Source: Candidatus Woesearchaeota archaeon (GTDB lineage: Archaea > Nanobdellota > Nanobdellia > Woesearchaeales > GW2011-AR9). From it: 32,505 bases of DNA. The notes below the pieces were generated by a model. That model had not been told where the DNA came from. It saw nothing but the letters and a program-made list of their open reading frames with translations, and searched no databases. The translations under genes and the position numbers were made by a program. Location of the stretch: positions 1-32,505 of the forward strand of contig JAAOXZ010000033.1 in assembly GCA_018221085.1 (NCBI GenBank), in the 5' to 3' direction. Below are positions 1-32,505 of this stretch, piece after piece; position 1 is the first letter of the stretch; each line of letters starts with the position of its first letter.

Positions 1-2
1 CT

Positions 3-818
3 ACTAATATTTTAACCGATTCAGATAATTGTGGAGGTTGTGCTTCCGGTTTAATAGCTGGTGCCGAAACTTCAGGAGAAGTTTGTGCAGCAGACCAAGT
101 TTGTCAAGCTGGTGCCTGTGTAGATGAAGATATTGATGTTCAAGATGATGATACTGGTTCCGATGATAACGGAGGTTCTAGTGGTGGCGGCGGCGGATCT
201 TGCTTTTCCGATTGGTCTTGTGGTTACTGGTCCGCTTGTGGTATTGATTCCACTCAAACTCGTGTTTGTGAAGATTTAAGAAATTGTGTACGAACCGATA
301 AAATAGAAACTCAAGACTGTGTCGCTTGTATCGAATCCTGGGTGTGCACTTCCTGGTCAAGTTGTGTTGCTGGAAAACAATCTCGGCAATGTAGTGACGA
401 AAATATGTGCGGTTCTAGCGCTAGAAAACCAATCTTTCAAAAAGATTGTGGCTCTCCAGATATTGGATATACCCCTGCAGGAACTACTCCTTCCCAAGGA
501 GAACCAACCGAACCTTCCTTTTGGAGTCAATACTGGTTATGGATGTTACTTGCTTTACTTGTAATCTTAATCGCCGGAGGAATCTTCCTTTACTTTTACT
601 TTTGGAAACCTAAAGAAGGAGAAACTAACATCTCAGAATTAAAAACATGGGTTAAAGGTGCTATGGCTAAAGGTGCTACTAAGAAAAAAATTAGAGAAAC
701 CATTAAGAAACATGGTGAATGGTCTAATAAAGAATTAAGACATGTCTTTAGATCACTCAAGAAAGAAGCCAAGGCCGCCGTTAAGGCAGCTAAAATTAAG
801 GTTCCTAAACTTAAATAA
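3..818 (+). CDS. C-terminal part of a surface/secreted protein with Cys-rich TSP1-like repeats, a TM helix and a cytoplasmic helical tail (5' truncated by window)
   Basis: Frame 3 is open from the window edge to TAA 816-818. Repeats such as SCFSDWSCGYWSACGIDSTQTRVCEDLRNC and ESWVCTSWSSCVAGKQSRQCSDENMC, then TM segment YWLWMLLALLVILIAGGIFLYFYFW and a basic tail. The listed 342..818 ORF is only the 3' part. Confidence 0.8.
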   Translation, partial: TNILTDSDNCGGCASGLIAGAETSGEVCAADQVCQAGACVDEDIDVQDDDTGSDDNGGSSGGGGGSCFSDWSCGYWSACGIDSTQTRVCEDLRNCVRTDKIETQDCVACIESWVCTSWSSCVAGKQSRQCSDENMCGSSARKPIFQKDCGSPDIGYTPAGTTPSQGEPTEPSFWSQYWLWMLLALLVILIAGGIFLYFYFWKPKEGETNISELKTWVKGAMAKGATKKKIRETIKKHGEWSNKELRHVFRSLKKEAKAAVKAAKIKVPKLK

Positions 819-1164
819 AACCTTTTTTTATTACTTTATTTCCAATTATTTCTTTTTCTCCTTCATATACTTCTACCGTACCTAAAATCTCCACATAATC
901 TCCTTCTATTAAATCTATTCCGCCATCTTTAAACAATACTACCTTTGTTTCTTCTATTTTTTCATTTAGAATTTCTAAAAAAACCACCGCTCCGTTCTCA
1001 GATACCTTACCTACCCTCCCACTTAGTTTAACTTCCTCTTCCTCATCAATATCTCCAATACTTTTAATGGATTCCAAATCAATTCCTGAAGAAATGAAGT
1101 ATAAGGCTACTAATCCTAACAAACCGACTATTAAAGAGACTTTTAACAAAGTTTTTTCTTCCAT
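811..1164 (-). CDS. Membrane-anchored OB-fold-like (tRNA_anti/nucleic-acid-binding-like) protein
   Basis: N-terminal TM (LLKVSLIVGLLGLVALYFISSG) followed by a beta-rich VKLSGRVGKVSENGAVVFLEI...GDYVEILGTVEVYEGEKEIIGNKV pattern typical of OB folds. Confidence 0.55.
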   Translation of the reverse strand: MEEKTLLKVSLIVGLLGLVALYFISSGIDLESIKSIGDIDEEEEVKLSGRVGKVSENGAVVFLEILNEKIEETKVVLFKDGGIDLIEGDYVEILGTVEVYEGEKEIIGNKVIKKGFI

Positions 1165-1217
1165 TCCAGACCAATTTTCGCATAAATTTATATACTTTCC
1201 TATCCAATCATATACCT

Positions 1218-1409
1218 ATGACTGAAACAGAAGAACTAAAACAATTGAAAGAAGAACTTTTTCAATTAGAAAACAAAATGAGAACTTTAGAATGGGATTA
1301 CACTAGAGAGCAGATTAATCCTTATAAAAAACAAGTTTTCGAAGGCATGCTTAAAGAAAAAGACCAATTAGTCAGTAAAATTGAAGAATTAGACACTCCT
1401 GAAGAATAA
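1218..1409 (+). CDS. Small coiled-coil hypothetical protein
   Basis: 63-aa charged heptad-like ORF; TATA-like TTTATATA about 25 nt upstream of the ATG. Confidence 0.55.
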   Translation: MTETEELKQLKEELFQLENKMRTLEWDYTREQINPYKKQVFEGMLKEKDQLVSKIEELDTPEE

Positions 1410-2102
1410 TCACACTCGCTTAGCAATTTCTATCAACTTTTCCAGATTCCTTTCACAATCTTCAACAACATATTTTGCTGGATCCATCCCACAAGGCAAA
1501 GTTAACAAGTCTCCTCCTCGAAAATCCTTCACTTCTTCTGTTCTATTGACTCCCCAAGCAATTCTTTTATCGTTGCGATATTTATCATAAATTGTGATGT
1601 CTTCCTTAGAGGCATCGAAACTGATGATTTTAACCAGATCCGAATCAAATAATTGGTCCCAATTCATATTGCCGCATACATGAACGCCCGGAATGACATC
1701 AAAACTAGCAAATAACGGTTCCCACAATTCTTGATAATCAAAACCAACATATCCCAAGGAAGGTTCGTCTAAAAAAAGTATAATTTTCCCTACATCTAAG
1801 CCATTTACAATCTTAAAAATGTGTTCGTAAGATTTATCCACAGCTTCTTCAGCACTATAATCACTTCTAGGGTCAAAAAGTAATGTTGCCGGACCAACAC
1901 ATTGTATTTTAACAGTTCCATAACCTCGCACTGCTTCTTTCCATTCATCTAAACAACTCAGCTGACCCGGAGTTTTGATATATTCAAACATAGCTTCTCC
2001 TAGGTCCGGAAGTTCTGGTAGAAATGGGATATCGTGCCGCAAACTATACTCTACTGCCATCCGTACATCCTTGTAAGGCAAAGATCCAATTTGCGTTATC
2101 AT
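1410..2102 (-). CDS. Stand-alone MetE-like (cobalamin-independent methionine synthase C-terminal/UROD-type barrel) protein
   Basis: ITQIGSLPYKDV start, VKIQCVGPATLL, FLDEPSLGY, GVHVCGNMNW (HxC metal-ligand-like) motifs. Confidence 0.65.
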   Translation of the reverse strand: MITQIGSLPYKDVRMAVEYSLRHDIPFLPELPDLGEAMFEYIKTPGQLSCLDEWKEAVRGYGTVKIQCVGPATLLFDPRSDYSAEEAVDKSYEHIFKIVNGLDVGKIILFLDEPSLGYVGFDYQELWEPLFASFDVIPGVHVCGNMNWDQLFDSDLVKIISFDASKEDITIYDKYRNDKRIAWGVNRTEEVKDFRGGDLLTLPCGMDPAKYVVEDCERNLEKLIEIAKRV

Positions 2103-2117
2103 CTTTTTTTATTATAC

Positions 2118-2288
2118 TCAAAACAAAAATAATGAAACAACTATCAATAAGATTCCCAAAGCAATACAAGAGTAAGCGATTTGCTCTCCTAAGCCCATCT
2201 TTTTGAATTTTGCTGGGAATTCTTTAATCAAAGTCCATGAATTCTTAAAAAAAACATTTATTTTTGTCTTTAATTCTTTTACATTCAT
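2118..2288 (-). CDS. 56-aa tail-anchored single-TM protein (not in ORF track)
   Basis: MNVKELKTKINVFFKNSWTLIKEFPAKFKKMGLGEQIAYSCIALGILLIVVSLFLF*. Start overlaps the eS6 stop by 4 nt (ATGA), implying translational coupling. Confidence 0.6.
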   Translation of the reverse strand: MNVKELKTKINVFFKNSWTLIKEFPAKFKKMGLGEQIAYSCIALGILLIVVSLFLF

Positions 2289-2890
2289 TCTTTAACCTCT
2301 TTTTTCTCTTCTTTGGCTGGTTCCTTAGTAGGAGCTTCATCTTTTTTTGGCTCGCTTAGAGGCTTCGCCTCTGGCGTCCCAGAAGCTTCGCTTCTCAGGA
2401 CTTCTTTTTTCTCTTCTTTGTCTTTTTCTTTAGGCTCTTCCTTCTTTTCTTCCTTAGGTGCTTCTTTAGCTTCCTCTACCGGTTTAGCTTCTCCTTCAGC
2501 CGGAGCAACTTCTCCTAATTTTTCTTTCCCTTCTTTTAAAATCTTTAAATTAATTTGAACGGTACTGTTGCCAATTCTTTCTCCGCAAACAGTTTTTTTG
2601 ATTCTTAATCCTTTTCTTTTATTCTTATTTCGGTCTTTTCCAGAAAAACCCACTCCTTTCTTAGTTAGAGTAATCTTCTGTCTAGTTTGTAAAATTCCTT
2701 TTCTCATCGGAAAACCACATTTATCGGAACCGCCAGTTATTTCAAATTCATAACCTTCCATCCCAATATCTTTACCAGAAACCTTATCGCCAATACTTTT
2801 CTTTAATAATGCATTAGCTTCGTTATCTTTTATTACTTTTTGAAAACTTTTTCCGTCCTTCTTGGACAATACTAATTTAAATTCAGCCAT
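2285..2890 (-). CDS. rps6e: Ribosomal protein eS6 with long K/E-rich C-terminal extension
   Basis: AEFKLVLSKKDGKSFQKVIKD...GYEFEITGGSDKCGFPMRKGI...KRKGLRIKKTVCGERI is characteristic eS6; SD-like GGGAGGA upstream. Confidence 0.9.
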   Translation of the reverse strand: MAEFKLVLSKKDGKSFQKVIKDNEANALLKKSIGDKVSGKDIGMEGYEFEITGGSDKCGFPMRKGILQTRQKITLTKKGVGFSGKDRNKNKRKGLRIKKTVCGERIGNSTVQINLKILKEGKEKLGEVAPAEGEAKPVEEAKEAPKEEKKEEPKEKDKEEKKEVLRSEASGTPEAKPLSEPKKDEAPTKEPAKEEKKEVKE

Positions 2891-3075
2891 TTTATTTTCC
2901 TCCCGAGACCAAAGTTCTTATTAGAACACGCCCTTTGGGCCATCTCAGCATATTTATACTTCAATTCCTTCTTTTATTTATAAAATATTCGTTTAATGAT
3001 TGAATTTTCCCCAAATTGAATAAAAAGTCTAAGTTTTTAGATATTTAATCAGAAGTAAATTGAAGACAAAATTAT

Positions 3076-3735
3076 CTATTTGAAAAATGAGACGGATTCT
3101 AACGCAAATTTTTCTCCATAACCATTTCCTAAAGCAAATTTTCTCACTTCTAATATTTCTTGAACCGGCCCAATTACAACGGCCGTGCACATACTTCCAG
3201 AACGACCCATCCAATGAACCTTATGCTGAACTTTTATATCTGATTTCAATTGATCTCCGTATCTGCTAGAAAGATAAGTCTGTAAATGTTCAGCAGAATT
3301 TTCAGTGAATCCCGCATGCCCAGCATGTGTTGCCATTGTTAAAGTTGCTTGTGTAATTCCTCTCGCTTCAACAACTTCAAAACTAGAACTCCCTAAATAA
3401 TCTTGAAGTTCTAAAATGTCTTCTGGTCTTGCTCTCACAACTAGTTCAGTTCCAATTCTTGGAGCAATATTTTCTCCGAACAATCGTTTCTTTCCTTTTG
3501 AAATAATCAATGAATTTCTATACAAAACATCAAAATCTCCAGAATCATAAATTAATTTAGAAAGTGTTTCTGGACTTCCATTCCCTGATTTTGCGTTCAC
3601 GGAGTCTTCAATTGATGTTTCTACAAGTCCTTTGATATGTTTTTCACTAAGCAAATGTTTTTGGAGATTTCTTTCTAATTCAGAAACCTCTTCCCAGGAT
3701 TGTGATTCTAAATTATAATACTTAATTAAAGCCAT
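3076..3735 (-). CDS. Hypothetical protein
   Basis: 219-aa ORF, no family recognised. Confidence 0.6.
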   Translation of the reverse strand: MALIKYYNLESQSWEEVSELERNLQKHLLSEKHIKGLVETSIEDSVNAKSGNGSPETLSKLIYDSGDFDVLYRNSLIISKGKKRLFGENIAPRIGTELVVRARPEDILELQDYLGSSSFEVVEARGITQATLTMATHAGHAGFTENSAEHLQTYLSSRYGDQLKSDIKVQHKVHWMGRSGSMCTAVVIGPVQEILEVRKFALGNGYGEKFALESVSFFK

Positions 3736-3829
3736 TTTAAAAGTAAAAATAATTACTCATTTATAAGGTTTTCTACAATTAACTACTTAATAATAACGAC
3801 AAAAAGAATCGACAAATATTCAAGTCCTA

Positions 3830-4660
3830 TCAAACCAACACTTTCTTTTTTCCTTTGTTAAAATTAAGATGATTCTCTTTAGAAATCACTTTTCTGCCGG
3901 TTTCTTTCTCCAGTTCTAATCTGGCATTTCTTGCAATTGATCCGCCTTTTTTTGAATCCTGCTCTAATTGATGAAACTTCTTGGAACCATGAGTTTGAGT
4001 GATTTCTGTGGTTGCTTTTTCTCCAAGCATAGTGAAGATAAGTTCTAAATCGTTCATGTGATCTCTCAAGTTGGCTTTTGATTGTTTTGGAATGTTTTTG
4101 AAATCTTTATGCTGCATAATCCCCATTCCGAATGTTGCTTTGCTTATTTCATTAGTTAAAATTGCAAAGTCTCTTTTTTCTTTCACTCCTCGTCTTTGCC
4201 ACTCTTCTGTTAACTCTTGTCTTATAGCAATACCTCTTAGTCTTTTATCAATCCAATCTTTAGGATAACCTTTCAATTCATAATATTCTTTCACCCTATC
4301 TTGGGCCAGTTCTGGATTTTCTATTTCTTCGATTCTTTCCTGTCCTAGTTGAGATAACCATTGTTTGAATGGTTCAGCTCTTTTAGAAGGAATTGATTGG
4401 ATTATTCTAAAAATACCTTTAGTGTTGGTGCAATTCATTCGCTGTTTCCCGCCTTTTGTCTCAACCTCAAGGGTATGTACAATTTGTACCCACCCTTTGG
4501 AAAGCCACAAATCTCTGCTTTTCAATCTTTGAATGTATTGCTTTGGATCCTCGCTTTCAGTGATAGCAAATACCACATCTTCTATAACATAATACCAGTC
4601 ATTGTTGTACCATGTCCTCCGGATACGTTTATCTTCAAATACGATTAATTTATTTGTCAT
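3830..4660 (-). CDS. BRO-N / DNA-damage-inducible protein D (DinD)-like protein
   Basis: KRIRRTWYNNDWYYVIEDVVFAITESEDPKQYIQRLKSRD (BRO-N) and LTEEWQRRGVKEKRDFAILTNEISKATFGM...TTEITQTHGSKKFHQLEQDSKKGGSIARNARLELEKETGRKVISKENHL (DinD-type). Confidence 0.8.
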   Translation of the reverse strand: MTNKLIVFEDKRIRRTWYNNDWYYVIEDVVFAITESEDPKQYIQRLKSRDLWLSKGWVQIVHTLEVETKGGKQRMNCTNTKGIFRIIQSIPSKRAEPFKQWLSQLGQERIEEIENPELAQDRVKEYYELKGYPKDWIDKRLRGIAIRQELTEEWQRRGVKEKRDFAILTNEISKATFGMGIMQHKDFKNIPKQSKANLRDHMNDLELIFTMLGEKATTEITQTHGSKKFHQLEQDSKKGGSIARNARLELEKETGRKVISKENHLNFNKGKKKVLV

Positions 4661-4725
4661 TTTTTACGCCTTCCTTCCTCTTCCAAACCTTTTAATTATC
4701 ACTTATGCAGTATTTTCCCCCAGTA

Positions 4726-5244
4726 TCAAACCAACACCTTTTTCTCTCCCGCATATAATCCCATATTATCCAGTTTCTCAAATTGGTCTTCGTTTAAGAT
4801 TACATAGGACAAATCCAGTCCTTTCTCTTTGATTTTCTCACAAACCTCTTTAACTTTCAAATTATCAATCTGATCTCCAATTAAAATCACATTGGCTTGA
4901 TTATTTTCCATTTTTCCATGCAATAATGCTTTTTTCAATCCGTTCATCCCACTAACATATTCCACAAACACATCCAGCAAACTTTCTTCTTTGAACCAGC
5001 CATCTAAAAAGCTACTTTTTTCATTTCGTACCAAACTAAAGAATTTCATCATCCCTACTTCTTTAACCCTAATCAATCCCGTTCCCATTAATTCTTGCAA
5101 TATCCTAAAAACAGACGAAACTGACACTTCGCTTTTTTTGGCCAACTCTCGCAAGTACATTTCATCTTTAGAAAAATACAGAGTCTTTAATACAGAAATC
5201 TTCTTGTGATCTAACAATCCCCTCAACACCTCTTTCTCTACCAT
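4726..5244 (-). CDS. HTH (ArsR/MarR-like) transcriptional regulator, nucleotidyltransferase-associated type
   Basis: LKTLYFSKDEMYLRELAKKSEVSVSSVFRILQELMGTGLIRVKE winged-helix, then ANVILIGDQIDNLKVKEVCEKIKEKGLDLSYVILNEDQFEKL. Confidence 0.7.
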   Translation of the reverse strand: MVEKEVLRGLLDHKKISVLKTLYFSKDEMYLRELAKKSEVSVSSVFRILQELMGTGLIRVKEVGMMKFFSLVRNEKSSFLDGWFKEESLLDVFVEYVSGMNGLKKALLHGKMENNQANVILIGDQIDNLKVKEVCEKIKEKGLDLSYVILNEDQFEKLDNMGLYAGEKKVLV

Positions 5245-5356
5245 TCGCTAAAGAAAAACAAATTATTATTTAATTGTTTCGTTTCTGAAACATTGTTTCA
5301 TATTTAAAACATAACTAACAGTTAAATATAAATAATCTAAAATTATTCCTAAAAAA

Positions 5357-5995
5357 ATGGATGTTATTGATACTATAAAATCTCGCAGAACTATTAAAGA
5401 ATTCCTTCCCGAATTTGTCAGCTGGGATAAAATATCTAAAATTCTTGATGCTGCCAGACACGCCCCTAGTTGCGGTAACGTTCAAAATTGGAAATTTGTT
5501 GTCGTGATAGAAACCGAGGTTAAACAACAATTAGCCGAAGCTGCCTTGCAGCAATATGAGATTCTTAATGCTCCTGTTTTAATTGTTGTCTGCGCTGAAC
5601 CAGAAAAAGCCGGACGTTATTATGGCGAAAGAGGAGAACACTTATTTAGTATTCAAAATTGTGCTAGTGCCACTCAAAATATGCTCTTAGAAGCTCATTC
5701 TTTAGGTTTGGGAGCTAGATGGATTGGGGGCTTTGAAGAAGAGATGGTTAAACGTATTTTAAGCCTTCCTGAAGAAGTCCAGCCCCAAGTTATCGTCGCT
5801 ATAGGTCATCCTAAAGAAGTCCCCGCTAAACCCCCTAAAATGCCTTTAGAATCCTTAGTATACTTCAATACCTGGCGTAATCGTCTTCGAGATCCCACTA
5901 AATACATGGGAGATTATTCTGCGATCATCAAACGGAAGCTACACACCACCAAAGAAGCCATTAAAAAACCATTTCTCGTCGATAAAAAAGAATAA
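5357..5995 (+). CDS. Nitroreductase family protein
   Basis: MDVIDTIKSRRTIKEF, DAARHAPSCGNVQNWKFVVV, QNMLLEAHSLGLGARWIG, VIVAIGHPKE motifs. Confidence 0.88.
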   Translation: MDVIDTIKSRRTIKEFLPEFVSWDKISKILDAARHAPSCGNVQNWKFVVVIETEVKQQLAEAALQQYEILNAPVLIVVCAEPEKAGRYYGERGEHLFSIQNCASATQNMLLEAHSLGLGARWIGGFEEEMVKRILSLPEEVQPQVIVAIGHPKEVPAKPPKMPLESLVYFNTWRNRLRDPTKYMGDYSAIIKRKLHTTKEAIKKPFLVDKKE

Positions 5996-6113
5996 ATCGC
6001 GGGAAGTATATTCTGCAATATATATTTTAAAAGTGAGAAATATTTAAATATAAAATATGCTTTTCTAAAAATTATAAATTAGTTTGTTCAGTTAAGGGTT
6101 AGATTCACAAGAC

Positions 6114-6199
6114 TTAGTTCGTCTTAGATAAATTAGTTCTCGTAGTTAGTAATATATTAGTTCGGGTTAAATTAGTTCAATGAGGGATAAACGAACTAG
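6114..6199. promoter_or_regulatory. Iteron-like TTAGTTC cluster upstream of ftsZ
   Basis: TTAGTTC at 6114-6120, 6133-6139, 6157-6163, 6172-6178; degenerate TTAGTTT at 6079-6085; inverted GAACTAG at 6193-6199, adjacent to TATA-like TATATAAATC. Confidence 0.6.
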
Positions 6200-6275
6200 C
6201 TATATAAATCTTTATATGCTATAGTATATAAAACTCAACAAAAAATAAAAAACAAAAAACGAGAGGTGGTGTAAA

Positions 6276-7337
6276 ATGGATTTGCTTATTGAAAAAGCGA
6301 TGGAGAACCAAGAGGAAGTATATGACCAAGTGTGTCAAGCTAACATAAAAATTGTTGGCGTGGGTGGAGCTGGAAATAATATGGTGGGCTGGCTCTATAA
6401 AAAAGGAATTAAAGGTGCAGAGATTATTGCTACCAATACGGACCAACAACATTTAACCATTACTGGTGCGGATAGAAAATTCCTTATCGGTAAAGACCTT
6501 ACCCGAGGTTTAGGTTGTGGTGGTTTTCCTAACCGAGGAGCAGAAGCTGCTCAAGAAAACTTAACGGAAATTAAAGACACTCTGAAATCTTCAGACATGG
6601 TTTTTATTTGTGCTGGAATGGGAGGAGGAACTGGAACTGGTGCTGCCCCTGTTGTCGCTCAAGTAGCTAAAGACGCTGGTGCTATAGTTATTGGTACTGT
6701 TACTATGCCCTTTAGCATTGAACGAGCCAGAGTTGATAAAGCTGAATTTGGTCTACAACAATTAAGACAAGTTTCTGATACAGTTATTGTTATTGATAAC
6801 AATCGACTAGTTCAAATTGCTGGAAACTTGCCGGTTCAACAAGCTTTTGCTGTAGCTAATGAATTAATTGCTACTATGATCAAAGGAATCGTTGAAACCA
6901 TTGCTGTACCTAGCTTAGTAAACTTAGACTATGCTGATGTTAAAGCCATTATGACTAACGGCGGAGTAGCTGCTATTGGTGTGGGTAGTTCCGATACTAA
7001 TAGTAGAGTAGATGAAGCTGCTAAAGGTGCTTTGAGTAATCCTTTACTAGATATCAACTACGAAGGTGCTACTGGAGCCTTAATTCATGTTACTGGCGGA
7101 CCAGATATGACTTTAGATGAAATCTCTAGAGTTGGAGAATTAGTAACTGCATCTTTGGATGCTGAAGCTAACGTTATCTGGGGAGCTCGGATTGACAACG
7201 ACATGAAAGGTAAAATGGTTGTTATGACAATCATCACCGGTGTTAACTCTCCTTGGATCTTGGGAAAAAGTAGTGGAAAACAACCCAGTACTGAAGCCCA
7301 AACCTTAAGCAAGGAATTAGGTATCGAGTTAATCTAG
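6276..7337 (+). CDS. ftsZ: Cell division protein FtsZ (tubulin superfamily GTPase)
   Basis: IKIVGVGGAGNNMVGWL, ATNTDQQHL, FICAGMGGGTGTGAAPVVAQVAKD, VIDNNRL; strong SD GAGAGGTGGTG upstream. Confidence 0.95.
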   Translation: MDLLIEKAMENQEEVYDQVCQANIKIVGVGGAGNNMVGWLYKKGIKGAEIIATNTDQQHLTITGADRKFLIGKDLTRGLGCGGFPNRGAEAAQENLTEIKDTLKSSDMVFICAGMGGGTGTGAAPVVAQVAKDAGAIVIGTVTMPFSIERARVDKAEFGLQQLRQVSDTVIVIDNNRLVQIAGNLPVQQAFAVANELIATMIKGIVETIAVPSLVNLDYADVKAIMTNGGVAAIGVGSSDTNSRVDEAAKGALSNPLLDINYEGATGALIHVTGGPDMTLDEISRVGELVTASLDAEANVIWGARIDNDMKGKMVVMTIITGVNSPWILGKSSGKQPSTEAQTLSKELGIELI

Positions 7338-7354
7338 GGAAAAAGAGGCGATAG

Positions 7355-7391
7355 AAAAAAGGGCTTCTGCCCTTTTTATTTTTTATTTTTT
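7355..7391 (+). terminator. Intrinsic-type terminator of ftsZ
   Basis: AAAAAAGGGC-TTCT-GCCCTTTTT stem-loop followed by ATTTTTTATTTTTTTT. Confidence 0.8.
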
Positions 7392-7439
7392 TTCACAATC
7401 ATCCACACATCAAATAAATCACACAAATCACATTTAAAG

Positions 7440-7501
7440 AATCTTGCCTTGGTCTAAATTCTTTACACCACCCCCAAAAGGCAAGATTTTTTATTTTTTT
7501 C
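7440..7501 (+). ncRNA. Candidate structured RNA / second terminator with a loop complementary to the ftsZ RBS
   Basis: 11-bp perfect stem AATCTTGCCTT (7440-7450)/AAGGCAAGATT (7478-7488), 27-nt loop GGTCTAAATTCTTTACACCACCCCCAA, then T-rich tract. Confidence 0.55.
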
Positions 7502-7586
7502 TTTCAAAACATTTATTAAGAAGTTATATCGATTGCTTAATCAAAAGAGTTTTTAATGTTTTAAAACTAAATACGAGGTTAATAAA

Positions 7587-7946
7587 ATGTCAAATGAACA
7601 AGAAGGACTTTCTTTGGATGAAGTCTTAAAATTAAAAGATAAAATAAAAATAACCGATTGGCAAGAAACTGCCGGGTTATACCACACCAAATGTGGTGAG
7701 GCCACAGTTTATTTAAGAGAAGACACCGTTTTTTCAAGAGAAGAAACTAGTGACCCTCAATTGATGGGCCATGTCAGTGTAGATTACAACGGATTAAAAT
7801 TGGCTGAATACACTGGTGACCAGGATCCCAGAGTGAATGAATGGTATTTATCTGTTAAGGAAGGCATAGATGCTATCCATGATAAAGAAAGAAAAGAAGC
7901 TCTCCATGGAGCCAGAGAGACAATCAAGAATTTCTTAAAAGAATAA
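7587..7946 (+). CDS. Hypothetical protein
   Basis: 119-aa ORF with upstream GAGGTT; no family recognised. Confidence 0.6.
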   Translation: MSNEQEGLSLDEVLKLKDKIKITDWQETAGLYHTKCGEATVYLREDTVFSREETSDPQLMGHVSVDYNGLKLAEYTGDQDPRVNEWYLSVKEGIDAIHDKERKEALHGARETIKNFLKE

Positions 7947-7978
7947 CTTTTATAAAAGCAAAAGTAATTCTTTCTCTT

Positions 7979-9418
7979 ATGGCTAAGGACATCAAAGGTA
8001 TCACTGTTAAAAAGGAAAACTTCAGTGAGTGGTATACTCAAGTAATTCAGAAAGCAGATTTAGCTGATTATTCTGCCGTTTCTGGTTGTATTGTTTACAA
8101 ACCCAATTCTTACTTAATTTGGGAAAAGATCAAACACTTAGTCGATCAAAGATTCAAAAGTGTTGGAATAAAAAATGCTTACTTTCCTTTATTCATCCCA
8201 GAAAAACTCCTACAAAAAGAAGAAGCTCACGTAGAAGGATTCTCTCCTGAAGTGGCTTGGGTTACTCATGCCGGAAAAACTAAACTAGATGAACGTTTAG
8301 CCGTCCGACCCACTTCCGAAACTATTATGTATGATTCTTATGCTAAATGGATTCGTTCCCATAAAGACCTTCCTTTAAGATTAAACCAATGGTGTAACGT
8401 AGTCCGATGGGAATTTAAACATCCTATTCCTTTCCTAAGAGGTCGAGAATTCTTGTGGAATGAAGGCCATACTGTTTTCGCTACCAAAAAAGAAGCAGAA
8501 GCAGAAAAAGACCAAATCATCAACATCTACAACGATGTTTGTGAAAATTACTTAGCCTTACCTTCCTTAATTGGTAAAAAATCAGAAAAAGAGAAGTTTG
8601 CTGGAGCAGAATACACTGTTTCTATGGAATTTTTAATGCCTAACGGTAAAGGTATTCAGGGACCAGATTTTCACCATGACGGTCAAAACTTTGCTAAAGC
8701 GTTTGACATTTCTTTTTTAGATGAAAAAGGTACCAAACAATATGCTTGGCAAAACACTTTCGCTATTACTACCAGAATGCTGGGGATCATGTTTGCTATT
8801 CACGGAGACGATAAAGGATTGGTTCTCCCGCCCCAACTAGCACCCATTCAAGTAGTCATTGTACCTATTCTGTTTGAAAAAACCAAAGCTAAGGTTCTTA
8901 AGGCTTGCCAGAAAATAAAAGATAGCCTTTCTCCAAACTTTTCCGTTCACTTAGATAATCGGGAAGATTATTCTCCGGGTTGGAAATTTAACGAATGGGA
9001 AGTTAAAGGTATTCCGGTAAGAATTGAAATAGGACCTCGGGATTTAGAGAAAAATCAAGCCGTCTTAGTCCGAAGAGACACTGGAGAAAAGAAATCCCTT
9101 TCCATTTCTAGTTTAGCCAAGAAAGTTGGCCCATTATTAAATCAAATTCAAGATAATCTTCTTCAAAAAGCTAAATCCCATCTCAAAAAAAGTATTGTTA
9201 AAGTTACTACTCTAGCCGAAGCAAAAAAACAAATCAACGACCAAAAAATTGTTTTCGCTCCTTGGTGTAACACCTCCCAATGCGAAGAGAATATTAAAGA
9301 TAAAATAAGTGGCGCTAAATCCCTCAATTCCCCTTCTAAACAGTCTAAAGCAACTGGCAAATGTTTTGCCTGCGCTAAAAAAGCCACATCTCACTTTTAT
9401 TTCGGCAAGAGTTATTAA
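7979..9418 (+). CDS. proS: Prolyl-tRNA synthetase (archaeal/eukaryal type)
   Basis: NFSEWYTQVIQKADLADYS, RPTSETIMYDSYAKWIRSHKDLPLRLNQWCNVVRWEFKHPIPFLRGREFLWNEGHT, class II motifs. Confidence 0.95.
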   Translation: MAKDIKGITVKKENFSEWYTQVIQKADLADYSAVSGCIVYKPNSYLIWEKIKHLVDQRFKSVGIKNAYFPLFIPEKLLQKEEAHVEGFSPEVAWVTHAGKTKLDERLAVRPTSETIMYDSYAKWIRSHKDLPLRLNQWCNVVRWEFKHPIPFLRGREFLWNEGHTVFATKKEAEAEKDQIINIYNDVCENYLALPSLIGKKSEKEKFAGAEYTVSMEFLMPNGKGIQGPDFHHDGQNFAKAFDISFLDEKGTKQYAWQNTFAITTRMLGIMFAIHGDDKGLVLPPQLAPIQVVIVPILFEKTKAKVLKACQKIKDSLSPNFSVHLDNREDYSPGWKFNEWEVKGIPVRIEIGPRDLEKNQAVLVRRDTGEKKSLSISSLAKKVGPLLNQIQDNLLQKAKSHLKKSIVKVTTLAEAKKQINDQKIVFAPWCNTSQCEENIKDKISGAKSLNSPSKQSKATGKCFACAKKATSHFYFGKSY

Positions 9419-10387
9419 CTAACTACTTTTCTGCTTAACTATTTTCCACCATTCTGCCAGCATTTCGTTATAATCTAGAATTCCTTTTCCACTAGTCAAA
9501 GAAACGACTGGCTGCAGACCTTTGATTTTCATTGCTTTTTCGTATTCTCTAACAAATTTATGGGGACCCATTTTTGCTATCTTGTCCAAATCGTTGATGT
9601 GCTGGACATAAACCAGCGTATAAATCATGTGGAATCCCGCTGAGTAAGGTAGTTTTATAATCAATGTATTCCAGAACTTCTTTTTCGCTTTTTCTATTTT
9701 CTTTAACCTGCCGCCTTTTTTTGTGGCTAGGTATTTAGTCCATTGCTTTTTAGTTAATAAAGACCATTTCCGAGCAGCACTATAATATTTTTTGAATCTC
9801 TTTTTGTTGAAAATGATTCTGCCTTTCGATAAATATTTAAAATAGTCTGCCTGCCCTTCTGCAGGTAAGAGGTGAGTAAACAGCAATAACATCTCTCTAA
9901 TGTCTTTTGTATCTGGCTCCTCTTTCATTAATTTTGAAAAACGCTTTTGTAGTATTTTTCCAGTTCTATCTGAATGCCACGCCACTTTCTTAATCCAATT
10001 AGAAATTTGCTGGTGAGTTATGTGTCTTAGTTCATGGACCATATCGCTTTTAATCCCCTTCACTTTAATTTTGACAGCATTGATGTACACGATCACTTTG
10101 TTTTGTAATAGTTTTTCGGTCTCCACCCATGCTCTGTACATACCTCTGTCTCCTTTTTTGTGACTTTCAATCATAAAAGTGATTTTGGGGAATCTTTTTG
10201 CCGCTTTATCTGTTTTAGAAAAAAGTAGAATCTCTCTTTTGATTTTCTTTATCTTAGCACGGTTAACATCCCGACTCTTGTCTACAATAATAATCTCTCT
10301 ACCTTCGTAAGTTATCTCTATGTATTTCTCTGTTGGAATTTCAACCCTCTTTTTCCAAAAAGCCATGGCTATTATCAAACTAAACAA
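9419..10387 (-). CDS. Putative zinc metallopeptidase-like protein (HExxH)
   Basis: SDMVHELRHITHQQ contains HExxH (HELRH); rest unrecognised; the true start may be the internal MAFWKK. Confidence 0.55.
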   Translation of the reverse strand: MFSLIIAMAFWKKRVEIPTEKYIEITYEGREIIIVDKSRDVNRAKIKKIKREILLFSKTDKAAKRFPKITFMIESHKKGDRGMYRAWVETEKLLQNKVIVYINAVKIKVKGIKSDMVHELRHITHQQISNWIKKVAWHSDRTGKILQKRFSKLMKEEPDTKDIREMLLLFTHLLPAEGQADYFKYLSKGRIIFNKKRFKKYYSAARKWSLLTKKQWTKYLATKKGGRLKKIEKAKKKFWNTLIIKLPYSAGFHMIYTLVYVQHINDLDKIAKMGPHKFVREYEKAMKIKGLQPVVSLTSGKGILDYNEMLAEWWKIVKQKSS

Positions 10388-10494
10388 ATTTAATAATCTT
10401 TCGTTAATCTAATCACTACTAATAAAAATAATAATATGCAGAAAAACCAGAAAATTATTGACTTTAGTTGATAGATGAATGGTTTTTGGCATCC

Positions 10495-10571
10495 TAAAAA
10501 TCCACTATCCAAAGAAAACTCTGACAAATCAGTACCTTTAGGTGCTGGTAGGAGTTTTCTGTGGATTTTTA
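10495..10571. ncRNA. Strong long stem-loop, unassigned (ncRNA, terminator or small palindromic element)
   Basis: Nested stems TAAAAATCCAC/GTGGATTTTTA, AGAAAACTC/GAGTTTTCT, CAGTACC-TTTA-GGTGCTG. Confidence 0.5.
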
Positions 10572-10589
10572 TGATTTTTTACGTGGGTT

Positions 10590-11102
10590 CTATGGACGTT
10601 CAGAAATATACTCTCTTATATGTTTATACAATCTTTCAAAGTTTTCTTTCTCTTTTTCATTAAAATATTCTTCTACCAGTGTTTCTGCTCGTTCTCTGCC
10701 ATCGGGTCTGAATCTGAAGAGATTGCCGTCTCCCAAGAACCATTCCCTGCCAAATCTATACTCATCTCCTAAAGCACGATGGATATAAGGATCGTCATTT
10801 TGGGAACCCCAAAGACACCGTATTAAGCCTTCATTTACTCTTTCTTCAAATTCAGCCATGCGTTGAAGATAGGGGCTGTGTGATGGACCATCAAAGAATT
10901 CATGAAACTTTAAATTAAATTGTGGATATTTTTTTGCAAATAGTTTATCCATGGCAAAATCCACACTTTTTATTATTTTGTGAGGCCCAGGTATTTTGTA
11001 GTCAAATCGTATTGGTTCGGTAAAACCTAAGGTCAAAGCATCTACTGTTCTGTTAAAAAGTTCAATTTTCTTTTCCCATTCGTCTTCTGCCATCTTTATC
11101 AA
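10590..11102 (-). CDS. Hypothetical protein
   Basis: 170-aa ORF; no family recognised. Confidence 0.55.
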   Translation of the reverse strand: MIKMAEDEWEKKIELFNRTVDALTLGFTEPIRFDYKIPGPHKIIKSVDFAMDKLFAKKYPQFNLKFHEFFDGPSHSPYLQRMAEFEERVNEGLIRCLWGSQNDDPYIHRALGDEYRFGREWFLGDGNLFRFRPDGRERAETLVEEYFNEKEKENFERLYKHIREYISERP

Positions 11103-11213
11103 TCATATTTAGTTTAATATAAAAATCTTTTTGATTTAAGTTCACAATTTTTCCCAATCACTACTACCTTGTCATCAACAATCTTTATATAGCACCTCTG
11201 TTTCTTCACTTCT

Positions 11214-11738
11214 ATGTTTCTAGAAAAAATAGTGCAAGGGGTGAGTAACCGCCGTCCTCCAAACATAACTCAAGCTAAACAGTATGCTGCAGAAATAAAA
11301 GAAGCTACCACCATAGTCCAACAACAGAAACCTCAACTCAAAGAAACTTCTTCTGAAGAAGAACCTCTCACTAAGATTGTTGAACTTCAAGAATTAGACG
11401 ACCTCCAAATTGAATATGCTCAATTTGAAGAACAAAACGTAGCTCAAATTAATTACGATGATCTTTTTTCTTATTTAGAACACCACGCCTCTTCTGGAGA
11501 TGATTACCAACCCGAAGCTGAAACTTCTGAACAAACTACTTCTGTTATGTCTGATGAAGAAGCCGAAGAAACTGTTCAAAAAATACAATTAAGTTATCTC
11601 ACTGGAGATAAAGACAACGTTTCCTATGCAGAAAAAGAAAAATTCCATCACTGGCAGAAATTTAACGCCACTCTTCTAATGCTTTATCATCAACTGAGTC
11701 CTCTCCGCACCGATAATGTTGATTACTCTGCAGTTTAA
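11214..11738 (+). CDS. Hypothetical acidic/Gln-rich protein
   Basis: 174-aa ORF; TATA-like CTTTATATAG about 27 nt upstream of the ATG. Confidence 0.6.
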   Translation: MFLEKIVQGVSNRRPPNITQAKQYAAEIKEATTIVQQQKPQLKETSSEEEPLTKIVELQELDDLQIEYAQFEEQNVAQINYDDLFSYLEHHASSGDDYQPEAETSEQTTSVMSDEEAEETVQKIQLSYLTGDKDNVSYAEKEKFHHWQKFNATLLMLYHQLSPLRTDNVDYSAV

Positions 11739-12106
11739 TCCGGATTTGTTTCATTCTTGACCACTTCTACTGCCGCCGCCAACTTATACATTTTGTAACA
11801 CAAGAGAAACTGACTTAAGGAAGGACGGGTTTCTTCAGCTAATTTCCACCCAATCTCCCTGCAGGTTTTAATTTTGTCTAAGTCGTTATCTAGAAGGGTT
11901 TGACATAGTGTATCTAGCAAGGTGTTGGAATTATTTTCGTCTATTAATCCCCATCCCAATTCCACACACTTCTCCGCTTTGTCGGGATTGGAGTTGTAAA
12001 GAGTAAGATACAAATCATCTAACATCTGATATGGATTCTGACCATAATTAATAATATCATTCATCAAAGACTTATATTCTCTTACTTGCCCTTCTAAATC
12101 AAACAT
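11735..12106 (-). CDS. Hypothetical protein with two tandem ~34-aa helical repeats
   Basis: MLDDLYLTLYNSNPDKAEKCVELGWGLIDEN and LLDTLCQTLLDNDLDKIKTCREIGWKLAEET align; convergent 4-nt overlap with neighbour. Confidence 0.6.
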   Translation of the reverse strand: MFDLEGQVREYKSLMNDIINYGQNPYQMLDDLYLTLYNSNPDKAEKCVELGWGLIDENNSNTLLDTLCQTLLDNDLDKIKTCREIGWKLAEETRPSLSQFLLCYKMYKLAAAVEVVKNETNPD

Positions 12107-12137
12107 AAAAACAATGAATCAAAGAAATATATAAATC

Positions 12138-12911
12138 TTATTTACCAAGAGAATACTTTTCTAAGAATTCTTCTTCCATGAAATGCATTTTCCCAGGTAC
12201 AATCAAACAATGGGGCGGTTTACCGAAGTCTTCTTTCATTAACTCGCTAGCCTTCCCAGACTTCACCACAAAATCATCTCGACCCAATCTGGCACTACCA
12301 ATACACAAACTATCTTCAGAAAAAACCTTTCCCTTTTTCCTACCTTCAATCTTCAACAAAACTTCAATAGCATCATTAACAGTCATAAATCGCTCCTCAT
12401 TCGGATTTAAATCTAATAAAAACAAAGTATGCAATCCCATCTTTTGATTATCTTTCAAAATGTTATATGGAGTCTCTAATCCTACAAAATTTTCAAAAAA
12501 AGGAATCGAAGCAATTTGCCCATACTTATACAATTGTAAACCCGCTATTCCCACGGCATCAAAGATAGAAGTATTGTGAATCACTTTTACCAAAACATTT
12601 TTTTCCTCTGCTTCAGCAATCAAACTTACATGCGTGGTTGCCATTAATGGGTTCCCCACTACCAAAAAAGCAATATCTTTTTTCACCGCTTCACTAATAA
12701 TTTTATCACTATCATTTTCCGCCATATCTCGATCTGCTAATACGATTTTCCGGCCGTAGAATTTTTCTAATTTTTCCACATTACAATCTAAGATGGAAGT
12801 ATAATTTTCTAAATAGATCTTGTTACAACTTTTGACAATCTCCAATCCCTTCACGGAAATGTCTTTTTCATCTCCCAGTCCAATACCAATTAAATATAAT
12901 GTCATAATCAA
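12138..12911 (-). CDS. dphB: Diphthine synthase
   Basis: MTLYLIGIGLGDEKDISVKGLEIVKSCNKIYLENYTSIL, VVGNPLMATTHVSL; the likely start is the second Met. Confidence 0.92.
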   Translation of the reverse strand: MIMTLYLIGIGLGDEKDISVKGLEIVKSCNKIYLENYTSILDCNVEKLEKFYGRKIVLADRDMAENDSDKIISEAVKKDIAFLVVGNPLMATTHVSLIAEAEEKNVLVKVIHNTSIFDAVGIAGLQLYKYGQIASIPFFENFVGLETPYNILKDNQKMGLHTLFLLDLNPNEERFMTVNDAIEVLLKIEGRKKGKVFSEDSLCIGSARLGRDDFVVKSGKASELMKEDFGKPPHCLIVPGKMHFMEEEFLEKYSLGK

Positions 12912-12924
12912 ATAAATATGAGTC

Positions 12925-14580
12925 TCACTTAAAAAATTTCACCATATAAGTGCCTTCTTTTACATAGCCCAGTTTACGGTAATAACCTCGTACACCAATA
13001 CCACTAATCACAGTTACTTTCTTGATACCTTCCCGCAGTACAATCTCTTCTGCAGTTCCCATTAATTTTTTACCCCAGCCTTTGTGCTGTACCGAACCTT
13101 TCTCTCCTACTCCGGCTGCCATTCCATAAACATGTAATTCTCTAATCCCTGCCAAACCTCCAGTAATTCTCAATCGACAAAAACCCAATAATAAATCGTT
13201 CTTCGTATCTTCAGCAGAAATAAAAAACTCTTCCCCCGTAGATGCTCGATATTGTTGGACCTTAATTTTGACGTCTTTAAAACTAACTTCCTTCCCTTTT
13301 GGTTCTCGACATCTAATACACCGACAAGAAGGTTTAAATTTTTCGTGAATATATTGCCGTAAATTAGTCATGCTCACTCCTGCCATTATTTGATAAGTCG
13401 GGATATCTCTTTGCACCCTTAACACTCGAACATATTCTGGAATCTGTTCTTTAAACCAAGCAATTAATTTAGCTGCCCGTTCAGTATCCAATGGTTTATA
13501 TTTCCCTCGCGCCCATAAATCATAAAGTTTAGTTCCTTTGGTGACCATACAAGGATATATTTTCAAGGCGTCTGGTCTAAAACGGGAATCACTAAATAAT
13601 TCCTTGAACATTTTTTTATCCTCTCCGATAGAACTTCCTGGCAAACCAGGCATAATGTGATAACCTACTTTTAAGAAATGATCTTTAGCTAACTTTGTTG
13701 CTTTAACAGTTTCTGCGGTGTCGTGTCCACGGGTTATTTTATCTAAAACCTTATCATTTAAATGTTGTACTCCCAATTCTATTCTGGTACAGCCCAATCT
13801 TAACATTCTTTTGATTTCTTTTTCGGTACAATAATCTGGCCGAGTTTCAATGCACAGTGCCACTCCTCTGATTTTTGCTTTTTCGTTTTTAGTTTGTTCC
13901 TTCAACAAACCAGCTTTACTAAATTTTCCTTTTAATTTCAATAATTTCTTTTGAATCCTATTAATTCTTTTTTTGTCTTCTAAATCTTCTACTGGCAGTT
14001 CAAAGAATCTCTTAAACTTAGACCAATTTAATTTTTCCTTAACAAAGAACAACTTAGAGAAATCATTCATCGCTTTGAAAGCCCCCCAGACAAATTCCTC
14101 TTGATATTTAATCGGAAAACTAGGGAAAGTTCCTCCCATCAAAATTAATTCTACTTTATCAACATTATGCCCCAATAAAATATATTGTTCCAATCGATTA
14201 AAAATCTGTAAATAACTACTATACTTATTTCTTATTCCCCTCATAGTGGCCGGCTCTCTTCCAGTATAACTTTGTGGCACATCTCCAAAGGGACTTTTTA
14301 CTCCGCCCGGACACATGGCACACTTGCCGTGAGGACATTTAAAGGGCTTAGTCATAATTGCTACTGGTGCCACTCCAGAAATGGTTCTAGTGGGTTTAGT
14401 CATCAATCTTTTTTTTAACCAACTCAAATCTTTCCCCTCACTATGCAATAGAATTTCAATATTAGTTGGTATCTTTTTAGCTTTATACTTCATACTTAGT
14501 TCTCTTTTTAGCCTAGCCAACTGTTTAGCAGTCAGTTTCTTTTTTCGGAGTACCGAGATAATTTCTTGGTAAAGTTCCAT
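12925..14580 (-). CDS. elp3: Elp3 tRNA U34 carboxymethyltransferase (radical SAM + GNAT)
   Basis: CPHGKCAMCPGG, LMGGTFPSFP, ETRPDYC, YRKLGYVKEGTYMVKFF. Confidence 0.95.
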   Translation of the reverse strand: MELYQEIISVLRKKKLTAKQLARLKRELSMKYKAKKIPTNIEILLHSEGKDLSWLKKRLMTKPTRTISGVAPVAIMTKPFKCPHGKCAMCPGGVKSPFGDVPQSYTGREPATMRGIRNKYSSYLQIFNRLEQYILLGHNVDKVELILMGGTFPSFPIKYQEEFVWGAFKAMNDFSKLFFVKEKLNWSKFKRFFELPVEDLEDKKRINRIQKKLLKLKGKFSKAGLLKEQTKNEKAKIRGVALCIETRPDYCTEKEIKRMLRLGCTRIELGVQHLNDKVLDKITRGHDTAETVKATKLAKDHFLKVGYHIMPGLPGSSIGEDKKMFKELFSDSRFRPDALKIYPCMVTKGTKLYDLWARGKYKPLDTERAAKLIAWFKEQIPEYVRVLRVQRDIPTYQIMAGVSMTNLRQYIHEKFKPSCRCIRCREPKGKEVSFKDVKIKVQQYRASTGEEFFISAEDTKNDLLLGFCRLRITGGLAGIRELHVYGMAAGVGEKGSVQHKGWGKKLMGTAEEIVLREGIKKVTVISGIGVRGYYRKLGYVKEGTYMVKFFK

Positions 14581-14634
14581 GAATCCTTTTCTTACCCGAA
14601 ACCTTTATAAATACTTTCTTAAATTTTAAGACTC

Positions 14635-14925
14635 ATGGTAAGAAGAATAGGTACTGCAAGGAGAAAAACAAGACAGAAGTTTAAACAGCACTTTAAAGAT
14701 AAAGGCAAGGTTCCGTTAAGCCGTTATTTCCAAGAATTTAAAACTGGAGAGAAGGTAGTCTTAAAAGCTAATTTAGCGGTTGCTAAAGGTATGTATTTCC
14801 CTCGTTTTCACGGTAAAACTGGTACCATTTCCGGAAAGAGAGGTTTTTGTTACCAAGTCGCCATTAAAGATGGTCGAAAACCAAAATTATTTAATGTTCA
14901 TCCTATTCACTTAAAAAAAGTATAA
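14635..14925 (+). CDS. rpl21e: Ribosomal protein eL21
   Basis: TARRKTRQKFKQHFKDKGKVPLSRYFQEFKTGEKV...FHGKTGTISGKRG. Confidence 0.92.
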   Translation: MVRRIGTARRKTRQKFKQHFKDKGKVPLSRYFQEFKTGEKVVLKANLAVAKGMYFPRFHGKTGTISGKRGFCYQVAIKDGRKPKLFNVHPIHLKKV

Positions 14926-14931
14926 TTTAAA

Positions 14932-15279
14932 ATGCCAAACCCACAATTTATTGAAGAAACCCCTGTAACGTTAGTTGATGTTCAAGAAGCACTTCAAGAG
15001 ATAGAAGAACGCGACAAAGAACTTAATTATCGTTCCAATAAGACTAAAGAATTTCTGGGTTTATTTACTCACGTTTCTAAAGAAAAGAAAGAAGAACTTT
15101 ACAAGAAACTAACTGATCTTAAATTAATTCGTTTGAAGGAAGCCCACATCATCAAAATTATTGACTTCCTACCTCTCACTTTAGAAGAATTGAAAGTGAT
15201 TCTCCAAGCTTATCCCGTCAGCATGCCTAAAAAAGACATGGAAAGTATTGTTGCGACAGTCAAAGAAGTGGCGGAATAA
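14932..15279 (+). CDS. rpoF: RNA polymerase subunit F (Rpb4)
   Basis: Position after rpl21e; helical HRDC-like IIKIIDFLPLTLEELKVILQ. Confidence 0.85.
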   Translation: MPNPQFIEETPVTLVDVQEALQEIEERDKELNYRSNKTKEFLGLFTHVSKEKKEELYKKLTDLKLIRLKEAHIIKIIDFLPLTLEELKVILQAYPVSMPKKDMESIVATVKEVAE

Positions 15280-15319
15280 AGCGTAATTTTTATTAACTAT
15301 TGAATAATACTAGAATAAA

Positions 15320-15886
15320 ATGGAAGAAAGAAATTTACCACCCCAACCAAAAGAAGAAAAAGCAGTTGTCTTAGACTACTTAGAACACGGCTATCCTTTT
15401 GATGCTAGCCCCGTCAAGTCTTCGATAGCTCAGGCTCTCGGTTTAGGACATTTAACTATTCTAGAATTGATTCCTAAGAAAGGTATTTTCTTACAACCTC
15501 ATGAAGAAGTTTACATTGGAGAAGGAAAAAGAGAACGGATCCATCATATTAAAGGTAGAATTTCTGCCGATAAATTAACCGCTACTGCCCAGAGCGAATT
15601 GAAACACGTTGTCGATAAAATTGTTTCTGATAACGAAGAGAAATACGTTAAGTTCTTTAACGAAGCTCAGCCTCTTTCCACTAGAATGCACCAGTTAGAA
15701 TTACTTCCTGGATTGGGGAAAAAACACATGTGGGAGATCATTGAAGCTCGTCGACAAAAACCCTTCGAGAATTTTGAAGACTTAAAGAACCGAGTTAAAC
15801 TCTTACCCGACCCTAAGATGATTGTAGTTAAAAGAATCGTCTCAGAATTAGAAGGCCACGAAAAGTATAAAATCTTTGTTGGTTAG
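15320..15886 (+). CDS. DUF655 family protein (HhH, putative nucleic-acid binding)
   Basis: VLDYLEHGYPF, LELIPKKGIFLQPHEEVYIGEGKRERIHHIKGRI, LELLPGLGKKHMWEIIEARRQKPFENFEDL. Confidence 0.88.
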   Translation: MEERNLPPQPKEEKAVVLDYLEHGYPFDASPVKSSIAQALGLGHLTILELIPKKGIFLQPHEEVYIGEGKRERIHHIKGRISADKLTATAQSELKHVVDKIVSDNEEKYVKFFNEAQPLSTRMHQLELLPGLGKKHMWEIIEARRQKPFENFEDLKNRVKLLPDPKMIVVKRIVSELEGHEKYKIFVG

Positions 15887-16297
15887 TTACCGCCACTTCA
15901 TATCTTTCTGTTTCTCTTTCACTACATCTTTCATTCCGGATTCCGATGCCTTTCGTAATAGCTCTTTACCCACTTTTCTCAATCGCAAACCATTGATGTT
16001 AACATCAATTTCCAAAAAACTATATGCTTGTAGAATTCCATCTAATTGTTTAATCTGCTTGGATAAATTATCTGTTTTCAAACCGTCTTCTACAATTCCT
16101 TCTTCTTTAACCATACTTTTCATGGTTTCTAATTTCTTTACTAATTCCACTACATCAATTTCCTTCAAAGAAACCAGTACTGCACTTAAGTCTTGTTTTA
16201 CTTTAACATCTTCCGTTTCTTTTTCTTTAGCTAGCTTTAACTTCTGCCAGATCTTCCATTCATTAATCGCCATAGAACACATTAAAACTTTCTTCAT
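15887..16297 (-). CDS. Hypothetical helical protein
   Basis: 136-aa ORF preferred over the opposite-strand shadow ORF 15876..16316. Confidence 0.5.
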   Translation of the reverse strand: MKKVLMCSMAINEWKIWQKLKLAKEKETEDVKVKQDLSAVLVSLKEIDVVELVKKLETMKSMVKEEGIVEDGLKTDNLSKQIKQLDGILQAYSFLEIDVNINGLRLRKVGKELLRKASESGMKDVVKEKQKDMKWR

Positions 16298-16329
16298 TAA
16301 AAAACTTTCTTTTTAATTAAAAGAAAAAA

Positions 16330-16353
16330 AAGAAAAAAAGGGCTTATTTGCCC
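16330..16353 (-). terminator. Intrinsic terminator overlapping the stop codon of the 16344 gene
   Basis: Minus strand GGGC-AAATAA-GCCC followed by TTTTTTTCTTTT; the loop contains the TAA stop. Confidence 0.7.
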
Positions 16354-16727
16354 CACGCCATTACACCAACAACAACTAAGTTTACTAGTGGTACTATTAA
16401 CAATACGCCCCACCAGCCAGGTTTTTTAATCGCTTCCGCAATTTTCCACCACATAAATACTAGCACTGCCATCAATGCCAAATTACCCATTAAAGGTATC
16501 AAGGGCAACAATACTGCCAGTGTTAACCAGCCAGGTAGACCGGCCATTTTAGTCATCAGGTAAACATTGGCTATTGGAATCCAAGCCAACCAGGCATTAT
16601 CGGTTTTGGTTTTTTTGGCAATAGTCATCAATGCGAAAGCAAAATAAATGTAGATTGCTATCATACCTACAAACCATGCCACAACAAAAGAACCCATTCC
16701 CATTAATCCAAACGGAGTTAAAGCCAT
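16344..16727 (-). CDS. Small polytopic membrane protein (DUF5684-like)
   Basis: IAKKTKTDNAWLAWIPIANVYLMTKMAGLPGW...KKPGWWGVLLIVPLVNLVVVGVMAW; SD GAGGTGAT upstream. Confidence 0.75.
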   Translation of the reverse strand: MALTPFGLMGMGSFVVAWFVGMIAIYIYFAFALMTIAKKTKTDNAWLAWIPIANVYLMTKMAGLPGWLTLAVLLPLIPLMGNLALMAVLVFMWWKIAEAIKKPGWWGVLLIVPLVNLVVVGVMAWGK

Positions 16728-16815
16728 ATCATATCACCTCTACTAAAAACTATTATTGTTCGTTATATAAATCTTTTCCAAAAGCTTTTATAATTAATCT
16801 GCTTCTGAACTAAAT

Positions 16816-17820
16816 ATGGCTGAGATTAATTATACAAAATTAGAAGAGATACTAGAAGGTAAAAAAGAATTAGCTATCTTTACTCACACCCATCCCGATC
16901 CAGATTCTATCGGTTCTGCCTTAGGTATGCAATTATTATTAGAAGAACAATTTGGCATTAAAAGTGATATCTACTATCCTGGAAGGATTAGCAATCCCGA
17001 AAACAAAAGTTTAGTTAATCTAAATAATATTGAATTAAATCTTATTGAATCTTTTGATCCGAAAAAATACCATGGAGTTATCCTAGTCGATACTGCTAGA
17101 AGCGAATTAGTTCCGAAACCGTTGGTAATTGTAGATCATCATAAATTAGAAAAAAATAGAGTCAAGGCCCACTTAAAATATATCCGGCCGGTGGGGGCCT
17201 GTGTTACTTTGGTTTTAAAACTACTTTCTCATTATAAAATTGAATTAGATAAACAAAAACACGAACATATTATTACTGCCATGGCCCACGGCATTAGATC
17301 TGATACGGGCAAATTCACTTTAAATGTCGGAACAGAAGATGTCCTGGCTTATGCCGCCTTACATGAATCTATTAATTATGAATTATTAAGAAAAATTGAG
17401 AATCCCCTTAAGACCTCTGCTATGACAGACGCTTTAGCTAATGCCATCAAAGATCGAGAAGTTAAAAATAGTTATCTCATTTCCGGAACAGGAATCGTAG
17501 AAGAAAGCGATGCCATCCCCTTAGCTGCAGATTATTTATTGGATATGGAAGGTATTGAAACTACTATCATTTACGGCGTTGCTGATAACAGAATCCGATG
17601 TTCTATTAGAACTAAAAATTCCAATGTTAACGCTACCGAATTGGCGCAAGCTATTTTTAGCGAAACTCTGGCCGGCGGTAAAATAACTTCTGCTGGGGCT
17701 GATGTGCCTTTGGATTTTTTTAATGAACCAGAATGCGAAGATGAATTATATTCGTTAGTTAAGAAAATCATTCGAAAAAAAGTTTTTCGGGCCATCAAGA
17801 TCAAAGAAGACGAAGACTGA
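16816..17820 (+). CDS. DHH-DHHA1 phosphoesterase (NrnA/RecJ-like)
   Basis: FTHTHPDPDSIGSALG, ILVDTARSELVPKPLVIVDHHK, GGKITSAGADV. Confidence 0.88.
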   Translation: MAEINYTKLEEILEGKKELAIFTHTHPDPDSIGSALGMQLLLEEQFGIKSDIYYPGRISNPENKSLVNLNNIELNLIESFDPKKYHGVILVDTARSELVPKPLVIVDHHKLEKNRVKAHLKYIRPVGACVTLVLKLLSHYKIELDKQKHEHIITAMAHGIRSDTGKFTLNVGTEDVLAYAALHESINYELLRKIENPLKTSAMTDALANAIKDREVKNSYLISGTGIVEESDAIPLAADYLLDMEGIETTIIYGVADNRIRCSIRTKNSNVNATELAQAIFSETLAGGKITSAGADVPLDFFNEPECEDELYSLVKKIIRKKVFRAIKIKEDED

Positions 17821-17827
17821 ATAGTTT

Positions 17828-19027
17828 TTAATTAAATTCAACTAATTTCTTTTGTTTTTCCATTTCCGTGAGGAGTTTACTCTCTTTTAATAACGATTGA
17901 ATATCAAAACCAAATTTTTTCTTTACTAATTCTTCGCAATATTTTAACATTAATGATTTAGAACCAAAAGTAATGGATTTTTCGTTTAAACTTTTACGCG
18001 TTGCTTCCCGACAAACCCATACACCCAAAGGCATATTATATTCTGGCGTAATAAATCGCAGCACTAAAGCACTGTGTTGTCTTTTTAATTCTTTCATTTT
18101 TTCTAGTACTGGTAACCGCGAAGCATAATATCCTCCCGCACATTCTTGGGCATAGCTTTTCCGACCATTAAAATTTTCGTAATCCGTAGAATAAAAAGTT
18201 CCTGTTTTGCTCCAAGGGTTGACTTTGTATTCTAAATAAGTTTCAAATAATTCAAAACTCCACACTTCTGGAAAAAACAACACCAAATAATAGTTCCCCC
18301 ATCCACCACCAAAATAAACTTGGAACTCTCCAACTTGAAGTCTTTTTACTTCCTCTCCGATCTTTTTCCCAACAGTATCATCAATACTAGTAATGCTCCA
18401 GCGAGTGGGCACTAATTTTCTGTTTTTCTTGATTCCTAAATTGCCCACCGAAATTAATTTACTTAAAAAATTTTCATCAAAACCCTTCTGGTATAAGTCC
18501 CATACTCCGGAAACCGCCTTTAAATCAATATCTGAAACAATTTTATCTACTTTAGAATTCACTTTAGTATTTTCCGTAATTCTGATCTTTCTTACTTTTC
18601 CTGCAGGTCCAAAAGGGATTATTTCACTTTCTTTTTCTAAGTGTAGTTTCGGTTTATCTGTTAGATTGATTTCCAATTCTACTGGCTTCGAAGCCATCCC
18701 CACTTCTTGACACACTTCTAAAATCTTGCTTTTTTGATTTAGTAGATCATGGACTCTCGCTTTTTGTTGAGAATTAACTAATCCATAACGCATGTTAGCA
18801 ATTTTATTAATGGAAAAATTACTCGCACTCCATTCTCTGGGCGCATCATAGATTCCGGTATTTTCAGAGAATTGCGGACTCAACACCCCCACATTAACAT
18901 ATGGATAACCAAAGCGACCAATAAAGGGTGCTGGACTACTGCCAAAAAAATCTTCTTTGAAACTTTTATTTAAATTGAATTCGGGGAACCGCTCTACTTC
19001 TTTATATTTCACTCTTTTTATTTGCAT
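17828..19027 (-). CDS. nreA: Nre family archaeal DNA repair protein (NreA-like)
   Basis: GSSPAPFIGRFGYPYVNVGVLSPQ, DAPREWSASNFSINKIANMR, C-terminal QKKLVEFN (PIP-box-like). Confidence 0.88.
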   Translation of the reverse strand: MQIKRVKYKEVERFPEFNLNKSFKEDFFGSSPAPFIGRFGYPYVNVGVLSPQFSENTGIYDAPREWSASNFSINKIANMRYGLVNSQQKARVHDLLNQKSKILEVCQEVGMASKPVELEINLTDKPKLHLEKESEIIPFGPAGKVRKIRITENTKVNSKVDKIVSDIDLKAVSGVWDLYQKGFDENFLSKLISVGNLGIKKNRKLVPTRWSITSIDDTVGKKIGEEVKRLQVGEFQVYFGGGWGNYYLVLFFPEVWSFELFETYLEYKVNPWSKTGTFYSTDYENFNGRKSYAQECAGGYYASRLPVLEKMKELKRQHSALVLRFITPEYNMPLGVWVCREATRKSLNEKSITFGSKSLMLKYCEELVKKKFGFDIQSLLKESKLLTEMEKQKKLVEFN

Positions 19028-19084
19028 GGGTTTTCACAATCTCCGCAATTTATATTAATTGTTATCTTCCACCCGTTAAAAACC

Positions 19085-19188
19085 GTAAGTACTATGTCTG
19101 CTTTGCCCATTGAGGCACACGGCGCTCATGAATTAATCAATAAAACCAAGCGCCGTAACTGTGCCGTGCAAGTTGACATAGTACTTAC
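19085..19188. mobile_element. MITE-like non-autonomous element, 104 bp
   Basis: Perfect 14-bp TIRs GTAAGTACTATGTC/GACATAGTACTTAC; near-full-length palindrome; abutting 8-bp direct repeats TAAAAACC at 19077-19084 and 19189-19196. Confidence 0.65.
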
Positions 19189-19231
19189 TAAAAACCAAAC
19201 CTTTTAAAAGTACACAAAAAATTCTCTATTT

Positions 19232-20275
19232 ATGCTCACTAACAAACAAATCACCTTTATCCAAGAGGAATTAGCCACTGCTAAGAATCCTTTATTTCTC
19301 TTTGATGATGATCCCGATGGGTTATGCTCTTTTATTTTGATGTATAAAATCCACCGCGAAGGCCAAGGAACAGTAGTCAAAACCATCCCCCAAATTACTA
19401 ATCTTTTTTTAAGAAAAGTCCAAGAACGCAACCCCGATAAAATATTTATTTTAGATATGCCGATGGTGGATCAGGAATTTATCAACGCTGCTAAACGGCC
19501 TATCTTTTGGATTGACCATCATCAGCCCCTTGAACGGCAAAAAGTCCACTATTTCAATCCCAGAATAAAAAAACCCGAAGCTTATATCCCTACTACTCGC
19601 ATGGCTTATCAAATTAATCAAAATACTCAAGATTCGTGGTTAGCTATGGTTGGTTGTTTGGGTGATTATCATTTACCTGATTTCCATAAAGAATTTTCCG
19701 AACAATTTCCTAAGTTACTAAAAAAGAAAGTTACTATTGACGAAGCCATTTATCAAGAACCGATTGGTAAATTAGTCCGTGTTTTTTCTTTTCTTTTGAA
19801 GGGCCCCATTTATGAAGTTAATAAGTGTATCAAAATTCTCACTAGAATAAAATCTCCTTATGAAATTTTAGAGCAAGAAACTGCTCAAGGAAAATATCTT
19901 TACAAAAGATTTGAACGCATTGATGTTAAGTATCAAGCTTTATTACAGCAAGCTAAAAAACAATTAAACAAGAAAACTGACAAACCTTTCTTAATTTTTC
20001 CTTATGATGAACAAACCCAATCTTTTACTAGCGAATTATCTAACGAATTATTGCATCTTTATTCTCATAAAATAGTCATTGTAGCTCGGAAAAAATCCGG
20101 AGAGATGAAATGTTCTTTACGCAGTAGACACTTACCTGTGGCTCCAGCTTTGGAAAGGGCCCTAATTGGTATTGAAGGTTATGGTGGCGGTCACGAAATG
20201 GCGTGTGGAGCCTGTATTAAGGAAGAAGATTGGCAGCAATTCTTAATTAATTTTGAGAGGGAACTGAATGCTTAA
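19232..20275 (+). CDS. DHH superfamily phosphoesterase (RecJ/GAN-like)
   Basis: FLFDDDPDGLCSFILMYKI, ILDMPMVDQE, FWIDHHQP, GGGHEMACGACI. Confidence 0.88.
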   Translation: MLTNKQITFIQEELATAKNPLFLFDDDPDGLCSFILMYKIHREGQGTVVKTIPQITNLFLRKVQERNPDKIFILDMPMVDQEFINAAKRPIFWIDHHQPLERQKVHYFNPRIKKPEAYIPTTRMAYQINQNTQDSWLAMVGCLGDYHLPDFHKEFSEQFPKLLKKKVTIDEAIYQEPIGKLVRVFSFLLKGPIYEVNKCIKILTRIKSPYEILEQETAQGKYLYKRFERIDVKYQALLQQAKKQLNKKTDKPFLIFPYDEQTQSFTSELSNELLHLYSHKIVIVARKKSGEMKCSLRSRHLPVAPALERALIGIEGYGGGHEMACGACIKEEDWQQFLINFERELNA

Positions 20276-20654
20276 ATTATTATTTTCTTTAGGTGGTTTT
20301 TTGGTGGGTTTACTACTTTCTTTTATTGCTCCAGAAGAATTAAAACCGGGAAAAAAATATTTTATATTAATTAAACGAATTTTATTCGTCATGCTTTTCT
20401 TTACTATTAATTTATTTCTTTACCAAGCCAATCAATACTTTTATCTGATTCCTTTTACTATCTTAGCCCTAGTACTGTTCGTTATAGAATTAAAAAATAG
20501 TTCTTGGCACTGGGAAGGTTTAAATTATTTAATTTTTATTGTTCCTTACTTTTTGAATACTGACTCTACTTTCCGTTTAGTACTACCTTCTTTACTTTTC
20601 TTATACGGACTCCCTGCTGGTACATTATTTAGGATAAAGAGAAAAAAATTATAA
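20268..20654 (+). CDS. Small multi-TM membrane protein
   Basis: Four hydrophobic segments; 8-nt overlap with the upstream DHH gene. Confidence 0.65.
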   Translation: MLKLLFSLGGFLVGLLLSFIAPEELKPGKKYFILIKRILFVMLFFTINLFLYQANQYFYLIPFTILALVLFVIELKNSSWHWEGLNYLIFIVPYFLNTDSTFRLVLPSLLFLYGLPAGTLFRIKRKKL

Positions 20655-20676
20655 ACGCCCCCAACAAATAATTTAC

Positions 20677-21027
20677 ATGAATATCGTCACCATTGAAGAA
20701 GTCTATCGGAGAAAAGACCGGAAACTGAGAACTGGCAAACAGTATCCTGTCCTTGGAGAAGAAATTTCTTTCGCTGATAACAAAGAAAGAGTTGTCCCTT
20801 TAGTGGTGGAGAAACTGGTAAGTAAATTATTTATATACCTCAATCAACAGAAAAAAGAAGGAACTCTAGAGGATGCGGTATTTAATTCCAAAGACGAAAT
20901 TGAACAAATATTAACTTTGGTTGATGCCTTTGACGGGCCGGAATTTGATAAACGGATTAGTCCCCAATGTAAAAGAATAATTCAAGGACTAGAGTCTGTT
21001 TACAATGAATATAGTCAGAACTGGTAA
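20677..21027 (+). CDS. Hypothetical protein
   Basis: 116-aa ORF downstream of the membrane protein gene. Confidence 0.55.
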   Translation: MNIVTIEEVYRRKDRKLRTGKQYPVLGEEISFADNKERVVPLVVEKLVSKLFIYLNQQKKEGTLEDAVFNSKDEIEQILTLVDAFDGPEFDKRISPQCKRIIQGLESVYNEYSQNW

Positions 21028-21118
21028 ATCTCTTAATAAGTCAAAAAACAGACTGATATTTTATCTTATTTCTTCAGAAACCTTTAAAAATATCATCCGT
21101 AATTAACTATTAATTAAA

Positions 21119-21408
21119 ACGAGAGGGCCAGCTAGGCTGGGGGGTTAGCTCTCCCTTGTTACCATCAACGAGCTTTATGGTGGAGCCGAAGCCCAAGGAA
21201 GGGATAATTTTGTTTTGCTGGTCTTAAGCGTCTTTGCTGACGGTTTGTCCTTTGGGATGGACTTGTTGGGAACCAGGTCAGGCCGGGAACGGAGCAGCCT
21301 TAACTTTCAATCTTCATGTTCAAAGGGTCGCAAACTCGAGAAGCGTTTAAGGTTAAGCTGGTGAGGCTTTATTGTTTCGACTGCGGGCGTGCCCCTAAAC
21401 TCTTCTTC
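21119..21408 (+). ncRNA. SRP (7S) RNA
   Basis: CCAGGTCAGGCCGGGAACGGAGCAGCCTTAA domain IV core (GGAA loop, AGCAG asymmetric loop) and 5' GGCCAGCTAGGCTGGGGGGTTAGC Alu-like region; TATA-like TTTAAAAAT upstream; ends approximate. Confidence 0.9.
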
Positions 21409-21426
21409 TATCAAAACATTTAAATA

Positions 21427-21444
21427 CTATAGCGTTCTATAGCT
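21427..21444 (+). promoter_or_regulatory. Putative operator of the toxin-antitoxin operon
   Basis: CTATAGCG-TT-CTATAGCT tandem/palindromic repeat between TATA-like TTTAAATA and the antitoxin ATG. Confidence 0.5.
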
Positions 21445-21448
21445 TACT

Positions 21449-21667
21449 ATGGCAACCACCATTCAAGTTAGTCAAGAACTAGTTCAGGAATTAAAAAACC
21501 GAAAAATGTTTGATAATGAAAGTTATGAGGCAGTTATTTGGGATCTGATAGAAGACACTATGGAATTATCCGAAGAAACCAAGAGAGACCTTGAGGAATC
21601 AAGAGCCGAAATTAAAGCAGGAAAATTTTATACTTTGTCTCAAGTGAAAAAGAAATTAAATTTGTGA
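21449..21667 (+). CDS. Antitoxin (type II, RelB/VapB-like)
   Basis: TTIQVSQELVQELKNRKMFDNESYEAVIWDLIED; followed by a RelE-type toxin. Confidence 0.75.
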   Translation: MATTIQVSQELVQELKNRKMFDNESYEAVIWDLIEDTMELSEETKRDLEESRAEIKAGKFYTLSQVKKKLNL

Positions 21668-21679
21668 GGGTGATTTATT

Positions 21680-21931
21680 TTGTACGAATTGATTTTTTCT
21701 GAAAAAGCTGTAAAACAATTAAATAAGTTGGAACTTCCCATACAAGAAAGGATTATCAAAGTTTTGAATAGGGTTAAATTTAGGCCAGAAGCACATGTTA
21801 AAAAATTAGTGGGAGATCCCGGTTGTAGCCTTAGAGTTGGAGATTATCGAGTAATCGTTGATATCGATAGAGGAATATTAGCTATTTTAGTCATTAAAAT
21901 TGACCATCGTAAAAAAGTTTATAAAAAATAA
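21680..21931 (+). CDS. RelE/ParE-type toxin (TTG start)
   Basis: YELIFSEKAVKQLNKLELPIQERIIKVLNRVKFRPEAHVKKLVGDPGCSLRVGDYRVIVDIDRGILAILVIKIDHRKKVYK; SD GAGGGTGAT then TTG. Confidence 0.88.
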   Translation: MYELIFSEKAVKQLNKLELPIQERIIKVLNRVKFRPEAHVKKLVGDPGCSLRVGDYRVIVDIDRGILAILVIKIDHRKKVYKK

Positions 21932-22179
21932 GGTCCAACTTTCAAATAAAATAACTGCTCCCCACGCATCACCGTTTCTAAAACTCCTTTCTGCGCTAAC
22001 ATAACACCTATCTGAGAAAAATCTTCATAATCTAATTCCTTACGTAAATAATTTATTTGGAATGCTGGATCAGCATCTATAACTTTCTTAATCTTGGCTT
22101 CAAAGTAATGCCGGCTCATCATTCCTTCGTAAACATCTACTTTTTCTGCAATCGCTTCCAAAACTATTTCTGAATGCAT
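21919..22179 (-). CDS. Hypothetical protein
   Basis: 86-aa ORF. Confidence 0.5.
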   Translation of the reverse strand: MHSEIVLEAIAEKVDVYEGMMSRHYFEAKIKKVIDADPAFQINYLRKELDYEDFSQIGVMLAQKGVLETVMRGEQLFYLKVGPYFL

Positions 22180-22210
22180 TTCAATTTAGAACAAAATTTG
22201 ATTTATTAAC

Positions 22211-22570
22211 TTAATGAATTTCAAACTCTAACTGATCTCCGATTACATAGTTTGTTGGAGTTCCTAATTCTACTACATATTGTCCTTTTTTATCAGAATT
22301 CCATTTGGTAAATGGTTTAAAATTTTGTTTAATCTCTACAATTTTTTTATCAGCATCTAAGACCAATACATCAATTGGATAAAAAACAAAAAAGTTGTGT
22401 AATTTAATCTTCCTTTCCTGATTGAACATCATTACTAAATTCTTTCTCCTAGAAAACATCAACCCCCAACCTTGCGAGAAAATATTATTACAATAATTCT
22501 CTTTTTGACTTAAAATATTTTTCCTAGTTCGATTAATTATCATCTTAGATATCCACCGGGAAGAATACAT
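22211..22570 (-). CDS. DUF192 family protein
   Basis: QGWGLMFSRRKN...NFFVFYPIDVLVLDADKKIVEIKQNFKPF...YVVELG; start may be the internal Met at 22543. Confidence 0.75.
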   Translation of the reverse strand: MYSSRWISKMIINRTRKNILSQKENYCNNIFSQGWGLMFSRRKNLVMMFNQERKIKLHNFFVFYPIDVLVLDADKKIVEIKQNFKPFTKWNSDKKGQYVVELGTPTNYVIGDQLEFEIH

Positions 22571-23516
22571 TTCTTAAGATCAAATACAATAAAAACATCC
22601 CAATTAACACCACTGCTTCTTTCTTCCCTAAAGAACGGTGTTTTAATAAGAAAAATAAAATTACTATCGCTCCCAAAATTTTTATTGGCAAATCGTACCA
22701 CACTATTACATTGGGAACAAAATACTTAGAGATCATTGCCCCCAAACCCAGAGCTAAAGTAGGATTGGTAATATTACTGCCAATTAACACTCCCGTAGAC
22801 ATCTCTTTTCTTTTTTTCTTCAAAGCAATTAGTGCCGTCGTCAACTCTGGCAAGGCTGCAGCTATCCCAATAACTAAGACTCCAAAAAAACTGGCACTGA
22901 TAGTTAATTCCATCACTAAAGATTCTGCAGCTATTAATACCCAATTAGCAGCCAAGGCCATTAATACAAAACCAATTAATATCAATGAAACGGTTAACGC
23001 TACTTTTTTAGCAGTTAAATGGTTTTTAGCTCGGATACCTTCATTTAGCTTTTGTCTTTTGAGGTAGACTAAGTAAATCAAGTAACCAATCACTAATGCT
23101 GCTCCTTCCCATCTAGAAATTAAACCGTTGATACTAACTAGCCATAGGGCTACTGCACCTACAATTAGCCCCCCAATAATAGCGGGAATGTTTTTTTTCA
23201 GTACTACTACCGTACCTAAAATGGCCACTATCCCCAAAATAAAATTCTGTTGGAAAATATCTGAACCAATATTAGTTCCTATCACTAGTGAAGAAACCGT
23301 TTGATACAATGAAGGATCTTTTAAAATATGAATGCTGCCCATAATATGGGTCATAATCTCCGGCAAGGAAGTTCCGATGGATAAGATAGTTAACCCAATA
23401 AAAGTTCCCGAGAAACCAAAGTGTTCAGCAATATCTATATTTTTTCTAATTACAAAATGAGCTAGTAAGACAATCACTAAACATCCTATCAATACGATTC
23501 CAAAGTCTACTAACAT
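22545..23516 (-). CDS. Calcium/sodium antiporter (CaCA family)
   Basis: Two alpha repeats: TILSIGTSLPEIMTH...VIGTNIGSDIFQQNFILGI and VLVIGIAAALPELTTAL...VLIGSNITNPTLALGL. Confidence 0.9.
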   Translation of the reverse strand: MLVDFGIVLIGCLVIVLLAHFVIRKNIDIAEHFGFSGTFIGLTILSIGTSLPEIMTHIMGSIHILKDPSLYQTVSSLVIGTNIGSDIFQQNFILGIVAILGTVVVLKKNIPAIIGGLIVGAVALWLVSINGLISRWEGAALVIGYLIYLVYLKRQKLNEGIRAKNHLTAKKVALTVSLILIGFVLMALAANWVLIAAESLVMELTISASFFGVLVIGIAAALPELTTALIALKKKRKEMSTGVLIGSNITNPTLALGLGAMISKYFVPNVIVWYDLPIKILGAIVILFFLLKHRSLGKKEAVVLIGMFLLYLILRNVFFPVDI

Positions 23517-23621
23517 CTATCTTATTAATAAAATAACAGAACTAAATAAAGGTTACTGAAAGATTTATAAGAATTAACTTTAGAACATTTTATAAATATT
23601 TTACACCTTATATTTATTTAG

Positions 23622-23921
23622 ATGGTCAACCCAGACGAATTATATGTTGTCGATGAGGACAATATTGAAAGGGATATGGACACACTAAGGCAAAAATTAA
23701 AAGAAGCTTATACAAAAAATCCCCTAATAACCATTGGTGAAGCAATTGATAACCTCCAAAATGAATTTTACCGAGGCAGTTTAGAATCTCTTTCTGAAGA
23801 AGAAATTGAAAGAAACCTCGTTCGAGAAATTGCTATTGAAGAATTGGGTTTAGATAAGGTCCCAGTACGGAATCAACATGTTAGTGATTATTTACCTTCA
23901 GAATATTTAAAAAAAGATTGA
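23622..23921 (+). CDS. Hypothetical protein
   Basis: 99-aa ORF; TATA-like upstream. Confidence 0.5.
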   Translation: MVNPDELYVVDEDNIERDMDTLRQKLKEAYTKNPLITIGEAIDNLQNEFYRGSLESLSEEEIERNLVREIAIEELGLDKVPVRNQHVSDYLPSEYLKKD

Positions 23922-23922
23922 C

Positions 23923-26574
23923 TCACTCTACCAAAACTCCAACCTTACCGGGCATTGCTTTCCGTGCTTTCTCTTCCAACCCACCAACTATAATCTCGAC
24001 GGAACATTCAAACTCTTCAGCAATCGCTTCCTTATTTTCTTCCAAAGCAGTCAATTCACTTTTCTGGTCCAACTTCCCTTCCGGCAGTTTACTAGAATTG
24101 TTAATCAGATAAGGCACTAGCTTACTAATTTCTTTACCATGTTTCTTCAACTCCCCCACCATCAAACCCTTGATAATCATTCCTGGATTTCGATCCTTAG
24201 CTAATAATTTTTTAAACTTAGTAATAAAATCATACTTCCATTTATCGGCTACAAATAATTTAATCAACGATGGCTTTTTAATTCCAATTAACTCTAAAAC
24301 GGTACTAATGTCTCCCATCACTACACCAATTGCTTCTTCCGCCATCTCAGCTTTCAAATCAATCTTCTTTAAATCGTACTTGGGCCACTTAGCTAATGAA
24401 GTAAATCCTTTCTTGCCCAAAACACTCCACAATTCTTCTGACAAATGAGGTACAAACGGATTTAATATTAAAGCCAAATTCTCCACTACTTCTAAGAATA
24501 CTTTCTTATTGACTTCTCCTTTCTTATATTTCACTAAATGCTTCACTAAATCCATCACTGCTCCAATCGCCAAGCTTAATTCAAATTTCTCTAAATAATT
24601 CTCTACCTTTTCAATCGTTCGGTGCATCTTCCCGATCAAATACTTTTCCTTACTGCCCATTTCATTACCATATTCTACTTCATCCAACAAACTACATATT
24701 TTATTCAGGAATTTAAAACAACCATCTACTCCCCCTTCACACCATTCTAGCTCTTTCTCTGGCAGAGCAGTAAATAAAATGAACCAGCGGGCAGTATCGG
24801 CTCCATATTTGTCCATAATCACTTCTGGTTCTACTACGTTACCTAAGGACTTACTCATTTTCACACCTTCTTTCAACACCATTCCTTGACATAATAACCT
24901 AGCAAACGGTTCATCAAACTTAACCATCTTCAAATCCCGTAAGGCTTTAGTAAAAAATCGAGCATACATCAAATGCATACAGGCATGTTCAATGCCACCA
25001 ATATATTGATCTACTGGCATCCACTTATTCACGGGATCAGATTCAAAAGGCAATTTCTTAGAAGCGGAGCAATAACGTAAAAAGTACCAAGAAGAATCGA
25101 CAAAAGTATCCATGGTGTCTGTTTCCCTTCTACCAACTCCGCCACATTTAGGACATTTACATTTAGCAAAACTCTTAGAATCCTCTAACGGATTTCCCTC
25201 TCCGGTAAACTTAACATCTTTCGGCAGCAACACCGGTAATTTTTTCTCCGGCACCATCCCACATTTATCACAATAAACAATTGGAATCGGAGTTCCCCAA
25301 TATCGCTGTCTGGAAATTAACCAATCTCTTAATTTGTAATTTACTACTGCCTTACCTAGTTTTTTCTGCTTCAAAAATTTACCAATCTCCACAATCGCTT
25401 TTCGATTCCCTAAACCATTAAAATTAGGAGAATTAACTAACTTACCGTCTTTAGTGTAAGCTTGTGACATCGTAGTTACATCCAACTTATACGAAGAAGG
25501 TTGAATCACCACTTTAATTGGAATCTTAAAACGTTTAGCAAATTCAAAATCTCTTTGATCGTGAGCCGGCACCGCCATTACTGCTCCGGCCCCGTATTCA
25601 TAAACTACAAAATTACCCACATAAAGAGGAATTTTCTCTCCAGTGATTGGATGACTAGCATACTTTCCAATAAACATTCCTTTTTTCTCTCCACCTTCTG
25701 CCATCCGTTCAAATTTGTCTTCTTTCTGTACTTCTTTCAAAAAAGAATTAAACTCTTTCTCATACTTGGTTCCTTTAACCCACTTTGCTACCAAGGGATG
25801 TTCTGGAGCAAAGACCATAAAAGTAACCCCAAATAAAGTATCGGCCCGGGTAGTAAAAATAGCTACTTTTTCCTTACCAATTTTAAATTCAATCTCGGTT
25901 CCTTCTGAACGGCCAATCCAGTTCTTTTGCATAATCTTAACTTTCTCCGGCCAATTCTTTAATCCATCTAAGCCATTCAATAACTCCTCAGCATAATCAC
26001 GAATTTTGAAAAACCATTGTCCTAAAAATTTATTCTCTACTTGACTTTTACATCTCCAACATTTCCCACTCACTACTTGCTCGTTAGCCAATACTGTTTT
26101 ACAGCCAGGACACCAATTAACTGGGGCTTCTTTCTTGTAAGCTATCCCTTTTTCTAAAAACTTTAAAAAAATCCATTGGTTCCATTTGTAATATTCTTCA
26201 GAATGCGTCATTAATTCTCTAGACCAATCATAACTTAAACCAATACTCTTCTGCTGCTTCCGCATTTGTTTGATATTGTTCTCAGTCCATTTCCGCGGAT
26301 CTACTTTCTGTTTGATGGCCGCATTTTCTGCCGGCAGACCAAAACTATCATAGCCCATCGGATAAAGAACATTAAAACCTTTCATCCGTTTGTAACGGGC
26401 AAAAGCATCTCCGATGGCATAGTTCCTTAAATGCCCCATATGTAAACCGCTACCCGAAGGATAAGGAAACATTTCTAGAACGTAAAAATTATTTTTACCA
26501 CTAACACTCTTAAATATCTTCTTTTCGTCCCACTTCTTCTGCCACTTACTAGAGATCTTCTTTAAGTTAATCAT
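23923..26574 (-). CDS. leuS: Leucyl-tRNA synthetase, bacterial-type architecture
   Basis: YVLEMFPYPSGSGLHMGHLRNYAIGD, Zn domain CPGC...CWRC before the editing insertion, VKMSKSLGNVV. Confidence 0.95.
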   Translation of the reverse strand: MINLKKISSKWQKKWDEKKIFKSVSGKNNFYVLEMFPYPSGSGLHMGHLRNYAIGDAFARYKRMKGFNVLYPMGYDSFGLPAENAAIKQKVDPRKWTENNIKQMRKQQKSIGLSYDWSRELMTHSEEYYKWNQWIFLKFLEKGIAYKKEAPVNWCPGCKTVLANEQVVSGKCWRCKSQVENKFLGQWFFKIRDYAEELLNGLDGLKNWPEKVKIMQKNWIGRSEGTEIEFKIGKEKVAIFTTRADTLFGVTFMVFAPEHPLVAKWVKGTKYEKEFNSFLKEVQKEDKFERMAEGGEKKGMFIGKYASHPITGEKIPLYVGNFVVYEYGAGAVMAVPAHDQRDFEFAKRFKIPIKVVIQPSSYKLDVTTMSQAYTKDGKLVNSPNFNGLGNRKAIVEIGKFLKQKKLGKAVVNYKLRDWLISRQRYWGTPIPIVYCDKCGMVPEKKLPVLLPKDVKFTGEGNPLEDSKSFAKCKCPKCGGVGRRETDTMDTFVDSSWYFLRYCSASKKLPFESDPVNKWMPVDQYIGGIEHACMHLMYARFFTKALRDLKMVKFDEPFARLLCQGMVLKEGVKMSKSLGNVVEPEVIMDKYGADTARWFILFTALPEKELEWCEGGVDGCFKFLNKICSLLDEVEYGNEMGSKEKYLIGKMHRTIEKVENYLEKFELSLAIGAVMDLVKHLVKYKKGEVNKKVFLEVVENLALILNPFVPHLSEELWSVLGKKGFTSLAKWPKYDLKKIDLKAEMAEEAIGVVMGDISTVLELIGIKKPSLIKLFVADKWKYDFITKFKKLLAKDRNPGMIIKGLMVGELKKHGKEISKLVPYLINNSSKLPEGKLDQKSELTALEENKEAIAEEFECSVEIIVGGLEEKARKAMPGKVGVLVE

Positions 26575-26606
26575 AACAATAGAAAAAGAACTTTAACTTT
26601 TAAACT

Positions 26607-26876
26607 TTACCTTAATAATAAATTATCTGATTTCAAATCCACTCGTTTCATATCTTCTTTTTCTAAACGTCGGATCAAATCAGAGTCTCTAACTTCCACT
26701 GCCGTAGCAGTATGGGTTGCTACATGATCATTAAGGACACGATAAACTACTCCATTTTTTGGACCGTCTATTAAATAAAGTGCTCCTTCTAGTTCTATTG
26801 CTTGTAATCGACAAAGATGGTCTCCTTCTACATACCCACGATCCCCATCAAAATTCTCTATAGTTACAATTGTCAT
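26607..26876 (-). CDS. Hypothetical protein
   Basis: 89-aa ORF between rpoN and leuS. Confidence 0.5.
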   Translation of the reverse strand: MTIVTIENFDGDRGYVEGDHLCRLQAIELEGALYLIDGPKNGVVYRVLNDHVATHTATAVEVRDSDLIRRLEKEDMKRVDLKSDNLLLR

Positions 26877-26895
26877 TTTTGATTTTGTCCTTAAC

Positions 26896-27093
26896 TTAGA
26901 ATTTCTTAAATTCTGCCGCTAGATCAATTAATTCTACGTGACCTAAGAGTAATCCTCTACAACAGTATCTTTCTACGCCTAAACTGTCTAAGACTTTCTT
27001 CTTGTCGGCACCTTTACTGGTTTTTTCCGCGTATTCTTCCCATAGGTGACCTACGGGTTTTCCACACGAAAAGCATCTTATTGGAATTATCAT
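26896..27093 (-). CDS. rpoN: RNA polymerase subunit N (Rpb10)
   Basis: MIIPIRCFSCGKPVGHLWEEY...LGVERYCCRGLLLGHVELID. Confidence 0.95.
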   Translation of the reverse strand: MIIPIRCFSCGKPVGHLWEEYAEKTSKGADKKKVLDSLGVERYCCRGLLLGHVELIDLAAEFKKF

Positions 27094-27161
27094 AATTTCA
27101 ACTCCGTTGGAATTTGATTACTCAAAAATATTTTGATTTTTGTTGTTATCATTTTATAGCA

Positions 27162-27563
27162 TCACCTGTATGATTTTTGTCTTTTTGCTCGCGCTTTGGA
27201 AATATTAGGTTTACAGACTTCTTTTCGTCTGATATCTGCCACTAACAATAACCGATCGTAATCTTCAAAGACTTTTTTCAATTTATTATCGTATTCTACT
27301 AAGGCTCTAGCAATTGCTAATCTAATAGCGTCTGCTTGTCCATTTACTCCACCGCCTCTCACTGAAACCCCTACATTAATTTTCTTAGCTAATTCACCGG
27401 CTAAAATAAGGGGTTCTTGAATTCTTAATCGTGAAACATCATTTCCAAAATTATCTAAAAACACTCCATTAATCTTGACTTTTCCTTGACCTTTTTTCAC
27501 TGTAGCTCTAGCTATAGATCGCTTCCGTTTACCACTCTTATGAACTGCGTTTGATTTTTTCAT
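27162..27563 (-). CDS. rps9: Ribosomal protein uS9
   Basis: HKSGKRKRSIARATVKKGQGKVKING...RGGGVNGQADAIRLAIARAL...RRKEVCKPNISKARAKRQKSYR; start set at the internal Met giving a 4-nt overlap with rpl13. Confidence 0.93.
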   Translation of the reverse strand: MKKSNAVHKSGKRKRSIARATVKKGQGKVKINGVFLDNFGNDVSRLRIQEPLILAGELAKKINVGVSVRGGGVNGQADAIRLAIARALVEYDNKLKKVFEDYDRLLLVADIRRKEVCKPNISKARAKRQKSYR

Positions 27564-27979
27564 TTTCTTCCCCTCAACCAATTACAGATTTCTGTAACTG
27601 TCACGTATTTTAAAGTAGGTAATTTCCCCACATTAGCACTTTCTATAGTTTCCATATTGGAATTAAACTCCTCAGGAATATTAACATAACACATTACTCG
27701 GCCATAAGCTTCCCGACCTCGTTCTTTTTTGTGTGGCAGCATTCCTCGCACTGCTTTTCTAACAAATCTGTCAGGTAATCTAGGTAATTTAGGACTTTTT
27801 AATGGGTAACCCCCACGCTCTCTTTTCTGTCTTTCATTAGCGAAAACTTTCTTTCTGTCTCCACTAACAACTACCTTGCCGCAATTGACTATTTTAACTT
27901 CTTCGCCTAATAAAGCAGCTTTAGCTGCATATGAGCATAATCGTCCTAGTAATAATTTTTCTCCGTTGATAACTTTCAT
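27560..27979 (-). CDS. rpl13: Ribosomal protein uL13
   Basis: LGRLCSYAAKAALLGEEVKIVNCGKVVVSG...KAVRGMLPHKKERGREA. Confidence 0.93.
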   Translation of the reverse strand: MKVINGEKLLLGRLCSYAAKAALLGEEVKIVNCGKVVVSGDRKKVFANERQKRERGGYPLKSPKLPRLPDRFVRKAVRGMLPHKKERGREAYGRVMCYVNIPEEFNSNMETIESANVGKLPTLKYVTVTEICNWLRGRK

Positions 27980-28338
27980 CCTAATATTCGAACCTTCTTT
28001 CCTTCAGGGTTCGTCTCCATTAATTCTTGAATATCCATTACTTTTCCTACTTTGCTAATTTTCTCTTTAGCTGCATCAGAAAAACTAAAGGCTGCTACGT
28101 CAACTTTCTTGCTTAATTCGCCCAGATTCAAAACTTTTCCTGGAACTACAACTGTTTCTCCTTCTCTAGACCACTTATTAATTTTATAAATATTAACGGT
28201 TCTTCTTTGTCGAGATGGTTTCTTCAAATCACTGGCTAATCTTCTCCACAATTTTACTCCACCTTCTAGAAACTTCTTTTCTAGTTCCTCAATCAGCAAC
28301 TTCAGCTGAAAGTTTGTGGGGCCAGTTCGTTTTACCAT
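27976..28338 (-). CDS. rpl18e: Ribosomal protein eL18
   Basis: RRTVNIYKINKWSREGETVVVPGKVLNLGEL; operon position. Confidence 0.92.
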   Translation of the reverse strand: MVKRTGPTNFQLKLLIEELEKKFLEGGVKLWRRLASDLKKPSRQRRTVNIYKINKWSREGETVVVPGKVLNLGELSKKVDVAAFSFSDAAKEKISKVGKVMDIQELMETNPEGKKVRILG

Positions 28339-28340
28339 CT

Positions 28341-29105
28341 TTACAATAATCCTTCAAATTCATCTAATTTTTCTAATAAGATATCTACACTAGTATCTAA
28401 GATTTCTTTACAACTTAATTGTCCCCAACTTTCTAAGTTAAAGACCATGTTTTTATCGTTGTTAACTACTTCTATTCCGTGCTCTTCACAAATTTGTTCA
28501 CAAGCACCATTCCATTTAGTGATATCTTTAATCTTCAGAGTTCCGCCTCGGGATTCTAACACTTTACATTCTTCAGCACATCCCTTCACGTCACTTTTAC
28601 CGGTCACTTTGAATTCTGGCCAGCCGTGGAACCATACCCATCCCGGACTCCATTTAGCGTGTTCTTTTCCTTTTCCTAAGATAGCAGTCAGTTGCATTTC
28701 TACTTTCTGTTTTGATATTAATTTTACAATTGGCATTTTGTGCACAAATTTGCATTTAGAATCTTTACTATCTGCATCGGTAGCGTAAACATAACCTTTC
28801 TTACCGCCTTTCAAAACTAAGATTAATTCACAACTGGCACAGCCTTCACCTTCACATTTGCATTTTTCTTTTAAAGTATAACTTTTCAAATCTGTTTTGA
28901 TCGGACTTAAACCCAATCTTAAAGCTATCATTTCGTCGTATAAGGCAGAACTATTTTCTTTGATTTCTACATCTTCTACTGCTAAAACGGGTACTTCTTC
29001 TAAGATTAATCTTCTGATAGCATTAACAAAACCTTCTTCTGAATCCTTTAAGAGGAAAGTTAATAGGTTATTTTTTTTATCCCAATTTAATTTTTCTAGC
29101 TTCAT
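28341..29105 (-). CDS. rpoD: RNA polymerase subunit D (Rpb3) with Cys-rich Fe-S-like domain
   Basis: [66 protein letters not shown]. Confidence 0.95.
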
Positions 29106-29548
29106 ACTCGTCTCCCCCTTCTTCCTCCTTTAGCTCGACAACCATTGTGTGGCTCTGGAGTAACTTCTTCAATTTTACCAATACGGATACCCATTCTGGA
29201 TAACGCTCTAATGGCTGCTTGAGCTCCTGGACCGGGACTTTTTGGACCATTGTGGCCTCCTGGGGCTCGCACTTTGATGTATAAACCGCCAATTCCTTTA
29301 TCTTTAATGATCTCTCCGATCTTTTTTGCTACTCCCATCGCTGCAGTTGGTGAACTTTCTAATCGGTCTGCTTTGACTATTTGTCCTCCACTAGATCGGG
29401 CTAAGGTTTCGGTTCCGGTAATATCAGTAACCGTAATGATAGTATTATTATAACTAGCAAAGATGTGGGCAATTCCCCATCTTACTTTTCCGTAGAATTC
29501 CTGTCGTGGTGGTCTCCGTTCAGTATTCCTTCTGTTGTCGTTTCTCAT
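29102..29548 (-). CDS. rps11: Ribosomal protein uS11
   Basis: [25 protein letters not shown]...[24 protein letters not shown]. Confidence 0.95.
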
Positions 29549-30207
29549 TTTTTAACCTCTTCTTTAGTAGGAGTTTCTTCCTTCTTTTCTTCAGCGGGTT
29601 TTTCAGCAGGAGCTTCCTTAGCGGGCTTCTTCTCAGCTTTCACTTCTTCTTTAGCTGGAACAACCGCCTTAACTTCCATTTCGTCTTTCCTACCCAGAAT
29701 CACTCTTTCCGGATGTTCCGGATCATCTAAAGAAGAACGACTATCGAATCGAATCTTATTTTCGTCTTCACTAGAAATAATTGCTGAAGGAAAAGTTAAT
29801 TTCTTATTATCAATCATAATATGTCGGTGAGTAATAAATTGTCTGGCTTGTTTCATACTTCTAGCCAACCCTTTTCTAAAAACTAGACTTTGTAATCTTC
29901 TTTCTAAAATATCTTTTACTTCTAAACCTAAAACTGCATCTAATTCTGCTCCAGCTCCAATCAAACCCCATCGTTGTAATTTATCTACCATCTGCTCTTT
30001 TTCTTTTTCTCCTTGAGAAGTTTTGACGGCAATTAATTGTTTAGCTAAATCTTTATATTTCTTGAGAATAGACTTCATCTTCCAGAGTTCTTTTTTATTC
30101 CCTAGCTTATATTCTTTGACTAGTTCTCTCTCTGATTCAATGACGTCCGCGTTCCACGGGTGTACTGGAGTGGAATATTTTTTTCTTAATTTTCTTGGAG
30201 TTCCCAT
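29545..30207 (-). CDS. rps4: Ribosomal protein uS4 with K/E/P/A-rich C-terminal extension
   Basis: [18 protein letters not shown]...[30 protein letters not shown]. Confidence 0.94.
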
Positions 30208-30210
30208 TAT

Positions 30211-30741
30211 CTATGTTCTCCCCGCTTTGGCTTTTTTCTTAGCTACACCAACAACTTTTCCTTTACTTCTTCGGAAGTTAGCTTTAGTTCTTTGCCCTCT
30301 TACTGGCAAACCTTTAGAATGTCTAACTCCTTTGTAACATTTGATTCTTCTTAATCTTTTGATAGTATTATCTTTAACGAAATCTAAAGTTCCCAAAAAT
30401 AAATGCTTATCTTCACCAGTTTCGTAATTTTTTCTTTGGTTTAACATCCATACTGGGATTCCTTTTCCCATTGGATCAGCAATCACATCGTTTAATTTCT
30501 TAATTTCTTCCTCGCTTAAGGCTCCTACTTTTTTGCCTTTATTAATACCAGCGACATTGCAAATGGCGTTAGCTAAATTGAAACCCATACCTTTAATTTT
30601 TCTTAAAGAAATCTTAAGTGGTTTATCTCCTATTAGATCTACTTGACCAATTCGGACAATATGTTTTAATGACTCTTGTGGTTTTTGCACTGGAGCTTTC
30701 TTTACCGGTTTAACTTCGGTGTTTTGTTTTTCTTCTGTCAT
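30211..30741 (-). CDS. rps13: Ribosomal protein uS13
   Basis: IVRIGQVDLIGDKPLKISLRKIKGMGFNLANAICNVAGI...RRIKCYKGVRHSKGLPVRGQRTKAN. Confidence 0.95.
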   Translation of the reverse strand: MTEEKQNTEVKPVKKAPVQKPQESLKHIVRIGQVDLIGDKPLKISLRKIKGMGFNLANAICNVAGINKGKKVGALSEEEIKKLNDVIADPMGKGIPVWMLNQRKNYETGEDKHLFLGTLDFVKDNTIKRLRRIKCYKGVRHSKGLPVRGQRTKANFRRSKGKVVGVAKKKAKAGRT

Positions 30742-30750
30742 TTTGTAAAT

Positions 30751-30999
30751 TTATCCTCCGTGAGCGGAGGTAAGGATATCCATTAATTTTAATTCAAGTA
30801 AGTCTGATTTTCCTTCTTTGCATAATTCATAAGGAGTTTTATCATTCAGAGCTTTGTTTGGTTGATAAAAAAAATCAACTAAGTTTTCTTTCCCTACTAC
30901 TGCGGCTGCCAAATCAGCTAATGTCTTAACATTCTCTCCAGGCAGCATTAGTTCTTGGTTAGCTACTTTGTAAATTTCTTTTAATCTTGGGTCATCCAT
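30751..30999 (-). CDS. MbcA/ParS/Xre-type (DUF2384-like) antitoxin-domain protein, orphan
   Basis: FFYQPNKALNDKTPYELCKEGKSDLLELKLMDILTSAHGG resembles the conserved PNxALxGxTPxELL...hG motif. Confidence 0.6.
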   Translation of the reverse strand: MDDPRLKEIYKVANQELMLPGENVKTLADLAAAVVGKENLVDFFYQPNKALNDKTPYELCKEGKSDLLELKLMDILTSAHGG

Positions 31000-31083
31000 T
31001 TTTATTCAATAAAGCTAAGAAATGACTTTCTCAGCCCTGTGCGCTATTAACTCGGACTATTTCGTATTAAAACTGAGGCTTGT

Positions 31084-32490
31084 TTAAAAAGCTTTCTCTT
31101 CTTTTGATTCCCTTTTCTCCTCTTCTTTGGGCACTGCCTTATCTTTCTTCTTTCCCTTCTCCTTCTTCTCTTTTTCTTTCTCCAGCATTCGGACCCATTT
31201 CCATTTCCGCAGAGTATAATTAACTGGGTTTTTAACCCGTTCACATAATTTATCTGGTTTACAGACTCCAATGTCTAAATAGTATGCTTCATTATCGCAA
31301 TTAGGTGGTAATTTGTCTCCCTTGAAATAGTTCAACTGGCTAATAATCAAGTTCTCTCGCAAACCATCCTTGTTCTTCTCTCGATTCCACTTTAACAAGA
31401 ACCGTTTAATCTCTTTCTTCTCCCAGCCTACTTTGCCTAAAAAATTCATCAAAGAAAACACTGCCCTTTTCTTGCCATCTTCCAATCCTTCTAATATTAA
31501 TTTTACACACGGAGGAAATAATTCTTCTTTGATTGCTCCTTCTACTTGGATAATCTGTCCCCTAAATTTTTTATCCCCTTCGTAATCTTTCTCTTCCGGT
31601 TTGGCTTCAAAATCCAAGGCCTGTAATAATAGTCTTCTTCCACTATCTTCCACCACATTTTGATCTAAAAATTTTAACTCACTTACCACTACCTTCTCCG
31701 GCCGACCCATTTCTTTCTCGAAGTCCTTTACTTTATCTGGCTCCACCATCACCGAAGCCAAACCACTCTTTTCGTGCAAAGAATAAGGCATTCGATACAA
31801 ATGCCTGGGAGCAATTAGGATAGTGTCAATTTCTAAAAAAGGATCCACATTTAATTTAGCTACATCATTCCCCAATTTATCTTTTTCATAACGAATAATT
31901 TTTTTATCAAAGCCGGTCTTTTCTTTTATCTTTCCAAAATCACCATTTTCGAATTCCATGAGTCTCTTCCCTAATTCTTCTTTGATATTTTCTTTGATAT
32001 AACCAGCAATTTTCTTCGGTGCTTCAGGAAATAATATTCTAGTCTCAGAATCTAAAGCTCGCTTAGGAAAAGCTTCAAAGGGCACTCCGATATGAAAACC
32101 TTTATTCCCGCTAAATTTACAAGAAATTCCCTTGACTCCACAATACTTTAAGAATTTAATAATCAATTCTGCCGCAATCCGGCTGTATTCAAAAATGGGG
32201 CAATCAATATCTAATACTAAATCCCACGCTGAACGCAATTCTTCCATTTCTTGTTTCTTGATCTCGCTGCTTAATTCCAAGGGATTGCTCCACCGCTCTT
32301 CACTGCAATGAAAGCTGGTGGCTCCACTCATCACCGATTCAATCACATCCCGAGGGTAATTTAGAATATCTGGTCGCTTACCAAAACTATCGCCGTATCG
32401 CACACTAAACTCTCTATCGCGGCAATGTTCTACCATTGCCTCTTGAATGTCCTTTCTCTTATAATACCTCAACAAAGCCCCCTTATCCAT
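31084..32490 (-). CDS. priS: Fused archaeal DNA primase (PriS catalytic domain + PriL-CTD-like 4-Cys domain)
   Basis: PriS: LLRYYKRKDIQEAMVEHCRDREFSVRYGDSFGKRPD, LVLDIDCPIFEYS, FSGNKGFHI. PriL-like: FPPCVKLILEGLEDGKKRAVFSLMNFL...LPPNCDNEAYYLDIGVCKPDKLCERVKNPVNYT. Confidence 0.88.
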   Translation of the reverse strand: MDKGALLRYYKRKDIQEAMVEHCRDREFSVRYGDSFGKRPDILNYPRDVIESVMSGATSFHCSEERWSNPLELSSEIKKQEMEELRSAWDLVLDIDCPIFEYSRIAAELIIKFLKYCGVKGISCKFSGNKGFHIGVPFEAFPKRALDSETRILFPEAPKKIAGYIKENIKEELGKRLMEFENGDFGKIKEKTGFDKKIIRYEKDKLGNDVAKLNVDPFLEIDTILIAPRHLYRMPYSLHEKSGLASVMVEPDKVKDFEKEMGRPEKVVVSELKFLDQNVVEDSGRRLLLQALDFEAKPEEKDYEGDKKFRGQIIQVEGAIKEELFPPCVKLILEGLEDGKKRAVFSLMNFLGKVGWEKKEIKRFLLKWNREKNKDGLRENLIISQLNYFKGDKLPPNCDNEAYYLDIGVCKPDKLCERVKNPVNYTLRKWKWVRMLEKEKEKKEKGKKKDKAVPKEEEKRESKEEKAF

Positions 32491-32505
32491 ACCCTTTCAG
32501 AAATC

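What the first reader, a model, noticed from the sequence alone, without database searches (positions are those of the whole stretch)
7440..7501. Stem-loop RNA downstream of ftsZ with an 11-nt loop perfectly antisense to the ftsZ ribosome-binding site
Seen in sequence: an 11-bp stem (7440-7450/7478-7488) followed by a U-rich tract presents the 27-nt loop GGTCTAAATTCTTTACACCACCCCCAA. TTTACACCACC in the loop (7462-7472) is the exact reverse complement of GGTGGTGTAAA (6265-6275), which covers the SD and spacer up to the ftsZ AUG. A separate terminator (7355-7391) already ends the ftsZ transcript, so this second structure needs another explanation. Inference: either an independent sRNA (weak A/T-rich promoter-like CAAATAAATC about 27 nt upstream) or a readthrough 3'UTR that represses ftsZ translation by masking the SD. 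This would be a candidate undescribed riboregulator of archaeal division.
Basis: partly seen in the sequence, partly recalled or inferred. Interest (0 to 1): 0.78.

Follow-up and report, generated by a model that had tools for sequence, protein, structure and literature searches.

The report
Anti-ribosome-site hairpin after archaeal ftsZ
Downstream of the cell-division gene ftsZ, most genomes sampled from one order of tiny archaea carry the same RNA hairpin, whose loop matches the start signal for making FtsZ from that same message; this suggests a previously undescribed RNA switch on archaeal cell division, not yet tested in the laboratory.

Summary
The hairpin 7435-7493 is the longest inverted repeat in the window, and its loop (7462-7472) is an exact 11-nt antisense of the ftsZ Shine-Dalgarno (SD)/spacer (6265-6275). 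A homologous hairpin lies 1-202 nt after the ftsZ stop codon in about 70 of 81 Woesearchaeota ftsZ loci. Covariance models find it in 205 of 288 genomes of the order and 40 of 49 of the window's family. It is nearly always single copy, and 59 of 60 checked loci have ftsZ directly upstream. The stem shows strong compensatory change. It is not in Rfam 15.
The loop tracks the SD. In the window's clade, cognate pairs fit better than pairs with near relatives' SDs (p = 3e-5). In the other clade the loop is CCCCC and the SD an unusual GGGGG (33/45 ftsZ against 1/205 neighbouring genes). Lineages without the hairpin mostly have ordinary SDs.
Best explanation: a 3'-UTR hairpin pairs with its own mRNA's SD and lowers ftsZ translation, like S. 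aureus icaR. The conserved hairpin and its ftsZ link are shown; repression is inferred. An independent sRNA with its own promoter is unlikely. The coarse SD/loop class changes only a few times on the tree, so the Fisher p-values are inflated.

The parts
6211..6233 (+). TATA-like stretch (TTTATATG...TATATAAAA), probable ftsZ promoter; implies a short A-rich leader of roughly 25-40 nt
   Evidence: sequence; inference, no transcript data
6263..6275 (+). ftsZ Shine-Dalgarno and spacer GAGGTGGTGTAAA; 6265-6275 is the target of the loop
   Evidence: GGTGGT in the SD of 17/22 clade-A ftsZ against 2/144 neighbouring genes
6276..7337 (+). ftsZ (353 aa), nearest solved relative M. jannaschii FtsZ1
   Evidence: Pfam Tubulin 6.5e-46 and FtsZ_C 3.8e-32; 1fsz/1w58 E about 1e-95
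7356..7391 (+). first terminator-like hairpin (AAAAAGGGCTTCTGCCCTTTTT) and U tract; would give a short 3' end without the anti-SD hairpin
   Evidence: an earlier U tract lies between stop and hairpin in 37 of 105 loci
7435..7493 (+). conserved anti-SD hairpin (arms 7435-7450 / 7478-7493)
   Evidence: model R2 E 2.6e-13, the only convincing copy in the genome; stem covariation in relatives
7462..7472 (+). anti-SD loop segment TTTACACCACC, exact antisense of 6265-6275
   Evidence: 11-bp duplex -16.0 kcal/mol against opening costs 1.95 (loop) and 1.47 (leader)
7486..7500 (+). U tract after the stem, probable 3' end of the long ftsZ mRNA
   Evidence: a run of 5 or more U at the stem end in 65 of 105 loci

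Best explanation
The hairpin is a conserved 3'-UTR element of the ftsZ mRNA in Woesearchaeota. Its C-rich loop base-pairs, in cis or between copies of the same mRNA, with the G-rich Shine-Dalgarno of ftsZ, so that 30S subunits cannot bind and FtsZ synthesis falls. Because the loop is made only when RNA polymerase has passed the coding region (and, in the window, a first terminator at 7356-7391), nascent or early-terminated mRNA would be translated, while full-length mRNA ending at the hairpin would be silenced. Shown: the conserved hairpin, its near-exclusive link to one ftsZ gene, stem covariation, and loop-SD matching. Inferred: pairing in the cell, its sign (repression), and control through the choice of 3' end.
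For: Exact 11-nt antisense, net favourable by about 12.6 kcal/mol after opening costs. Homologous hairpin downstream of ftsZ in about 70 of 81 loci. Models R1/R2 hit 205/288 genomes of the order and 40/49 of the family, usually once per genome; 29/30 and 30/30 of the best loci have ftsZ immediately upstream on the same strand. Stem: 47 cells with double changes against 11.6 shuffled and 11 against 2.6. Clade A cognate loop-SD runs: 26 better, 6 worse, 2 ties against the 5 nearest relatives with another SD, p = 3e-5; duplex energy p = 0.0016. Matched variants: L024/L030 GGTGGTGG with CCACCACC; L026 GGGGTGTA with TACACCCC; L032 GGTGGTA with TACCACC. SD specialisation: GGGGG 33/45 against 1/205 and GGTGGT 17/22 against 2/144. 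The six loci with ordinary SDs all lack the hairpin. The shortest stop-to-hairpin distances, 1-20 nt, place it in the 3'UTR. icaR precedent: UCCCCUG with UAGGGGG (PMC3868564).
Against: No transcript, probing or translation data. In clade B there is no cognate-specific fit beyond the shared CCCCC/GGGGG (p 0.7). The coarse SD and loop classes change only about 7 and 6 times on the FtsZ tree, and independent pairs are too few for a test. In clade A the conserved CCCCC after CACCACC has no partner in most ftsZ SDs, so part of the loop is unexplained. Some cognate pairs are weak (L018, L023, L029). In local folding the SD and loop are only 28% and 39% unpaired on average.
Confidence: 0.62

Rival explanations
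1. The hairpin is released from the ftsZ 3'UTR (or transcribed alone) and acts in trans as a small RNA on ftsZ and perhaps other messages, such as the replicative helicase mcm.
For: The best and third-best ORF targets of the loop in the genome are mcm and ftsZ. mcm leaders of the family hold GGGGG in 10/30 against 5/144 neighbouring genes. The C run of the loop is conserved beyond what ftsZ needs in clade A. Archaeal sRNA154 and sRNA41 mask ribosome-binding sites (PMC5867862).
Against: No cognate fit between loops and mcm leaders (n = 16, p = 0.21). Short stop-to-hairpin distances leave no intergenic room for a promoter. The element stays beside ftsZ and is not found elsewhere.
Confidence: 0.17
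2. An ordinary terminator or mRNA-stabilising hairpin whose C-rich loop is bound by a protein; the SD match is a by-product of G-rich SDs facing a C-rich loop.
For: A U tract follows many copies (65 of 105). Clade B loops are nearly constant (ACCACCCCC/ATCACCCCC) and do not track individual SDs.
Against: Ordinary terminators do not keep sequence, stem pairs and gene association across an order. In this genome own 3'UTR-SD matches show no excess in general. The ftsZ SD is itself unusual exactly where the hairpin exists, and clade A shows cognate fit.
Confidence: 0.13
3. Loop-SD pairing closes the mRNA into a circle that protects it or primes re-initiation, so the effect is activating rather than repressing.
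For: In several clade B loci a second 3'UTR element (CACCCC..AGTC..TTTGTGGT) also matches the leader upstream of the SD (cognate against permuted energy p = 0.006), so 5' and 3' ends could anneal over a longer stretch.
Against: Pairing covers the SD and spacer up to the AUG, which should block 30S binding; in the icaR case such pairing represses (PMC3868564).
Confidence: 0.06
4. Chance complementarity in an A/T-rich genome.
For: Eleven-nucleotide own 3'UTR-SD matches occur in 2 of 288 genes of the genome.
Against: Conservation of hairpin, loop and SD across more than 200 genomes.
Confidence: 0.02

Closest known systems
Staphylococcus aureus icaR mRNA 5'-3' UTR pairing (UCCCCUG with UAGGGGG SD), PMC3868564
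   Same: C-rich motif in the 3'UTR of an mRNA complementary to the G-rich SD of the same mRNA; the clade B pair CCCCC/GGGGG is almost the same letters
   Different: Archaea, essential division gene, motif presented in the loop of a conserved 3'-terminal hairpin across a whole order; no experiment here; bacterial RNase III decay not tested
hok mRNA of plasmid R1, fold-back inhibition by its 3' end (from own knowledge; named as an analogy in PMC3868564)
   Same: the 3' end of the full-length mRNA pairs back to the 5' region, so completed mRNA is silent
   Different: hok is a toxin system with 3' processing and an antisense RNA; none seen here
Archaeal sRNA154 and sRNA41 of Methanosarcina mazei (review PMC5867862)
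   Same: stem-loop RNAs whose loop masks ribosome-binding sites in archaea
   Different: they are intergenic trans-acting sRNAs; this element is a 3'UTR hairpin of its own target and shares no tested sequence with them
ftsZ-DE motif (Weinberg 2017, name recalled from memory)
   Same: name suggests an ftsZ-associated motif
   Different: the paper is not held; if the family is among the 4227 of Rfam 15, no locus matched it (at gathering; 17, 26 by E-value)

Membership tests
icaR-type 5'-3' UTR autoregulation | 3'UTR motif complementary to the SD of the same mRNA | tested here: met
   exact 11 nt in the window; cognate fit in clade A p = 3e-5
icaR-type 5'-3' UTR autoregulation | motif lies on the same transcript | tested here: inconclusive
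   hairpin 1-202 nt after the stop codon in relatives; no transcript data
icaR-type 5'-3' UTR autoregulation | pairing lowers translation and triggers RNase III decay | not testable with these tools
   needs reporters; presence of an archaeal double-strand RNase was not examined
any Rfam 15 family | match at or above gathering score | tested here: not met
   window plus 40 relatives' loci scanned at gathering, no match at the hairpin; none credible by E-value
independent archaeal sRNA gene | own promoter and transcript | tested here: inconclusive
   no TATA-like element seen by eye at 7392-7440; shortest relatives leave no intergenic room; no RNA data
plain intrinsic or U-tract terminator | hairpin followed by U tract with no sequence constraint on the loop | tested here: not met
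   loop core C residues are invariant in clade B and nearly so in clade A; single-copy link to ftsZ

The most novel reading that the evidence does not exclude
An order-wide, previously undescribed archaeal RNA family in which the 3' end of the ftsZ message silences its own SD, so that FtsZ is made only from nascent or early-terminated mRNA. Choice between the first terminator and the hairpin would set the FtsZ level; in some lineages a second 3'UTR element joins the pairing, and the free C run may reach other messages such as mcm, tying division to replication.
Probability: 0.3. Interest if true: 0.9.

Novelty: new variant of a known kind. Interest (0 to 1): 0.77.

Why it matters
How archaea, and above all the uncultured DPANN archaea, set the amount of FtsZ is not known to me from any study, and I know of no mRNA in archaea that silences itself by 3'-5' UTR pairing. 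A conserved hairpin with matched SD across an order makes the question directly testable with short reporter constructs. It also explains an oddity that annotation pipelines would miss: ftsZ in these genomes uses an unusual SD (GGGGG or GGTGGTG).

Tried and rejected
Dispersed repeat: rejected, a single copy in the genome. Known Rfam RNA: none. General rule that 3'UTRs pair with their own SD in this genome: no excess over shuffled pairs (mean run 5.75 against 5.68). mcm as a co-evolving trans target: leader G-richness is enriched, but there is no cognate fit. RNAcofold ranking cannot represent loop kissing and was uninformative. The 16S 3' end was not found by pattern in the assembly, so the real anti-SD could not be read. 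Independent-pair test on the tree: too few pairs. Searching the phylum: all 131 listed matches are in the same order.

Full report
CHECK. The hairpin, its U tract and the exact antisense are as described. The arms are longer than reported (16 nt, 94% complementary) and form the longest inverted repeat in the window. The only two exact copies of GGTGGTGTAAA in the window are the ftsZ SD and the loop. The assembly (851 kb, a Woesearchaeota-like genome judging by its nearest ftsZ loci) has five. Ranked against 757 ORFs, with all candidate starts in the first quarter allowed for the competitors, the ftsZ leader is third.

CONSERVATION. A scan of genome contigs with the FtsZ protein gave 80 relatives, nearly all labelled Woesearchaeota or Nanoarchaeota. 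Reading 3' of ftsZ showed the same object in most of them, and an automated stem search recovered about 70 of 81; L032 and L038 also show it on reading. Two forms exist. Clade A (the window and its nearest relatives; roughly the 80%-identity-and-above set) has the stem AATCTTGCC..GGCAAGATT and loop TTACACCACCCCC. Clade B has the stem TTGCCTTCA..TGAAGGCAA and loop ACCACCCCC or ATCACCCCC. Stem pairs show compensatory change well above shuffles and slid controls. The stems were chosen for pairing, so the paired percentage is biased, but the double changes at aligned positions are not explained by that choice.

GENE LINK. Model R1 (clade B) finds 205 of 288 genomes of the order, mostly one copy. 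Model R2 (clade A) finds 40 of 49 genomes of the window's family. Of the best hits fetched, 29/30 and 30/30 carry ftsZ just upstream on the same strand. In 371 genomes of the phylum every listed hit is in the same order. In the own genome the only convincing copy is this one; the next has E = 0.87. FtsZ of this type is in 282 of 288 genomes, and the second FtsZ of the own genome (G000:C9) has no such hairpin, its 3' neighbour starting almost at once.

LOOP AGAINST SD. (a) ftsZ uses SDs that its neighbours rarely use: GGGGG in 33/45 clade B ftsZ against 1/205 other genes, and GGTGGT in 17/22 clade A ftsZ against 2/144. (b) In clade A a loop fits its own SD better than the SDs of its five nearest relatives with another SD: 26 better, 6 worse, 2 ties, p = 3e-5. 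Examples are L024/L030 (GGTGGTGG with CCACCACC), L026 (GGGGTGTA with TACACCCC) and L032 (GGTGGTA with TACCACC). (c) The six loci with ordinary SDs (L068, L071, L072, L073, L086, L094) all lack the hairpin. (d) In clade B the match is uniform, C5 with G5, so no cognate signal is expected or seen (p = 0.7). The tree shows that the coarse classes changed only about 6-7 times and that the ordinary-SD lineages reflect one or two events, so the Fisher values overstate the case.

MECHANISM. The 11-bp duplex is worth -16.0 kcal/mol against 1.95 and 1.47 for opening loop and leader. It covers the SD and spacer, so 30S binding should be blocked. G in place of A in the SD (GGGGG for GGAGG) would still pair with an anti-SD through a G-U wobble, while fitting a C5 loop perfectly; this could let the loop tell ftsZ from ordinary SDs (inference; the 16S 3' end was not found in this assembly). 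In the window a first terminator-like hairpin with U tract (7356-7391) precedes the anti-SD hairpin, and 37 of 105 loci have an earlier U tract, so alternative 3' ends could decide whether the silencing loop is present. This last step is inference.

A SECOND ELEMENT. In about a dozen clade B loci, part of the 3'UTR between stop and hairpin (typically TCACCCCTTTAGTCTTTGTGGTGA) matches the leader ACCACAAA-n-AAGGGGTG (L049, L042, L064, L040). Cognate energy beats permuted pairs at p = 0.006, run length at p = 0.05 (the pattern set contains a few false members). It is absent from the window.

COMPARISON. The nearest known mechanism is the icaR mRNA of S. aureus, where UCCCCUG in the 3'UTR pairs with UAGGGGG at the SD, lowers translation and triggers RNase III (PMC3868564). 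Archaeal RBS masking is known for trans sRNAs such as sRNA154 and sRNA41 (PMC5867862). I found no paper on regulatory RNA at ftsZ in Woesearchaeota in the held library, which is not a full literature search. A motif called ftsZ-DE is remembered from Weinberg 2017, but that paper is not held, and no Rfam 15 family matched here.

VERDICT. A real, conserved, ftsZ-linked RNA hairpin with an SD-matched loop; repression of FtsZ synthesis is the most likely role and is untested.

Noticed in passing
L040, L042, L047, L049, L057, L064, L079, L081, L085, L092 (3'UTR, 2-95 nt after the ftsZ stop): A second 3'UTR element, typically TCACCCCTTTAGTCTTTGTGGTGA, complementary in two blocks to the ftsZ leader (ACCACAAA and AAGGGGTG).
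   Followed up: partly
G000:C45:5812 (L230) and L283-L311: mcm helicase leaders in the window's family are unusually G-rich (GGGGG in 10/30 against 5/144 other genes); the own mcm SD GGAGGGTGG is the best ORF match to the hairpin loop, but there is no cognate fit across genomes.
   Followed up: partly
L044, L045, L087, L089, G149:C10, G061:C126, G032:C110: Two tandem copies of the hairpin downstream of ftsZ.
   Followed up: no
window 6114-6178: Four copies of TTAGTTC within 65 bp upstream of the ftsZ promoter (4 of 15 in the whole window); not seen in L016; perhaps a regulator site.
   Followed up: partly
window 7587-7946: 119-aa ORF after the hairpin with no Pfam match, absent in L016 where prolyl-tRNA synthetase follows directly.
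   Followed up: no
window 3830-4660 (-): Protein with a Bro-N domain (E 1.9e-9), a family often found in mobile elements and viruses.
   Followed up: no
window 21125-21395: Archaeal SRP RNA (Rfam RF01857, 117 bits).
   Followed up: no

What the first reader, a model, noticed from the sequence alone, without database searches (positions are those of the whole stretch)
19077..19196. MITE-like palindromic element with exact 8-bp target-site-type duplication between two divergent promoters
Seen in sequence: GTAAGTACTATGTC (19085-19098) and its perfect reverse complement (19175-19188) bound a 104-bp block. Inside it, GGCACA/TGTGCC and CGGCGCT/AGCGCCG arms make it nearly one long hairpin. TAAAAACC abuts both outer ends exactly (19077-19084 and 19189-19196). 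Known: TIRs plus abutting short direct repeats are the hallmark of DNA-transposon-derived, non-autonomous elements (MITEs). Inference: a mobilised element inserted between nreA(-) and a DHH exonuclease gene(+), just upstream of the latter's TATA-like CTTTTAAAAG (19200-19209). It may alter BRE/activator spacing or encode a stable hairpin RNA.
Basis: partly seen in the sequence, partly recalled or inferred. Interest (0 to 1): 0.82.

Follow-up and report, generated by a model that had tools for sequence, protein, structure and literature searches.

The report
MITE family with conserved folded core
A 104-base jumping DNA element that cannot move by itself has landed just upstream of a gene in a tiny archaeon; about 150 relatives in many genomes share an oddly unchanging folded core, even though their ends are those of two unrelated transposon families.

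Summary
The window copy (TSD 19077-19084/19189-19196, 14-bp perfect TIRs) is one of five dispersed copies in this Woesearchaeales genome. Fourteen elements with these ends show a duplication of exactly 8 bp (85% identity in the 8-bp register against 32% expected; other lengths near background). Relatives with the same nre/DHH gene pair lack the element.

The larger result was not foreseen. Core-bearing copies share a conserved structured interior: the internal loop 5'-GCC(A/C)AnnGA / 5'-GTGC between covarying helices. 96% of pair cells are paired and 24 of 27 pairs have compensatory changes. Covariance models find it in 25 of 359 genomes of the order, up to 28 copies in one genome. Outer ends are of at least two kinds: GTA-ends, found around an IS66-family transposase, and GG..CTGTC ends, found around an IS6-family transposase. 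Neither autonomous element contains the core, and the window's TIR type bounds core-less MITEs elsewhere. Core and ends are therefore separable modules.

Copies are intergenic, show no strand preference and cluster 35-75 bp upstream of start codons. The core's function is unproven; I favour a single-strand-folding element that aids spread. Confidence: MITE 0.93, IS66-type mobilisation 0.65.

The parts
19077..19084 (.). left copy of the 8-bp target-site duplication TAAAAACC
19085..19098 (+). left terminal inverted repeat GTAAGTACTATGTC (type A; family consensus GTAAGTAATATGTC)
19100..19103 (+). inward extension of the outer stem (GCTT), pairs with 19170-19173 (AAGT)
19105..19113 (+). 5' strand of the nearly invariant internal loop, GCCCATTGA (family GCC(A/C)AnnGA)
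19114..19118 (+). core stem, 5' side GGCAC, covaries with 19161-19165
19119..19156 (+). apical stem-loop with variable sequence (stem 19119-19126/19149-19156)
19161..19165 (+). core stem, 3' side GTGCC
19166..19169 (+). 3' strand of the nearly invariant internal loop, GTGC
19175..19188 (+). right terminal inverted repeat GACATAGTACTTAC
19189..19196 (.). right copy of the 8-bp target-site duplication TAAAAACC
19201..19210 (+). TATA-like CTTTTAAAAG of the downstream gene, 4 bp beyond the duplication (context, not part of the element)
   Evidence: promoter role inferred
17828..19027 (-). nre gene, left neighbour (context)
   Evidence: PF04894, PF04895
19232..20275 (+). DHH/DHHA1-family gene, right neighbour (context)
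   Evidence: PF01368, PF02272

Best explanation
[quoted passage not shown] SHOWN: multicopy, 8-bp duplications at unrelated sites, and absence from the same gene pair in relatives. INFERRED: an IS66-family (ISBst12-like, single-ORF) transposase acting in trans cut or copied it in at a TAAAAACC target. Its interior is a conserved structured core found in about 150 elements of Woesearchaeales: an internal loop GCC(A/C)AnnGA/GTGC between helices that covary. SHOWN: that core rides inside elements with IS66-type ends and inside elements with IS6-type ends, while neither autonomous element found contains it, and core-less MITEs use the window's TIR type. INFERRED: the core is a separable module that folds on one strand (hairpin ssDNA during replication or transposition, or RNA) and is kept because it helps the element spread, probably by bringing the two ends together or by binding a host or transposase protein at the invariant loop.
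For: Four further copies in the own genome. Exactly 8-bp duplications: identity 0.85 in the 8-bp register against 0.32 for mispaired flanks, other lengths at or close to background, 13 of 14 copies at least 6/8. Absent from the same divergent gene pair in G018 and G051, and a G026 copy is absent at the syntenic site in two congeners. IS66-family transposase (NF033517, 193.7 bits) bounded by type-B ends GTACGTATTTAGTTG/GTACGTATTTGGTTG in G033; GTAA/GTGA ends and 8-bp repeats are reported for an ISBst12-group IS66 element (PMC12898284). IS6-type ends with exact 8-bp duplications in 11 core-bearing copies and an IS6-family element with matching kind of ends and duplication. Core covariation: 96% of cells paired, 24/27 pairs compensated, score 0.713 against about 0.1 slid. 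Same TIR type on core-less MITEs. No core inside the IS66 or IS6 elements. G.U exceeds A.C at paired sites, 53 to 24.
Against: No autonomous element with the window's exact type-A ends was found in the 89.6% complete assembly. The own-genome IS66-like gene has ends only partly like type A. The G033 IS66 copy shows no target duplication. No base-exact empty site is available. Nothing shows directly that the core acts in transposition; the G.U excess comes from an alignment fitted to the structure, and related copies are not independent.
Confidence: 0.6

Rival explanations
1. An ordinary MITE whose palindromic interior has no function; the core looks conserved only because copies descend recently from one another.
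For: Many copies in one genome are close (84-88% to the window copy in G000); MITEs often have passive interiors (established knowledge).
Against: The loop strands stay nearly invariant in 88 copies from 17 genomes while helices change by compensatory pairs and outer ends differ entirely. Mean core identity between genomes is only 0.62-0.64 over core and apical stem together, so the invariance is not due to recency.
Confidence: 0.2
2. The core is a dispersed structured non-coding RNA (own promoter or read-through) whose gene has been mobilised by several transposons and is kept for a cellular or parasitic RNA function.
For: Strong covariation; G.U excess over A.C; several copies carry extra hairpins at defined places, as variable arms of RNAs do.
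Against: No Rfam match; no orientation bias relative to neighbouring genes, 23 sense against 25 antisense; patchy presence in 25 of 359 genomes of the order; no expression data.
Confidence: 0.18
3. A resident regulatory or ncRNA element of the nre/DHH promoter region, not mobile.
For: It lies between divergent promoters, 4 bp from a TATA-like box.
Against: Homologous copies lie at unrelated loci. DHH loci fetched from 29 other genomes have no core match, and the two with the same divergent gene pair (L207, L222) lack it.
Confidence: 0.02

Closest known systems
IS66 family, ISBst12 group (single-ORF), and MITEs derived from such elements
   Same: GTA-type ends and 8-bp target duplications; a relative carries an IS66-family transposase between ends of the sister type B (PMC12898284).
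   Different: No autonomous element with the exact type-A ends found; the interior is not an internally deleted IS66 element but a structured core absent from the IS66 copy.
Archaeal IS6-family elements and their MITEs
   Same: GG..CTGTC-type ends with 8-bp duplications bound many core-bearing relatives; an IS6-family transposase with such ends lies in G033. Archaeal members are considered only distantly related to IS6/IS26 (PMC6807381).
   Different: The window copy itself has GTA-type, not IS6-type, ends; the IS6 element found has no core.
Archaeal MITEs described earlier (e.g. the 44 in 30 archaeal genomes of PMC3852290)
   Same: Short, non-coding, multicopy, TIRs, sometimes direct repeats; some without a known autonomous partner.
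   Different: Those are recognised by their ends or by similarity to a parent IS; here the middle is conserved and the ends are exchangeable.
REP/BIME and related intergenic palindromes
   Same: Intergenic imperfect palindromes in many copies.
   Different: Here there are 8-bp duplications and DDE-type TIRs; REPs are linked to single-strand tyrosine transposases (PMC2817692, listed; not tested here).

Membership tests
MITE (non-autonomous DNA transposon) | terminal inverted repeats | tested here: met
   perfect 14-bp TIRs
MITE (non-autonomous DNA transposon) | target-site duplication of fixed length abutting the TIRs at unrelated sites | tested here: met
   8 bp, identity 0.85 against 0.32 expected, 14 elements
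MITE (non-autonomous DNA transposon) | short, no transposase gene, several dispersed copies | tested here: met
   104 bp, five copies in the genome
MITE (non-autonomous DNA transposon) | presence/absence at orthologous sites | tested here: met
   absent from the same gene pair in L207 and L222; G026 copy absent in two congeners; base-exact empty site not obtained
MITE (non-autonomous DNA transposon) | TIR identical to that of an autonomous element | tested here: inconclusive
   found for sister class B, not for the window's class A
IS66-derived element | GTA-type ends and 8-bp duplication | tested here: met
   ISBst12-group element with GTAA/GTGA ends and an 8-bp repeat in PMC12898284
IS66-derived element | an IS66 transposase with the same TIR in the genome | tested here: not met
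   own-genome IS66-like gene on C70 has ends GGGAGTAATAAGTT.., 10 of 14 positions like type A by eye; assembly 89.6% complete
described ncRNA family (Rfam 15) | match above the family's gathering score | tested here: not met
resident ncRNA gene at this locus | conserved at the orthologous locus | tested here: not met
structured nucleic acid (class not assigned) | compensatory base-pair changes beyond shuffled and slid controls | tested here: met

The most novel reading that the evidence does not exclude
The core is an independently evolving structured nucleic-acid module (ssDNA hairpin or RNA) with one nearly invariant internal loop that has been taken up by MITEs of at least two unrelated transposase families (IS66-type and IS6-type) across an archaeal order, and that promotes their spread through a factor shared by both.
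Probability: 0.4. Interest if true: 0.8.

Novelty: new variant of a known kind. Interest (0 to 1): 0.6.

Why it matters
MITEs are normally defined by their ends, and the middle is treated as filler. Here the middle is the conserved part and the ends are the exchangeable part. That implies a selected function inside a non-autonomous element and gives a defined 13-nt loop to test. If the core helps DDE transposases of two families, it would be a portable transposition enhancer; if it is an RNA, it is a mobile ncRNA family in an almost unstudied archaeal group. The elements also sit just upstream of core promoters in very compact genomes, where they could move regulatory boundaries.

Tried and rejected
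Rfam scans at gathering and permissive thresholds: only SRP RNA elsewhere in the window; the SpF10 hit on one relative is far below its cut-off and not repeated on the window copy. Autonomous type-A element: solo TIR-like sites in G000, G010, G287, G018, G275 and G026 were inspected; none bounds a transposase, and several bound other MITEs. Viral contigs: no core in the three pattern scans that ran, and five chance TIR matches without a second end. Cis-acting mRNA element: rejected for lack of orientation bias. Exchange of cores between TIR classes within a genome: no clear signal. Integron attC sites and REP/RAYT were considered and set aside, because the duplications and DDE-type ends point elsewhere; no integrase or RAYT search was made. 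Literature: no DPANN or Woesearchaeota MITE paper in the open library, which does not exclude subscription papers.

Full report
Observation. The described features are present at the stated coordinates: two exact TAAAAACC copies abutting perfect 14-bp inverted repeats, with an almost continuous hairpin between them. The fold is far beyond composition (RNA z = -8.6, DNA z = -7.65). The TATA-like decamer is one base off (19201-19210). The neighbours are Nre (PF04894/PF04895, minus strand) and a DHH/DHHA1 protein (plus strand).

It is mobile. The genome (G000; 851 kb, 92 contigs, 89.6% complete) holds four other copies besides the window copy, one of them (C78) with a large insert in its loop. 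For 14 elements whose TIR ends are clear, flank identity in the 8-bp register is 0.85 against 0.32 for mispaired flanks; every other length from 5 to 12 bp gives 0.34-0.44 against 0.31-0.35. Five are exact 8/8, including the window copy. The other four own-genome copies have decayed to 6/8. The window copy's intact duplication and perfect TIRs suggest it is the youngest of the five (inference). DHH orthologues were found in 40 of 41 genomes searched (own genome included); in the 29 relatives whose loci were fetched no core lies near the gene, and the two with the same divergent nre-DHH pair lack it. A G026 copy is absent at the syntenic site in congeners G277 and G278. Those intergenic regions are too diverged to show a base-exact empty site.

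Which transposase. Type-A ends (GTAAGTAATATGTC) resemble type-B ends (GTACGTATTTAGTT[A/G]), both with 8-bp duplications. A 16-genome search for PF03050 found two IS66-family genes. The one in G033 (437 aa, NF033517 193.7 bits) sits between GTACGTATTTAGTTG and the inverted GTACGTATTTGGTTG, that is, type-B ends; the first of these is also an end of MITEs in G006. No duplication is visible around that IS66 copy. An ISBst12-group IS66 element with one ORF, GTAA/GTGA-type ends and an 8-bp repeat is described in PMC12898284. The own genome carries an IS66-like ORF of at least 839 aa at C70 with ends ..GGGAGTAATAAGTTTTTTGTG, only partly like type A, on a contig that stops at the repeat. No autonomous type-A element was found, so IS66 mobilisation of the window copy is an inference, not a demonstration.

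The unexpected core. Alignment of copies from different genera showed an almost unchanged interior: GCC(A/C)AnnGA + GGYRC ... GYRCC + GTGC. A covariance model found copies in 18 of 51 genomes of the family, up to 28 per genome, and a second model in 25 of 359 genomes of the order, including six outside the family (in that run only 11 candidates per genome were scored). On 88 copies, 96% of pair cells are standard pairs, 24 of 27 pairs show compensatory changes, and the covariation score is 0.713 against 0.06-0.11 for slid partners. The two loop strands are nearly invariant. At paired sites G.U exceeds A.C (53 against 24 distinct site-genome cases, p = 0.001). If both DNA strands were equivalent these should be equal, so one strand's fold appears to matter, with the caveat that the alignment was fitted to the structure.

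Core and ends are separable. Many core-bearing copies have IS6-type ends (GGCGCTGTCCAGAA, GGTCTTGTCCAGAA, GGCTCTAGCCGGAA); eleven have exact 8-bp duplications. An IS6-family transposase element in G033 has GG.GCTGTCAAGTTAA / TTGACTATACC ends and the duplication AAATAAAC. Conversely, Woesearchaeota RIFCSPHIGHO2_02_FULL_38_13 (G287) has MITEs with the consensus type-A TIR, 8-bp duplications and a different interior. No core match lies in the IS66 or IS6 elements or in those core-less MITEs. Some elements contain the motif twice, nested in opposite orientation (L122, L129, L081).

Position. Of 95 copies examined with crude ORF calls, nearly all are intergenic: 31 between divergent genes, 48 between co-directional genes (23 sense, 25 antisense) and 9 between convergent genes. 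Distances to start codons pile up at 35-75 bp (53 of 110 sides; 25 +/- 4 expected for uniform placement) and avoid the last 35 bp (15 against 32 expected). The window copy, about 44 bp from the DHH start codon and 4 bp from the TATA-like box, is typical. Either insertion avoids, or selection removes, copies inside core promoters. The lack of strand bias argues against a cis-acting mRNA element.

Interpretation. The window feature is a MITE with IS66-type ends (confidence 0.93 for MITE, 0.65 for IS66). The family is unusual because the middle, not the ends, is conserved. I think it most likely that the core folds on a single strand and helps transposition or replication of the element through a protein binding the invariant loop; a dispersed ncRNA is the main rival. 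Neither is shown. No earlier description was found in the open-access library, which is incomplete.

Noticed in passing
L010/L154 (G010:C108:29742-29999), L234 783-1121 and L233 377-713 (G006): Larger core-bearing elements carry in the apical loop a second multi-hairpin domain; the G010 and G006 (L234) versions share TTTAGTC[C/T]GTG..ATGTCCACAG-hairpin-CTGGGA[T/C]GCCA-hairpin-TGTGCGAATG although they are from different genera.
   Followed up: no
L165 5868-6096, L041 1501-1670, L091 near 4523-4617, L232/L235/L236: Small double hairpins (hairpin-GCRC-hairpin) sit exactly inside the conserved internal loop of some copies, as if the loop were a preferred insertion site or tolerated extra arms.
   Followed up: no
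L172 4997-5149, L175 1216-1419, L179 1085-1289 (G287); L181 618-806 (G010): MITEs with the type-A TIR but a different, core-less interior.
   Followed up: partly
L271 (G000:C70): Own-genome IS66-like ORF of at least 839 aa with a long N-terminal extension, on a contig that stops at an inverted repeat GGGAGTAATAAGTTTTTTGTG.
   Followed up: partly
window 16816-20275: nre lies between two DHH/DHHA1-family genes (16816-17820 and 19232-20275).
   Followed up: no
window 21125-21395 (+): Archaeal SRP RNA gene, 117 bits.
   Followed up: no
G023 C11, C13, C21; G032 C1; G033 C38, C85: Contigs end at or within about 100 bp of core elements, suggesting recent near-identical copies that break assemblies.
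   Followed up: no
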